The notes below the pieces were generated by a model that saw only the letters and a program-made list of their open reading frames with translations, was not told where the DNA came from and did not search any database. 64,000 nt of DNA from Hyphomicrobiaceae bacterium (GTDB lineage Bacteria; Pseudomonadota; Alphaproteobacteria; Rhizobiales; Hyphomicrobiaceae): assembly GCA_023384095.1 (NCBI GenBank), contig JAHDXT010000003.1, positions 62,001 through 126,000 of the forward strand. Direction: 5' to 3'. Below, in pieces: positions 1 through 64,000 of this stretch. The stretch's first letter is position 1. Each line of letters starts with the position of its first letter. The position numbers and the translations under genes are program-made.

Positions 1-238
1 GCTCGCCGCCGGTGATCCTGAGCTTGCGGACACCCCTGGCGACGAACGCCGAGCACAGGCGGTCGAGCTCCTCCAGCGTCAGCAGGTCCTTCTTCGGCAG
101 GAAGGTCATGTGCTCGGACATGCAGTAGACGCAGCGGAAATCGCAGCGGTCCGTCACGGAAACCCGCAGGTAGGTGACGTGACGGCCGAACGGGTCGACC
201 ATCGGGTATTCTGCCGAACCGGCACCTGGCGCGATCAT
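1..238 (-). CDS. moaA: GTP 3',8-cyclase MoaA (radical SAM), N-terminal part, runs off the window
   Basis: Reverse-strand translation [79 protein letters not shown]; CxxxCxxC radical-SAM motif and MoaA-typical N-terminus. Alternative start at 202. Confidence 0.9.
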
Positions 239-445
239 CGAGGAGACCTTGTCAGCGGGGAGGCGACCATTGCACGCCTCGAGGCAGCTCATCCTTAGCA
301 CTTCCAACCTACTGCAGTGCCGACATTGATCAAGCCCTCATCTGCTCGGCTTCGGCATGGCCCCCGAGTGCCTGGCGCCACACTGGACAAGTGCGGTGCT
401 GCAGGCCAGCAGGCCTAGAGGAGCCGCGGGCGGGCCCGGATAAAT

Positions 446-479
446 CCATAACAACCTTATGGGATTTTTGGGAAAAATC
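446..479. promoter_or_regulatory. Two abutting 17-bp inverted repeats in the moaA / FDH divergent intergenic region
   Basis: 446-462 CCATAA-caacc-TTATGG and 463-479 GATTTTT-ggg-AAAAATC, both with perfect arms, AT-rich in a GC-rich setting. Confidence 0.5.
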
Positions 480-600
480 AGGCCGATCTCTTGGATGTGT
501 TCGTTAGTGCTATTGCCAATCCGTACGCCTCCAGTGCATCATGCGGCAAAATGGCGGGTACGCAGGAGCGCGGCCCCCGACAACGAGCAGTCACTAAGGG

Positions 601-1233
601 ATGGAGGCGTTCGGGATGCCGGGTGCGGCAGGGCTGAACGAAGCCGTATCGGCGATTGCGCCCGAGGACATGCTGCGCGCACAGGTCTACCGCCTGATCG
701 CGCGATTCATGTCCGCGCCTCCAAGCCGATCCGATCTCAGCACCGCCGCCGCGCTCGAAGGGAGTGACACCCCGCTCGGCCGGGCGATCTCCACCTTTGC
801 CCATATCGCCGGCAACACCCACGCCGCCGATGCCGCCAGCGAATATCAGGAGCTGTTCATCGGGGTCGGCCGCGGCGAGCTGGTGCCCTACGGCTCCTAT
901 TATCTGACCGGCTTCCTGCACGAGAAGCCGCTGGCCAAGCTGCGCCAGGACATGGCGCGGCTGGGACTCGAGCGCGACCCCGCGGTGCACGAGCCGGAGG
1001 ACCACATCGCCTCGCTCGCCGAGATGATGGCGGGCCTGATCGACGGCGCGCTCGGCGACGCGCCGGTCCCGCTCTCCGCTCAGAAGCGTTTCTTCCAGAC
1101 CCATCTCGGCTGCTGGGCGCCTTACTTCTTCCGCGACCTCCAGCAGGCGAGGTCGTCGGTCCTCTATTCAGCACTCGGCACGGTCGGCAATGCCTTCCTC
1201 GAGATCGAGGAGGGCGCGTTCGCTCTCGACTGA
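601..1233 (+). CDS. TorD/DmsD-family molybdoenzyme chaperone
   Basis: 210-aa ORF, helical TorD-like sequence (EYQELFIGVGRGELVPYGSYYLTGFLHEKPLAKLRQDMARLG), directly upstream of FDH genes. Confidence 0.85.
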   Translation: MEAFGMPGAAGLNEAVSAIAPEDMLRAQVYRLIARFMSAPPSRSDLSTAAALEGSDTPLGRAISTFAHIAGNTHAADAASEYQELFIGVGRGELVPYGSYYLTGFLHEKPLAKLRQDMARLGLERDPAVHEPEDHIASLAEMMAGLIDGALGDAPVPLSAQKRFFQTHLGCWAPYFFRDLQQARSSVLYSALGTVGNAFLEIEEGAFALD

Positions 1234-1298
1234 GCAGGCTCATACGGCGCGAGACTCTCGGCCCGCGGGCCGAGAGGACAAAAGAAGAGGAGCAGGAC

Positions 1299-1490
1299 AT
1301 GAAGAAGACGGACGAGAAGGCGATCACCGATCGCCGCAGCTTCCTCAAGCTCGCTGGGGCTGGCGTGGCCGCGGGCGGCGCGGCAGCCGCTGCCGGCGCC
1401 CCGGCGACCGCGGCTGAGGACAAATCCCGCGAGGGGCTCTATCGCGAGACGGATCACGTCAAGCGCTACTACGAGCTCGCCAGGTTCTGA
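1299..1490 (+). CDS. Small Tat-signal protein of formate dehydrogenase loci
   Basis: 63 aa; MKKTDEKAITDRRSFLKLAGAGVAAGG... RRSFLK twin-arginine motif; C-terminus RETDHVKRYYELARF typical of the FDH-region Tat-target family. Confidence 0.85.
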   Translation: MKKTDEKAITDRRSFLKLAGAGVAAGGAAAAAGAPATAAEDKSREGLYRETDHVKRYYELARF

Positions 1491-1554
1491 TCCCTATCCG
1501 CGGCCGCATCGCAGCGGAAGCTGGGCCGACCGCAGCCAATCGAAGGAGAACAGC

Positions 1555-4494
1555 ATGTTGAGGAAGAAGGCGAACGGAGCCGCCGGGCGCGCCCGCCTCT
1601 CGTCGGCGCTCCACGTCGAAACGCACGGGACGGTCGACCGGCGCGCATTCCTGCGGCGTTCGGGGCTGGCCATCGGCGGACTGGCCGCGGCCTCGTCTCT
1701 CGTCACCACCCGCGTGCAGAGGGCGGAGGCGCAATCGGCGGCCGCGAACAGCAACGTCGAGATCAGGAAATCGGTCTGCACGCACTGCTCGGTGGGCTGC
1801 ACGATCCTCGCCGAGGTGCAGAACGGCGTCTGGATCGGCCAGGAGCCGGGCTTCGACAGCCCGCTCAATCTCGGGGCCCACTGCGCCAAGGGCGCCTCCG
1901 CGCGCGAGCACGCGCACGGCGACCGGCGCCTCAAGTATCCGATGAAGCTGGTCGCAGGGAAATGGGAGCGCATCAACTGGGATCAGGCGATCAACGAGAT
2001 CGGCGACAAGATGTTGCAGATCCGCCAGACCTCGGGCCCCGATTCTGTGTACTTCCTCGGCTCGGCCAAGTTCTCCAACGAGCAGTCATACCTGTTCCGC
2101 AAGCTCTACGCGTTCTGGGGCTCGAACAACGGAGACCACCAGGCGCGCATCTGTCACTCGACCACCGTCGCCGGCGTGGCCCAGACCTGGGGCTACGGCG
2201 CGATGACGAACTCCTACAACGACATCCAGAGCTCCAAGGCGATCTTCATGATCGGCAGCAACGCGGCCGAGGCGCATCCCGTCTCGGTGCAGTTCCTGCT
2301 GCGAGCGAAGGAGCAGAACAACGCGCCGCTCATCGTCTGCGATCCGCGCTTCACGCGCACCGCAGCACATGCCAGCGAGTACGTCCGCTTCCGCCCCGGC
2401 ACAGATATCGCGCTGATCTGGGGCATCCTCCACCACATCTTCGAGAACGGCTGGGAGGACAAGGACTACATCAACAAGCGCGTCTGGGGCATGGAGTGGG
2501 TGCGCGAGGAGGTGAAGAAGTGGACGCCGGAGGAGGTCGAGAGCGTCACCGGCGTTCCGGGCTCGCAGCTCCGCCGCGTGGCTCGCACCCTCGCCAGCAA
2601 CAAGCCGGCCACGCTGATCTGGTGCATGGGCTCCACCCAGCACTCGGTCGGCAATGCCAACGTGCGCGCCTACTGCATCCTGCAGCTTGCGCTCGGCAAC
2701 ATCGGCGTGTCCGGCGGCGGCGCCAACATCTTCCGCGGCCACGACAACGTGCAGGGCGCGACCGACTTCGGCGTCGAGCCGGGGACGCTGCCGGGCTACT
2801 ACGGCCTCTCCGAAGGCGCCTGGAAGCACTGGTCCCGCGTCTGGGACGTGCCATACGACTACATGCTGGCCCGCTTCAAGGACCAGAAGCTCATGCAAGC
2901 GGCCGGCATCCCGCTGTCCAGGTGGTGTGACGGCGTTCTCGAGGACAAGGCGAACGTCGATCAGCCCGACCTGCTGAAGGCCGTCTTCTTCTGGGGCCAC
3001 GCGCCGAACTCGCAGACGCGCGGTCCGGACATGAAGAAGGCGTTCGACAAGCTCGACCTGCTCGTCGTGGTGGATCCCTATCCGACCGCCAGCGCCGTGA
3101 TGCACGACCGCACCGACAACACCTACCTGCTGCCGGCGGCGACGCAGTACGAGACGGTCGGTTCCGTGACCGCCTCGAACCGCTCGCTGCAGTGGCGCGA
3201 CAAGGTCTTCGAGCCGTTCTTCGAGGCCAAGACCGATCACGAGATCATGTACCTGTTCGCCAAGAAGCTCGGCTTCGACAAGGAGATGTTCAAGCACATC
3301 AAGGTCGAGAAGAACGAGCCGCTGGTCGAGGACATCACCCTCGAGTTCAACAGGGGCATGTGGACGATCGGCTACACCGGCCAGTCGCCGGACCGGCTGA
3401 AGCTGCACATGGCCAACCAGCACACCTTCGACCGCCTCACCCTCAAAGCCAACGGCGGTCCTTGCGACGGCGATTACTACGGCCTGCCTTGGCCGTGCTG
3501 GGGCACTGCCGACATGGCGCTGCCGAGCGGCAAGAAGGGCCATCCGGGCACACCGAACCTGTACGATCCTTCAAAGCACGTGCAGGACGGCGGCCTGAAC
3601 TTCCGCGCGCTGTGGGGCGCCACGGTGAAGGGCCAGTCGGAGAAGCACACGCGCAACGACGACAACCTCGACAACATGCTCGCGGTCGACAGCTATCCGG
3701 TCGGCAACGAGATCAAGGGCGGGCATCCGGCGGTGTCGCTCGGCCTGCTCAAGAAGCTCGGTTGGGATGGGGACCTGACGCCGGAGGAGCTGGCGACCAT
3801 CCAGCGGGTCGGCGGCGACAAGGCGGATGCGGTGACCTTCACCACCGACCTTTCGGGCGGCCTGCAACGGGTGGCGATCAAGCATGGCCTGGCGCCCTTC
3901 GGCAACGGCAAGGCTCGCGCGGCGGTCTGGAACTTCCCCGACCCGGTGCCGCTCCACCGCGAGCCGCTCTACACGCCGCGGCGCGACCTGGTGGCGAAGT
4001 ACCCCACTCACACGGACCGCAAGCTCAACCGCCTGCCCCTGCTGTTCGAGTCCATTCAGAAGCGGGACGTCTCGAAGGAGTACCCGATCATTCTGACGTC
4101 GGGGCGGCTGGTCGAGTACGAGGGCGGCGGCGACGAGTCCCGGTCGAACCCGTGGCTGGCCGAGCTGCAGCAGAACATGTTCGTCGAGATCCACCCGACG
4201 GACGCCAACAATCTCGGCATCAAGGACGGCCAGATGGTCTGGGTCGAGGGTGCGGAGAAAGGCAAGGTCCGCGTCATGGCGATGGTCACGGAGCGGGTCG
4301 GCAAGGGCGTCGCCTTCATGCCGTTCCACTTCGCCGGTCACTTCCAGGGCAAGGATCTGCGCTCGAAGTACCCGCAGGGAGCCGACCCTTACGTCCTCGG
4401 CGAGGCTGCCAATACGGCAACGACCTACGGCTATGACGTCGTTACGCAGATGCAAGAGACCAAAACGACGCTCTGCAAGATCTGGAGGGCATGA
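1555..4494 (+). CDS. fdhA: Formate dehydrogenase catalytic (alpha) subunit, molybdopterin, Tat-exported, Cys-type
   Basis: 979 aa; RRAFLRRSGLAIGG Tat motif; CTHCSVGC...C [4Fe-4S] ligands; ICHSTTVAGVAQTWGYGAMTNSYNDI active-site segment with Cys at the Sec position; C-terminal molydopterin dinucleotide-binding domain. Confidence 0.93.
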   Translation: MLRKKANGAAGRARLSSALHVETHGTVDRRAFLRRSGLAIGGLAAASSLVTTRVQRAEAQSAAANSNVEIRKSVCTHCSVGCTILAEVQNGVWIGQEPGFDSPLNLGAHCAKGASAREHAHGDRRLKYPMKLVAGKWERINWDQAINEIGDKMLQIRQTSGPDSVYFLGSAKFSNEQSYLFRKLYAFWGSNNGDHQARICHSTTVAGVAQTWGYGAMTNSYNDIQSSKAIFMIGSNAAEAHPVSVQFLLRAKEQNNAPLIVCDPRFTRTAAHASEYVRFRPGTDIALIWGILHHIFENGWEDKDYINKRVWGMEWVREEVKKWTPEEVESVTGVPGSQLRRVARTLASNKPATLIWCMGSTQHSVGNANVRAYCILQLALGNIGVSGGGANIFRGHDNVQGATDFGVEPGTLPGYYGLSEGAWKHWSRVWDVPYDYMLARFKDQKLMQAAGIPLSRWCDGVLEDKANVDQPDLLKAVFFWGHAPNSQTRGPDMKKAFDKLDLLVVVDPYPTASAVMHDRTDNTYLLPAATQYETVGSVTASNRSLQWRDKVFEPFFEAKTDHEIMYLFAKKLGFDKEMFKHIKVEKNEPLVEDITLEFNRGMWTIGYTGQSPDRLKLHMANQHTFDRLTLKANGGPCDGDYYGLPWPCWGTADMALPSGKKGHPGTPNLYDPSKHVQDGGLNFRALWGATVKGQSEKHTRNDDNLDNMLAVDSYPVGNEIKGGHPAVSLGLLKKLGWDGDLTPEELATIQRVGGDKADAVTFTTDLSGGLQRVAIKHGLAPFGNGKARAAVWNFPDPVPLHREPLYTPRRDLVAKYPTHTDRKLNRLPLLFESIQKRDVSKEYPIILTSGRLVEYEGGGDESRSNPWLAELQQNMFVEIHPTDANNLGIKDGQMVWVEGAEKGKVRVMAMVTERVGKGVAFMPFHFAGHFQGKDLRSKYPQGADPYVLGEAANTATTYGYDVVTQMQETKTTLCKIWRA

Positions 4495-4497
4495 ACC

Positions 4498-5088
4498 ATG
4501 GCGCGCATGAAGTTCCTCTGCGACGCGGAGCGGTGCATCGAGTGCAACGCGTGCGTCACCGCCTGCAAGAACGAGCATGAGGTGCCCTGGGGCATCAACC
4601 GGCGGCGCGTCGTCACCATCAACGACGGCAAGCCGGGCGAGCGCTCCATCTCTGTCGCGTGCATGCACTGCTCGGACGCGCCGTGCGCGGCGGTCTGTCC
4701 GGTAGACTGCTTCTATCAGACCGAGGAAGGCGTGGTCCTGCACAACAAGGACCTGTGCATCGGCTGCGGCTACTGCTTCTACGCGTGCCCGTTCGGGGCG
4801 CCGCAGTATCCTCAGGCGTCGAACTTCGGCAGCCGTGGCAAGATGGACAAGTGCACCTTCTGCGCCGGCGGTCCGGAGACGAACCAGGACGTGATGTTCA
4901 GGAAATACGGGCGCAACCGGCTGGCCGAGGGCAAGCTTCCGCTCTGCGCGGAGATGTGCTCGACCAAGGCGCTGCTCGCCGGCGATGGCGACGTGGTGTC
5001 GAACATCTACCGGGAGCGCGTCGTCGCACGCGGCTTCGGCTCGGGCGCCTGGGGCTGGGGCAAGGCCTACCCTGGAACCCCTGGCTGA
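4498..5088 (+). CDS. fdhB: Formate dehydrogenase beta subunit, 4Fe-4S ferredoxin-type
   Basis: 196 aa; ARMKFLCDAERCIECNACVTACKNEHEVPWGINRRRVVT, repeated CxxCxxCxxxC motifs; immediately follows fdhA. Confidence 0.93.
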   Translation: MARMKFLCDAERCIECNACVTACKNEHEVPWGINRRRVVTINDGKPGERSISVACMHCSDAPCAAVCPVDCFYQTEEGVVLHNKDLCIGCGYCFYACPFGAPQYPQASNFGSRGKMDKCTFCAGGPETNQDVMFRKYGRNRLAEGKLPLCAEMCSTKALLAGDGDVVSNIYRERVVARGFGSGAWGWGKAYPGTPG

Positions 5089-5136
5089 TCTCGCGAGGCA
5101 TTGTTCCGGCCTGCCCGGTACTGGCCAACTTGCGGC

Positions 5137-5157
5137 GGGGCGGTCATCGACCGCCCC
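5137..5157. terminator. Stem-loop in the fdhB/lipoprotein intergenic region
   Basis: GGGGCGGTC-atc-GACCGCCCC: 9-bp perfect stem, 3-nt loop; no strong U-tract. Confidence 0.5.
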
Positions 5158-5315
5158 GTCTTGGCCTTGCGAACCGGCTAAATGATTCGGTGAATTGGGA
5201 ACCGGCTCGCCGATAAGAAATGCGAAACAGTGCCTCTGACCAAGGGGCTCGTGTGTGCCCTGATTGGGAACGGACCACCCATGGACAGGGCACCAGCCTG
5301 TTGGAAGGAGTTGAA

Positions 5316-5498
5316 ATGCAGCGGTGGAAGACAATAGCTCTGGTCATGGGCGCGGTGCTGGCACTGGCCGGTTGCCGCGAGGAAGAGCAGGGCCGTCCGC
5401 TGGCATTCGAGCCCGGTGTCTACAAAGGTGAAAAGCCCGCCGCTCTGACGAAAGAGCAGGTTCGTACCTTGCAGGAGCGCTCCAGGCTAGGACGTTAG
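5316..5498 (+). CDS. Small predicted lipoprotein in FDH operon
   Basis: 60 aa MQRWKTIALVMGAVLALAGCREEEQGRPLAFEPGVYKGEKPAALTKEQVRTLQERSRLGR; signal peptide with lipobox LAGC. Start chosen inside ORF 5220-5498. Confidence 0.75.
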   Translation: MQRWKTIALVMGAVLALAGCREEEQGRPLAFEPGVYKGEKPAALTKEQVRTLQERSRLGR

Positions 5499-5543
5499 CA
5501 GGCTGCTTACGAGGCGCCTCGACGGGAATTGAGAGGACACGAG

Positions 5544-6701
5544 ATGACCCAGCTCTTCCGTGCAATGTGGCTCGCGATCCGAGCGCTGCGACTGACGCCG
5601 CTTGCCGGCCTCGCAGTCGCAGTATTGATCGCCTCTGCCATGCCGGTGCCGGCGCAGCAGTCCAATCCAAGCGTGAGGCCGCCTGCCGATGCTGTGGTTC
5701 CAGCAGAGCCCGCCGCACCCGACGCCGTTCGGCCCTGGAGCTACGATCATGAGATGTGGCAGAAATTGCGGGGGGGCGCCGAGGGCAAAGTCTCGATCCC
5801 GGATAGCAAGGCGGGACAGATGATCGACTCTTCCGGCGAGGCCTGGCGCAACGTCCGCAACGGCCCGCTCCCGACCTATGGCGCATGGCTGCTGGCCGGC
5901 ACCATCGCCCTGATCGCGGTTTTCTTCCTGCTGCGCGGCCGCATCAAGGTCGAGCACGGCTGGTCCGGCAGGACGATCGAGCGTTTCAACAGCTCCGAGC
6001 GCATGGGCCACTGGCTGCTGGCCACGTCGTTCATCGTGCTCGCCCTGACGGGGCTCAACGTGCTCTACGGGCGCTACGTGCTGCTGCCGGTGATCGGAAA
6101 GGCGGCCTTCGCGGCCATCTCGATGGCAGGCAAGCTCCTGCACAACTACGTCGCCTTCGCCTTCATGCTGGGCCTGCTCTGGGTGCTGGTCACCTGGGTC
6201 CGCCACAACATCCCGCACTGGCGGGACCTGCAGTGGATCGCAATGGGCGGCGGCATGCTGGTCAAGGGCGTCCACCCGCCGAGCTGGAAGTTCAACGCCG
6301 GCCAGAAGATCCTGTTCTGGCTCATCATCCTGGGCGGCATCTCGATCAGCTTGTCGGGCCTGTCGCTGATGTTCCCCTACGAGCTGCCAATGTTCGCCAA
6401 GACTTTCGCAGCCATCAACAGCGTGCTCGGCACCGAGCTTCCCGCCACGCTGACGATCAACGAGGAGATGCAGTACGCCTCGATCTGGCATGCCGCCATG
6501 GGCGTCTTCCTCACCGCGGTGATCATCGGGCACATCTACATCGGCACGCTCGGGATGCAGGGCGCATTCGACGCCATGGGCTCGGGCCAGGTCGATGTGG
6601 CGTGGGCCAAGCAGCATCACAAGCTGTGGGCCGAGGAGGCGCTCAAGGGCGGGGCCGCCGACCTCGAGCATACGGGCGCGACGCCTCAACCGGCGGAGTG
6701 A
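5544..6701 (+). CDS. fdhC: Formate dehydrogenase gamma subunit, cytochrome b556-type
   Basis: Membrane protein with FNSSERMGHWLLATSFIVLALTGLNVLYGRYVLLPVIG and histidines in TM helices; FdnI/FdoI-like. Confidence 0.9.
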   Translation: MTQLFRAMWLAIRALRLTPLAGLAVAVLIASAMPVPAQQSNPSVRPPADAVVPAEPAAPDAVRPWSYDHEMWQKLRGGAEGKVSIPDSKAGQMIDSSGEAWRNVRNGPLPTYGAWLLAGTIALIAVFFLLRGRIKVEHGWSGRTIERFNSSERMGHWLLATSFIVLALTGLNVLYGRYVLLPVIGKAAFAAISMAGKLLHNYVAFAFMLGLLWVLVTWVRHNIPHWRDLQWIAMGGGMLVKGVHPPSWKFNAGQKILFWLIILGGISISLSGLSLMFPYELPMFAKTFAAINSVLGTELPATLTINEEMQYASIWHAAMGVFLTAVIIGHIYIGTLGMQGAFDAMGSGQVDVAWAKQHHKLWAEEALKGGAADLEHTGATPQPAE

Positions 6702-6707
6702 AGGTCG

Positions 6708-8327
6708 TTGCCCATGGCTCGCGTGGTCGGGGGCCGGCGTCATGGCGCATTCGTCGGCCCGCCCGCCCGGCGCTTGCCGGCAAGCCCGACCGAAGGCGTG
6801 CCGGCGGGCCCGGCGCCTGCCCGGCTCTGCGCGAGGCCATTCTGGGCTCTCGGCAAGGCGCTGCCAGGTATCCTCCTCGCACTGGCGCTCGCCGCCGCGA
6901 CGGGTCCCGCCGCGGGTCAGGCTCCACAGCAGCAGCCGCCCGGCGTTCAGGCGCCCGCATCGGGCGAGGACAGGCCTCCAGCCCATGCGGCGCGCCCGGC
7001 AGCGGCCGGAAACCTCGTGGGCCACGGTGGCCCGATCAAGGCGGTACGGATCGACATCGCCGCGGGTCGCGCGCTGACGGGATCGTTCGATTACGCGATG
7101 ACGGCGTGGGACATCTCGGGCCCGCAGCCCCGTGAGCTGGTCCGCTTCGAGGACCACGACGGCGCCGTCAACGCCGTGGCCTTCGTGCCCGGCGGCGACC
7201 GTGCGCTGTCGGCGGGCGACGACGGCATGGTCTCGGTGTGGGACATCGGCTCCGGTCGGCTCGTCCACCGCTTCGCCGGGCATAGCGCAAAGGTAACGGG
7301 CCTCGCGGTCTCCGACGACGGCAGGTGGGCGGCCTCGGCGAGCTGGGACCGCACGGCCCGGATCTGGGACCTGGCGCAGCTCGCCCCCGGCCCCGTGCTC
7401 TCGGGCCACCAGGGTCCGGTGAACGCCGTGGCCTTCTCCGCCGGCGGCGCCCACGTCTTCACGGCGAGCTATGACGGCAGCATCGGCGCCTACCAGCGGG
7501 TGGACGGCAGCTTCGAACGACCCGTCCACAAGCACGGCTGGGGCATCAACGTCCTGGAGCGGCTGCCGGGGACGGACCAGCTCGTGTTCGGCTCCATCAA
7601 CGGGTCCGCCGGCATCGTCGACGCCAGCAACGGAGAGGTCGTCGTGGAGCTCGAGGCGCACGAGCGCCCCGTGCTGGCGCTGGCAGTGCTGGAGAAACCT
7701 TCGCTCATCGCCACCGGCAGCGCCGGCGGCGTGATCCGGGTCGCACGCGCCGCGGACGGGGCGGTGATCGAGGAGCACCAGAACCCGTACGGGCCGGTCT
7801 GGGCGCTGGCGTTCACGAGCCAAGGCCGCAGCATCTATTATGGCGGCCTCGACGACTTCGCGACGCTCTGGCACGTCAGGCCGAGGCAGCCGTTCGAGCC
7901 GCTCGACAACCCGTTCCCGCGCCGGTTCCAGCAGTCGGGCGACAGCGACGATCCGGCGGCACAGGGCCGGATCCAGTTCGCGCGCAAGTGCAGCATCTGC
8001 CATACGCTCACGCCAGACGGCGCCAATCGCGCCGGTCCGACGCTCTACGGGCTCTTCGGGCGGCGGATCGGCACGCTGCCCGGCTATCCTTATTCCGATG
8101 CGCTGAAGAAGCTCGACATCGTCTGGACCGAAGAGACCGTCTCGCTGCTTTTCGAGCTCGGGCCCGACGAGCTCACCCCGGGCTCCAAGATGCCGCTGCA
8201 GAAGATGACCGACAAAGCGCAGCGGGACGCTCTCGTCGCCTATCTCAAGGCCGCCACGGCTCCGGCGCCTGTTGACGGCGGCAACGAGGTGGGCCAAGGA
8301 TCGGAAGCAAAAGGAGGAACGCGATGA
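6708..8327 (+). CDS. WD40-repeat / c-type cytochrome fusion protein
   Basis: 539 aa; about 6-7 WD40-like blades (e.g. GHSAKVTGLAVSDDGRWAASASWDRTARIWDL) then a cytochrome c domain with CSICH haem motif and ...GSKMPLQKM Met-ligand region. Confidence 0.88.
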   Translation: MPMARVVGGRRHGAFVGPPARRLPASPTEGVPAGPAPARLCARPFWALGKALPGILLALALAAATGPAAGQAPQQQPPGVQAPASGEDRPPAHAARPAAAGNLVGHGGPIKAVRIDIAAGRALTGSFDYAMTAWDISGPQPRELVRFEDHDGAVNAVAFVPGGDRALSAGDDGMVSVWDIGSGRLVHRFAGHSAKVTGLAVSDDGRWAASASWDRTARIWDLAQLAPGPVLSGHQGPVNAVAFSAGGAHVFTASYDGSIGAYQRVDGSFERPVHKHGWGINVLERLPGTDQLVFGSINGSAGIVDASNGEVVVELEAHERPVLALAVLEKPSLIATGSAGGVIRVARAADGAVIEEHQNPYGPVWALAFTSQGRSIYYGGLDDFATLWHVRPRQPFEPLDNPFPRRFQQSGDSDDPAAQGRIQFARKCSICHTLTPDGANRAGPTLYGLFGRRIGTLPGYPYSDALKKLDIVWTEETVSLLFELGPDELTPGSKMPLQKMTDKAQRDALVAYLKAATAPAPVDGGNEVGQGSEAKGGTR

Positions 8328-8449
8328 AAGCCTTCCTGGCCAGCCTCGTGCTGGTCGTGGTCATATCCGCCGTCGCCGCAGTAGGCCTCAACTACATGTC
8401 GATGTCGGCCCAGGACACCTTTACCCACCACAATAACGTGCGGCTGTAG
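8324..8449 (+). CDS. 41-aa single-TM peptide in FDH operon (not in supplied ORF track)
   Basis: Translated by hand: MKAFLASLVLVVVISAVAAVGLNYMSMSAQDTFTHHNNVRL; start overlaps upstream stop (ATGA); preceded by AAGGAGGAACGCG, a strong RBS. Confidence 0.75.
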   Translation: MKAFLASLVLVVVISAVAAVGLNYMSMSAQDTFTHHNNVRL

Positions 8450-8470
8450 CAGCCCGATCGAGAGGTCGCC

Positions 8471-8677
8471 ATGTCCGAGAAGGGACCTGAGGACAGGTTC
8501 AACATCTCGCTGCGCAAGTTCCTGAAGCAGGTCGGTGTCACCTCGCAGCGCGAGATCGAGCGCATCGTGCGCGAGAAGGGGCTCGCGGGACAAGGCCCGC
8601 TGAAGGTGCGGATCGAGCTGACCGCGGAAGGTACCGGCCTGAAGCACGTCATCGAAGATGAGATCGAGCTCGGCTGA
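8471..8677 (+). CDS. DUF6494-like small protein
   Basis: 68 aa MSEKGPEDRFNISLRKFLKQVGVTSQREIERIVREKGLAGQGPLKVRIELTAEGTGLKHVIEDEIELG; family recalled from FDH loci, not searched. Confidence 0.65.
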   Translation: MSEKGPEDRFNISLRKFLKQVGVTSQREIERIVREKGLAGQGPLKVRIELTAEGTGLKHVIEDEIELG

Positions 8678-8682
8678 GAGCC

Positions 8683-9444
8683 GTGATGCACCTTCCGGAC
8701 CCCGTTTTCCCGCCCCTGCTGTCGGGCCACGCGATCAAGTCGCCGCAGCGGCCGTTCGAGCATGCGTGCCGGGAGGCCGGGCGGGGGAGACTCGGTGCCG
8801 GCGACCTCGTCTGGAGCCGCGCCACCGGGCGGGTCGAATGCGCGGTCGTGCTCGAGCCGGAGGTGGCGCTGCGGGTGGCGCTGCAGATGAATGCGCTCGC
8901 GCAGGTGGCGGCGGCGGACTGCCTCGGCGCGCTGCTGCCGCCGGCCATCGGCGTCTATCACCGGTGGCCGGACACCATCCTGGTCAACGGCGCCGCGGCG
9001 GGCGAGGTGCGCCTCGGCGCCCCCACGCACGATGCCGATGCGGTGCCGGACTGGCTCGTCGCCGGCATGAGCCTGCGGCTCGTCCACGACCGCATCGACA
9101 AGGAGCCCGGCGAGCTGCCGGATGAGACCTCGCTCGACGAGGAAGGGGGCGGCGGGATCAGCCGCACGGACTTCCTGCAGTCGTACGCAGCGCACTTCCT
9201 CACCTGGCTCAACGCCTGGCAGGACGATGGCTTCCGGCCCGTCCACGACAACTGGATGGCCCGCGCGGAAGGCGGCGGCGAGGCGCCGATGCAGATCGAG
9301 CTCGACGGCAGGCGGCAAGCCGTCCACGTGCTCGGACTCGACGACGAAGGCGGCCTGATCGTCCGCCCAGAGCAGGGCGCGGCGCGCGTGCTGCCGCTGA
9401 TCGACACGGTCGTCCTCTGCAGGCGGGAGGCCGCGCGGCCGTGA
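8683..9444 (+). CDS. Biotin/lipoate protein ligase-like protein
   Basis: 253 aa; BPL-like core EAGRGRLGAGDLVWS ... QMNALAQVAAADCLGALLPPAIGVYHRWPDTILVNGAAAGEVRLG (cf. BirA GRGRxGR / KWPND). Confidence 0.7.
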   Translation: MMHLPDPVFPPLLSGHAIKSPQRPFEHACREAGRGRLGAGDLVWSRATGRVECAVVLEPEVALRVALQMNALAQVAAADCLGALLPPAIGVYHRWPDTILVNGAAAGEVRLGAPTHDADAVPDWLVAGMSLRLVHDRIDKEPGELPDETSLDEEGGGGISRTDFLQSYAAHFLTWLNAWQDDGFRPVHDNWMARAEGGGEAPMQIELDGRRQAVHVLGLDDEGGLIVRPEQGAARVLPLIDTVVLCRREAARP

Positions 9445-9923
9445 AGCTCCTGCGTACGATCCGCTTCGACAGCTCGGACGAGCGGGTGTTCGAGCTGGCG
9501 GCAGCGGCGGGCGAATGGGCAATCTCCGGGGCATTCGACTTCGCGGACCTTTCGCCTGAGGACATCAAGGGCAAAATCAGGCAGGCATTCGCGAACGGCT
9601 TTCTCGGTGTGGCGAGCTTCGGCCGATCGACGTTCGCGACGGTCGCCGACGCCGATCCCGCCGTCGCCGACGAGATCGCCTTCCGCCTGGCGCGGCGCCT
9701 CGTCGAGGCCCACGGCGCGCCGGATACCGGGGCGGCGTGGCACGCTGCAAAGGATGAGGCCGACTTCATCACTGCGCTCTGCCGGGACCTCCCCGTCAAC
9801 ACCGTGCTCACCGTCCGCCGCACCTTCGCCCCCGACGGCCAGATCAAGGAGGAGTTCCGCACCATCAAACCGCCGAGCGGCGAGCCGATGCATGCGCGCA
9901 TCTGGACGGTGGAGCCCGACTGA
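9441..9923 (+). CDS. DUF6505-like protein
   Basis: 160 aa, GTG start overlapping upstream stop; conserved position in FDH array; family name from recall. Confidence 0.6.
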   Translation: MKLLRTIRFDSSDERVFELAAAAGEWAISGAFDFADLSPEDIKGKIRQAFANGFLGVASFGRSTFATVADADPAVADEIAFRLARRLVEAHGAPDTGAAWHAAKDEADFITALCRDLPVNTVLTVRRTFAPDGQIKEEFRTIKPPSGEPMHARIWTVEPD

Positions 9924-10933
9924 TGCGCGATTTCTGGAGATCGGCCGGGCTGCATCTGGTCGAGATCGACCCCGAAGGCTGGCTGACGACGACCCCGCAA
10001 TTGCTGCTCGCCTACTTCACGCGGCCCGAGATTCACCCCATCGAGACCTCCTGTGCGGAGGAGGTCCGCCTCCACGAGGAGCTGCTCGCGGACCCGTTCC
10101 GGCCGGTCGAGGAGACCCGGCTCGCCAGGCTCCAGGATCCCGATGCCGCCAGCAATTACCGGGCCGTCCTCGCACTGCGCGACCTGCTGACCTCGGCAGG
10201 GACGATCGAAGGCGCCTACCTCAAGCTGGCGCGCGCGAGCAATGTGGCGCTGCCGCCAGTCTTCATCGACCAGATGGTGCATCTCATTTTGCGCAACGTC
10301 CTGCGTGATGCGCGCGATCCCATGCGGCTGCGGGCCGGCGAAATCTTCTTCCGCGAGCAGACCGTCTCCACGGAGGGCGGGCGGCTGCTGCTCGCCGACG
10401 AGGAGATCGTCGCAATGCACGCCATGTCCGGCGAGACCGGGCTGGCGCAGCTTCTCGCCGAGTCCGGCACGCCGATGCGCTCGGTGGAGCTCGACGTGCT
10501 CGACGAGGACAACAAGGCGGTCTACTGGGAGCGCTCCGACCGCTTCGATACCGTCGTCGATCTCCGCTTCGAGCAGCCTGCGCTCGATGCCTTTGCCCGG
10601 GTGATCGAGGCGTGGCTCCACCACCTGATGCGTCTCGACGTTCGAGTCGAGCCGCGGCCCAGGATCGAGGATCGGGACTGGCGCTGGCACATCGGCCTCG
10701 ACCGCGAGGCGACACACATCCTGAACGCCCTCTACGAGGGCAAGACGGTCGGCCTAGACGAGATGTCCCGCATCGTCGCCTTGTTCCGCATGCACATCCG
10801 GGACGAGCGCGCCGTCATCGACCGCGTCAAGGGCCGCCCGGTCTATCTCGGGCTGGCCATGTCGCCGGCCAAGCGGGTCAAGATGAAGCCGCAGAACCTG
10901 CTCGCCAACCTGCCACTGCGTCCGGCGGCTTGA
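9923..10933 (+). CDS. DUF6352-like protein
   Basis: 336 aa MRDFWRSAGLHLVEIDPEGWLTTTPQLLLAYFTRPEI...; TGATG overlap with previous gene; family name from recall. Confidence 0.6.
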   Translation: MRDFWRSAGLHLVEIDPEGWLTTTPQLLLAYFTRPEIHPIETSCAEEVRLHEELLADPFRPVEETRLARLQDPDAASNYRAVLALRDLLTSAGTIEGAYLKLARASNVALPPVFIDQMVHLILRNVLRDARDPMRLRAGEIFFREQTVSTEGGRLLLADEEIVAMHAMSGETGLAQLLAESGTPMRSVELDVLDEDNKAVYWERSDRFDTVVDLRFEQPALDAFARVIEAWLHHLMRLDVRVEPRPRIEDRDWRWHIGLDREATHILNALYEGKTVGLDEMSRIVALFRMHIRDERAVIDRVKGRPVYLGLAMSPAKRVKMKPQNLLANLPLRPAA

Positions 10934-10941
10934 CCTCTGGG

Positions 10942-12999
10942 TCAGCTCAGGAAGTCCTCCGGCTTGCGGGCCGCCGGATCGCGAGCCGCACGTGCGGCCT
11001 CGGCCAGGTCGTCGTCGGTGGTGCGCATGCGCGGGCGCTCGCCCGCCTTGAGGGGATCGTTGCCTTCCTCCGCGACCGTTACGATCCTGCAGGTGTCGCA
11101 CATCTGAACGAGGCGGAGCTGACGTTCGCCTCGGAACATCGAGTGGCCCTCGAGCCGCGCCAGGACCTTCTCGATCGTGGAGCGCGCGCCGATCGGCTTG
11201 CCGCAGCTCACGCACTCGAACGGCTCCTCCCCTTTGAGGATTTCGGGCGTCATTGCGGATGGGGTGAAGTTGTAGCGCGGCTCCAGCCGGATGACCTTCT
11301 CGGGGCAGGTGGCGACGCAGACGCCGCACTGCACGCAGGCCGCCTCGGTGAAGCTCACCTGCGGGCGATCGGGGTCGTCGGACAGCGCGTTCGCCGGGCA
11401 CGCGCCGATGCACGACAGGCATAGCGTGCAACCGCCGACATCGATGTGGATCCGGCCGTACGGCGCGCCGTCAGGCAGCGCGATCACCGTCGCCCGTTGC
11501 GGCGCCGTCTCGTTCAGCGCCGCCAGCGCTGTGCGGGCCACTTCGCGCTTGCCGCCCGCAGCGGAGAAGGCGCGCGCCGCCAGCTCCGGCAGCTTCGGCA
11601 GCTCGTAGAGCAGGCTCTCGACCGCATCGGGGTCGCGCTCGACGACAACGCGGGCGCGCGGGCCTGCGTGGCCGAGTGGGCCGGTGAAGGCGGCGAGCAG
11701 CGCCACCTGGCCTTCGAGCGGCGGCAGCTCCTCGGGAGCATCGCCCGGAGCCAGCACCACGATCTGCTCGGCTCCCAGGGCCAGCATGGCCGCAAGCACG
11801 TCGTGTCCGAGGTGGAACACCGAATGGAGCGCGAGCGGCAGGACATTGGGCGGAAGGCCGCGGCCGAACCGGGCCATGGCCGCAATCATCGGGCTGCCGT
11901 GCTTCTCGTCGTGCAGCAGCAGCACGGGTCTCGTGCCGCCCGCGGTGCGATAGGCCTGCAGCAGCACCCGAACCCGCGTGACGAGGTCCTCGCGGCCGGG
12001 GAAGGAATAGCTCACGGCGCCTGTGGGACAGACGGCGCTGCACGTGCCGCAGCCGCCGCAGATCCCTGGATCCACCGCCACATGATCGCCGGCCGGTGAA
12101 ATCGCTCCTGTCGGGCATCCGTCGAGACAGTTGGTGCAGCCGACCTTCTGGCTGCGTGCGTGGGCGCAGAGGCCGGCATCGAAGACGACGTACCGCGGCT
12201 TCTCGAACTCGCCGACGAGGTCCGAAGCCTTGAACATCGCCCTGGCGACGGCAGCAGGATCGGCCGGATCGGCATGCACATAGCCGTCGCGGCGGCCACC
12301 GCCCGGGAACAGCGGCCGGCCGCCCGACAGGTCGAGAATGACGTCGCATTTGGACATGGCGCCGTCGCGCGCCAGCACGAACTCGAGCGCGGTGCGCGAG
12401 GACGGCAGCATCGGCGCATAGCCGTCCACCTCGATCTCGAACGCTCCGAGGTGGCCCGACGCCCTGCGGATCCGTCCGCGGTGGATCGGCACGTCGACGA
12501 CGCTCGGCGGGATGGCGTCCGCCGCATCGGTCAGCAGCACGCTGACGCTGAGCCGCGGGCTCAGCTCGTGGGCGGCGTCCAGGGCCGCTTGTCCCGCGCC
12601 ATAGACGAGGCAGACGCCCTCGGATTTGAGAGTGATCAGGCCGGCAGGCTCCGCCTCGTGCGCCGCCTCGGCCAGCAGGGCGGCCATTTTCGGCAGCGCG
12701 GCCGGCTTCGCCTCGCACCAGCCAGCCCGCTCGCGGATGTTGGTAAACCGCATCGGCACGTCGCCGAGGCCCTTGTCCTCCGCGATATCCCGGAACAGCG
12801 GCGCCTCCTGCGTGCAGGCGACGTGCACCGGCCCGGCGGCGAGCGCCGCCTCGAAGCTCGCCGATTCGGACCGGCACAGCTCGCGATGCACCGCCAGCGG
12901 GCCCTCGAGGCCGAGCGTCCTCGCCAGCCGCGCGCCGTCGACTTCCATCGTGCGCTGGCAGTTGCAGACCAGCAGCTTGTGCTTCGTCGTCGCGCTCAT
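10942..12999 (-). CDS. Multi-[4Fe-4S] ferredoxin-domain protein
   Basis: ~685 aa from MSATTKHKLLVCNCQRTMEV...; motifs CTNCLDGCPTGAIS, CGGCGTCSAVCPTGAVSYSF, CTLCLSCIGACPANAL, CVQCGVCVATCPEKVI, and a CxxC zinc/Fe site near the C-terminus. Confidence 0.85.
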   Translation of the reverse strand: MSATTKHKLLVCNCQRTMEVDGARLARTLGLEGPLAVHRELCRSESASFEAALAAGPVHVACTQEAPLFRDIAEDKGLGDVPMRFTNIRERAGWCEAKPAALPKMAALLAEAAHEAEPAGLITLKSEGVCLVYGAGQAALDAAHELSPRLSVSVLLTDAADAIPPSVVDVPIHRGRIRRASGHLGAFEIEVDGYAPMLPSSRTALEFVLARDGAMSKCDVILDLSGGRPLFPGGGRRDGYVHADPADPAAVARAMFKASDLVGEFEKPRYVVFDAGLCAHARSQKVGCTNCLDGCPTGAISPAGDHVAVDPGICGGCGTCSAVCPTGAVSYSFPGREDLVTRVRVLLQAYRTAGGTRPVLLLHDEKHGSPMIAAMARFGRGLPPNVLPLALHSVFHLGHDVLAAMLALGAEQIVVLAPGDAPEELPPLEGQVALLAAFTGPLGHAGPRARVVVERDPDAVESLLYELPKLPELAARAFSAAGGKREVARTALAALNETAPQRATVIALPDGAPYGRIHIDVGGCTLCLSCIGACPANALSDDPDRPQVSFTEAACVQCGVCVATCPEKVIRLEPRYNFTPSAMTPEILKGEEPFECVSCGKPIGARSTIEKVLARLEGHSMFRGERQLRLVQMCDTCRIVTVAEEGNDPLKAGERPRMRTTDDDLAEAARAARDPAARKPEDFLS

Positions 13000-13128
13000 C
13001 CGGCCGTCCCCTGGCATGCAGCATGCACCTGTGAGGCTGTTCTACCCAGAGCTGCAATAGACCCGTTCTGGAAAGGCGAGTATAGACCCTAAGAGCAGCG
13101 GGCCAGCAGTGGAGAAGAGTCGTAACGA

Positions 13129-13686
13129 ATGAGCTCGTCGATCTCAATTCCGGTCGGGGTCGTCATCGCACGCGAGAGCATCGACCACCCCTGGCAGGAC
13201 TGCGTGTGGCGCCCGATCGGCGTCTTCCTCAACGCGCCGGAGATCGAGGAATGGCGCGAGCTGCGGCGCGACGAGACATCCGTGCAATACCACGCGGCGA
13301 CCTTGCCGCTGGAGCTTCACCGCAAGGAGACGCCGGCCTACCAGGTCAATCTCGAGACCGGCGCGCCCGCGGTCTACGTCGTGCTGCGCAACGACCCGGG
13401 CGCCGCCTCGGAATGGCCGGTCAGCGTGCACCTGGTCACCGCCTCGCCGCACGACGCGCAGGCCTATGGCGAATCGGGCATCGAGACGATCGAGCTGGTG
13501 CCCATGCCCGGACCGCTCGTCGAGCTCGTCCGGGAGTTCGTCGAGGTGCACCATGTCGAAGAGCCGTTCGTGAAGCGGCAGCGCCAGAAGTACGCCATCG
13601 AGGCGGAGCACAGGTTCGGGCAGGAGCCGATATTCGTGCTGCGTGAGAAGATGCGCGCGACCCGGAAGAACGACGGCGATGGCTGA
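13129..13686 (+). CDS. DUF3305 domain protein
   Basis: 185 aa MSSSISIPVGVVIARESIDHPWQDCVWRPIGVFLNAPE...; typical DUF3305 N-terminus, FDH-linked. Confidence 0.75.
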   Translation: MSSSISIPVGVVIARESIDHPWQDCVWRPIGVFLNAPEIEEWRELRRDETSVQYHAATLPLELHRKETPAYQVNLETGAPAVYVVLRNDPGAASEWPVSVHLVTASPHDAQAYGESGIETIELVPMPGPLVELVREFVEVHHVEEPFVKRQRQKYAIEAEHRFGQEPIFVLREKMRATRKNDGDG

Positions 13687-14653
13687 CGGCGACGAGCCTT
13701 TCCTCAGTCGCTGGTCGCGGTTGAAGCGGGAGGCGAAGGCGCCGGCACGCTCCGCGGAGAGCGACGGCGAACCGGGCAATGCGGCGCCAGCCGAGCCGGG
13801 GGGGGCATCTGCCGCGACTGGCCAAGACGCTCGTCCGGCAGGCGTGGGCGATTCCTCGTCCGTATCGCATCCGGGTGAGCCCGCCCTTGATCTCGAGAAG
13901 CTCGATTTGGACGCTCTCGATGGCAACTCCGACTACAAGCCGTTCATGAGCGCCGGCGTGCCGGAGGAGATCCGCAGCAAGGCGCTGGCCAAGCTCTGGC
14001 TGTCCGACCCGGCGCTCGCCGGTCCCGAGCAGCTCAGCGACTACATGGAGGACTTCACGGATGCGGCCCGCGCGATCGCGCCGGGGCTGCTCCGAACCGC
14101 CTACAAGGTCGGCCAGGGCTTCCTCAGCGACGAGGAGACAGCGGAATGGGACAGGCTCGGCCGATCCGAGCCGGCCCCAGAGGCGGCGGGCCTGGCTCAG
14201 ATCACGATTGCGCCGGAAAGCCCGGATCAGGTGGAGATCGCGGCGTTCCTGGCGGCCTCCGACGCTTACGCCCACAGCCTCTATCCGCCGAAGAGCAATC
14301 ATCTCGTGGATCTCGCCACGCTGATGGCCCCCAACGCGCATTTCGTCGTGGCCCGACGAGAGGGCAAGGCCCTCGGCTGCGGTGCGCTGATCCTGGCGGA
14401 GGATGGCTCCGGCGAAGTGAAGAGGATGTGGGTTCAGCCCGAGGCTCGCAAGCAGGGTGTCGGCCAAAGACTGCTCGAAGTCATCGAGATCGCGGCCCGC
14501 GAAAGGGGCGTCCGCGTCCTGAGGCTGGAAACCGGCATCCGCCAGCCCGAGGCCATCGGGCTTTACAGCCGCTGCGGTTTCATCGAATGCGAGCCGTTCG
14601 GCAGCTATCAGCCGGACCCGCTGAGCCGATTCATGGAGAAGCGGCTGAGCTAG
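13679..14653 (+). CDS. DUF3306-GNAT acetyltransferase fusion
   Basis: N-half FLSRWSRLKREAK...LDLEKLDLDALDGNSDYKPFMSAGVPEEIRSKALAKLWLSDP is DUF3306-like; C-half VKRMWVQPEARKQGVGQRLLEVIEIAARERGVRVLRLETGIRQPEAIGLYSRCGF is a canonical GNAT fold. 8-nt overlap with DUF3305 gene. Confidence 0.85.
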   Translation: MADGDEPFLSRWSRLKREAKAPARSAESDGEPGNAAPAEPGGASAATGQDARPAGVGDSSSVSHPGEPALDLEKLDLDALDGNSDYKPFMSAGVPEEIRSKALAKLWLSDPALAGPEQLSDYMEDFTDAARAIAPGLLRTAYKVGQGFLSDEETAEWDRLGRSEPAPEAAGLAQITIAPESPDQVEIAAFLAASDAYAHSLYPPKSNHLVDLATLMAPNAHFVVARREGKALGCGALILAEDGSGEVKRMWVQPEARKQGVGQRLLEVIEIAARERGVRVLRLETGIRQPEAIGLYSRCGFIECEPFGSYQPDPLSRFMEKRLS

Positions 14654-14756
14654 TGCCGCGCAAACGCCGGAGACGCTATCGGCGAGTGCGGCACGGTCCC
14701 GATAATCGCGAAACTCAGGCTGGGGGCTGGAGCGGTGAGAGGCTCCGGTCAACACA

Positions 14757-14784
14757 CGGGAACGACGTTTGCACGTCGTTCCCG
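14757..14784. terminator. Strong stem-loop downstream of the FDH array
   Basis: CGGGAACGACGT-ttgc-ACGTCGTTCCCG: 12-bp perfect stem, 4-nt loop. Confidence 0.6.
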
Positions 14785-15057
14785 GCACCGTAACTCCCCA
14801 GACTTGGACCGTTGCTTTGAGATCTTGCTGGTCGAACGTCGGCCCTTGATCGACTGCGTCAGGATGTCGTAGGCGGCTTCCGGTGTCAAGACATTGTCCG
14901 CACTGCACAACCGGGCTCCGGCGGCTTCTCAGGAGTGCGCCGACGCCCGTGCGAGAGAGCTTGCGCCGCAGGTCCGACGGCGCTATCGGCTGATTGACGG
15001 CCGATCATCCGCTGGCTCGCCACACCATGGCAGGTCCATCGCACCAAGGAGCGTCCA

Positions 15058-15966
15058 GTGCCCAAGTCTGCGCCGCGCAATCAGTTGCCGGAGCCCGGCA
15101 GGATCTTCCTCGATCACGTCGGCTGGATGGTGCCCGACATGGGGCAGGCTGCGGCCGTTTTCGAGCGGCTCGGCTTTCCGCTCACGCCCTACTCCGTGCA
15201 CGGCGACCGCGATGCGGCGACCGGGGCGCTGAAGCCGGTCGGAACCGCGAACCGGCTCGCCATGCTGGAACGCGGCTATCTGGAAATCCTGGCGCCGGTC
15301 GAGGGCATCGACACCCCCGTCAGCCGCCATTTCCGGAAGGCGGTCGCGCATCATGTCGGCGTGCATCTGCTGGCCTTCGCGGTTCACGACGCGAGCGCGG
15401 CCGTCCGCGAGATCGCAGCGCGAGACGTGCCGCTCCAGTCTACGGTCGATCTCAGGCGCAGCATCGAGGCCGAGAATGGGCAGCAGACGGAGGTCGCTTT
15501 CACGGTCGTGGGCGCCGCTTTCGAGCACTTCCCCGAAGCGCGTGTTCAGGTGCTCACGCATCATACACCTGAGCAAATGTGGCAGAGCCGCTATCTCCCA
15601 CCGGACAACGGCATCACCGGACTGCTCGAGGCGAGCATCGTCGCGGCCAACCCGCGCGAGTCGGCGGCGCGCTTCGGCCGCTTCGTCGGCAGGCCGGTCG
15701 AGCGGGACGGCTCGTCGCTGGCCGTCAAGCTCGACCGCGGCGCATTGCGCTTCGTCGACGCCCGCGCCGCGGCCGAGCGGTTTGGCCGCATCGCGAAGCC
15801 GCCGATGCCGGCGGTAGGTGCGGTCACGCTCACCTCGCGCGATCTCGACAAAACCCGCTATTTCCTGCTGAGCCAGGGCCTTCGCCCCGGAGCCATCGAC
15901 CCGACACACCTGCTGATCGACGAGTCGGAGGCGCTCGGCGTGCACCTCGTGATCGTGCCAGGGTAG
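15058..15966 (+). CDS. VOC-superfamily (glyoxalase-like) protein
   Basis: GTG start; IFLDHVGWMVPDMGQAAAVFERLGFPLTPYSVHGDRD... and repeat AVGAVTLTSRDLDKTRYFLLSQGL. Confidence 0.8.
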   Translation: MPKSAPRNQLPEPGRIFLDHVGWMVPDMGQAAAVFERLGFPLTPYSVHGDRDAATGALKPVGTANRLAMLERGYLEILAPVEGIDTPVSRHFRKAVAHHVGVHLLAFAVHDASAAVREIAARDVPLQSTVDLRRSIEAENGQQTEVAFTVVGAAFEHFPEARVQVLTHHTPEQMWQSRYLPPDNGITGLLEASIVAANPRESAARFGRFVGRPVERDGSSLAVKLDRGALRFVDARAAAERFGRIAKPPMPAVGAVTLTSRDLDKTRYFLLSQGLRPGAIDPTHLLIDESEALGVHLVIVPG

Positions 15967-16413
15967 CCCGGACGATCCGCCGTTGAATCGTCCCCGCCCC
16001 TGACCTGCAAGCTACACCCTGCCCCCTGCCGGCGGCTTGACTACTTTGACAGAGCGGTGATATGTCAGCCGCATATAATACGCCAATCGTCGGAGGCGTC
16101 GTTTGGAGAGACGTGAGTCCGCGCTCGTTGCAGTCGGCTGCGGTGGCGCGGCCGGCGTCGCCGCGGCGGTAACGGCAGCACGAGGGCACGCCCGCTCCTT
16201 CCGCGCCGACAGCGAAGGCGCGCGCATCGCTAGCGCCGGTGTTCGGGCCGGCTGCCCGTCGATCGAGGCAGATGACCGGCGGAGCCGCGATGCCTTTCAG
16301 CGCCAACGTCCTGCAATGCCGAAAATCCCGCAATGTGAAGCCAGACATCGAGTGCCTGCCGAGCAAGGCTGCGCTCGAGCGTGATGGCGCGAGACCAGAC
16401 TGAAGAGAGGGAC

Positions 16414-17157
16414 ATGATCGAAGTCACGAGACGAGGGGTCGTTGCGGTCATCACCATTTCGCGCCCCGAGCGACGCAATGCGCTGGGATCGGAGACCACT
16501 CGCGCGCTCAGAGACGCCCTGCGCCAGCTCGACCGCGATAGCGGCTGCTCAGTGATCGTGCTGACTGGCGCACCTCCCGCGTTCTGTGCAGGAAGCGATC
16601 TCAAGGAGCTCGGCGGCCTGTCGGTCGAGCAGATGAGGGACCACGAGGCAGTGACCGCCGAGGTGGCTCGCGGGATCGGCTATCTGGACAAGCCGGTCGT
16701 CGCCGCCGTCGAGGGATATGCTCTCGGCGGAGGATTCATCCTCGCGACCTGCTGCGACGTAGTGGTCACCTCCAATGAGGCCCGGTGGCACCTTCCCGAG
16801 GTCAAGATCGGGTGGCTGCCGCCGTGGGGTCTTCAAAGTCTGCTTGCCCGGGTCGGCCCGTCCCGTGCCCGCCTGCTGACGTGGGGCCCGGAGCCGATCG
16901 ACGGCGCCGAAGCGCATCGGCTCGGGGTTGCCGACTATGCCGTCCCGCAGGGCAGTGCGCTGGAGAAAGCCGTCGCCGTCGCTCAGTCCCTGGCGTCGCT
17001 GCCCAGAGAGGCCGTTGCCTCGACCAAGCGGATCTTCGCCCCGTTCGCGACGGGCGCTGCCGAAACCCTCGACGCCGAGGCGTCCCGCGTCTTCGGCGAG
17101 AACTGCAGGTCCGAGGCGGCGCAAGCCACACTCGAGCGATTCAAGGTGAAATCTTGA
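16414..17157 (+). CDS. Enoyl-CoA hydratase/isomerase family protein
   Basis: MIEVTRRGVVAVITISRPERRNALGS... VLTGAPPAFCAGSDLKELGG; crotonase fold. Confidence 0.88.
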   Translation: MIEVTRRGVVAVITISRPERRNALGSETTRALRDALRQLDRDSGCSVIVLTGAPPAFCAGSDLKELGGLSVEQMRDHEAVTAEVARGIGYLDKPVVAAVEGYALGGGFILATCCDVVVTSNEARWHLPEVKIGWLPPWGLQSLLARVGPSRARLLTWGPEPIDGAEAHRLGVADYAVPQGSALEKAVAVAQSLASLPREAVASTKRIFAPFATGAAETLDAEASRVFGENCRSEAAQATLERFKVKS

Positions 17158-18734
17158 GCAAGATCGTCGAAGCGTCCGCTGCGGTCGCGTCGATCGCCGA
17201 CGGGGCAACCGTCGCCTCTGTCGGGGTCATCGGATGGGTGACGCCCGACAAGGTTCTCGCGGCACTCGGCGCGCGGTTCCGGGAGACCGGCGCCCCGCGC
17301 GGGCTGACATTCTATTTTCCATGTGGCACCGGCGATGCGATCGGCATCCGCGGCATGGATCACGTCGCTCGAGAAGGATTGATGAAGCGGATCGTTGCCG
17401 GCTCCTACGTCAATCCGGTCGATCCGAAAACAGGCCGTCGCCCCGAGTTGATGCGGCTCATCCGCGAGAACAAGATCGAGGCGTATGCATGGCCGATCGG
17501 AGCCTCGATGCACTGGCTCCGTGAGGTGGCGCGCAAGAGCCCCGGGTACATCACCCGGGTGGGCATCGGGACCTACGCGGACCCGAAGCACGGAGGAGCA
17601 AAGCTCACGCCGAGCGCCGCCGACGGCCTCATCCAACGCCTGGATATCAACGGCGAGAGCTTCCTCTTCTATCCCACCTGGCCTATCGACGTCGCAATGG
17701 TTCGGGCGAGCACCGCCGACGAGTTCGGCAACCTGTCCTGGGAGGACGAGGCGCTGGTCTCATCCAGCATCGCGCTTGCGATCGCCGCCAAGGCGTGCGG
17801 CGGACGGGTGATCGCCCAGGTGCGCCGCGTCGTGGCCCGCGGCGAGCGCGCCGCCAGCATGGTGCGCCTGCCGGGCATGCTCGTGGACCAGATCGTCGTC
17901 GATCCCGACATGATGATGACGACGGATACGCCTTTCGATCCAGCCTTTTTCGGAGGCGTACGGCGGCCGCTTTCCGCGCTCCCGAAAATCCCGATGACAC
18001 CTGACAAGGTGATCGCGCGCAGAGCCTCGCGCGAGGTGCGGCCGCAGGAGCTGTCCATTTTCGGGTTCGGGGCCGCTGCCGATATCCCGCTCGTCATGGC
18101 GGAGGACGGCACGATCACGGAAGACAACATCGGCCAATACTGGTTCACGACAGAGCACGGCTCCTACGGCGGGCTCGTCGCGAGCGGCTGGCAGTTCTCC
18201 GCCAACGTCAACCCCGAGGCGATCGTCGACGGGGTTACGCAGTTCGACGTCATCGACGGAGGACTGTGCAAATTCGCGGCCCTGGCATTCGCGCAGTTCG
18301 ATTCCAATTGTGTCGTCAATGTGAGCAAGTTCGCCAACGCGAACCCGGGAGCGGGCGGGTTCACCGACATCGCGACCAACGCCAGCCGCCTGGTGTTCAC
18401 CGGTCCTTTCACGACAGCCGGCCTCGACGTGGACTATTCCGAAGGGCGAATGCGGATCGTGAAGGAAGGCAAGGTCCGGAAGTTCGCGCGCGAGGCCGAG
18501 CACGTCACGTACCGCGTGGGAGAAGGCATCCGCGAGCGGGGTCAGCACGCCCTCATCGTCACGGAGCGGGCCGTCTTCGAGGCGACACCGGAGGGGCTGG
18601 TGCTCACCGAGGTCGCGCCGGGGATCGACGTCCGCAGGGACGTGCTCGATCAGATGGAATTTGCGCCCATGCGCGTCCTGGATCCGCTTCCGCGCATGGC
18701 TGCAGAGCTGTTCATCGACCGCCCGTCGTCATAA
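17154..18734 (+). CDS. Acyl-CoA:carboxylate CoA-transferase, fused alpha/beta
   Basis: TTG start overlapping previous TGA; LSKIVEASAAVASIADGATVASVGVIGWVTPDKVLAAL...; active-site-type TTEHGSYGGLVASG segment as in propionate-CoA-transferase-like enzymes. Confidence 0.82.
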   Translation: MSKIVEASAAVASIADGATVASVGVIGWVTPDKVLAALGARFRETGAPRGLTFYFPCGTGDAIGIRGMDHVAREGLMKRIVAGSYVNPVDPKTGRRPELMRLIRENKIEAYAWPIGASMHWLREVARKSPGYITRVGIGTYADPKHGGAKLTPSAADGLIQRLDINGESFLFYPTWPIDVAMVRASTADEFGNLSWEDEALVSSSIALAIAAKACGGRVIAQVRRVVARGERAASMVRLPGMLVDQIVVDPDMMMTTDTPFDPAFFGGVRRPLSALPKIPMTPDKVIARRASREVRPQELSIFGFGAAADIPLVMAEDGTITEDNIGQYWFTTEHGSYGGLVASGWQFSANVNPEAIVDGVTQFDVIDGGLCKFAALAFAQFDSNCVVNVSKFANANPGAGGFTDIATNASRLVFTGPFTTAGLDVDYSEGRMRIVKEGKVRKFAREAEHVTYRVGEGIRERGQHALIVTERAVFEATPEGLVLTEVAPGIDVRRDVLDQMEFAPMRVLDPLPRMAAELFIDRPSS

Positions 18735-18822
18735 GGGGACAGCGGGCAATGCTGCGCATTTTGACGCCAAGAACAAGATCCGGTCAGCGGACACTATGGA
18801 AACTCCCAGGAAAGGACATCCA

Positions 18823-19860
18823 ATGACGAACCGCCGCGACTTCATTCGCAACATCGCAGCCGGTGCGACCGCGGGGGGCGCAGCGCTTGCCGCGCCGGCG
18901 GTCGCGCGAGCGCAACAGACTTTCGAGTGGCGCGCCCAGTGCATGTGGGGCGCCGCGGAGCTGACCTACAAAGCCTTCGAGGACCTCTGCGCGAGCATCA
19001 CGTCGCTGACGGGCGGCCGCGTCAAGGTTCTGCCGTTCCCTTCCGGCGCCGTGGTCGGCGCCTTCGAAACGCTTGATGCCGTCACCGCAGGCCTCCTTCA
19101 GGCGCAGAGCTCGTGGGCCGGCTATTGGACAGGCAAGGACGCGGGCCTGGCGCTCCTTTCCGAGCTGTCGTTCGGATACGAGCACCCTTGGCAGGCCGAG
19201 GCCTGGTACTATCAGAAAGGCGGCATCGATATCCTCCGTGAAGGCTACGCCAAGTACAATGCTCACGTGGTCGGCGTCGCCTGGTGGGGGATCGAGACGA
19301 TCGTCTCGAAGAAGCCGATCACCAAGCTGGCGGACCTGAAGAACGTCAAGATCAGATCTCCGCATGGCCTGACGGCCGATATCCTCACCAAATTGGGCGC
19401 CTCGATCGTGGTGCTGCCCGGAACGGAGGTCTATTCGGCACTCGACAAGGGCGTCGTCGATGCAGCCGACTGGGGCACTCCATCGATGAACCAGCGCGTC
19501 GGCCTGCACGAGGTGGCGAAGAATCCGGTGAGACTGTTCCATTCGATGCCCGTGCAGGAGTTCACCGTCAACGCCGCAGAGTGGAAGAAGCTGCCGGACG
19601 ATCTCAAGGCGATCGTGACGGTCGCGGTCCGCCGCTGGTGCTGGGACCAGATCCAGCGCGTCGCCGTGGACGACGTCCGCGTGGCCAAGGAGCTCAAGAG
19701 CAAGGGCGTCGTCGAAACGCGCCTGGCCGCGGACGAGCAGCGGCAGCTTCGCGACCTCGCACAGAAGACGTGGGAGGAGTGGTCCAAGAAGTCGCCGCTG
19801 GCCAAGAAGGCCTACGACGGGCAGCTCGCCTGGCTCAAGGATCTCGGCCTGGTCGCTTGA
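18823..19860 (+). CDS. TRAP transporter substrate-binding protein (DctP family, Tat signal)
   Basis: MTNRRDFIRNIAAGATAGGAALAAPAVARAQQTFEWRAQCMWG...; RRDFIR motif; followed by DctQ and DctM. Confidence 0.9.
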   Translation: MTNRRDFIRNIAAGATAGGAALAAPAVARAQQTFEWRAQCMWGAAELTYKAFEDLCASITSLTGGRVKVLPFPSGAVVGAFETLDAVTAGLLQAQSSWAGYWTGKDAGLALLSELSFGYEHPWQAEAWYYQKGGIDILREGYAKYNAHVVGVAWWGIETIVSKKPITKLADLKNVKIRSPHGLTADILTKLGASIVVLPGTEVYSALDKGVVDAADWGTPSMNQRVGLHEVAKNPVRLFHSMPVQEFTVNAAEWKKLPDDLKAIVTVAVRRWCWDQIQRVAVDDVRVAKELKSKGVVETRLAADEQRQLRDLAQKTWEEWSKKSPLAKKAYDGQLAWLKDLGLVA

Positions 19861-20420
19861 TGAACGCTGCCTCCTCCGAGGGCGATGTCTCCGGACATCG
19901 CCCCGGTAGCGCGGGACCACTGTCGTGGTTCTGCGATGCCGTCGACGCGATAAATTACTGGGTCGGTCTCATCGCCGGCTCCAGCATCATCGTCGTGACG
20001 TTCGCCGTCACGTGGGAGGTCGTCTCCCGGAGCGCATTCGGGCAGCCGACGATCTGGTCCAACGAAACCTCCATCTATGTCTCCGCAGCGACGTACCTCA
20101 TCGCCGGCGGCTATGGTCTCCTTTACAATCGGCACGTCCGCATCGATGTGCTCTATGGGGCGCTCTCAGAGCGCACGCAGACACGATTGGACGTCCTGAC
20201 GCTGCTGCTCACGCTCGGCTACGCGGGTGCGCTGATCTGGGTCGGCGGCAACGACTTCTACACGGCCTTCTCGCAGGGCGAGACCACCGGCACTCCCTGG
20301 AACCCGCCTATCTGGCCGGTGAAGCTTGCCATTCCCGTGGCCGGGTCCCTCATCGCGCTTCAGGCCGTCGCCAACACTCTTCGCAGGACCGGGCTGGCGC
20401 CCACGAAGGAGGCCAAGTGA
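19860..20420 (+). CDS. TRAP transporter small permease (DctQ family)
   Basis: 4-TM protein, TGATG overlap with DctP gene. Confidence 0.88.
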   Translation: MNAASSEGDVSGHRPGSAGPLSWFCDAVDAINYWVGLIAGSSIIVVTFAVTWEVVSRSAFGQPTIWSNETSIYVSAATYLIAGGYGLLYNRHVRIDVLYGALSERTQTRLDVLTLLLTLGYAGALIWVGGNDFYTAFSQGETTGTPWNPPIWPVKLAIPVAGSLIALQAVANTLRRTGLAPTKEAK

Positions 20421-21733
20421 GCATCGAGCTCCTGAGCCTGCTGCTTGTCGGCTCCTTCATTCTCGTCCTGCTTGCCGGGATCCCGCTCGCATTCGGCACC
20501 GGCGCAATCGCCGTCGTGTTCGCATACGTCCTGTTCGGCGAGCCGGGTCTGACGCTGATCGTAAGCCGCGTCTTCACTCTCCTCGGGAATTACGTCCTCG
20601 TATCCGTCCCGCTTTTCATCTTCATGGCCTGCATACTGGAGCGGGCCGGAATCGCCGAGGCGATCTTTCGGGCCGTCTACGTGTGGTCGGGACGGCTGCA
20701 CGGCGGCCTGGGCGTGGCCGTGATCATCTCGTGCGCCCTGATGGCCGCGATGGTGGGCGTGATCGGCGCGGAGATCGTGACCATGGGAGTCGTCGCCCTG
20801 CCTGCGATGCTCTCGCGCGGGTACAGTAAGAACATGGCCCTCGGCCCGATCTGCGCCGGAGGCGGTCTGGCGACCCTGATCCCGCCGAGCGTCGTGCTCA
20901 TCATGTATGGGCTGACCGCGGGCGTGTCTGTCGGGCAGCTCTACATGGCTGGCGTCGTCCCCGGCCTCCTGCTGGCCGGGCTCTACATCGCCTACATCGT
21001 CACTCGCGCGCATTTCCGCCCGGAAGAGGCGCCGGTCGCCAGCGGCGCCGAGATGAATATGACGGTGGTCGAGAAGCTCAAGCTCGCCAAGGACCTGGTG
21101 CTTCCGGGATTTGTCGCGTTCTCCGTGCTCGGCTCTCTGTATCTCGGCTGGGCTACTCCGACCGAGGCGGCGGCCGTCGGCGTCGTGGGTGCGTTGATCG
21201 CAGCCGCTGCCAACAGGCGCCTGACCGCGCAGGGGTTGCTGAAGGCCGTCGTCGACACGACCAAAGTCACCACGATGCTGTACTGGCTCTTCTTCGGGTC
21301 GTCCGCATTGATCGGTGTCTATACGCTCGCGGGTGGAACTCGCCTGATCCAGGACGCGATGTCGAATCTGCCGGTGGAGCCGATCGTCGTCATCATCCTG
21401 ATGCAGGTGATCTGGATCGTTCTCGGGTGCTTCATCGACTGGATCGGAATTCTCCTGCTGACGGCGCCGATCTTCGTCCCGGTCGCGGCCAATCTCGGTT
21501 TCGATCTCGTCTGGCTGGGCGTCCTGTTCTGCATGAACATGCAGATCTCGTACATCTCGCCGCCATTCGGGCCGGCAGCCTTTTATCTCAAGGGTGTGAC
21601 TCCTCCGGACATCACTCTGACCGACATCTTCCGGTCGATCTGGCCCTATCTCGGCCTTCAATTCGTGGCGCTCGGCATCGTGATCGCGTTCCCGGAGATC
21701 GCATTGTGGCTGCCGAAGACGATGATGGAGTGA
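20417..21733 (+). CDS. TRAP transporter large permease (DctM family)
   Basis: GTG start overlapping DctQ stop; VSIELLSLLLVGSFILVLLAGIPLAFGTGA..., GGGLATLIPPSVVLIMYGLTAGVSVGQLYMAGVVPGLLLAG. Confidence 0.92.
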   Translation: MSIELLSLLLVGSFILVLLAGIPLAFGTGAIAVVFAYVLFGEPGLTLIVSRVFTLLGNYVLVSVPLFIFMACILERAGIAEAIFRAVYVWSGRLHGGLGVAVIISCALMAAMVGVIGAEIVTMGVVALPAMLSRGYSKNMALGPICAGGGLATLIPPSVVLIMYGLTAGVSVGQLYMAGVVPGLLLAGLYIAYIVTRAHFRPEEAPVASGAEMNMTVVEKLKLAKDLVLPGFVAFSVLGSLYLGWATPTEAAAVGVVGALIAAAANRRLTAQGLLKAVVDTTKVTTMLYWLFFGSSALIGVYTLAGGTRLIQDAMSNLPVEPIVVIILMQVIWIVLGCFIDWIGILLLTAPIFVPVAANLGFDLVWLGVLFCMNMQISYISPPFGPAAFYLKGVTPPDITLTDIFRSIWPYLGLQFVALGIVIAFPEIALWLPKTMME

Positions 21734-21739
21734 AGCATC

Positions 21740-22888
21740 GTGCAAATGCTGATGGACCTTACTGACGACGAGGCGGCGCTGCGGGACAGCGTCTCGAATT
21801 TCGCCGAAAGGGTTCTCAGGCCGCGGATCGGCGCCTACGTCGCCAGGCACGAGTTTCCCGCGAGCCTCGTCCGGGAGTTTGCGGCGGCCGGATTCATGGG
21901 AACGGCATACGACCCGGCATACGACGGCAGCGGCATGAGAACGCGCGGGGCGGCGATCGTGGCAGAGCTCCTCGCGCGGGTGGAGCCCGGCTTTGCAGCC
22001 ATATTCCTGTGCAACAGCGCACCGATGACGGTGATCGCCCGCTACGGCTCGGACGCGCTGCGGCAGCAATGGCTGTCGAAGCTCTGCCGCGGCGAGATGG
22101 TCGCGTCGTTCGGCGTCACCGAGCCGCATGGCGGATCGGACGTGGCGAGCATTCGCACACGCGCCGTGGAGGACGGCGAGGACTTCGTACTCACCGGCTC
22201 CAAGGTCTTCTCCACGAATGCGGGGACGCCGCTGCACGGGCTCTCGACCGTCGTCGCCGTGACGGACCCCGACAGGGGCTCGAAAGGCCTTTCCACGTTC
22301 GTGGTGCCCGTGGGCACGCCGGGGTTCTCCGTAGGGAAGGCCGGACGGAAGGTCGGCTGGCGGATCGCCGACTCCGTCGAGCTGTTCTTCGACAACTGCC
22401 GCGTCCCGAAAAGCCTCATGGTCGGAAATCGAGGCGACGGGCTGAAGCAGATCCTGACGACCCTCAGCATCGGCCGCATTCTCGTGGCTGCGACGGCGCT
22501 CGGCCTGGCCCGCAAGGCCGTGGATCTGGCGAAGAGCTACGGGGCGCGGCGGAGCGTCGGTGGCAAGCCGATCTTCGACAATCAAGGTCTGACGTTCCCG
22601 CTGGCCGATGTGCTCACCAAGATCCACGCCGCCGAGCTGATGGTCAGGAATGCAGCCTGCCTCGCCGATGCGGAGCGCCCGTTCCGGACGGAAACGTCGA
22701 TGGCGAAGCTGTTCGCGTCCGAGCTTGCGGTGGAGGCCGTCGATACTGCGCTGCAGGTTCACGGCGGCTATGGCGTCTTCGAGGAGTTCGAGATCTCCGG
22801 GCTGATGGGCGAGGCGAAGGTGCTGCAGATCGTCGAGGGCACCAGCGAGGTGCAGCGGCTCATCATCTCCCGCGAGCTCACGGCTTAG
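21740..22888 (+). CDS. Acyl-CoA dehydrogenase
   Basis: FGVTEPHGGSDVASIRTRAV..., QVHGGYGVFEEFEISGLMGEAKVLQIVEGTSEVQRLIISREL. Confidence 0.92.
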   Translation: MQMLMDLTDDEAALRDSVSNFAERVLRPRIGAYVARHEFPASLVREFAAAGFMGTAYDPAYDGSGMRTRGAAIVAELLARVEPGFAAIFLCNSAPMTVIARYGSDALRQQWLSKLCRGEMVASFGVTEPHGGSDVASIRTRAVEDGEDFVLTGSKVFSTNAGTPLHGLSTVVAVTDPDRGSKGLSTFVVPVGTPGFSVGKAGRKVGWRIADSVELFFDNCRVPKSLMVGNRGDGLKQILTTLSIGRILVAATALGLARKAVDLAKSYGARRSVGGKPIFDNQGLTFPLADVLTKIHAAELMVRNAACLADAERPFRTETSMAKLFASELAVEAVDTALQVHGGYGVFEEFEISGLMGEAKVLQIVEGTSEVQRLIISRELTA

Positions 22889-22969
22889 ACCAGGGTCAGA
22901 CCCGCCGATTCTGCGCTTTCCCGAACACCAGATCCGAGGCGACGGGCACGGCAAGTTCGCCGTTCATGT

Positions 22970-23046
22970 TGGCGATCCCGGCAGGACTCGAACCTGCGAC
23001 CCTCTGCTTAGAAGGCAGATGCTCTATCCGGCTGAGCTACGGGATC
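22970..23046 (-). tRNA. tRNA-Arg (anticodon TCT), CCA encoded
   Basis: Reverse complement GATCCCGTAGCTCAGCCGGATAGAGCATCTGCCTTCTAAGCAGAGGGTCGCAGGTTCGAGTCCTGCCGGGATCGCCA folds as a cloverleaf; anticodon loop CTTCTAA; 77 nt. Confidence 0.95.
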
Positions 23047-23104
23047 GGTGGGTGACATGATAGCCGAAAGCGGGCGCGGCGTCTCCGGGTGGCGGGCCGC
23101 GGGC

Positions 23105-23410
23105 TCAGTGGGTCCAGGCGCCAATGCGGCCGTACTTGAAATTATCGGCATAGGACTTGAGCACGGGGGCGCGCGGCTCCGGGTCGTGGACCGTGTAGGG
23201 GATGCCGTTGCGCTCGGCGTAGGCGACCGCCTCCTCCCTGGTATCGAACGAGAGCTGAACCTGCTGGCGCATATCCGCCGAGCCTGTCCAGCCCATCAGC
23301 GGGTCCATGGTGCACGGCAGCGCGGGCTCGAACTCGAGCACCCAGTCCCTGGTGCGGGCAAATCCCGACTGCATGGCGGTCTTCGCCGGCTTGAAGATGC
23401 GTGCGGCCAT
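23105..23410 (-). CDS. NADH dehydrogenase accessory subunit NDUFS4-like (ETC complex I)
   Basis: 101 aa MAARIFKPAKTAMQSGFARTRDWVLEFEP...DPLMGWTGSADMRQQVQLSFDTREEAVAYAERNGIPYTV. Confidence 0.9.
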   Translation of the reverse strand: MAARIFKPAKTAMQSGFARTRDWVLEFEPALPCTMDPLMGWTGSADMRQQVQLSFDTREEAVAYAERNGIPYTVHDPEPRAPVLKSYADNFKYGRIGAWTH

Positions 23411-23774
23411 GTCCTGTCCCGATCGATGCCTGTCTGTTTCGCGCCCGGGAAGATACGCAGTCCGGGGCGGCGGTTCAATGCTGCTCAGAGCGGCGGTCAG
23501 CGAGTTGAGAGGGATCCTGCGCCGGACAACCCGTCGCACCAGGGCGGTTGACTGAGCGCGGCGCGGGTTCCTAACGTAGCAGGCTTGCGGCAGCCATGGC
23601 GACCCCGGCCCCAGCGGTCTCGGCGTCCATGATCGCATCCTTTCGTCGGGCGGGCGGATCGGTAGGGCCGGTGAAGGCCGCCCGACAGCCGTGGCGCTGC
23701 CACATGCTTTCGCAGCGGCCCGGCCTGGCGCATGATGGGCGCACTGGCTTCGACGGCGAGGAGGACGCTCACAG

Positions 23775-24560
23775 ATGGCTGCAGATCCGGTGCGGTGCTC
23801 GATCGAGGACGGCGTTGCGCTCGTCACACTCGACAACCCGCCTCTCAATCTCGTCACGCTGGAGTTGACCCGCCAGCTCAATGCGCTGGTCGCCAGCCTC
23901 GCCGGCGATCCTTCGGTGCACGTCATGGTGCTGACGGGCGCCGGATCGAAGGCGTTCTGCGCGGGCTCCGACATCAAGGAGTTCCCCGAGATGATGGCCG
24001 CCGGGGCCGTCGTGCCGAAGAAGCTGGCGCTGGAGAACGAGACCTACAGCCGCATCGGCGACTTCCCGAAGCCGACCATCGCCGCGCTCAACGGGTTGGC
24101 GTTCGGCGGCGGCCTCGAGCTCGCGGTGTGCTGCGATCTGATCGTGGCCGAGGCCGGCGGCCAGGTGGCGCTGCCCGAGATCAAGCTCGGCGTCTTCCCG
24201 GGAAGCGGCGGCACTATCAGGGTCACGCGCCGCATCGGCGAGGCGCGCGCCAAGGAGATGATGTTCTTCGGCGAGGCTTTGTCCGTCGAGACCGCCCTCG
24301 CCTGGGGAATGATCAACCGCGTGGCGCCGAAGGGCGAGGCGCTGACGGCGGCGCTCGAGATGGCGCGCAAGCTCGCCGCGCAGCCCAGCGTCGCGCTGCA
24401 GATGTGCAAGCAGTCGGTCGACATGGCATTCGATCTCGCCGAAGAAACGGCCGTCCACGCATCGCTTGCGCTCAGCGACAAGGTATTCGCGTCCGCGGAC
24501 TGCAGCGAGGGCGTGCGCGCCTTTTTCGCCAAGGAGTCGCCGCGCTTCACGCACCGCTGA
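23775..24560 (+). CDS. Enoyl-CoA hydratase/isomerase family protein
   Basis: VMVLTGAGSKAFCAGSDIKEFPEM..., GGGLELAVCCDLIVAEAGGQVALPEIKLGVFPGSGGT. Confidence 0.9.
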   Translation: MAADPVRCSIEDGVALVTLDNPPLNLVTLELTRQLNALVASLAGDPSVHVMVLTGAGSKAFCAGSDIKEFPEMMAAGAVVPKKLALENETYSRIGDFPKPTIAALNGLAFGGGLELAVCCDLIVAEAGGQVALPEIKLGVFPGSGGTIRVTRRIGEARAKEMMFFGEALSVETALAWGMINRVAPKGEALTAALEMARKLAAQPSVALQMCKQSVDMAFDLAEETAVHASLALSDKVFASADCSEGVRAFFAKESPRFTHR

Positions 24561-24825
24561 GGCGGAGGGCGCGCTTCAGGCACACGGCGGTGAGCTCGAC
24601 GACGGCATCCGTTGCTCGAGGTGAGGCGAGCGCCCGCGCCTCCCGGCACGACGGATGCAAGCGGCTGCCGCGCCCCTTGTCGAGCCTTCGAGCCGAATGC
24701 TAGCGTCTTCTGGCGCTCGGTACACTGCCCTCATCCCGGACGACGAGCCGTACTTTCAGCGGCGAGGAGGTTCGGCAAACAGCGCAGAAGTGCCCGTCGC
24801 GACGTTCTCGATGGGAGAGACCCGC

Positions 24826-25791
24826 ATGGGACGCTGCAAGGACTACCAGCCCGCAGGCGTCATTCCTGCGACGCTCCTGGCGTTCGCCGGAGACATGTCG
24901 ATCGACGAGGCGGAGACGCGCCGGCATCTGAGCCATGTCGCCCGCACCCGCGGCATCTCGGCCATCACGGTCAACGGCCACGCGTCCGAGGTTCACGCGT
25001 GCACTTTCGAGGAACAGCAGCGCATCCTCGCTATTTCCCTCGACGAGACGGGTGACCGCGTGCCGCTGATCAACGGCGTCTATGCGGACGGCAGCCTCGA
25101 GGCGGCGCGCATTGCGCGAATGGCGGAGGCCGAGGGCGCCTCGGCACTCCTGGTATTCCCGCCGAGCAGCATGTCGATGGGCGGGCAGTTGCGCCCGGAG
25201 ATGGCGCTCGCGCACTTCAGGACCATTGCCGATTCCACCGACCTGCCGCTGGTCCTGTTCCAATATCCTGCCGCGACGGGGCTCGGCTACCCATTCGACA
25301 CGCTGATCGAGCTCGTCGAGAAGGTCCCGAGCATCCGCGCCATCAAGGACTGGTGCGCCGACCCCCAGCTCCATGAGCGCCAGATCCGGACGCTGCAGGG
25401 TCTGCAGCGCCCGGTCACGGTCCTGACGACCCACAGCGCCTGGCTGATGGCCTCGCTCGCCATGGGCGCCAACGGCCTGCTGTCCGGGGCCGGCAGCGTG
25501 GTCGCCGACCTGCAGGTGGCGCTGTTCGAGGCCGTGAGGGCGAAGGACCTCGGCCGGGCACGGAAGATCAACGACAGGCTCTATCCGCTGCAGCAGGCCT
25601 TCTACGCGCCGCCGTTCCTCGACATGCACAACCGCATGAAGGAATGCCTGGTGCTGCTCGGCCGCCTCGACCATGCGGTTGTGCGGCCGCCGCTCGTCAA
25701 GCTGCCCCAGGCGGAGATCGCCCGGCTCAGGAAGGCGCTCGAGCTGGCCGGCATCGGACCGGAAGGGGCAATAGCGCAGGCTGCCGAATAG
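24826..25791 (+). CDS. Dihydrodipicolinate synthase/N-acetylneuraminate lyase (DHDPS) family protein
   Basis: MGRCKDYQPAGVIPATLLAFAGDMSIDEAETRRHLSHVARTRGISAITVNGHASEVHACTFEEQQRIL; TIM-barrel family pattern. ORF could start at 24655. Confidence 0.85.
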   Translation: MGRCKDYQPAGVIPATLLAFAGDMSIDEAETRRHLSHVARTRGISAITVNGHASEVHACTFEEQQRILAISLDETGDRVPLINGVYADGSLEAARIARMAEAEGASALLVFPPSSMSMGGQLRPEMALAHFRTIADSTDLPLVLFQYPAATGLGYPFDTLIELVEKVPSIRAIKDWCADPQLHERQIRTLQGLQRPVTVLTTHSAWLMASLAMGANGLLSGAGSVVADLQVALFEAVRAKDLGRARKINDRLYPLQQAFYAPPFLDMHNRMKECLVLLGRLDHAVVRPPLVKLPQAEIARLRKALELAGIGPEGAIAQAAE

Positions 25792-25862
25792 CAGCAGCAG
25801 TCAAGTGCGCCCGCCGTCCAGAACGTCGGGAAGCTGCCACGTCCCACGATTTGAGGAACCGC

Positions 25863-27068
25863 ATGCTCGACCTTCTGCAAGGCATTCGCGTCGTCAGCTT
25901 CAACCATTTCCTGCTCGGGCCGCTGGGCATGCAGGTGCTCGGCGACCTCGGCGCGGACGTCGTCTCCATCGAGTCGCCGGAGGGCGCCTGGCAGCGTCAT
26001 TGGAGCGGCGGCGACGTCTGGAACGACGGCCAGAGCATGCTGCACTCCTGCGCCAACCGCAACAAGCGCAGCCTGGGACTGGATCTCAAATCGAGCAAGG
26101 GCAAAGAGATCGCGATGCGGCTCGTCGACACCGCCGACGTGGTGTCGGAGAACTTCCGTCCCGGCGTCTTCGAGAAGCTCGGGTTCGGCTATGACGTTCT
26201 CAGGGAACGCAAGCCGGACATCATCTTCGCTTCCGCCTCCGGTTATGGCCCCGACGGGCCCTACCGCGAGAAGCCCGGGCAGGACCTGCTGGTCCAGGCG
26301 CTGTTCGGCCTGATGGAGATCACCGGCCAGGCGCACAACGGGCCGCGGCCGGTCGGCGTGTCGGCCGTCGATCATCATGGCGCCGCCTTGCTGGCCATGG
26401 GCGTTCTGGCGGCGATCGTTCGCCGCCAGCGCACCGGCCAGGGCTGCAGGGTGGACGCCAGCCTGATGCAGGCGGCGCTCGACCTGCAGGCGGAGTCGCT
26501 TTCTGCGTGGCTCAACGCAGCGGAAAAGCCCAAGTCGATCAGCGCCTATCGCCACGTCGCCGGATGGTACTACGCGGCGCCCTACGGGGTGTACGCGACA
26601 CGTGACGGGCATCTGGCGCTGTCGATCTCGCCGCTGGCGCTCGTGGCGGAGGCGATCGGCGAGCCGAAGCTGGCGACCTACACCGAGAAGGACACCTGGA
26701 CGAAGCAGGACGAGATAAGTGGCCTGGTTGCCGGCCGGCTCGCCGCCAGGACGACGGCGGAATGGATGCGTCTGATGGAGCCGCTGAAGATCTGGCACGC
26801 GCCTGTGCAGACCTATGATGAGATCGTCGACGACCCGCAGGTGAGGCATATGCAGGCGTTCGTCAGGGTGCCGGGCGGCGGGCCGACGAGGGCGCCGGTG
26901 ACGCTCGTGAACCATCCGGTGCGCTACGACGGCCAGGCCGCCGAGGTCCGGCTGCCGCCGCAGCGGCTCGGCGCCCAGACGGCCGAAATCCTGGGGGAGC
27001 TCGGCTTTGCCAGAGATGAGATCGATGCACTGGCCAATGAGGGAGTCGTCCGGCTCATGCAGGACTAG
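25863..27068 (+). CDS. CaiB/BaiF (family III) CoA-transferase
   Basis: MLDLLQGIRVVSFNHFLLGPLGMQVLGDLGADVVSIESPEG..., CANRNKRSLGLDLKSSKGKEI. Confidence 0.92.
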   Translation: MLDLLQGIRVVSFNHFLLGPLGMQVLGDLGADVVSIESPEGAWQRHWSGGDVWNDGQSMLHSCANRNKRSLGLDLKSSKGKEIAMRLVDTADVVSENFRPGVFEKLGFGYDVLRERKPDIIFASASGYGPDGPYREKPGQDLLVQALFGLMEITGQAHNGPRPVGVSAVDHHGAALLAMGVLAAIVRRQRTGQGCRVDASLMQAALDLQAESLSAWLNAAEKPKSISAYRHVAGWYYAAPYGVYATRDGHLALSISPLALVAEAIGEPKLATYTEKDTWTKQDEISGLVAGRLAARTTAEWMRLMEPLKIWHAPVQTYDEIVDDPQVRHMQAFVRVPGGGPTRAPVTLVNHPVRYDGQAAEVRLPPQRLGAQTAEILGELGFARDEIDALANEGVVRLMQD

Positions 27069-27191
27069 CCCAGAATTCGGCGGTGGTCTCCGCGTCAGCG
27101 GAATAACATTGAGGCGCGCCGATTTCCGATGGCGCGACCGGAGCTGCATTGCACGGATGGCGGGGCCGGCGGTATCGGCGGGAGAGATGGC

Positions 27192-27632
27192 ATGAGCGGA
27201 TTCTATGTGAAGGTCGGCGACTGGGTCAGGTTCGCCAAGACCGTGGGCGAGACCGACGTCTACATGTTCGCCGGCATCACGGGCGACTTCTCGGTCAACC
27301 ACGTCAATGCACAGTACATGGCCCGCTCGAAGTACGGCCAGCGCATCGCGCACGGCGCGCTCCTCGTCGGCTACATGTCGACCTGCTCGACGATGATGAT
27401 CGACAAGTGCCAGGGCACAGGCGGCGACGAGACGCCGGTCTCGCTCGGTTACGACAAGGTGCGATTCCTCGGCCCGGTGTTCATCGGCGACACGGTCAAC
27501 CTGACGTATACGATCGTCGAGGTCGATCCGGTCAAGCGCCGGTCCTACGGCGAGGTGAAGGCCGAGAACCAGAACGGCGAGCTGGTGGGCGTGGCCCGCC
27601 ACATCCTCGCCTGGACCAGGAACAAGGACTGA
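27192..27632 (+). CDS. MaoC-like (R)-specific enoyl-CoA hydratase
   Basis: GDWVRFAKTVGETDVYMFAGITGDFSVNHVN...GQRIAHGALLVGYMS: hot-dog hydratase motif. Confidence 0.88.
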   Translation: MSGFYVKVGDWVRFAKTVGETDVYMFAGITGDFSVNHVNAQYMARSKYGQRIAHGALLVGYMSTCSTMMIDKCQGTGGDETPVSLGYDKVRFLGPVFIGDTVNLTYTIVEVDPVKRRSYGEVKAENQNGELVGVARHILAWTRNKD

Positions 27633-27654
27633 GGATTGGGGAGCACGAGGAAGC

Positions 27655-28416
27655 ATGCGCCTGAAGGACAAGGTCTGCATCATCACCGGCGGCGGCTCCG
27701 GGATCGGCCGCGCGGCCTGCCTCATGTTCGCCAAGGAAGGAGCGCGGCTCGCCGTCGCCGACAAGCGCATGGAGGCGGCCCGCGTGGTAGTCGAGGAGTG
27801 CGCGAGCCTCGGCGGCAGGGCCATCGCCATCGAGGTCGACGTCGCGCAGGCCGCCGACGCCAGGCGCATGGTTGACGAGACGGTGGCAGCGTTCGGCCGC
27901 CTCGACGTGCTCCTCAACAACGCCGGCTACGGCATAGCGGGCAGCGTGCTGGAGACGGACGAGGACGCGTGGGACGACCTGATGGCTGTCAACGTGCGCG
28001 GCGTCTTCCTCTGCACCAAGTACGCGATCCCCGCCATGAAGACCGGCGGCGGCGGCTCGATCGTGAACACGGCCTCGGTCGTGGCCAATATCGGCATCCG
28101 CAATCGCGCCGCCTATTGCGCCTCGAAGGGCGCCGTGGCGGCGCTGACGCGGGCCGTCGCCATCGACCACGTGGCCGACGGCATCCGCTGCAACGCCATC
28201 GCGCCCGGCACTATCGACACGCCCTACTTCGCCGATATCATCGGCGCCAGTCCGGATGCGGCCGCGCTCCGCAAGGGGCTGGAGCAGCGCCAGCTCATGG
28301 GCCGCCTCGGCACGCCCGAGGAGATCGCCGCCGGCATGCTGTTCCTCGCCAGCGACGAGAGCCGATTCGCGACGGGCTCGATCCTGACCATCGACGGCGG
28401 CATGACGGCGCAATAG
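27655..28416 (+). CDS. SDR family oxidoreductase
   Basis: ITGGGSGIGRAACLMF...NNAGYG...YCASKGAV. Confidence 0.93.
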   Translation: MRLKDKVCIITGGGSGIGRAACLMFAKEGARLAVADKRMEAARVVVEECASLGGRAIAIEVDVAQAADARRMVDETVAAFGRLDVLLNNAGYGIAGSVLETDEDAWDDLMAVNVRGVFLCTKYAIPAMKTGGGGSIVNTASVVANIGIRNRAAYCASKGAVAALTRAVAIDHVADGIRCNAIAPGTIDTPYFADIIGASPDAAALRKGLEQRQLMGRLGTPEEIAAGMLFLASDESRFATGSILTIDGGMTAQ

Positions 28417-28547
28417 CGCCGGGTGGGACAGGCGCAGGCAGTCGAGACCCATGACGCTTCGCCTCACCCGGTGGGTCAAAGTACGCGCTTGATCCCTCAT
28501 GCAGGAATGGCGTCCGCTGTGCAGGGCTGCGAGACGCTGCAATCGCG

Positions 28548-28961
28548 ATGACACGTTCACTCTGGCTACTTCTCGGGCTGACGTCGACGGGGTTCGGCAT
28601 CGCCGGCACCGTGCTCCCGCTCGTGCCGACGACGCCGTTCCTGCTGCTGGCGGCATTCGCATTCGCCCGCAGCTCTCCGGGGCTGCACAGGTGGCTCGTC
28701 GATCACCGGCAGCTCGGCCGCCTGATCCGCGACTGGCAGAAGCACCGCAGCATCGACCGCCGCGTGAAAGTCACCGCACTCGCAGTCATGGCCGCAATGC
28801 TGGTGCTGACCTGGCTCTCCGGCGCGGCCCTATGGATCCTCGCCGGTCAGGCCATCGTGCTCGGCGGAGTGGCGGCCTTCGTCCTGACACGACCCGACAC
28901 TCCGGCAATCCCCGGCCGGAAGCCTTCGGCAGCCTCTTCGAGCCACGCCAGCGATCCCTGA
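28548..28961 (+). CDS. YbaN/DUF454 family membrane protein
   Basis: LWLLLGLTSTGFGIAGTVLPLVPTTPFLLLAAFAFARSSPGLHRWL. Confidence 0.85.
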   Translation: MTRSLWLLLGLTSTGFGIAGTVLPLVPTTPFLLLAAFAFARSSPGLHRWLVDHRQLGRLIRDWQKHRSIDRRVKVTALAVMAAMLVLTWLSGAALWILAGQAIVLGGVAAFVLTRPDTPAIPGRKPSAASSSHASDP

Positions 28962-29086
28962 CGACGACCGGCCGGCAGCGCGCGTCGAGCGCCTGCTGAT
29001 CGCCATCATGTTCGGATGTGGTCTGGCGCCCGAGTTCCGTGTATTCGGGCGGACCTGATCCCCGGAACGAAGGCGCGCGGTACCAA

Positions 29087-30013
29087 ATGGAGTCCATCAT
29101 CTCCGTCTCGAACGTGTCGAAGACGTATGCGTCGGGTTTCGAGGCGCTCAAGCGCATCGACCTCGAGATCCGGCGCGGCGAGATTTTCGCGCTGCTCGGC
29201 CCGAACGGCGCCGGCAAGACCACGCTGATCGGCATCGTCTGCGGGATCGTCAACCGCACCGCGGGAAGTGTGACGGTCGCACGCTACGACATCGACAGGG
29301 ACTACCGGGCGGCACGGTCGCTGATCGGGCTGGTGCCGCAGGAGCTGACGACCGATGCCTTCGAGACGGTCTGGGATACCGTCAGCTTCAGCCGCGGCCT
29401 GTTCGGCAAGCCGGCCGATCCCGCCCACATCGAGAAGGTGCTGCGCGCGCTGTCGCTGTGGGACAAGAAGGACAGCAGGATGATGACCCTCTCAGGCGGC
29501 ATGAAGCGCCGGGTGCTGATCGCAAAGGCGCTCTCCCATGAGCCACGCATCCTGTTCCTCGACGAGCCGACGGCCGGGGTCGACGTCGAGCTGCGCAAGG
29601 ACCTGTGGGGCGTCGTGCGCGGCCTCAAGGAGGAGGGCGTGACCATCATTCTGACGACACACTACATCGAGGAGGCGGAGGAGATGGCGGACCGCATCGG
29701 CGTCATCAACCGCGGCGAGCTGATCGTCGTCGAGGAGAAGGCGGCGTTGATCCGGCAGCTCGGGAAGAAGCGGCTGACGCTGGAGCTGCACGAGCGGCTG
29801 GAAGCCGTCCCGCCGGGGCTCGACCGACACCATCTGACGCTTTCTCGAGACGGCCGCGAGCTGGTCTACACCTACGACACGCAGGCCCAGCGGACAGGAA
29901 TAACGGCCCTGCTCCGGGACCTCTCCGAAGCGGGCATCCGCTTCCGCGATCTCGCCACGTCGCAAAGCTCGCTCGAGGAAATCTTCGTCGATCTCGTGAG
30001 GCAGGGCCAATGA
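29087..30013 (+). CDS. ABC transporter ATP-binding protein (ABC-2 type exporter)
   Basis: [14 protein letters not shown] Walker A, LSGGMKRR signature, [13 protein letters not shown] Walker B. Confidence 0.92.
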
Positions 30014-30771
30014 ACTTGCACGCCGTCCGCGCTATCTACGGGTTCGAGATGTCTCGCACGCGGCGCACGCTGCTGCAGAGCATCGTCTCGCCCGTGATCT
30101 CGACGTCGCTCTATTTCGTCGTGTTCGGCGCGGCCATCGGGCAGCGCATCCCCGAGATCGATGGCGTCAGCTACGGCGCGTTCATCGTCCCCGGCCTGAT
30201 CATGCTGATGCTGCTCACGCAGAGCGTCTCAAACGCCTCGTTCGGGATCTACTTCCCGAAGTTCACCGGGACGATCTACGAGATCCTGTCGGCGCCGGTC
30301 TCCTACTTCGAGGTGCTGCTCGGCTACGTCGGCGCGGCGGCCAGCAAGTCCATCATTCTCGGCCTGATCGTGCTCGCGACGGCCGGCCTGTTCGTGCCTC
30401 TGCGGATCGAGCACCCCGTCTGGATGGTCACATTCCTCGTTCTCACGGCCGTGACGTTCAGCCTGCTCGGCTTCATCATCGGCGTCTGGGCGGACGGCTT
30501 CGAGAAGCTCCAGCTCGTGCCGCTGCTCATCATCATGCCCCTGACGTTCCTCGGCGGCACGTTCTACTCGCTCGATGCCCTGCCGCCCTTCTGGCAATAC
30601 GCCAGCCTGTTCAATCCCGTCGTCTACCTCGTCAGCGGGTTCCGCTGGAGCTTCTATGGCGTCTCCGACGTCAGCGTCGCCATCAGCTTCTCGACGACGC
30701 TCGCGTTCCTCGCGCTTTGCATCGTCGTCGTCTGGCGCATCTTCGCCACCGGCTACAGGCTGAAGACATGA
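30010..30771 (+). CDS. ABC-2 type transporter permease
   Basis: [44 protein letters not shown]; 4-nt overlap with ATPase gene. Confidence 0.9.
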
Positions 30772-30901
30772 GAAGGCGGGGGCAGCGGGCAGCCGCGACT
30801 TCAGCTCGCCCGAGCGAACCGCGCCTAAGCCGTTCCAATTCCACTCGAATGCCTGCGAGACGAACAGATGCAATCTGACATTCAGCATTGTCCGCAAGGC
30901 G

Positions 30902-30928
30902 GGTAGTGGTCTACCATTGCCAATTGGC
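30902..30928. promoter_or_regulatory. Two adjacent dyads upstream of the ABC importer operon
   Basis: 902-915 GGTAG-tggt-CTACC and 919-928 GCCAATTGGC, ~40 bp upstream of the substrate-binding protein start. Confidence 0.35.
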
Positions 30929-30966
30929 GGATCCGGCCGCGGTCGAGGTCCGCCCAATGAAAGGCA

Positions 30967-32580
30967 ATGATGGAGGGAATGCTCATGCTGAATAAAAGGC
31001 GTGCATTGTCAGGTGCGCTCGGGCTCGCGCTCGCCGCGCTCATCGCCGGCGGGCCCGCCGCGGCTCAGAAGGCGGGTGGAACGCTCGTCCAGATCACACA
31101 ACCCGAGCCGCCCAATCTCGCCCCCTATATTTCGACGTCCGGCCCGATCGGCCAGGTGACCGCCAAGGTCTTCGACGGCCTGCTCGAATACGATTTCGAC
31201 TTGAAGCCGCAACCATCGCTGGCCGAAAGCTTCGAGGTCTCAGCCGATGGCAAGACGATCACCTTCAAGCTGCGCAAGAACGCGAAGTTCCACGACGGCA
31301 AGCCTTTCACGTCCGCAGATGTGCAGTTCACGGTGATGGAGGTCCTGAAGAAGAACCATCCCCGAGGCCTCTCGACCTTCGCAGAGGTCACCACCGTCGA
31401 GACGCCCGACCCGCATACCGCGATCTTCAAGCTCCAGCGGCCGGCTCCCTACCTGATGACCGCTTTGTCAGGCTACGAGAGCCCGATGCTGCCGAAGCAC
31501 ATCTACGGCGAGGGCGATATCAAGACCCACCCGAACGCGAACAAGCCGGTCGGGACCGGCCCCTTCAAGTTCGTCGAATGGCGCCGCGGCGAGTTCGTCC
31601 GGCTGGACAAGAACAAGGACTACTGGCGCGAGGGAATGCCGTACCTCGACCGCATCGTCGTCCGGTTCATCGCCGACAGCTCGACCCGCACTGCGGCCCT
31701 CGAGAAGGGCGAGGCCCATGTCGCCGGGTTTGGCGCCGTGCCCTACAACGACGTGAAGAAGCTCGCCGCATTGCCGCACCTCGATGTGACGACGAAGGGC
31801 TACGAGATGATCTCGCCGATCGTCGAGCTTGTCCTCAACACGAAGCTGCCTCCGCTCGACAATCAGAAGGTCCGTCAGGCGATCTCCTACGCCGTCGACC
31901 GCAAGTTCATGATCGACAACGTGTGGTTCGGGTTCGGCAAGCCGGCCATGGCGCCGATCAGCTCCAACTTCGCGCCAACTGGCTACTATATCCCGGGCGT
32001 CGACTATACCGTGGCGGACCGGATCGAGCGCGCCAACAGGCTGCTCGACGAGGCCGGCTTCCCGAAAAAGGCAGACGGCTTCCGCTTCGAGCTCATTCAC
32101 GACATCACGCCCTATGGCGAGGAATGGCAGCGGGCCGGCGAGGCCGTTCAGCAAGCCCTGGCGCAGGTCGGCATCAAGGCTACCCTGCGCTACGAGGACG
32201 TCGCGAAATGGCTGAAGCGCGTCTACACCGACTACGACTTCGCGATCTCCTCGAACTTTCTCTACAACCTCGCCGATCCAGTCCTCGGCGTGCACCGCGG
32301 CTTCCACTCCAGGCTCATCAGGCCGGGCACGGTGTTCGTGAACGGCTCGCGCTGGTCGAGCCCTGAGACGGACGCATTCATGGATCAGGCCACCATCGAG
32401 ACGGACCAGGCCAAGCGCGGCGCACTCTACAAAAATCTCATCGCCAAGGTCACGGAGGCGAGCCCCGTCATCTACGTTCTCGAGCTCACCTTCCCGACGA
32501 TCATCAACACGCAGTTCAAGAACGTCATCACGACGCCGCTCGGCATCTACGGGAATTACGCGACGGCCTACAAGGAGTAG
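30967..32580 (+). CDS. ABC transporter substrate-binding protein, family 5 (peptide/nickel/opine type)
   Basis: GGTLVQITQPEPPNLAPYIS..., FKLRKNAKFHDGKPFTSADVQFTV..., PVGTGPFKFVEWRRGEFV. Confidence 0.92.
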   Translation: MMEGMLMLNKRRALSGALGLALAALIAGGPAAAQKAGGTLVQITQPEPPNLAPYISTSGPIGQVTAKVFDGLLEYDFDLKPQPSLAESFEVSADGKTITFKLRKNAKFHDGKPFTSADVQFTVMEVLKKNHPRGLSTFAEVTTVETPDPHTAIFKLQRPAPYLMTALSGYESPMLPKHIYGEGDIKTHPNANKPVGTGPFKFVEWRRGEFVRLDKNKDYWREGMPYLDRIVVRFIADSSTRTAALEKGEAHVAGFGAVPYNDVKKLAALPHLDVTTKGYEMISPIVELVLNTKLPPLDNQKVRQAISYAVDRKFMIDNVWFGFGKPAMAPISSNFAPTGYYIPGVDYTVADRIERANRLLDEAGFPKKADGFRFELIHDITPYGEEWQRAGEAVQQALAQVGIKATLRYEDVAKWLKRVYTDYDFAISSNFLYNLADPVLGVHRGFHSRLIRPGTVFVNGSRWSSPETDAFMDQATIETDQAKRGALYKNLIAKVTEASPVIYVLELTFPTIINTQFKNVITTPLGIYGNYATAYKE

Positions 32581-32658
32581 GCTCCGAAGAGATCGCGACA
32601 GCCGGCGGAAGCTCTCCTCCGGCTGCCGCTTCGTCTCTCAGTCGCCGGATCGGGCTCA

Positions 32659-33642
32659 ATGCGCGGCGCACCGCTCGTTCGATACATATTGCGCAGGCTG
32701 CTGCAGGTCGTCCCCGTCGTGCTCGGGGTCGTCATTCTGAACTTCCTCCTGCTGCAGCTCGCCCCGGGCGATCTGGCGACCGTTCTGGCCGGCGAGGCCG
32801 GCGGCGCGCCCAAGGAGTACATCGATCAGCTCCGGCAGCGCTTCGGGCAGGATCAGCCGGTGGTGATCCAGCTCTTCAACTACCTGCGCAACCTGCTGAC
32901 GCTCGACCTCGGCTACTCATTCCGGCAGAGCGCGCCCGTGCTGGACCTGCTGCTCGACCGGCTGTGGCCGACGCTGCTGCTGATGGTCACCACGCTGGTG
33001 CTGTCGCTCGGCATCGGCCTCCTCATGGGCCTGCTGGCGGCGCTCTGGGTGCGGACGTGGAAGGATCACGCCATCTCCGTAGCCGCGATCATTTTCTACG
33101 CGACGCCGCTGTTCTGGGTCGGCCTCATGCTGATCCTGGTGTTCTCGATCTACCTCGATTGGTTCCCCACCTCCGGCATGGAGGACGTGGTCGCCTTCTA
33201 CGAGGGATGGGACCGCGTCGTCGACATCGCCCATCATCTCGTCCTGCCCTCCATCACGTTGTCTCTCTTCTACCTGGCGCTCTATGCCCGGCTCATGCGC
33301 GCCTCGATGCTCGAGCAGCGCGGGCTCGAGTACGTCACCACGGCGCGCGCCAAGGGCCTGACGGAGCGGCAGATCACGCTCCGCCACGTGCTCCGCAATG
33401 CGCTGCTGCCGATCGTCACCATCGCGGGCGTGCAGGTCGGGGGACTGCTCGGCGGCTCGGTGATCGTCGAGAGCGTGTTCGCCTGGCCGGGGCTCGGTCA
33501 GCTCGCCTACCAGTCCCTCTTCGCGCGCGATTTCAATCTGCTGCTCGGCATTTTCTTCATGTCGGCCTGCCTGGTGGTGGTGGTGAACTTGATCGTCGAC
33601 GTGATCTACGTGCTGCTCGATCCGCGCATCCGGATCGGCTGA
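32659..33642 (+). CDS. ABC transporter permease (DppB-like)
   Basis: MRGAPLVRYILRRLLQVVPVVLGVVILNFLLLQLAPGD; EAA-loop region ARAKGLTERQITLRHVLRNALLPIVT. Confidence 0.92.
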   Translation: MRGAPLVRYILRRLLQVVPVVLGVVILNFLLLQLAPGDLATVLAGEAGGAPKEYIDQLRQRFGQDQPVVIQLFNYLRNLLTLDLGYSFRQSAPVLDLLLDRLWPTLLLMVTTLVLSLGIGLLMGLLAALWVRTWKDHAISVAAIIFYATPLFWVGLMLILVFSIYLDWFPTSGMEDVVAFYEGWDRVVDIAHHLVLPSITLSLFYLALYARLMRASMLEQRGLEYVTTARAKGLTERQITLRHVLRNALLPIVTIAGVQVGGLLGGSVIVESVFAWPGLGQLAYQSLFARDFNLLLGIFFMSACLVVVVNLIVDVIYVLLDPRIRIG

Positions 33643-33652
33643 GGAAGATGCG

Positions 33653-34480
33653 ATGAAGAGCTTTCGTGAGCGCTTCCTCGGCAACCCGCGTGTCGTCGCC
33701 GGACTTGCATGGCTCGTGCTGGCTCTGATCCTGGCCCTGATGGCCGATGTCCTCGCGCCGACCGATCCGTTCGCCATCGTCGGCGATCCGTTCCTGCCGC
33801 CGGGGGCCGGCTTTCTCCTCGGCACCGACAGCCTCGGCCGCGACGTGCTCGCCGGGCTCATTCACGGGGCGCGCACCACGCTGCTTATCTCGATTCTGTC
33901 GACGCTGGCGGCCGTGGCCTTCGGCACGCTCGTCGGCGCGCTGGCCGGCTACTACAGCGGGATCATCGACGACGCGCTGATGCGCATCACCGAATTTTTC
34001 CAGACGATTCCGTCCTTTCTGTTCGCCCTCGTGCTCATTGCAATCCTGTCGCCGTCGGCCACGAACCTGGTGATCGCCATCGCCGTCGTGAGCTGGCCGC
34101 CGATCGCGCGGATCGTGCGTGGCGAGGTGCTGTCGGTGAAAGCGCGGGAGTTCGTGCAGGCTGCCGTCGTCGCAGGACAGCGCGACAGCGCCATCCTGTT
34201 CTCGCAGATCCTGCCGAACACGCTCTCGCCGCTGATCGTGACCGGCTCGCTGCTGGTGGCGACGGCCATCCTTACCGAAAGCGCGCTGTCGTTCCTCGGC
34301 CTCGGCGCGCCGAACCAGATGAGCTGGGGCTTCATGATCGGCGCCGGCCGCTCGTTCATGCGCGAGGCCTGGTGGCTCGTCACCGTCCCCGGGGTCATGA
34401 TCCTGATCACGGTGCTCTCCATCAATCTGGTCGGCGAGGGTCTCAACGATGCGCTCAACCCGAGGCTCGCCGATCTATGA
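33653..34480 (+). CDS. ABC transporter permease (DppC-like)
   Basis: FLLGTDSLGRDVLAGLIHGARTTLLISILSTLAAVAFGTLVGALAGYY. Confidence 0.92.
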   Translation: MKSFRERFLGNPRVVAGLAWLVLALILALMADVLAPTDPFAIVGDPFLPPGAGFLLGTDSLGRDVLAGLIHGARTTLLISILSTLAAVAFGTLVGALAGYYSGIIDDALMRITEFFQTIPSFLFALVLIAILSPSATNLVIAIAVVSWPPIARIVRGEVLSVKAREFVQAAVVAGQRDSAILFSQILPNTLSPLIVTGSLLVATAILTESALSFLGLGAPNQMSWGFMIGAGRSFMREAWWLVTVPGVMILITVLSINLVGEGLNDALNPRLADL

Positions 34481-36099
34481 GCGACGTGGTCCTCGGCATC
34501 GAAAACCTGATCGTCGAGCTGCCCTCCTGGTCGGACCGCAAGCACGCCGTGTCCGGCATCTCCCTCGAGATCCGGCGCAACGAGATCCTGTGCGTCGTCG
34601 GCGAGTCGGGCTCCGGCAAATCCGTTATGGCGAAATCGATCCTGCGCCTGCTGCCGGAGCCGCACGTGCGCGTCACCGAGGGCCGCATCGTCTTCGAGGG
34701 CGAGGATCTGCTGGCGCTTTCGGACGAGGAGATCCGCGCCGTTCGCGGCGGCCGCATTGCCATGATCTTTCAGGAGCCGATGGTCGCGCTCAATCCCGTC
34801 ATGAAGGTCGGGCGGCAAATCGACGAGGTGCTGGAAGTTCATTCCGCCCTCAAGCCGGCCCAGCGCCGGACGCGCATCGTCGAGCTGATGCACGACGTGC
34901 ACCTGCCCGAGGCCGAGCGGATCATCGACAGCTACCCGCACGAGCTCTCGGGTGGTCAGCGACAGCGCGTGATGATCGCCATGGCGCTCGCCGTCGAGCC
35001 TGCGCTGATCATCGCCGACGAGCCGACGACCGCGCTCGACGTGACGACGCAGGCGCAGATCCTGCGATTGATCAGGGAGCTGCAGCGCGCCCACGGCACC
35101 GCCGTCATGTTCATCACGCACGACTTCGGCGTGGTGGCCGAGATCGCCGACCGCGTTGCGGTCATGCGCCACGGCGAGCTGGTGGAGCTCGGGGCCGCGG
35201 CCGAGATCCTCAACCGGCCGCAGGTGGACTACACGCAGGAGCTGGTCGCAGCCGTCCCGAGCCTGACCCCGCGCGTCCGCGACCCGGGACCCGCGCCGGC
35301 GCCGCTGCTGGTCGTGCACGATCTCGTCAAGACCTACGGCGCCGGCTCCGGTTTCCTGGGCTTCGGTAGCGGCCGTAAGGTCAAAGCCGTGCAGAACGTG
35401 AGCCTCGCGGTCGGGCGCGGGCGGTCACTGGCGCTCGTCGGCGAGTCCGGCTCCGGAAAGTCGACGCTGGCCCGCTGCATCATCGGGCTCGAGACGCCGG
35501 ACGCCGGCGAGGTCCGGCTCGACGGCGAGCGCATCTCGGGCCTGTCGCGACGGGACATGCGGCCGCTGCGGCGCGATCTGCAGATGGTCTTCCAGGACCC
35601 CTTCGCCTCGCTCAACCCGCGCCATCGCGTCGGCCACATCATCGCGCTCGGGCCCATGATCCAGGGCGTGCCGCAGGAGCAGGCCTGGGCGGATGTCCGT
35701 GAGCTTTTGAAGCTTGTCGGGCTGAAGCCGGAGGCGGCCGAGCGCTATCCTCACGAGTTCTCAGGCGGCCAGCGCCAGCGCATCGGCATCGCCCGCGCGC
35801 TCGCCGTGAAGCCGAAGCTGATCATCGCGGACGAGCCGGTCTCAGCGCTCGATGTCTCCGTGCAGAAGCAGGTTCTCGAGCTTCTCGACGAGCTCAGGCG
35901 GACGCTGAACCTTTCGATGCTGTTCATAACCCACGACCTGCGCGTCGCCGCCACCGTTTGCGAGGAGATCGCCGTGCTGCAGAACGGCCGCGTCGTAGAG
36001 CGCGGAGCAACGGCCGACATCTTCGCGCGCCCGCAAGCCCCCTACACCCGCGCGCTGCTCGACGCGGTTCCGGGCGTGGCCTGGCAGAAGACAGCGTGA
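34477..36099 (+). CDS. Fused dual ATP-binding ABC protein (DppD-DppF-like)
   Basis: Start MSDVVLGIENLIVELPSW overlapping previous stop; two complete nucleotide-binding domains, each with Walker A (GESGSGKS) and LSGGQRQR / FSGGQRQR. Confidence 0.92.
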   Translation: MSDVVLGIENLIVELPSWSDRKHAVSGISLEIRRNEILCVVGESGSGKSVMAKSILRLLPEPHVRVTEGRIVFEGEDLLALSDEEIRAVRGGRIAMIFQEPMVALNPVMKVGRQIDEVLEVHSALKPAQRRTRIVELMHDVHLPEAERIIDSYPHELSGGQRQRVMIAMALAVEPALIIADEPTTALDVTTQAQILRLIRELQRAHGTAVMFITHDFGVVAEIADRVAVMRHGELVELGAAAEILNRPQVDYTQELVAAVPSLTPRVRDPGPAPAPLLVVHDLVKTYGAGSGFLGFGSGRKVKAVQNVSLAVGRGRSLALVGESGSGKSTLARCIIGLETPDAGEVRLDGERISGLSRRDMRPLRRDLQMVFQDPFASLNPRHRVGHIIALGPMIQGVPQEQAWADVRELLKLVGLKPEAAERYPHEFSGGQRQRIGIARALAVKPKLIIADEPVSALDVSVQKQVLELLDELRRTLNLSMLFITHDLRVAATVCEEIAVLQNGRVVERGATADIFARPQAPYTRALLDAVPGVAWQKTA

Positions 36100-36107
36100 G
36101 CTCCCGT

Positions 36108-38135
36108 TCAGCTCGCACTCAGACGACCCCGTCGCCGGTTGCGGCCTGAACCGGCGCCCTCTCCATCGGAACGATGTTCCGAGCGCGGCGGCAGCGTGAC
36201 GACCCGCTGGAGGTTCACGTACGGGTCGCTCTTGTGCGGGAAGGCCATGGCGTCGACGAAGTGCGCCTGGAAGCGTGGCTCGGTCGCGGTCTCGATCTTC
36301 TCGATCCTGGCCACCACCTGCTCGATCTCGCGGCGCGCAGCGGCATTGAGCAGCGCGATGCGAGCCCCCGTCCCCGCTGCGTTGCCCGCCGAGGAGACCT
36401 GGCTCAGATCGCAATCCGGGATGAGGCCGAGCACCATCGCGTAGGTCACGTCGATATGGGTGCCGAAGGCACCGGCAAGCCTGATGCGCTCGATCCCGCG
36501 CCCGTCGAGGCGGTCCGTCAGCAGCTTGACGCCGGCATGCAGCGCCGCCTTCGCGAGCTGGATTGCGCGCACGTCGCCCTGTGTGACTGCAATGCGCGGC
36601 TCGCCGTCGCGGATCAGGTACGAAAAGGTCCGCCCCTCGGCCACGACCCGGGGTGTGCGTGCGGCCGCCCCGCCGTCGATCACGCCGTCCTCGCGGATGA
36701 TTCCGGCAAGATAGAGCTCGGCCAGCGCTTCGATGATGCCGGAGCCGCAGATGCCGGTGACGCCGGTGCCGGCGACCGCCGCCTCGAAGCCGGGGTCGTC
36801 GGACCACAGCTCGCAGCCGATGACGCGGAACCGCGGCTCGAGCGTCTGGCGGTCGATGCGCACGCGCTCGATGGCGCCGGGGGCGGCGCGCTGGCCGCTC
36901 GAGACCTGTGCGCCCTCGAAGGCCGGTCCCGTCGGCGAGGAGCAGGCGAGCAGGCGCTCGCGGTTGCCGAGGACGATCTCCGCGTTCGTGCCGACATCGA
37001 CCAGCAGCGTCATCGCGTCCTGCTGGTGCGGCGCCTCGGCGAGCACGACGCCCGCGGCGTCTGCCCCGACGTGGCCGGCGATCAACGGCAGCGTGTAGAC
37101 GAGTGCTCCCGGAGCCACGGTGAGGCCCAGCTCGCGCGCAGGCGTGCTCAGCCCGGCATCGACCGTCAGCGCGAAGGGCGCCCCGCCGAGCTCGACCGGG
37201 TCGAGACCCAGGAACAGGTGATGCATGATCGGGTTGCCGACCACCGTCACCTCGACGATGTCGCCGCGCTCGATCCCGGCTTGCACCGCCACGGCGCCGA
37301 TGAGGCCGTCGAGCGCAGAGCGGACCGCAGCAGTCATTTCCATGTCGCCGCCGGGATTGAGCATTGCGTACGAGACGCGGCTCATCAGATCCTCGCCGAA
37401 GCGGATCTGCGGGTTCATGACGCCGGCGGACGCCAGCACATCTCCGGTGGCGAGATCGCACAGGTGCGCCGCGATGGTCGTGGAGCCGATGTCGATGGCC
37501 GTCCCGAACGCCCGCTCGCGCAGTCCCGGCCATATGGCGACGATGTCGCGCCCCTCGCGCACCGCGACGGTGACGCTCCACCGGCCCTTGCGCAGCGTCA
37601 GTTGCAGGACCCGCAGCGTCGCGGTGTCCATGCGGGTATCGGCGAGGCCCCATTGCCCGGCCAGCGCCGATTGCAGCCGGCTGAGATCGGACGACGGGTC
37701 CTCCATGTCGGGCTGGGCCACCTCGACCAGGTGGAGGCGGACCACGGGATCGATGGCGATCGCGCGGACCTCGGCCTCCTTCCGGACCACCTGGCGGTGC
37801 ACCTGGCTGTCGGGCGGGACGTCGACGACGAGATCGCCGCTGATGCGCGCCTGGCAGCCCAGCCGCCGCCCAGCCGCAAGCGGGCCGCGCTTCTCGGCGT
37901 AGCGCGCCTCGACGGCATTCGACTGAGTGAGATGGGTGGCGGCGGACCTGATGCCGTGCTTGGGAAAATCGCCCTCGGAGACGAGCACCTGGCAGCGGCC
38001 GCAGATGCCGCGCCCGCCGCAGACCGAATCGAGATCGACGCCGAGCCTGCGCGCTGCCTCCAGCACGCTCGTCCCCACGGGGAAGCGGCCCCGCTTGCCC
38101 GACGGCGTGAAGACGACGAGATGTTCCTCTGTCAC
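36108..38135 (-). CDS. Corrinoid reductive-activation ATPase (RACo/RamA-like, DUF4445) with N-terminal 2Fe-2S domain
   Basis: 675 aa; SVCGGRGICGRCQVLVSEG...C 2Fe-2S motif; ASKHA core AFGTAIDIGSTTIAAHLCDLATGDVL..., LLVDVGTNAEIVLGN. Confidence 0.92.
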   Translation of the reverse strand: MTEEHLVVFTPSGKRGRFPVGTSVLEAARRLGVDLDSVCGGRGICGRCQVLVSEGDFPKHGIRSAATHLTQSNAVEARYAEKRGPLAAGRRLGCQARISGDLVVDVPPDSQVHRQVVRKEAEVRAIAIDPVVRLHLVEVAQPDMEDPSSDLSRLQSALAGQWGLADTRMDTATLRVLQLTLRKGRWSVTVAVREGRDIVAIWPGLRERAFGTAIDIGSTTIAAHLCDLATGDVLASAGVMNPQIRFGEDLMSRVSYAMLNPGGDMEMTAAVRSALDGLIGAVAVQAGIERGDIVEVTVVGNPIMHHLFLGLDPVELGGAPFALTVDAGLSTPARELGLTVAPGALVYTLPLIAGHVGADAAGVVLAEAPHQQDAMTLLVDVGTNAEIVLGNRERLLACSSPTGPAFEGAQVSSGQRAAPGAIERVRIDRQTLEPRFRVIGCELWSDDPGFEAAVAGTGVTGICGSGIIEALAELYLAGIIREDGVIDGGAAARTPRVVAEGRTFSYLIRDGEPRIAVTQGDVRAIQLAKAALHAGVKLLTDRLDGRGIERIRLAGAFGTHIDVTYAMVLGLIPDCDLSQVSSAGNAAGTGARIALLNAAARREIEQVVARIEKIETATEPRFQAHFVDAMAFPHKSDPYVNLQRVVTLPPRSEHRSDGEGAGSGRNRRRGRLSAS

Positions 38136-38143
38136 ACCAATTC

Positions 38144-39052
38144 CTATGCCATCGCGCGGCGGCGGCCTTCCCGGCGGCCCCGGGCGCCGGCCTCGGCGCC
38201 CTCGCCGGCCGGCTCACGATATTTTCTGATCCAGCGCCCGCAATTGGGATCGTTGCCCATGACGACGTCGGCCCCGAGGATCGCCTGGATGTCCTCGGCA
38301 TGGAGCGGGTTCATGATCGCCGAGGTCATTCCGGCGCCGATCATCATCGGCAGGAACGCGGCGTTGAGACCACGCCGGTTCGGCAGGCCGAAGGAGAAGT
38401 TGGACGCCCCGCAGGTGGTGTTGACCTTCAGCTCCTCGCGCAGGCGGCGGAGGAGATAGATCAGCCCGCGGCCCGCAGCGTTGATGGCGCCGACGGGCAT
38501 CACCAGCGGATCGACGACCACGTCCTCGCGCGGAATGCCGTGGTCGGCGGCGCGCTCGACGATCTTCTTCGCCACGGCGAAGCGTATGTCGGGATCCTCG
38601 GAGACTCCGGTCTCGTCGTTGGAGATGGCGACCACGGCGCCACTGTATTTCTTTACCAGCGGCAGGACGGCCTCGAGCCTCTCCTCCTCTCCCGTCACGG
38701 AGTTGACGAGCGGCTTGCCCTTGTAGACGGCGAGGCCCGACTCGAGCGCCGCCACGACCGAGGAGTCGATCGACAGCGGCACGTCGACGGTGTCCTGCAC
38801 GAGCCTGACGCAGTCAGCCAGGATCGCCGGCTCGTCGGCGAGCGGGATGCCGGCGTTGACGTCGAGCATCTGGGCGCCGGCGGCGACCTGCGCCAGCGCG
38901 TCGGCGACGACCCGGCTGTAGTCGCCGCGCGACATCTCCTCGGCGAGCAGCTTGCGTCCGGTCGGGTTGATGCGCTCGCCGATCATGACGAAGCGGTGAT
39001 CGAACCCGATCACCACCTGCTTCCTGTCCGAGCTGACGACTGTGCTGGTCAT
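38144..39052 (-). CDS. Methyltetrahydrofolate:corrinoid methyltransferase (pterin-binding; AcsE/MtgA-like)
   Basis: FVMIGERINPTGRKLLAEEMSRGDYSRVVADALAQVAAGAQMLDVNAGIPLADEPA...VPLSIDSSV: pterin-binding TIM barrel. Confidence 0.9.
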   Translation of the reverse strand: MTSTVVSSDRKQVVIGFDHRFVMIGERINPTGRKLLAEEMSRGDYSRVVADALAQVAAGAQMLDVNAGIPLADEPAILADCVRLVQDTVDVPLSIDSSVVAALESGLAVYKGKPLVNSVTGEEERLEAVLPLVKKYSGAVVAISNDETGVSEDPDIRFAVAKKIVERAADHGIPREDVVVDPLVMPVGAINAAGRGLIYLLRRLREELKVNTTCGASNFSFGLPNRRGLNAAFLPMMIGAGMTSAIMNPLHAEDIQAILGADVVMGNDPNCGRWIRKYREPAGEGAEAGARGRREGRRRAMA

Positions 39053-39158
39053 GCGGGTCTCCGCCAGGATCGAAATTCGACCGAGGGCGGCACGTTAGGC
39101 GGCGGCTGCGGCGGGCGCTGTCGGGAATACGACGCCGCACGCTGCGGGAACGGCGCGC

Positions 39159-40184
39159 CTATCCGGGCGGCGCGGACGGACCGTTGAGGTCGCGCCGCCA
39201 GGGGGCGCGGCCCTCGAGAATGCCGGAGTCGTGGACGATTTCGGCGACGTACTCCTCCTGCCGGTAGGCCATGACGTGGACGCCGGCGATGCCGGGGATC
39301 TCGCGCACCTCGCGGATGATGTCGATGCACAGCCGCTTGCCCTCGGCCCTCTGGTCGGCGGCGCCCTCGAGCCGGGCGATGACGCTGTCCGGGATGTGCA
39401 CGCCGGGCACGTTCGCCCGCATCCAGCGCGCCGTCCTCGCCGAAGGCAGCGGGCCGACGCCGGCGAGGATGAAGCACTGCCTGTCTAGCCCCATTTCGCG
39501 GACCTTGGCCATGAAATCGCGCAGCATCGGGACGTCGAAGCAGTACTGCGTCTGGATGAACTGGGCGCCGGCCTCGACTTTCTTGGCGAGCCGCAGCGGG
39601 CGGAAATCGCAGGGCGGCGCGAACGGGTTCTCGGCGGCGCCGAGGAACAGGCGCGGCGGCGAGGTGATCCTGCGCCCGGATAGGAAGCGCTGCTCGTCGC
39701 GCATGCGCTTGATCACGGCGAGGAGCGAGATCGAATCGAGATCGAAGACCGGCTTTGCCTCGGGATGATCTCCCGACTGGACGCCGTCCCCGGTCAGGCA
39801 CAGGACGTTGCAGACGCCCATGGCGGCGGCGCCCAGCACGTTGCCCTGGATCGCGATGCGGTTGTGGTCGCGGCAGGAGATCTGCAGGATCGGCGAGTAG
39901 CCGACGCGCGTGAGCAGCGCACAGATGGCGACGCTCGACATGTGGCAGTTGGCGCCCGATCCGTCCGTCGCGTTGATACTGTCCACCCAGCCGTCGAAGG
40001 CGGCAGCCCGGTTGTAGACATCCTGCGGGTCGGCGGAGTCGGGTGGGCTGAGCTCTGCAGTTACCGCGAACTCGCCCCGGCGCAGCACCCGCTCGAGCCG
40101 GCCACTTGAGACGTGGCCCGGCAGCTCCGCAAGTGGTGCGCCGGGCTCCGCGAAATCGGCCGGATGCACGATACGCGCGCTCAT
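39159..40184 (-). CDS. Methylenetetrahydrofolate reductase (MetF-like)
   Basis: FAVTAELSPPDSADPQDVYNRAAAFDGWVDSINATDGSGANCHMSS...GVCNVLCLTGDGVQSGDHPEAKPVFDLDS. Start at 40184 within longer ORF to 40631. Confidence 0.88.
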   Translation of the reverse strand: MSARIVHPADFAEPGAPLAELPGHVSSGRLERVLRRGEFAVTAELSPPDSADPQDVYNRAAAFDGWVDSINATDGSGANCHMSSVAICALLTRVGYSPILQISCRDHNRIAIQGNVLGAAAMGVCNVLCLTGDGVQSGDHPEAKPVFDLDSISLLAVIKRMRDEQRFLSGRRITSPPRLFLGAAENPFAPPCDFRPLRLAKKVEAGAQFIQTQYCFDVPMLRDFMAKVREMGLDRQCFILAGVGPLPSARTARWMRANVPGVHIPDSVIARLEGAADQRAEGKRLCIDIIREVREIPGIAGVHVMAYRQEEYVAEIVHDSGILEGRAPWRRDLNGPSAPPG

Positions 40185-40714
40185 GACGGCAGCGTCCCGC
40201 TCCCGGAGCGCGCGCCACGGGCAACATCGAGCCAGGACGAGCGGCCCTTGAGACGGTGATCGACCGGCGGCTGCACCTGCTCGATGGCGCCGCCGCCCCG
40301 CATCGCCTGGGCCCCTTTCCAGGCTTCGACCCAAACGCAGGGCATCTCGGCGTAGATCTCGCAATGGCCGTCGGGCCGCACCCCGCCGCACGGGCCGTTG
40401 CGCATCCCTTTCGGGCAGTTCATCGGGCATGACATGCCGGTGGAGGACAGGATGCACCGCCCGCACATGCGGCAGTCGAACAGGGCGCCCTTGACGAGAC
40501 GCTCGGCGGCCGCGACCGGCCGCTCGAGCCGCTCGTAGCCGATCCATCCGAGCAGCGGGGCCGACGCGGTCAGCACGCGCTCGAAGGCGGCATAGAGGCG
40601 CTCGAGCAGCGACGCGTGGCGGACGCTCCAAAAGCGCAGCGCGAAGGAGCCCGCGCGGCGCGGCCTCTTGCCGGCAGGCTCGAATGCGGCCGGAACGCGT
40701 ATCCCGCGGGTCAT
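40181..40714 (-). CDS. MetV-like / methylenetetrahydrofolate reductase C-terminal-domain protein
   Basis: 177 aa; LFDCRMCGRCILSSTGMSCPMNCPKGMRNGPCGGVRPDGHCEIYAEMPCVWVEAW; 4-nt overlap with metF-like start. Confidence 0.88.
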   Translation of the reverse strand: MTRGIRVPAAFEPAGKRPRRAGSFALRFWSVRHASLLERLYAAFERVLTASAPLLGWIGYERLERPVAAAERLVKGALFDCRMCGRCILSSTGMSCPMNCPKGMRNGPCGGVRPDGHCEIYAEMPCVWVEAWKGAQAMRGGGAIEQVQPPVDHRLKGRSSWLDVARGARSGSGTLPS

Positions 40715-40778
40715 CGAGGCGCCTCCCGGGAGGGGCGCAGGTATGTCTCGAAGTCGTCAGCCATGAAAATTCGACTGC

Positions 40779-41408
40779 TCAGGCGGGCCTTGCGAGAAAC
40801 CGTTCCATGCCGCGCAGCCCTGTCTGCCGGACGACCAGCGGCAGCCCCAGCCGCGCGGCCGCCCGCTCGGCCTTGGCGACGAGAGCCGGGTCCGGCACCT
40901 GGGCCAGGAACACGACCTGGGTGTAGTTCCCGAAGTAAGTTTCCAGGAGCTGCGGAAAGCGGTCAAGCCCGAGGCCCTTGATGATCAGGCTGTCGAAGTG
41001 ACGAACCAGGTAGTCCGTGAGGAAGAACGTGGCCGGGTCGTCGTCGGCGAGCGCGGTGAACTCCTCGCTGCCGAGGAAGAACTCGTAGCAGTGCGCGCCT
41101 TCGATCCGCTCCACGCCCTCCTCGGCCAGGACCTTGTCGAGAAGGCCGCCCGTGCCGCAGTCGCCATAGAGGCAGAGCACGCGGTCGTAGGCGCTCCGCT
41201 CCTTCCTGATCTTGGCGCGCACCGCCTCCGGAATGCGCTCCGGCCGGTTGTGCAGCTTCGCCGGCAGGCACACGATCGACATATGGTCCCAGCCGTTGAG
41301 CTCTTTCAGCAGCAGGAACTCGCGCGCCAGGGCTCCGCACGCGACGACGAGAGTCCTCGGCGGCTCGGGCGTCTCGGGCGGAGTTGGAATCATGGTCGGA
41401 CCCGCCAT
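40779..41408 (-). CDS. DUF1638 domain protein
   Basis: TLVVACGALAREFLLLKELNGWDHMSIVCLPAKLHNRPERIPEAVRAKIRK...LCLYGDCGTGGLLDKVLAEEGVERIEGAHCYEFF. Confidence 0.85.
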   Translation of the reverse strand: MAGPTMIPTPPETPEPPRTLVVACGALAREFLLLKELNGWDHMSIVCLPAKLHNRPERIPEAVRAKIRKERSAYDRVLCLYGDCGTGGLLDKVLAEEGVERIEGAHCYEFFLGSEEFTALADDDPATFFLTDYLVRHFDSLIIKGLGLDRFPQLLETYFGNYTQVVFLAQVPDPALVAKAERAAARLGLPLVVRQTGLRGMERFLARPA

Positions 41409-41420
41409 ACGGGCTCCCCG

Positions 41421-42125
41421 TCAGGCGACCTCGCGGGCAAGGATTGAGCCCTGCCGGCGCGCCATGAACGACTTCGCCGTCTCGACGGCGACGGCGGCAT
41501 CGCGGCAGTAGGCATCGGCGCCGATCGATTCGGCGAAGGCCTCGTTGAGCGGCGCCCCGCCGACCAGCACGATATAATCGCTGCGGATGCCCTTCTCCTT
41601 CAAGGTATCGATCACGACCTTCATGTAGGGCATGGTGGTGGTGAGCAGCGCGGACAGACCGATGATGTCCGGCTGGTGCTCCTCGATCGCAGCGAGATAC
41701 TTCTCGACCGCGTTGTTGATGCCGAGATCGATCACCTCGAACCCGGCGCCTTCCAGCATCATGGTGACGAGGTTCTTGCCGATGTCGTGAATGTCGCCCT
41801 TGACGGTGCCGATGACCATCTTGCCGATCTTCGGCGCGCCCGTCTCGGCCAGCAGCGGCCTGAGGATCGCCATGCCGCCCTTCATGGCGCCGGCGGACAT
41901 CAGCACCTCGGGGACGAACAGGATGCCGTCACGGAAGTCGGCGCCGACGATCTGCATGCCGGCGACCAGCGACTTGGTGAGGACTTCGTACGGCTTCCAG
42001 CCACGGCCGAGCAGGATGCGCACGCCTTCCTCGATCTCGTCCTTGAGGCCGTCATAGAGATCGTCATGCATCTGCTCGACGAGCTCATCGTCGGACAGCG
42101 TGTTGAGGTCGAGTTCATTTGTCAT
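41421..42125 (-). CDS. Corrinoid (B12-binding) protein of methyltransferase system
   Basis: 234 aa; KGDIHDIGKNLV (DxHxxG) with VPEVLMSAGAMKGGMAILRPLL cap domain and GGAPLNEAFAESIGADAYCRDA. Confidence 0.95.
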   Translation of the reverse strand: MTNELDLNTLSDDELVEQMHDDLYDGLKDEIEEGVRILLGRGWKPYEVLTKSLVAGMQIVGADFRDGILFVPEVLMSAGAMKGGMAILRPLLAETGAPKIGKMVIGTVKGDIHDIGKNLVTMMLEGAGFEVIDLGINNAVEKYLAAIEEHQPDIIGLSALLTTTMPYMKVVIDTLKEKGIRSDYIVLVGGAPLNEAFAESIGADAYCRDAAVAVETAKSFMARRQGSILAREVA

Positions 42126-42257
42126 TGCGCAGCCTCAAGCTCGATCGGGACCAGGCCAGGGACGGCCAACCCTTCTGATAACGCACAAAGCCAGGGGCTG
42201 GGTATAGCGTTCCGGACAAGTCTTGTCGGGGACGCGACACCGCCTCGCGCCCCCGTG

Positions 42258-44762
42258 TCACGCCCGCAATCGCTCATTCGCCGGATCGAATGGCGATTCC
42301 TCGATCACCACCGCCCGGTGCCGCTTCCCGAGGATGGCGATATCGAGCTCCGTCCCGAGCACGCCGAGCTCTGGCGGGACCATGCCCAGCGCCAGCGAAT
42401 GCCCGAGCCGCCAGCCGTAGCCGCCCGAGGTGCAACGGCCGACCAGCTTGTCGCCCCGGTAGATCGGCTCCGATCCGCGGGCGTCGGCGTCCGTCACGTC
42501 CTCGACGCGCATCGTGACGAAGGCGTTCCGAAAGCCCTTCTGCTGCCAGCGGACCAGCGCGTCGCGGCCGATGAAATCGCCCTTCTCGGGGCGCACGAAG
42601 CGGCCCAGGCCGCTCTCCAGGGCGGCGTACTCGATCGACAGCTCGCGCGGGATCAGCCGGTAGGACTTCTCCAGCCGCATCGAATCCATGGCGCGGATGC
42701 CGAACGGCCTGATCCCGAATGGCCGGCCCGCCTCCATGACGAGATCGAAAATGGTGTTCTGCATCTCGATGGGGTGATGCAGCTCCCAGCCGAGCTCGCC
42801 GACGAAGTTGACGCGGAGCGCGCGGGCCTGCGCCACGCCGACGTTGATGAACCTGCCGGTCAGCCAGGGGAAGCTCTTGCTCGACAGGTCGGTGTCGGTC
42901 AGCGTCTGCAGGACCTCGCGCGAGCGCGGCCCGGCAAGGACCAGCACGCCGTATTGCGTCGTCACCTTCTGCAGCCAGACGCTGCCGTCCTTCGGCACCG
43001 ACCTCCAGAGATAGTCCCAGTCGTGCCGCTCGAACGCGCCGGCGCCGACCAGGTAGAACCGCTCCGGACCTTCGCGATAGATGGTGAACTCGGAGCGGAC
43101 GCCACCGTTCTTCGACAGCATGTGGGTCAGCGCGATGCGGCCGAGCTTGGGGATCCGGTTCGCCACCAAGCCGTCGAGCCAGGCCTCCGCGCCCGGCCCG
43201 GAGACCTCGTACTTGGCGAACGCCGACATGTCGAGCAGGCCGACGTTCTCGTGCGCGTTGCGGCATTCCCGCCCGACGTGCTCGAAGTAGCTCGACCGCC
43301 GGAAGCTCCACTTCTCGCGGGGCCTTTGGCCCGCAGCTACGGGCGGATGGTTCTCGTTGAGCAGGACGTCGGATTTTGCGAGCTCCGCCTCCGATAGTCC
43401 GTAGCCCTCGGGCGCGAACCAGTTCGGCCGCTCCCAGCCATAGATGGAGCCGAACACCGCGCCGAGCGCCTTCATGCGGTCGTAGCAGGGCGCCCGCTTG
43501 ATGGGCCGCGCCGCGGCGCGCTCCTCGTCCGGATAGTGCACGGTGAAGACGTTGGCGTAGGCCTCCTCGTTCTTGGCGCGCAGATAGCCGCGAGCCGCAT
43601 AGGGGCCGAACCGGCGCGGATCGACGCCCATCATGTCGATGGTCGGCTCGCCGTCGACGATCCATTCGGCGAGCTGCCATCCGGCCCCGCCGGCGGCCGT
43701 GACGCCGAAGCTGTGGCCCTCGTTGAGCCAGAAGTTGGGGACGTCCCAGGCCGGACCGACGATCGGGCTGCCATCCGGCGTGTAGGCGATGGCACCGTTG
43801 TAGACCTTCTTGACGCCGACCTCGCCGAAGGCCGGCACACGCGCGATCGCCGTCTCGATGTACGGCGCCAGCCGCTCCAGGTCCTCCTGGAACAGCTCGA
43901 ACTCGGACTGCTCGTCCGGGCCGTCGACATAGCAGCACGGCGCGCCCTTCTCATAGGGTCCGAGAATGAAGCCGCCGTTCTCCTCGCGCAGGTACCAGGA
44001 CGAATCGGACTCGCGCAGCACGCCCATCTCGGGCAGGCCCTTCCTCTGCCGCTCCACGACAGCGGGATGCGGCTCGGTGACGATGTACTGGTGCTCGACC
44101 GGGATGACTGGCACCTCGAGCCCGACCATCGCCCCCGTACGGCGGGCGAAGTTGCCGGAGGCCGAGACGACGTGCTCGCAGGCGATGTCGCCCTTGTCGG
44201 TCTTGACCACCCATTGGCCATTGCGGCGCTCGATGCCGGTCACGGTCGTGTGCCGGTATATCTCCGCACCGCGCGACCGGGCGCCATGCGCCAGGGCCTG
44301 CGTCAGGTCGGCCGGCTGGATATAGCCGTCGTCGGGGTGCTGGATGGCGCCGATGAGCCCCGCCGTCTCGCAGAGCGGCCAGACCTCCTTCAGCATGGCC
44401 GGCGTCAGCAGGTTGACGTCGATGCCGATCGTCCGGGCGACGCCGGCGTAATACATATACTCGTCCCAGCGGTCCTGCGTGCGCGCCAGCCGGATGTTGG
44501 AGACCTGCTTGAACCCGACGTGCTGGCCCGTCTCCGCCTCCAGCGTCTTGTAGAGCTGCACGGAGTACTTGTGGATCTGCCCCACCGAGTAGCTCATGTT
44601 GAAGAGCGGCAGCAGACCGGCCGCGTGCCAGGTCGAGCCCGAGGTCAGCTCGCGGCGCTCGACCAGGACGACGTCGGACCAGCCCTTTCTTGTCAGGTGG
44701 TAGAGCGTCGAAACGCCGACGACGCCCCCGCCGATGACAACGACCCGAGCCTTAGCTTTCAT
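42258..44762 (-). CDS. Dimethylglycine/sarcosine dehydrogenase-like flavoprotein with GcvT (folate) domain
   Basis: 834 aa; VVVIGGGVVGVSTLYHLTRKGWSDVVLVERRELTSGSTWHAAGLL FAD motif; C-terminal GCV_T-like domain (FVGELGWELHHPIEMQNTIFDLVMEAG...). Confidence 0.9.
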   Translation of the reverse strand: MKAKARVVVIGGGVVGVSTLYHLTRKGWSDVVLVERRELTSGSTWHAAGLLPLFNMSYSVGQIHKYSVQLYKTLEAETGQHVGFKQVSNIRLARTQDRWDEYMYYAGVARTIGIDVNLLTPAMLKEVWPLCETAGLIGAIQHPDDGYIQPADLTQALAHGARSRGAEIYRHTTVTGIERRNGQWVVKTDKGDIACEHVVSASGNFARRTGAMVGLEVPVIPVEHQYIVTEPHPAVVERQRKGLPEMGVLRESDSSWYLREENGGFILGPYEKGAPCCYVDGPDEQSEFELFQEDLERLAPYIETAIARVPAFGEVGVKKVYNGAIAYTPDGSPIVGPAWDVPNFWLNEGHSFGVTAAGGAGWQLAEWIVDGEPTIDMMGVDPRRFGPYAARGYLRAKNEEAYANVFTVHYPDEERAAARPIKRAPCYDRMKALGAVFGSIYGWERPNWFAPEGYGLSEAELAKSDVLLNENHPPVAAGQRPREKWSFRRSSYFEHVGRECRNAHENVGLLDMSAFAKYEVSGPGAEAWLDGLVANRIPKLGRIALTHMLSKNGGVRSEFTIYREGPERFYLVGAGAFERHDWDYLWRSVPKDGSVWLQKVTTQYGVLVLAGPRSREVLQTLTDTDLSSKSFPWLTGRFINVGVAQARALRVNFVGELGWELHHPIEMQNTIFDLVMEAGRPFGIRPFGIRAMDSMRLEKSYRLIPRELSIEYAALESGLGRFVRPEKGDFIGRDALVRWQQKGFRNAFVTMRVEDVTDADARGSEPIYRGDKLVGRCTSGGYGWRLGHSLALGMVPPELGVLGTELDIAILGKRHRAVVIEESPFDPANERLRA

Positions 44763-45045
44763 GTTGGCTTCCCTCCACGGCCGGAGTCGCCGGACCTCTG
44801 GCGCTGCCAGCCGCCGGCCCGGCTCAGTCGCCCCAGTGTCGCGGCCCGATCGTGGAATACTAGCGGCACCACGACGCGCAATGTCGCCGCCGCGCCATCC
44901 CGCTCGGGCGATTGCGGCAGTCTGCAGGCAGGATGTGACGGGAACGGGCAATTCTGCGACGTTCGCACGCCAGAGTAGCCCTGACCGGCATCCCATTGTC
45001 GCTGGAACGGTCGCCAACACAGAGCACCCTCTCAAGGAGGCCCGA

Positions 45046-46605
45046 ATGGTCGAGATGCCTGCAAACCCCGGCGGCGGCGGAGCGCGTGAGAGCCGCCGCG
45101 GGCGCGAGGCGCGCCGGACTGCGCGTGCGCAGCGGGTGGCTACCTCCGTTCCCTACGTCACCCGCGATATGCCGCTCGTCGAGGTGCTGTCGGAGGAGGG
45201 GCTGGCGGTCATCGAGAACAATGCGGAGACGGTGCTGGAAGAGATCGGCATCGAGTTCCGCGAATACCCGCGGGCATTGGAGCTCTTGAAGGCGGCGGGG
45301 GCCGACGTGCGCGGGCAGCGGGTGCATTTCCCGCGCGGGCTCGCCCGCAAGCTCGTCTCGACCGTGCCGTCGGAATACGTCCAGCACGCCCGCAATCCGG
45401 CGCGGAACGTGCACATCGGCGGCAAGTCGACCGTGTTCGCGCCGGTCTACGGCCCGCCTTTCGTCCACGATCTCGACCGCGGCCGCCGCTACGGGACCAT
45501 CGAGGACTTCCGCAACTTCGTGAAGCTCGCGTACCTGAGCCCCTACATGCACCACTCGGGGGGCACGGTGTGCGAGCCGGTCGATCTGCCGGTGAACAAG
45601 CGGCACCTCGAGATGGTCTATGCGCACATGCGCTACTCGGACAAGCCGTTCATGGGCTCCGTCACGGCGCCCGAGCGCGCCGGGGATACGATCTCGATGG
45701 CGCAGATCCTGTTCGGGCGCGACTTCGTGCAGTCGAGCACCGTCCTCACCAGTCTCATCAACGCCAACTCGCCGATGGTGTGGGACGCGACGATGCTGGG
45801 CGCCGCCGACATCTACGCCGGCAACAACCAGGCGTGCATCATCACACCGTTCATCCTGTCGGGCGCCATGAGCCCGGTGAGCGTCGCCGGAACCCTGACT
45901 CAGGTGCTCGCGGAAGTGCTGGCCGGCACCGCGTTCACGCAGCTCGTGCGGCCAGGCGCGCCGGTCATCTTCGGCACGTTCGTCTCGACGCTGTCCATGC
46001 AGTCCGGCGCCCCGACTTTCGGCACCCCGGAGGCCGCACTGGCGATCTACGGCGCCGGCCAGCTCGCACGCCGCCTCAACATGCCGTTCCGCACCGGCGG
46101 CTCGCTGTGCGCCTCGAAGGTTCCCGACGCCCAGGCCGCCTACGAGAGCGCGCAGACGCTGCTGCCCACCATGTACGCCGGCACCAACTTCGTTCTGCAC
46201 GCGGCCGGCTGGTTGGAGGCGGGGCTCGCCTCGTCCTACGAGAAGCTCGTCATGGACATGGACCAGCTCGGGATGATGCACGTGCTGGCCGGAGGCATCG
46301 ATCTGTCCGAGAACGGCCAGGCGATGGAAGCCCTGCGCGAGGTCGGGCCCGGCGGCCACTTCCTCGGCTGCGCGCACACGCAGGCCAACTTCGAGACGGC
46401 CTTCTACCGCTCGCAGGTCGCCGACAACAATTCCGTCGAGCAGTGGGAGGCCGAGGGCCGCAAGGATTCGCCGACGCGGGCCAACGCCATCTGGAAGAAG
46501 ATGCTCGCCGAGTACGCGTCCCCGCCGCTCGACCCGGGCATCGACGAAGCCTTGCAGGCGTTCATGCGCAAACGGCGGGACTCGATGCCCGATTCCCCCT
46601 ACTGA
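45046..46605 (+). CDS. MttB-family (trimethylamine/betaine-type) methyltransferase, non-pyrrolysine
   Basis: 519 aa; LSEEGLAVIENNAETVLEEIGIEFREYPRALELLKAAGADVRGQRVHFPRGL...SGGTVCEPVDLPVNKRHLEMVYAHMRYSDKPFMGSVT; uninterrupted ORF, no in-frame TAG. Confidence 0.93.
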   Translation: MVEMPANPGGGGARESRRGREARRTARAQRVATSVPYVTRDMPLVEVLSEEGLAVIENNAETVLEEIGIEFREYPRALELLKAAGADVRGQRVHFPRGLARKLVSTVPSEYVQHARNPARNVHIGGKSTVFAPVYGPPFVHDLDRGRRYGTIEDFRNFVKLAYLSPYMHHSGGTVCEPVDLPVNKRHLEMVYAHMRYSDKPFMGSVTAPERAGDTISMAQILFGRDFVQSSTVLTSLINANSPMVWDATMLGAADIYAGNNQACIITPFILSGAMSPVSVAGTLTQVLAEVLAGTAFTQLVRPGAPVIFGTFVSTLSMQSGAPTFGTPEAALAIYGAGQLARRLNMPFRTGGSLCASKVPDAQAAYESAQTLLPTMYAGTNFVLHAAGWLEAGLASSYEKLVMDMDQLGMMHVLAGGIDLSENGQAMEALREVGPGGHFLGCAHTQANFETAFYRSQVADNNSVEQWEAEGRKDSPTRANAIWKKMLAEYASPPLDPGIDEALQAFMRKRRDSMPDSPY

Positions 46606-46662
46606 GACCGCCCGCCGCCGGTCGCTTCTCGAGCTTGGCGGCGAGCGCCGTCGCCGAGAGCC

Positions 46663-47403
46663 TCAGTCCCGCGTCCAGCCGCTGCTGGTGAGCCGCTCCT
46701 GCGGCTGGAACCGGGTCTTGTAGCTCATCTTGCGGGAGCCCTCGATCCAGTAGCCGAGATAGAGGTAGGGCAGCCCCAACCTGCGCGTGTAGTCGATGTG
46801 CTCCAGGATCATGTAGGTGCCGAGGCTGCGGCGCGGCACCTCGGTGTCGTAGAAGCTGTAGACCATCGAAACGCCGTCCGACAGGCGGTCGCAGAGCGCG
46901 AGCCCGGTCAGCGAGCCCGCGGACGGCGATTCCAGCTCCGAGCCGCTCCGGAACCGGTATTCGGTGAGGAAGGTGTTCACGATGCTGTCCTCCACCATCA
47001 TGGCGTAGTCGAGCACCGTCATGTCGGCCATGCCGCCGTCGCCGTGGCGCATATCGATGTAGTCTCGAAACAGTGCAAACTGCTCCGCGGTCGGGCGCGG
47101 GGGAATGCGCCGCACGCCGAGATCCCGGTTGGCGTCGAGGACCCGCTGGAAGGAGCGGCTGATCTTGAACTCGTCCACCGCAACGCGCACCGAGACGCAG
47201 GACTGGCAGCCCTCGCAATAGGGCATGTAGGCGATGTTCTGGCTGCGCCGGAATCCGCCCTTCAGCAGGTTGTCTACGAGGACCGGTGGCTTGTCATGGG
47301 TCAGGTGGGTGAACAGCTTGCGCTCGAGGCGGCCGTGCAGATACGGGCAAGGCTGCGGCGCCGTGACGTAGAACTCGGGAAAATTCTTCTGCTGTTCGGT
47401 CAT
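46663..47403 (-). CDS. bpt: Aspartate/glutamate leucyltransferase (arginyltransferase family)
   Basis: PCPYLHGRLERKLFTHLTHDKPPVLVDNLLKGGFRRSQNIAYMPYCEGCQSCVSVRVAVDEF. Confidence 0.93.
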   Translation of the reverse strand: MTEQQKNFPEFYVTAPQPCPYLHGRLERKLFTHLTHDKPPVLVDNLLKGGFRRSQNIAYMPYCEGCQSCVSVRVAVDEFKISRSFQRVLDANRDLGVRRIPPRPTAEQFALFRDYIDMRHGDGGMADMTVLDYAMMVEDSIVNTFLTEYRFRSGSELESPSAGSLTGLALCDRLSDGVSMVYSFYDTEVPRRSLGTYMILEHIDYTRRLGLPYLYLGYWIEGSRKMSYKTRFQPQERLTSSGWTRD

Positions 47404-47524
47404 GCAGTGGGGCGTTCCAGGGACGGAATACGAACGCATGTGCTCTCGGCAGCCGGCATTTGGTTGAGACTAAGTGAGCCGGCGCCGGGTAATCAAGCGC
47501 CCTGACCACCGAGAGCCTCGCGAT

Positions 47525-48865
47525 CTAGCGGGACAAGTTGCTGCGCAACCCCAGCAGACCGCCCGGCCTCCAGATCAGCAGGGCGGCAAGCATCCCGTAG
47601 ATCGCCATGTCGCGGTACTCGATGGGGAACAGCGCCGACCACAGGGCCTCCGCCCCGCCGACCAGAACAGCTCCGAGAAATGCCCCCGGAATCGAGCCGA
47701 TGCCGCCGGCGATGGCCGCTATCAGCGACTTGAGGCCGAGCACGATGCCGCCGGCAAAGCCGACGCCGCCGTAGTAGAACGTGACGATCGTGCCGGCGAG
47801 GCCGGCGAGCGCAGAGGCCAGGATGAACGTCACGGCGAGGACGCCGCGAAAATCCACCCCGACCAGCATGGCCGCCGTCGGGTCGTCGGCGCACGCGCGC
47901 CAGAACCGTCCGAACCTCGTCCACCGCATGAGCGCCAGCAGGGAGAGTGCGACCGCGAGCGCCAGCGCCGTCACCGCCGCGCCGATCGGCGTCGCCGTGA
48001 CGACGAAGCCCTCGTGGCGGGCGAGCCCGACCGGGTTGTTCAGGAACGGCTCGACCCAGCGCAGCGCCGAGCCTTGCGAAAGGCGCATGTACTCCTGCAG
48101 CGCTATCGCCAGCCCGATGGTCGCGATGAGGACCTGCTGTCCGCTGGCGCGCTGCAGCGGCGAAAAGACCAGCCGGCCCGCGGCCAGGCCATGCATTCCC
48201 GCTGCGAACACGCCGAGAACGATGCTCGCCGCGAGCACAGCCGGCCAGAAACCCAGTCCCGAAGCCAGCGGAAACGCCAGCAGCGCCCCGTAGCCGCCGA
48301 TGGCGGCGAACTCGCCGAAGGCGAGATTGATCCTGCCGAGCAGGCCATAGACGAGAGCATAGGCCGGGGCGAGCACGGCATAGATGCTGATCAGCGGCAG
48401 CGCCGAGGACACGTGCTGCATGACGAGGGCGACCTTACGCGGCACCTCCGGCACGGCTCCGAGCTGCAGGAAGGGCGCGGGGTCCGCCGCGAGGGCGTCC
48501 GGAGACTGCAGCCAGAACCGCTGGAGGATCGCGAGCCGCACGTCGCCGACCCGCTGCCCGTCGCTCCAAATCTCGGCCAGGCGGTCTCCCGCACCGGAAT
48601 TCCCGGGCGAGAACCGGCAGACGATCCTGCGCTCCCGGAGCGCCGCATCGGGCGCACGAACCATGTAGTTGACCTCGACGCCGCCGCCCTGCGGGAGCTC
48701 GGCCGTGTGGCGGACATCGATCGTGCTGCCGGGCGGGTTGATGGCCGGAACGATCGTCCGGCAGGTGCGGGCCTCGTATGCATCGGGCCAGGCGCTGCAC
48801 CCCGCCAGGACTGTCAGCATCAGCGCGGCCGATGCGAGCCGGAGCGGGTTGCTGCAACGGGCCAA
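47525..48865 (-). CDS. LivH-like branched-chain amino-acid-type ABC permease with N-terminal lipoprotein-like extension
   Basis: Proposed TTG start gives MARCSNPLRLASAALMLTVLAGCSAWPD (lipobox LAGC), then ~100-aa non-TM segment, then LivH-type permease AFGEFAAIGGYGALLAF...GGIGSIPGAFLGAVLVGGAEAL. Longer ORF extends to 49042. Confidence 0.75.
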   Translation of the reverse strand: MARCSNPLRLASAALMLTVLAGCSAWPDAYEARTCRTIVPAINPPGSTIDVRHTAELPQGGGVEVNYMVRAPDAALRERRIVCRFSPGNSGAGDRLAEIWSDGQRVGDVRLAILQRFWLQSPDALAADPAPFLQLGAVPEVPRKVALVMQHVSSALPLISIYAVLAPAYALVYGLLGRINLAFGEFAAIGGYGALLAFPLASGLGFWPAVLAASIVLGVFAAGMHGLAAGRLVFSPLQRASGQQVLIATIGLAIALQEYMRLSQGSALRWVEPFLNNPVGLARHEGFVVTATPIGAAVTALALAVALSLLALMRWTRFGRFWRACADDPTAAMLVGVDFRGVLAVTFILASALAGLAGTIVTFYYGGVGFAGGIVLGLKSLIAAIAGGIGSIPGAFLGAVLVGGAEALWSALFPIEYRDMAIYGMLAALLIWRPGGLLGLRSNLSR

Positions 48866-48921
48866 TGGACCGTCCTGGATTGACGCGCCGGCACTGCATC
48901 GCCGACGGGGACCCGCCGGGG

Positions 48922-51205
<2,284 letters not shown>

Positions 51206-51352
51206 TCTCGCCCTCGCCTCTTGACAAACAGATCGTGCAATCGTTCTCCCCACGCGAATCGAACGTCGATGTTCGCCCGATCCGCCCATCGTGTACAGGT
51301 CCATTCGTGACCGGACGATGGCGGGCGGGCCGATGCAACGGGCAGGTGCCGG

Positions 51353-52480
51353 ATGTCCGTACCCGAGACTCGCAGCACAGCAATATCGACCGGGCTCGCT
51401 TGCGGGGAGCTTGCGGTCGCGCGGAATGGCGCTGCAGGCTGCATCCTGCTCGACCGGCCACGGGCCATGAACGCGATCACGAGCGGCATGCGCCAGCGGC
51501 TGGCCGCGGCCATGCCGGGCTTGGCGCGCGATACCGGCATCTATGCGCTCATCATACGTTCCGCGGTGCCGGGGGTCTTTTCCGCCGGCGGCGACTTGCG
51601 CGAGATCATCGGCGCGGCACGCGAGCGGCCCGACGAGGCTCGCAGGATGCTCGCCGAGGAATATGCGCTCAACTGGCTGCTGGAGTGCTTCTCCAAACCC
51701 ACGGTGTCGCTCATCGACGGCCTGGTCATGGGCTCCGGGGTCGGGCTGACGATATACGGCACACACCGGGTCGCGGGGGAGAGCTACGCGTTCGCCATGC
51801 CGGAGACGCTGATCGGCCTGTTCCCCGACGACGGGCTGGCCTGGGTGTTCGCCAGGATGCCGGCGCAGATCGGCCTCTATCTCGGGCTAACCGGCCGCCG
51901 CATCGGCCGCGCCGCGGCCTACCGGCTGGGGCTCGTGACGCACTGCATCCCGGCCGCCCGCTTCGCCGAGATCGAGCAAGCGCTGGCTGCGGCCGAGCCC
52001 GTCGATGCGCTTCTGGACAATCTCCACGAGGACCCCGGACCGGGCGAGATCGAGGGCTGTCGCGACCTCGTGGAGCGCAGCTTCACCGCCGCCAGCCTCG
52101 AGGAGGTGCTCGCGCGGCTCGCAGAGGAATTACGGCGCGGCGGCGGCGCCGGCGCGTGGTGCCAGGAAGTGCTCGACGAAATCGCACAGCGCTCCCCCAC
52201 CGCGCTCAAGGTGACGTTCCGGCACATCCGCGAGGCGGCGCACCGGGACTTGCGGCAGACGCTGACGATCGACTACCGGCTGGCCTGCCGATTCCTCCGG
52301 ACCCATGATTTCCATGAAGGGGTCCGCGCCATGCTCATCGACAAGGACCGGCGGCCCCGCTGGGCTCCTGGTCATGTGGCGGAGGTGACCGACGCGATGG
52401 TCGACCGGTTCTTCGCCTTCCAGCCCGGCCGCGAGCTCATTCTGCCGACGCGTCAGGAGATGCAGGCGGCGCGTGTATGA
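51353..52480 (+). CDS. 3-hydroxyisobutyryl-CoA hydrolase-like enoyl-CoA hydratase family protein
   Basis: ILLDRPRAMNAITSGMRQRL...GVFSAGGDLREI...SLIDGLVMGSGVGLTIYGTHRVA...FPDDGLAWVFARM. Confidence 0.88.
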   Translation: MSVPETRSTAISTGLACGELAVARNGAAGCILLDRPRAMNAITSGMRQRLAAAMPGLARDTGIYALIIRSAVPGVFSAGGDLREIIGAARERPDEARRMLAEEYALNWLLECFSKPTVSLIDGLVMGSGVGLTIYGTHRVAGESYAFAMPETLIGLFPDDGLAWVFARMPAQIGLYLGLTGRRIGRAAAYRLGLVTHCIPAARFAEIEQALAAAEPVDALLDNLHEDPGPGEIEGCRDLVERSFTAASLEEVLARLAEELRRGGGAGAWCQEVLDEIAQRSPTALKVTFRHIREAAHRDLRQTLTIDYRLACRFLRTHDFHEGVRAMLIDKDRRPRWAPGHVAEVTDAMVDRFFAFQPGRELILPTRQEMQAARV

Positions 52481-52578
52481 AGGATCGCTTGAGAACGTGT
52501 TGGACGCGGCCAAGGTCAAGGGTCTCCGCCATGGGCCCTCACGATGTGAGCGGTATTAGCGATGACGAGCCGAAAACT

Positions 52579-53280
52579 TCACCAGCTCTCGCCAAAGGGT
52601 CTGACCTCGATCTCGAACGTCCAGGCTGAACGGGGCTGTTGAGCGAGCCATACAGCGCTCGCGGCCATGTCGTCGGGCTTGAGGAAAAAGGTGTCGGGCT
52701 TGTCGGGCATGTTCCGGCGGGTTCTGGGAAGGTCCACCACGGCATCGATGACGATCAAGGCCACATGTATCCCTTGGGGCCAGAGGCTGCGGGCCATCGA
52801 TTCCGCCAGACTTCGCTGTGCGGCCTTGGCGGGCGCGAACGCCGCTGTCCGCGGGGTGCCGCGGCGTGAGGCGGTCGCGCCGATGAAGATGATGGCGCCC
52901 GACCCTGCCCTCTTCATGGCCGGGATGACCTGCCGACTCGCCGCCAGCGCGCCATAGGCGTTGACCCTCCAGGCGGACTCGAAATCCTCGAGGCGAATGC
53001 TCTCCACGTCGCCCCAGACTCCCGAGCCTGCGTTATAGACGAGCGTCGATGGCTCGCCCATCTCGGCGCGGATCCTGTCGAAGGCTTCACCGACGGAGAT
53101 CGGATCCCGGACGTCGCAGGCATAGGCCCGGGCGTCGGGCAGCTCGCCAGCGAGCTTGCTGGTGAAGCCGGTGCGCCGCGCGAGCAGCGCGACGACCATT
53201 CCGGCGCCGGTGAAGGCTCGCGCCAGGGCGGCGCCGTTCCCTTCTCCCACCCCGGCCACAACGCACACGGGTTTGCTCAT
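52579..53280 (-). CDS. SDR family oxidoreductase
   Basis: MSKPVCVVAGVGEGNGAALARAFTGAGMVVALLARR...VYNAGSGVWG. Confidence 0.88.
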   Translation of the reverse strand: MSKPVCVVAGVGEGNGAALARAFTGAGMVVALLARRTGFTSKLAGELPDARAYACDVRDPISVGEAFDRIRAEMGEPSTLVYNAGSGVWGDVESIRLEDFESAWRVNAYGALAASRQVIPAMKRAGSGAIIFIGATASRRGTPRTAAFAPAKAAQRSLAESMARSLWPQGIHVALIVIDAVVDLPRTRRNMPDKPDTFFLKPDDMAASAVWLAQQPRSAWTFEIEVRPFGESW

Positions 53281-53345
53281 CGCGATGCTCCGATTCCGGC
53301 CTTGGCTCGGGCGGGCTGATATCAACGCCCGCCCCGGCGACAAGT

Positions 53346-54281
53346 TCAGCGGGTGCGCGCCATATCGGCCGCGACCGCCCACGGCCCCGCCGACAGCGTC
53401 TGCGCAAGGTACTCGATCAGCACAGCCACGCGGGCCGGCCGCAGAGCGCTCGGCGGGGTCACGAGGCTGAGCGCGATCTCCGGCGGCGACCAGTCGTGCA
53501 TCACCGCTTCCAGACGGCCGGCGGCCAGATCTCCCGACACCATGAAATCGGGCTGGATCGCGAGCCCCAACCCGGCCCTCAACGCAGGCGTGAGCGCATC
53601 CCCGTTATTGGCCCGCAGCCGCCCGCCCGGGCTGACCACCGCCGCCTCGCCGGAGGCATGGATGAAAACCCAGCGGTCGGGGCTCGGCAGATAGGCATAG
53701 CCGAGACAGGCATGTCTCGTCAGTTCATGCGGATGACGCGGCCGGCCGGCCCTGTCGAGATAACCCGGCGCCCCGACGAGCAGTAGCCGGATCTCGCATA
53801 GACGCCGTGCCCTGAGGCTGGAGTCGGCCAACGCGGCGATTCGGAGCGCGAGGTCGAAGCCGCCGCCCACCAGGTCGACGAGGGCATCGCCTAGATGCAG
53901 GTCGATGGAGACCTCCGGATACGTCGCCAGGAAGGCCGGCAGGATCGGGGCCACATGGGCGAGCCCGAACGACATCGGCGCGGCCAACCGGACCAGGCCG
54001 CGCGGGGTGGCGGATTGAGCCGTCGCCTCGGCTTCGGCGGCTTCTCCCGCGGCCAGGATTCGGGCGGCGTCCTCGGCGGCCGCCCGGCCGATCTCGCTGA
54101 GCGCCAGGCGCCGCGACGTGCGGTGGAACAGGCTCGCCCCGATGCGGGCTTCCAACCGCCCGACCGCCTTCGAGACGGTCGCCTTCGAAAGGCCGAGGTC
54201 GGCGGCGGCGCGGGCGAAGGAGCCTGTCTCCGCCACTTTGGCGAAGATGGCCCAGGCTTCGAGATCGGGCAGGCGTGACAT
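53346..54281 (-). CDS. LysR-family transcriptional regulator
   Basis: [65 protein letters not shown]. Confidence 0.95.
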
Positions 54282-54291
54282 CGCGATTCCT

Positions 54292-54306
54292 GAAACGATG
54301 TGTTTC
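54292..54306. promoter_or_regulatory. Candidate LysR-type operator
   Basis: GAAAC-gatgt-GTTTC dyad in the LysR/wrbA divergent gap. Confidence 0.45.
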
Positions 54307-54371
54307 GATTGTTTCCCTTTATGCGACCTGAGGCAAGCCCATATCCCGAGCATCGGTCAACAAGACGAAAG

Positions 54372-54979
54372 ATGCCCAACATGGCCAAGGTGCTCGTTCT
54401 CTACTACTCAAGCTACGGTCACATCGAGGCGATGGCCGAGGCGGTCGCCGAGGGCGCCCGCTCCGCCGGCGCCGCCGTCGACGTGAAGCGCGTCCCGGAG
54501 ACCGTGCCGGCGGACGTAGCCCGCCAGAGCGGCTACAAGCTCGACCAGGAGGCGCCTGTCGCGACGGTGGAGGAGCTGCCGAGCTACGACGCCATTGTCG
54601 TCGGGACCGGCACCCGGTACGGACGCCTCACCTCGCAAATGGCCGCCTTCCTCGACCGCACCGGCGGCCTGTGGGCGCGCGGCGCGCTGAATGGCAAGGT
54701 CGGCGCGGCGTTTACCTCCACAGCGACCCAGCACGGCGGTCAGGAGACGACCCTGTTCTCGCTGATCACCAACCTGCTCCACCTCGGCATGGTCGTGGTC
54801 GCCTGCCCTATTCGTTCGAGGGCCAGTCGCGCCTCGACGAGGTGACGGGCGGTGCGCCCTACGGAGCGACGACGATCGCGGGCAGTGACGGCTCGCGCCG
54901 CCCGAGCGCCAACGAGCTCGACGGTGCCCGATACCTCGGCCGCCACGTGGCCGGGATCGCCGCCAGGGTGGCGGCGTGA
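54372..54979 (+). pseudogene. wrbA: NAD(P)H:quinone oxidoreductase WrbA, single frameshift
   Basis: Frame 1 [25 protein letters not shown]...[19 protein letters not shown] continues in another frame as [58 protein letters not shown]; one G missing near 54801. Confidence 0.88.
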
Positions 54980-55011
54980 GACGAGCCGAGCCACGACCGG
55001 AGGACGCGACC

Positions 55012-55179
55012 ATGACTCACGGCATTCATCACGTGACCGCCATCGCCGGACCGGCGCGCCGGAGCCTCGACCTCTACACCGGCACGCTGGGTCTCCGGCA
55101 AGTCAAGAAGACCGTCAGCTTCGACGACCCCGGCACCTACCACTTTTACTACGGGGACGCCGTTATGCGTTCGATATGA
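55012..55179 (+). pseudogene. Truncated VOC ring-cleaving-dioxygenase-like protein
   Basis: MTHGIHHVTAIAGPARRSLDLYTGTLGLRQVKKTVSFDDPGTYHFYYGDAVMRSI*: N-terminal VOC module ends abruptly after HFYYGD. Confidence 0.8.
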
Positions 55180-55200
55180 CGCTGAAAACAGGAGACGAAC

Positions 55201-55980
55201 ATGCGCATTTCCGGAAAAGTCGCGCTGATAACTGGAGCGGGCCAGGGCATCGGTCGCGCCATCGCGCTGCGCCTTGCGAGCGACGGCGCCGACATTGCCA
55301 TCGTCGATGTCAATGAGGACAATATGCAGGCGGTGGCCGACGAGGTGAGAGCCGCCGGCCGCAAGGCCACGACGTTCAAGGCCGACGTCTCCAGGCGGGG
55401 CGACGTCTATGCCGCCGTCGACCACGCAGAGCGAGAGCTCGGCGGCTTCGACATCATGGTCAACAATGCCGGCATCGCCCAGGTGCAACCGCTTTCGGAG
55501 GTGACGCCCGAGGAAGTCGAGAAGATCCTCAAGGTCAACGTCGAGGGTGTCCTCTGGGGCATTCAGGCGGCAGCCAAGAAGTTCAAGGACCGCAAGCAGA
55601 AGGGCAAGATCATCAGCGCGTCCTCGATTGCGGGACACGACGGCTTCGAGATGCTTGGCGTGTACTCGGCCACCAAGTTTGCGGTGCGAGCCCTGACCCA
55701 GACGGCGGCCAAGGAATTCGCCAGTGACGGCATCACCGTCAATGCATACTGCCCGGGGATCGTGGGGACCGACATGTGGGTCGAGATCGACAGGCGTTTC
55801 GCCGAGATCACGGGAGCGCCGGTCGGCGCGACCTATGACAAGTATGTCGAGGGCATCGCCTTGGGCCGGGCGCAGACGCCGGAAGACGTCGCGGCTTTCG
55901 TCTCCTTCCTGGCGGGCCCCGATTCAGACTACATGACAGGGCAGGCCCCGCTGATCGATGGCGGCATCGTCTATCGATAG
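55201..55980 (+). CDS. (S)-acetoin-forming diacetyl reductase-like SDR
   Basis: [38 protein letters not shown]...[13 protein letters not shown]...[18 protein letters not shown]. Confidence 0.85.
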
Positions 55981-56365
55981 CCTCACAAGGGCCGCCTGTG
56001 TCGGACAGGGGGCGGGCTTCAGGAAGGAGCCCGCCTTGGCCAGCACGGTTCTCAGTCTCACTCCGCCCCAGAAGATTCGGGACGGCGTTGACCCGACCAT
56101 GACATGCGCTGATGGGAAAGGAGAAGCCAACGATCATGCCACCACGCGCTCCTCGCGAGAACCCGTGGAGCAGGAGATGACGAACGCGAGCGGCAGGACA
56201 ATCCGCCTAGCCGTGATGGCTATGGGGTGAATCGGAAAAGGCGCTGCCGATGCGGTTGTCGCAGCGGGATGGTTCTCGCCGGAGTGTCGATGGGGCTGAT
56301 TGGCGACCCACCCCTCGCCTCGTCGTTCCATCGATGGCGCGCTTTCGCGGGCCAGGGAGAGCAGC

Positions 56366-57178
56366 ATGAGTGAGAGCGAAAGCAGCGCCGCCGAAATATA
56401 CGAGCGTTACATGGGCAGCGCCATCGCCGACCCGTTCACGGTCGTCCTCCTCCAATACGCGAGCCCGAACCCCAGCGACAGAGTCCTCGATCTTGCCGCG
56501 GGCACCGGCAGCGTGGCGCGACACGTTGCGCCCCTCGTCGGGGTGGAAGGCCGCGCCGTCGCGCTCGACATCAACCCCGACATGCTGGCGGTCGGACGCG
56601 CGACGCTGCCAGTGCCCGCCGGCGCGCCCATCGAGTGGCGGGAGGGGGACGCCTTGAACCTCGACCTTCCGGATCAGGCGTTTGATCTTGTTCTCTGCCA
56701 GCAGGGGCTTCAGTTCTTTTCCGACCGCGCTGCGGCCCTTCGGGAGACGAGGCGGGTGCTGAACGGGGCTGGCCGGGCAGTCTTCAGCGTGTGGCGGGAT
56801 CTCGACTTGCACCCGGTCTACAAGGCGCTCTTCGAGGCTACGGCGCGCCATCTCGCGGCTGACATCTCTGATTTTGACGTGTCCTTCTCGTTGGGCGATG
56901 CCGACGAATTGGAAGCGCTCCTGCGTGAGGCGGGGTTCGAGCGCGTCGATGTCGCCCCGCGGCAACTGGACGTCCGCCTCCCCTCTCCCGAACGCTTCGT
57001 GCAACTGACCGTCGCAGGAGCGGCCACCTCGGTCCCCGCTTTCATTCACATGAGCCCGGAAGCCCGTCCCAAGCTGGTCGAGGCCATCGGCGAGGAGCTT
57101 GGACCGCTTATCAGCAGCTACAGCGCAGGCGGCGAGTTGGTCTTCCCCATGTCCACGCACATCGTGCTCGCGACGTAG
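56366..57178 (+). CDS. Class I SAM-dependent methyltransferase
   Basis: RVLDLAAGTGSVARHVAPLVGVEGRAVALDINPDMLAVGRA...FDLVLCQQGLQFFSDR. Confidence 0.9.
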   Translation: MSESESSAAEIYERYMGSAIADPFTVVLLQYASPNPSDRVLDLAAGTGSVARHVAPLVGVEGRAVALDINPDMLAVGRATLPVPAGAPIEWREGDALNLDLPDQAFDLVLCQQGLQFFSDRAAALRETRRVLNGAGRAVFSVWRDLDLHPVYKALFEATARHLAADISDFDVSFSLGDADELEALLREAGFERVDVAPRQLDVRLPSPERFVQLTVAGAATSVPAFIHMSPEARPKLVEAIGEELGPLISSYSAGGELVFPMSTHIVLAT

Positions 57179-57437
57179 CAAACCCGCCTTGGTGAGCGCA
57201 CTTTCTAAGAAAACCTCTTGGTGCTGATCGCCCCCTGTGGGGGATAGAAACGGGTGACTGCTACACTGCGTTGGGAAGGGAGCGGCCGTTACGATTCTGG
57301 TGGCAAAGTCCCCGTTAAAAAACCTGGTCCATGGACTGTTGCGCACTTGAGAGTGGTGACGCCATCCGGCGATCCCGTTTAGGAATCTGATCACTGGCGC
57401 AGTCCAGCACTCTCGCTCTTGAGCAGGAGGATCGATG

Positions 57438-57766
57438 ATGCCTCGGAAGAAAGCAAAATCCAAGAGTGACCGTACTATGTCGATGGTGCATCCCAACGCG
57501 GCAGCCATCGATGTCGGGGCGACCCTGCTGATGCGGTCAGGTCCGATCGCACGCCAGACCCGGTGCGCAGCTTTGGAACGTTCACGACCGATCTACATAG
57601 GCTGGTGGATTGGTTTGCAGAATGCGGCGTCGAGACAGTCGCGATGGAATCGACCAGCGTCTACTGGATTTCGATCTACGAGCTGCTCGACGCCCGTGGC
57701 TTCGTCGTGTTCCTTGTCAATGCGCGCGATGCCAAGCACGTGCCTGGACGCAAGACCGACGTCAGC
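57438..57766 (+). mobile_element. IS110-family transposase remnant (frameshifted, 3'-truncated)
   Basis: MPRKKAKSKSDRTMSMVHPNAAAIDVGA then in another frame VRSFGTFTTDLHRLVDWFAECGVETVAMESTSVYWISIYELLDARGFVVFLVNARDAKHVPGRKTDVS: N-terminal DEDD region of IS110 transposases, ends at KTDVS. Confidence 0.88.
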
Positions 57767-57914
57767 CGGGCCGCTCGGCGATGTCGTGCCAGATGCGCTG
57801 ATTCACCTCCGCCGAGAACCCGTGCCAAGCCAAGCCCAGCAGGACGAGGACCACGGCCAGAACGACGACTAGCCGCGCGACGAAGAGCTGGGCTGCTGTT
57901 GATTTACCCACCAT
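57762..57914 (-). pseudogene. 5' fragment of a membrane-protein gene overlapping the FGE-like gene, cut by the IS110 remnant
   Basis: Hand translation MVGKSTAAQLFVARLVVVLAVVLVLLGLAWHGFSAEVNQRIWHDIAERPG*; start overlaps the 57904 gene stop; its stop lies at the IS110 boundary. Below ORF-track length cut-off. Confidence 0.6.
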
Positions 57915-58914
57915 CCCATGCCCTCTTCGCGCGCACTACGCACCGAAACCCGATGTGGCTGGTCGAAGTGTCGATCGGCTGCGGGTGGCGGGCCGCCGGG
58001 CGGTAGCGCCGGCAGTAGTTGGGCGCGCACAGGTGCGAGCCGCCCTTCAGCACCTTGCGCGGGATGCGAACCTGGGGCTGGCACGGGTCATAGCTTCCGG
58101 CTTGGTGGGCGCCTCGCGGGTTCCCGGGAATGCAGCAGGCCTTCTTCGCATCGGCAGAATGCTTCGGGGCATACCAGTCCGTGGTCCATTCCCAGACGTT
58201 GCCGATCATGTCGTAGAGGCCGTAACCGTTGCGGGGGAACGCGGTTACCGGCGAGGTGCGCTCCCAGCCGTCGCCTCTCGTGTTCTCATGAGGGAACGCG
58301 CCCTGCCAGGTGTTGGCCATATGCCGACCAGACGGCATCAGCTCATCGCCCCAGGCGAACTCTGCCCCCTCGAGCCCGCCCCGGGCGGCCAGCTCCCACT
58401 CGGCCTCGGTCGGCAGCCCCTTACCCGCCCACGTGGCGTAGGCCTCGGCATCGCGATAGGCAATATGCACGACCGGATGGTCGTCGAGTCCACGGTTGAT
58501 GCCGCCCGGGCCCTGCGGGCGCCGCCAGTTGGCGCCGAACCGGAACGTCCACCAGTTGCCCCAGTGGTTGAGATCGACGGGGCCGCCGGGCGGCTGGAAC
58601 ACCAGCGACCCGGCCTTCAGCATGTGGGGGAGCGCACCCGGATAGTCCCGCGGGTCGGGCTTCAGCTCCGCGACAGTGACGTAGCCCGTCGCCTCGACGA
58701 ACTGCCGGAACTGGCGGTTGGTGATCGGCGTGCGGTCGATCCAGAACCCATCGACCTTGACCAGGTGCGCCGGCGCCTCTTCGGGGTAATGACTGTTTGA
58801 GCCCCTGCGGAAGGTCCGCTCCGGGATCCACGCCATGTCGGGATGGCGCGGCTCGTGCTGTGTCTGCGGAGCAGGTCGGGTCGCGGCCCGGCTGCTGTCC
58901 ATGGGCGCCACCAT
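57904..58914 (-). CDS. Formylglycine-generating enzyme (SUMF1/FGE-sulfatase) family protein
   Basis: MAWIPERTFRRGSNSHYPEEAPAHLVKVDGFWIDRTPITNRQFRQFVEATGY...GLPTEAEWELAARGG...MIGNVWEWTTDWY...VLKGGSHLCAPNYCRRYRPAAR. Confidence 0.92.
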   Translation of the reverse strand: MVAPMDSSRAATRPAPQTQHEPRHPDMAWIPERTFRRGSNSHYPEEAPAHLVKVDGFWIDRTPITNRQFRQFVEATGYVTVAELKPDPRDYPGALPHMLKAGSLVFQPPGGPVDLNHWGNWWTFRFGANWRRPQGPGGINRGLDDHPVVHIAYRDAEAYATWAGKGLPTEAEWELAARGGLEGAEFAWGDELMPSGRHMANTWQGAFPHENTRGDGWERTSPVTAFPRNGYGLYDMIGNVWEWTTDWYAPKHSADAKKACCIPGNPRGAHQAGSYDPCQPQVRIPRKVLKGGSHLCAPNYCRRYRPAARHPQPIDTSTSHIGFRCVVRAKRAWDGG

Positions 58915-59108
58915 CAGTTGCGCAGGGCCCGCGCGATCGAGCGCTTCGGTTTGACCTCGACCGAGACGTCCTGTGGCTTGAGCCGGATCGAGTCTGGGCA
59001 GGGGCGGACGCGGCGATAAGGGCAAGGCGCAGCCGCCAGGAACGCTGCGCGCTCGTTCTTCATGAGGTCCGTCCGTGCGCTAGTGGTAGCGGTGCTCACA
59101 CGAGCCTG

Positions 59109-59175
59109 GGCCAACGCAGTTCGTTCCAAGGAGCCTAAAGGGGCCAACGCCGGAAGCGGTCGTTCGTTCCAAGGA
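59109..59175. repeat. Imperfect tandem duplication upstream of the FGE-like gene
   Basis: GGGCCAACGC at 59109 and 59141; GTTCGTTCCAAGGA at 59119-59132 and 59162-59175. Confidence 0.7.
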
Positions 59176-59187
59176 ACCCCAAGATTT

Positions 59188-59210
59188 GTGGAGCATGATA
59201 ATCATTCCAC
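59188..59210. promoter_or_regulatory. Dyad with Fur-box-like core
   Basis: GTGGA-gcATGATAATCAT-TCCAC; core resembles GATAATGATAATCATTATC. Confidence 0.3.
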
Positions 59211-59443
59211 CACAGATGCTTACGCCTCATTCGTGACACGTATTTTCAATCGCACTGTCGCTCGGCTATGAGAGATGCGGCCGCCCGCGTCTGAGCAGGG
59301 CGGCACCGGCCACCGTCGCAGCCTGAACGCCGGTCAACCTGTCGTTCACCACGTCTCTTAGGCCGCGATTCAACCCTGGTTGTGTACCGTTCCGATTGCG
59401 GCGGCCGGCTGAAGCAGGCCACGGCAGAGCTCAGGGGCAGTGC

Positions 59444-59950
59444 ATGAAACTCGATCGAGAGCAGGCGCAGTCTGCTCATCACTCCGCCCACGGGTTAGAG
59501 GCGGAGTACCTGCAGGCCCTGCGTCTCGTCGAGCGCTTGCACCGGCTGCTGCTCGACGCCATCAAGGGCGAGTTCGACCGCACCGGCGGCAGCGATCTCA
59601 ACGCAGTTCAGGCCCTCCTGCTGCACAATCTCGGCAGCGACGAGCTGACGGCGGGCGAATTGCGGACGCGCGGCTATTATCTCGGCTCCAACGTCTCGTA
59701 CAACCTCAAGCGGCTGGTCGAGCTGGGCTATCTTCATTACAAGCGCTCCGACCTCGACCGCCGGTCCGTCCGTGTGAGCCTGACCGCCAAGGGCGAGGAG
59801 ATCAGCGGGATGGTCCGCCGGCTCTATCGCCGCCAGCTCCGGTCGCTGGACAGCGTGGGCGAGATCACTATCGGCGACCTGGTAGACCTGAACCGCATCC
59901 TGGGACGGCTCGAGCGGTTCTGGTCCGACCAGATCCGGTATCGCCTCTGA
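59444..59950 (+). CDS. ldtR: MarR-family regulator, LdtR-like
   Basis: MKLDREQAQSAHHSAHGLEAEYLQALRLVERLHRLLLDAIKGEFDRTGGSDLNAVQALLLHNLGSDELTAGELRTRGYYLGSNVSYNLKRLVELGYL; adjacent to an L,D-transpeptidase gene. Confidence 0.82.
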   Translation: MKLDREQAQSAHHSAHGLEAEYLQALRLVERLHRLLLDAIKGEFDRTGGSDLNAVQALLLHNLGSDELTAGELRTRGYYLGSNVSYNLKRLVELGYLHYKRSDLDRRSVRVSLTAKGEEISGMVRRLYRRQLRSLDSVGEITIGDLVDLNRILGRLERFWSDQIRYRL

Positions 59951-60301
59951 GCGGCCGCGCAGCGGACACGCCGGCGCGACGGCCCTGCGCAGGGATGCAG
60001 GCCTTCGCTGTTGCACCCAGGCACCATTCTCACGCCTAAGGGCAGCACGGTCGAACTTCTTCCTTCCCACCCGGTTGCGGTTGGCCCAGGTTCCCTGCTG
60101 GTGCGGTTCGGACCAAGCTCCTCCATGCGCTCTGGTCCTGCCTGGCGGGGCAAGCTAGGATGGCCACAAGTCGTCCGTCTTCCTCCAGCGCGGGCCGGAA
60201 ATGGCACGCGTGCTAAGAATTCGTTAACGCTGATCCGGCTTAGTGGATCAGGGCGCAAGGCATTCTGGCGGGGGCTGAGCAAAAAGCGAGGAGTGCAGGA
60301 C

Positions 60302-61585
60302 GTGAGGTTGGCACCAGTCTGCGGCCGGAGGGCGGCCGGCCTGATCGCAACCACCGCAGCCGGCGCAATCGCGTCAGTGGCCATGGCGGCGGCGGCCTGG
60401 GCTTCCGACGGCAATAGCTGGAACCCGTTCGCCAGCGACGTCAGCAGCTATTCGCAACCCTACGACCGGGCCTTCATCCGAGAATGGGAAGCGAACCCGC
60501 CGCGCGGATATCCCACGATCTCGCCTGCCAATATCGATCCCATGAAGGCCGCCATCAAGCGGTATGCCGAGGTCGTCAAGGACGGCGGCTGGAAGCCGGT
60601 CCCCGACGGCGAGTTGCAGGTCGGCGTGACGAGCAACGCGGTCGCGGTCCTCCGGGATCGCCTTCTGTCGTCCGGCGACCTGAAGGAAGGCTCGAGCTAT
60701 CCCAACTATTTCGATTACTATCTCGAGCGCGCCGTCAAGCGCTTCCAGGCCTCGAACGGGCTGACGCCGACCGGCATCGTCGACAACCGCACGATCGCGG
60801 CGCTCAACGTGCCGGCATCGGCGCGGCTGCGCCAGTTGCGGACCAACCTCGGCCGGGTCAGCGAGCTGGCGCGCTCGGCGGGCAAGAAGTACGTGCTGGT
60901 CAATATTCCCGCGACCCAGATCGAGGCGGTCGATAACGACCGCGTCGTGTCGCGGCACTCCGGCGTGGTCGGCAAGATCGACCGGCAGACGCCGCTGCTG
61001 CGGTCGTCGATCCACGAGTTGAATTTCAATCCTGTCTGGACGCTGCCGCCGACCGTTATCGAGAAGGACCTGATCCCCAAGGGCCGCGAGATGAGCCGGC
61101 GCAATCAGGACGTGCTGGTCAAATACGGCATCGACGCCTATGGCGGCGACGGGCGCAAGCTCGACAGCTCCAAGATCAACTGGTCATCCGGCTCCGTGCA
61201 CAACCTGAGCTACCGGCAGCAGCCGGGGAAGGACAATCCGCTCGGATTCCTGAAGATCAACTTCCACAACAACCATTCCGTCTACATGCACGACACGCCG
61301 TCGGAGAGCCTGTTCGGGCGCAATTTCCGCGCGGCGAGCTCCGGCTGCGTCCGGGTACAGAACATCGAGGCGCTCGGCGCGTGGCTGCTGGCCGGCAACG
61401 GCTGGAGCCGGGATCACATCGAGGCCATGAAGAAATCGGGCGAGCGGCAGGACGTGCGGCTGAAGAAGCCGGTCTCCGTCTATTTCGCCTATATCACCGC
61501 CTGGGCCACCGAGGACGGCGTCGTCCAGTTCCGCCGCGACCTCTACCAGAAGGACGGCGCCGGGACGACGGTCTCGGCCTACTGA
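60302..61585 (+). CDS. L,D-transpeptidase (YkuD domain, peptidoglycan-binding domain)
   Basis: Likely GTG start; signal peptide AGLIATTAAGAIASVAMAAAAWA; HNNHSVYMHDTPSESLFGRNFRAASSGCVRV catalytic motif. Confidence 0.9.
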   Translation: MRLAPVCGRRAAGLIATTAAGAIASVAMAAAAWASDGNSWNPFASDVSSYSQPYDRAFIREWEANPPRGYPTISPANIDPMKAAIKRYAEVVKDGGWKPVPDGELQVGVTSNAVAVLRDRLLSSGDLKEGSSYPNYFDYYLERAVKRFQASNGLTPTGIVDNRTIAALNVPASARLRQLRTNLGRVSELARSAGKKYVLVNIPATQIEAVDNDRVVSRHSGVVGKIDRQTPLLRSSIHELNFNPVWTLPPTVIEKDLIPKGREMSRRNQDVLVKYGIDAYGGDGRKLDSSKINWSSGSVHNLSYRQQPGKDNPLGFLKINFHNNHSVYMHDTPSESLFGRNFRAASSGCVRVQNIEALGAWLLAGNGWSRDHIEAMKKSGERQDVRLKKPVSVYFAYITAWATEDGVVQFRRDLYQKDGAGTTVSAY

Positions 61586-61597
61586 GCAGCAGGCGGC

Positions 61598-61611
61598 TTG
61601 ACCCCGGTCAA
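61598..61611. promoter_or_regulatory. FNR/FixK/FnrL-like palindrome upstream of hemA
   Basis: TTGAC-CCCG-GTCAA, perfect dyad, ~155 bp upstream of hemA start. Confidence 0.45.
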
Positions 61612-61765
61612 GGCAGCGGCTGGGATGTCCGTGCTCTTCTGCCTCCGCGCAGCCGCAGGCTGCATCTGGCGGGCGTTTACGTCGCCCGGCGGAATGGTTA
61701 CAAAAGAGCCGCGACATCGGGGACATTGATGGGGCCGCGGTCGCCGGGCGATAACCGATCGGGGC

Positions 61766-63016
61766 TTGTTCGGAATGGCGGGATCGGTGGATTACTCAGC
61801 TAGGTTCCAAAGCGCCTTGGCGGCGATCCGCGCCGAGGGACGCTACCGCGTCTTCGCCGACCTGAGGCGCACGTGCGGCGCCTTCCCGGCGGCGGAGCAT
61901 TACGCTTCCGGCTCCAAGCGGCCCATCACCGTCTGGTGCTCGAACGACTATCTCGGCATGGGCCAGCACCCGCTCGTGCTCGCCGCCATGCACGAGGCGC
62001 TGGACAAGGCCGGCGCCGGCTCGGGCGGAACCCGCAACATCTCCGGCACCACGCACTATCATGTCGAGCTCGAAGCCGAGCTCGCCGAGCTGCACGGCAA
62101 GGAGGCCGCGCTGCTCTTCACGTCAGCCTACATCGCCAACGACGCGACGCTGTCGACGCTGGTCCGCCTGCTGCCCGGCGCCGCGATCTTCTCCGACGAG
62201 AAGAACCACGCCTCGATGATCGCGGGGATCAGGCACGGCGGCGGGCCGAAGCGGATCTGGCGCCACAACGACCTCGCCGATCTCGAGGCCCACCTCAGCG
62301 CGTTCGACCGCGAGACGCCGAAGATCATCGCCTTCGAGTCCGTGTATTCCATGGACGGCACGATCGCGCCGATCGAGGGCATCTGCGATCTCGCCGAGCG
62401 CTACGGGGCGCTCACCTACCTCGACGAGGTGCATGCAGTCGGCATGTACGGCCCGCGCGGCGGCGGCATCGGCGAGCGCGACGGCATGCTGGCCAGGGTC
62501 GATATCGTCAACGGCACGCTCGCCAAGGGCTTCGGCGTCATGGGCGGCTACATCGCCGCGAGCCGCGCCTGTTGCGACGCCATCCGCAGCTATGCGCCGG
62601 GCTTCATATTCACCACGTCGCTGGCGCCTGCGGTGGTGGCCGGCGCGCTCGCCAGCGTGCGCCACCTGAAGGCCAGCTCCGTCGAACGCGCGCTCCATCA
62701 GGAGCGGGCGCGCACGTTGAAGCGGCGCCTGGCCGCGGCCGGGCTGCCGGTGATGGACAACCAGAGCCACATCGTGCCCGTCATGGTCGGCGACCCGGTG
62801 CTGTGCAAGGAGCTGACGGACGCGCTGCTCAGCCGCTTCGGCATCTACGTCCAGCCGATCAACTACCCCACGGTGCCGCGCGGCACGGAGCGCCTGCGGC
62901 TGACGCCGACGCCGCAGCACGCCGACGGCGACATCGATCATCTCGTCTCCGCGCTGCTCGAGCTGTGGAGCGATTTCGGGTTGTCGGCTGGCGCGGGCCA
63001 GGTCGCGGCCGAGTGA
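61766..63016 (+). CDS. hemA: 5-aminolevulinate synthase
   Basis: [37 protein letters not shown]...[73 protein letters not shown] motif [13 protein letters not shown]. Confidence 0.96.
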
Positions 63017-63170
63017 AAGCTGCCGCCTGACGGGGCAGACCCGCGCCATCCGGTCCCAAGCCCGGCCGTCGCCATTGTTGAGGCGCGACGGGCTGTGATA
63101 TGCCACGCGCGCCGACCAGGTGCTGCAGGCGATTTCAATCCTATCTCCCGATCCGTGAGCGAGGACGAGC

Positions 63171-64000
63171 ATGACCACCGCCAACCCCGCGCAATCGAGT
63201 GTGCCGACGGGATTCTTCACCGAGTCGCTCGCCGAGCGCGATCCCGAGCTGTTCGGGGCAGTGGCGGCCGAGCTTGCACGCCAGCAGGACGAGATCGAGC
63301 TGATCGCCTCGGAGAACATCGTGTCCCGGGCCGTGCTGGAGGCCGCCGGCTCGGTGCTGACGAACAAGTACGCCGAGGGCTATCCCGGCCGGCGCTACTA
63401 CGGCGGCTGCCAGCATGTCGACGTCGCCGAGGAGCTGGCGATCTCGCGGGCAAAGCGGCTGTTCGACTGCGCCTTCGCCAACGTGCAGCCGCACTCCGGC
63501 AGCCAGGCCAACCAGGGCGTGCTGATGGCGCTCGCGAAGCCCGGCGACACCATCCTCGGCCTGTCGCTGGCGGCCGGCGGCCACCTCACGCACGGGTCGC
63601 CCGTCAACATGTCGGGCAAGTGGTTCAATGCCGTCCACTACGGCGTCCGCCGCCAGGATCACCGCATCGACCATGACGAGGTGCGCGCGCTCGCCAGGGA
63701 GCACCGGCCGCGCATCATCATCGCCGGCGGCTCGGCCTACCCGCGCATCATCGATTTCGCTGCGTTTCGCCGCATCGCCGACGAGACCGGGGCCTTCCTG
63801 ATGGTCGACATGGCGCATTTCGCGGGCCTCGTGGCCGGCGGCGTGCATCCGAGCCCGCTTCCCCACGCGCACGTCGTGACCACGACCACGCACAAGACGC
63901 TGCGCGGCCCGCGCGGCGGCATGGTCCTGACCAACGATCCGGAGATCGCGAGGAAGATCAACTCGGCCATCTTTCCGGGTCTGCAGGGCGGCCCGCTGAT
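63171..64000 (+). CDS. glyA: Serine hydroxymethyltransferase, N-terminal part, runs off window
   Basis: [51 protein letters not shown]...[19 protein letters not shown]. Confidence 0.97.

Follow-up and report, generated by a model that had tools for sequence, protein, structure and literature searches.

Known MetVF enzymes and aerobic methyl-THF oxidation

Few methylated osmolytes are as abundant as glycine betaine and DMSP. To our knowledge, aerobic CH3-THF oxidation following osmolyte demethylation is known genetically only via MetF2. In Ruegeria pomeroyi, the MtgBCD system combines an MttB-family protein, a corrinoid protein, a pterin methyltransferase, a RamA-like activator and a DUF1638 protein with a proposed oxidation of CH3-THF (Mausz et al. 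2025, PMC12478193). That last step is assigned to MetF2, an MTHFR-like protein of a different kind that has no MetV, and the accessible part of the paper does not mention MetV. The cmu pathway of Methylorubrum extorquens CM4 (CmuABC, MetF2, FolD and PurU) likewise moves methyl groups to THF aerobically through a corrinoid and then oxidizes CH3-THF, with a dedicated reductase paralogue beside the canonical MetF. MetF2 is essential for growth on chloromethane despite the presence of the native MetF, and the authors concluded that the native MetF is misregulated or unable to carry the oxidative flux (PMC4949252).

MetVF enzymes have been described from a different setting. They are defined by a MetV subunit with an NGPCGG domain and two [4Fe-4S] sites, encoded directly upstream of metF, and the published classification places MetFV enzymes only in strict anaerobes (PMC8515935). 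The 2S-type (type II) enzymes of Clostridium ljungdahlii, C. formicoaceticum and Acetoanaerobium noterae have no third subunit, and the MetV of C. ljungdahlii holds two [4Fe-4S] clusters (PMC8515935). Type IV enzymes (MetVF-HdrABC-MvhD), found in Moorella and Thermacetogenium, share the MetVF core, and the Thermacetogenium enzyme oxidizes methyl-THF with viologen or AQDS and not with NAD+ (PMC6895022).

Here we describe a 64,000-nt stretch of DNA (the window) in which a metV-metF pair very probably encodes a MetVF-type 5,10-methylene-THF/5-methyl-THF oxidoreductase that would run in the oxidative direction within an aerobic, methylotrophy-like operon. While the surrounding MtgBCD pathway has been known since 2025, a widespread aerobic MetVF appears to be new; a text search, with most subscription journals outside its reach, found no paper on an aerobic MetVF family.

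The metV-metF pair and its operon

The host assembly (4.58 Mb, 93 contigs, estimated 100% complete) has eight heme-copper oxidase matches and no match to the acetyl-CoA synthase CdhC, which marks the host as a respirer rather than an acetogen; acetogenesis was rejected on these grounds. The genes in and around the pair are as follows:

36108..38135, minus strand: RACo/RamA-like reductive activator of corrinoid protein (2Fe-2S plus ASKHA), 675 aa, GTG start; PF14574 E 1.7e-86, PF17651, PF17650, PF00111
38144..39052, minus strand: methyl-THF:corrinoid methyltransferase (MtrH/AcsE-like, pterin-binding), 302 aa; PF00809 E 8.4e-27, PRK07535.1 357 bits, above its cut-off of 259
39159..40184, minus strand: MetF-like flavoprotein subunit, MetVF clade, 341 aa; PF02219 MTHFR E 4.7e-33, tree
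40181..40184, minus strand: ATGA stop/start overlap, metV/metF coupling; from the sequence
40181..40714, minus strand: MetV-like subunit, 177 aa; PF12225/DUF5981 E 3.7e-26, 91 bits, cut-off 23
40779..41408, minus strand: DUF1638 protein, 209 aa; PF07796 E 1.1e-30
41421..42125, minus strand: corrinoid protein (MtgC/MttC-like), 234 aa; PF02310, PF02607; best NCBIfam match MtgC at 203 bits, below its cut-off of 370
42258..44768, minus strand: dimethylglycine/sarcosine dehydrogenase (DMGDH)-like flavoprotein with aminomethyltransferase (GcvT) domains, 836 aa; PF01266, PF16350, PF01571, PF08669
45046..46605, plus strand, divergent: MttB-family (non-pyrrolysine) quaternary-amine methyltransferase, 519 aa; PF06253 E 2.7e-235, no in-frame stop

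The minus-strand genes are transcribed in the order DMGDH-like flavoprotein, corrinoid protein, DUF1638, MetV, MetF, MtrH/AcsE-like and RACo-like, and with the divergent MttB-family gene the window contains the entire MtgBCD gene set (MttB family, corrinoid protein, pterin methyltransferase, RamA/RACo and DUF1638). The solved structures nearest to the window MttB are 4yyc (809 bits) and then the glycine betaine methyltransferase 9yce (423 bits). The DMGDH-like neighbor and the betaine transporters of relatives are suggestive of glycine betaine as a candidate substrate. A Ruegeria relative of the DUF1638 protein rises on N-osmolytes (PMC12478193). Beside the operon end, on the plus strand (30967-36099), are putative oligopeptide-type ABC transporter genes (binding protein, two permeases, ATPases).

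The metV stop codon TGA (40183-40181) lies within the ATGA whose ATG (40184-40182) starts metF, giving a 4-nt overlap. In a tblastn-based count of 103 MetV copies from the window and the collected loci, MetF is fused, overlaps or starts at most 60 nt downstream in 99: 81 junctions show the 4-nt overlap and one a 1-nt overlap, 16 have a metF start within 60 nt, and one is a fusion, while MetF directly downstream was undetected in four. The pairing by overlap exceeds chance.

MetV consists of an all-helical N-terminal part of ~60 residues followed by the DUF5981 domain, which contains eight Cys (CRMCGRC, CPMNC, GPCGG, HCE and MPC). In the alignment, this pattern is present in 106/106 short-type MetVs, and every one of the eight Cys found in the iron-sulfur domain of acetogen MetV is retained; the window MetV is predicted to carry two [4Fe-4S] clusters. 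With the NGPCGG domain, the eight Cys and metV directly upstream of metF, the pair has the composition by which MetVF enzymes are recognized. The N-terminal domain of acetogen MetV, which has its own Cys (CxxCxxxC), is absent from the window MetV and its short-type relatives, and was found in Acetoanaerobium and at two collected loci (L015 and L042). An AlphaFold2 model of MetV (mean pLDDT 76, with low confidence at residues 97-108 in the Cys-rich region) has helices where acetogen MetV has that domain. A search of solved structures with MetV and a Foldseek search with the model each gave no match.

A maximum-likelihood tree of 44 rows joins the window MetF to the MetFs of MetV-bearing loci and to the MetF of Acetoanaerobium noterae, a reference that sits inside a CODH/ACS (Wood-Ljungdahl) gene cluster. 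The MetVF-clade MetFs are separated with support of 100/99 from the MetF of E. coli and from the host's canonical MetF, and MetF2 branches further out than canonical MetF, in a tree whose long branches were flagged by the tree tool. The window MetF keeps the residues aligned to Glu28, Asp120 and Gln183 of E. coli MetF. Phe223 of E. coli MetF, which is important for stacking on NADH/folate, is replaced by Met, Leu or Ile in MetVF-clade MetFs, the acetogen included. Two further arrangements were seen among the relatives. A diverged second MetF-like gene, forming its own clade in the tree, lies directly upstream of MetV at L047, L049, L056, L069, L081, L096 and L116, and Acinetobacter plasmids encode a 463-aa protein with the domains reversed, MTHFR then DUF5981 (L165:5927-7318), adjoining mesX and a methionine synthase gene.

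There are four MTHFR-family matches in the host genome. Besides the window pair, they are a canonical metF on contig C46 (306.7 bits), separate from the pair; a weak, MetF2-like match on C70; and, on C15, a natural MetV-MetF fusion in one 484-aa chain (L009:9053-10507). The fusion belongs to a second corrinoid locus of the genome, with RACo-like, DUF1638, corrinoid protein, URO-D family, FAD oxidoreductase and TRAP transporter genes as neighbors. The genome has five RACo-like loci (C6, C15, C27, C37 and C70; L143-L145) and two MttB genes, suggesting that several other methylated substrates are used.

A preliminary description of the sequence had read this locus as a MetV-like plus MetF-like pair, related to acetogen MetVF and set in a methyltransferase locus, in which a 177-aa protein with a dense Cys pattern overlaps the MetF-like start by 4 nt. 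The overlap, the Cys pattern and the methyltransferase setting (a corrinoid one, from Pfam and NCBIfam matches) were all confirmed, and the subunit identities are upheld by the retained acetogen Cys and by the phylogeny proposed there, which groups MetF with its Acetoanaerobium counterpart and apart from canonical MetF. The likeness to acetogen MetVF stood for the MetF clade and the eight Cys, and failed for the partner subunits and for MetV itself, which is short and lacks the acetogen N-terminal domain. Compared with type II acetogen enzymes, the pair is alike in gene order, MetF clade, NGPCGG domain with eight Cys and the lack of a third subunit. It differs in that the host respires oxygen without acetyl-CoA synthase, the locus is one of demethylation, and the direction is probably oxidative; moreover, the window MetV has 177 aa and no Cys-bearing N-terminal domain, as against 225 aa in Acetoanaerobium and 23.5 kDa in C. 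ljungdahlii.

Relatives of the pair and the direction of the reaction

In the proposed pathway, MttB would demethylate a quaternary amine, with glycine betaine the likeliest, and load the methyl group on the corrinoid protein, whose cobalt would be kept reduced by RACo, perhaps with the help of DUF1638. The MtrH-like enzyme would hand the methyl group on to THF, and the MetF flavin would oxidize the resulting CH3-THF to CH2-THF, with electrons leaving through the two MetV [4Fe-4S] clusters to a carrier whose potential lies above that of NAD+. The DMGDH-like enzyme would remove the next methyl groups as CH2-THF, such that all methyl carbon would meet at CH2-THF, and from there it would pass through FolD/PurU to formate, or to serine. 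Operon context alone leaves the direction unfixed, since the corrinoid/MtrH pair of Ruegeria is bidirectional and has a part in methionine synthesis as well (PMC12478193).

Genome contigs were scanned, and at least 578 stretches encode relatives. The best 80 of these all come from Pseudomonadota, and the neighborhood frequencies, which draw on the most similar stretches, are biased toward close relatives. In 101 loci, the neighbors counted were MetF (99), DUF1638 (80), MtrH (78), PF13769 (77), corrinoid protein (73), RACo (70) and MttB (42), and the order corrinoid protein, DUF1638, (PF13769), MetV, MetF, MtrH, RACo is repeated across most of them. Annotated genomes with that order include Sinorhizobium meliloti (pSymB), Paracoccus aminovorans and Azoarcus sp. 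KH32C, where the cluster adds ABC transporter genes for glycine betaine along with PurU and ETF genes. The S. meliloti operon (L163) reads virulence factor, metV, metF, MtrH and ASKHA. The family PF13769 is named 'Virulence_fact', which looks misleading given its place in a corrinoid operon; it occurs in 54/289 alphaproteobacterial genomes, 53 of which have RACo (for example L053:9683-9991), and is missing from the window operon, with three copies elsewhere in the genome. In Rhizobiaceae and Paracoccus, a conserved protein of 234-235 aa lies beside MttB (L163:4789-5493, L167:4674-5381); it is called 'ferredoxin' in one record, yet has no Pfam match.

Evidence bearing on direction came from the distribution of MetV and MetF2. 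Among the 289 alphaproteobacterial genomes, 24 have MetV, 62 MttB, 64 RACo (over cut-off) and 52 MetF2 (strong matches), and 22 of the 24 MetV-bearing genomes have MttB, as do 22 of 24 for RACo. Within the 59 genomes that have both MttB and RACo, MetV occurs alone in 18 and MetF2 alone in 36, while three have both and two have neither. Thus, 54/59 have one or the other and never both (Fisher p 3e-10, treating genomes as independent though they are phylogenetically related). Counted by family, nine have MetV only, 21 MetF2 only, four are mixed and two have neither, and in this comparison no locus had MetV and MetF2 within 6 kb of each other. At several loci a MetF2-like gene sits between MtrH and PF13769, the slot held elsewhere by MetV-MetF; this occupation of the slot rests on the 26 of 52 MetF2 copies that lie near RACo or PF13769. 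Over 96% of its length, the MetF2 query shares 36% identity with a protein of CM4 pCMU01. That protein lies beside CmuB, the position described for metF2. Judging from its operon, the Ruegeria MetF2, proposed to oxidize methyl-H4F (PMC12478193), would belong to the same family. Because MetVF is replaced by an enzyme needed for oxidizing chloromethane methyl groups, these data support an oxidative direction. CM4 itself has MetF2 instead of MetVF and a different primary methyltransferase.

A second line of evidence came from loci where MetV lies beside DmdA-like genes and no corrinoid genes are present, in Halomonadaceae (L097, L104, L106 and L136), a Pseudomonas-like MAG (L077) and one alphaproteobacterium (L052). 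The three DmdA-like proteins scanned score 370-385 bits against the DMSP demethylase model, for which the NCBIfam cut-off is 410, and at most ~184 bits against GcvT models. DmdA-type enzymes make CH3-THF directly, and its oxidation is therefore the obvious use of MetVF in these loci. PurU and FolD genes accompany the Halomonadaceae and L077 loci, some of which also have acyl-CoA ligase, enoyl-CoA hydratase and Lpd; across 105 MetV loci, PurU was found in 15 and FolD in 10. In the L097 and L106 clusters, MetV has no MetF directly downstream. The alphaproteobacterium with the DmdA-like linkage (G154, at L052) has its own MetF2 copy elsewhere, next to PF13769.

The oxidative direction suggested in the preliminary description draws comparative support from the MetF2 replacement, the DmdA-like linkage with PurU and FolD, and the separate canonical metF. 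The same three observations make it unlikely that the pair acts reductively, as in acetogens, making CH3-THF whose methyl group MtrH and the corrinoid protein pass to a homocysteine methyltransferase for methionine: a canonical metF is already in the genome, the gene that replaces the MetVF locus is needed for oxidation of the chloromethane methyl group, and the DmdA-like, PurU and FolD linkage makes little sense for CH3-THF production. Such a reductive role would be consistent with the behavior of acetogen MetVF, which is reductive in vivo (PMC8760232), with the Ruegeria corrinoid protein and MtgD serving methionine synthesis besides glycine betaine demethylation (PMC12478193), and with the reversed-domain Acinetobacter protein next to mesX and methionine synthase. 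The MetF and MetV families are common to acetogens, and the pair could be imagined as a Wood-Ljungdahl remnant gained by transfer and without a role of its own; this is disfavored as highly improbable, given the lack of CdhC in the genome, the strong conservation of operon and sequence across the at least 578 matched stretches, and the duplication and fusion of the pair elsewhere in the same genome.

Electron acceptor and the role of MetV

The NAD+/NADH couple has a potential of -320 mV. For CH2-THF/CH3-THF, E0' is -200 mV (PMC8515935), so an acceptor of higher potential would be needed, as had been anticipated from the sequence. Calculated from -200 and -320 mV, oxidation of CH3-THF with NAD+ costs ~23 kJ/mol under standard conditions. 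The ETF/quinone pool is our guess for this acceptor. ETF genes occur in 2/105 MetV loci, and no acceptor gene is consistently linked among the 105. A tblastn search of these loci for RnfC, NuoE/F/G, HdrA and MvhD had hits only at L042 (Hdr/Mvh) and, with a single NuoF/G-like match, at L097. Unlike type IV enzymes, then, neither the window pair nor any other locus except L042 has Hdr/MvhD nearby. The type III (RnfC2), type IV (HdrABC-MvhD) and X-type (NuoEFG) complexes were rejected for the window pair, which has none of these partner genes beside it. Lpd was weighed as an acceptor because acetogens, and some DmdA-type loci too, have it next to MetVF. It was rejected, given that the C. ljungdahlii DLDH gave its MetVF no electrons (PMC8515935) and that the corrinoid loci have no Lpd.

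The missing redox partner would fit a simpler arrangement, in which MetV is only a structural or assembly partner and electrons pass directly between the MetF flavin and NAD(P); Moorella MetF is strongly stimulated by MetV, as cited in PMC8760232. This appears quite improbable in light of the eight Cys, which are invariant in 106/106 short MetVs and match those of acetogen MetV, a protein with two [4Fe-4S] clusters in C. ljungdahlii (PMC8515935), and of the replacement of Phe223 by Met, Leu or Ile in MetVF-clade MetFs. Electron exit through MetV is a part of a broader proposal, which we make tentatively, that there may be an aerobic MetVF class outside the published five-group classification. 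Its members would be dedicated to CH3-THF oxidation, serving two or more demethylation pathways unrelated to each other (corrinoid-dependent for quaternary amines, and DmdA-type), would be interchangeable with MetF2, and would pass electrons through the MetV clusters to the respiratory chain (ETF or quinone) instead of NAD+, with energy thereby conserved at the first C1 oxidation step. An oxidative MetVF would be a second, common CH3-THF-oxidizing enzyme on the plan of the acetogen enzymes, explaining organisms that lack MetF2 and contradicting the claim that MetFV enzymes occur solely in strict anaerobes. Aerobic, genetically tractable hosts such as Sinorhizobium meliloti, which has the operon, would become available for studying the electron partner of MetV, and annotations that name the CH3-THF step a reductase could be corrected. 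One alphaproteobacterium has a different arrangement: at L042:8187-14810, a 1503-aa ORF (putatively HdrA-like), MvhD/FlpD, a long acetogen-type MetV and MetF lie in a row, and the same genome additionally has a short MetV.
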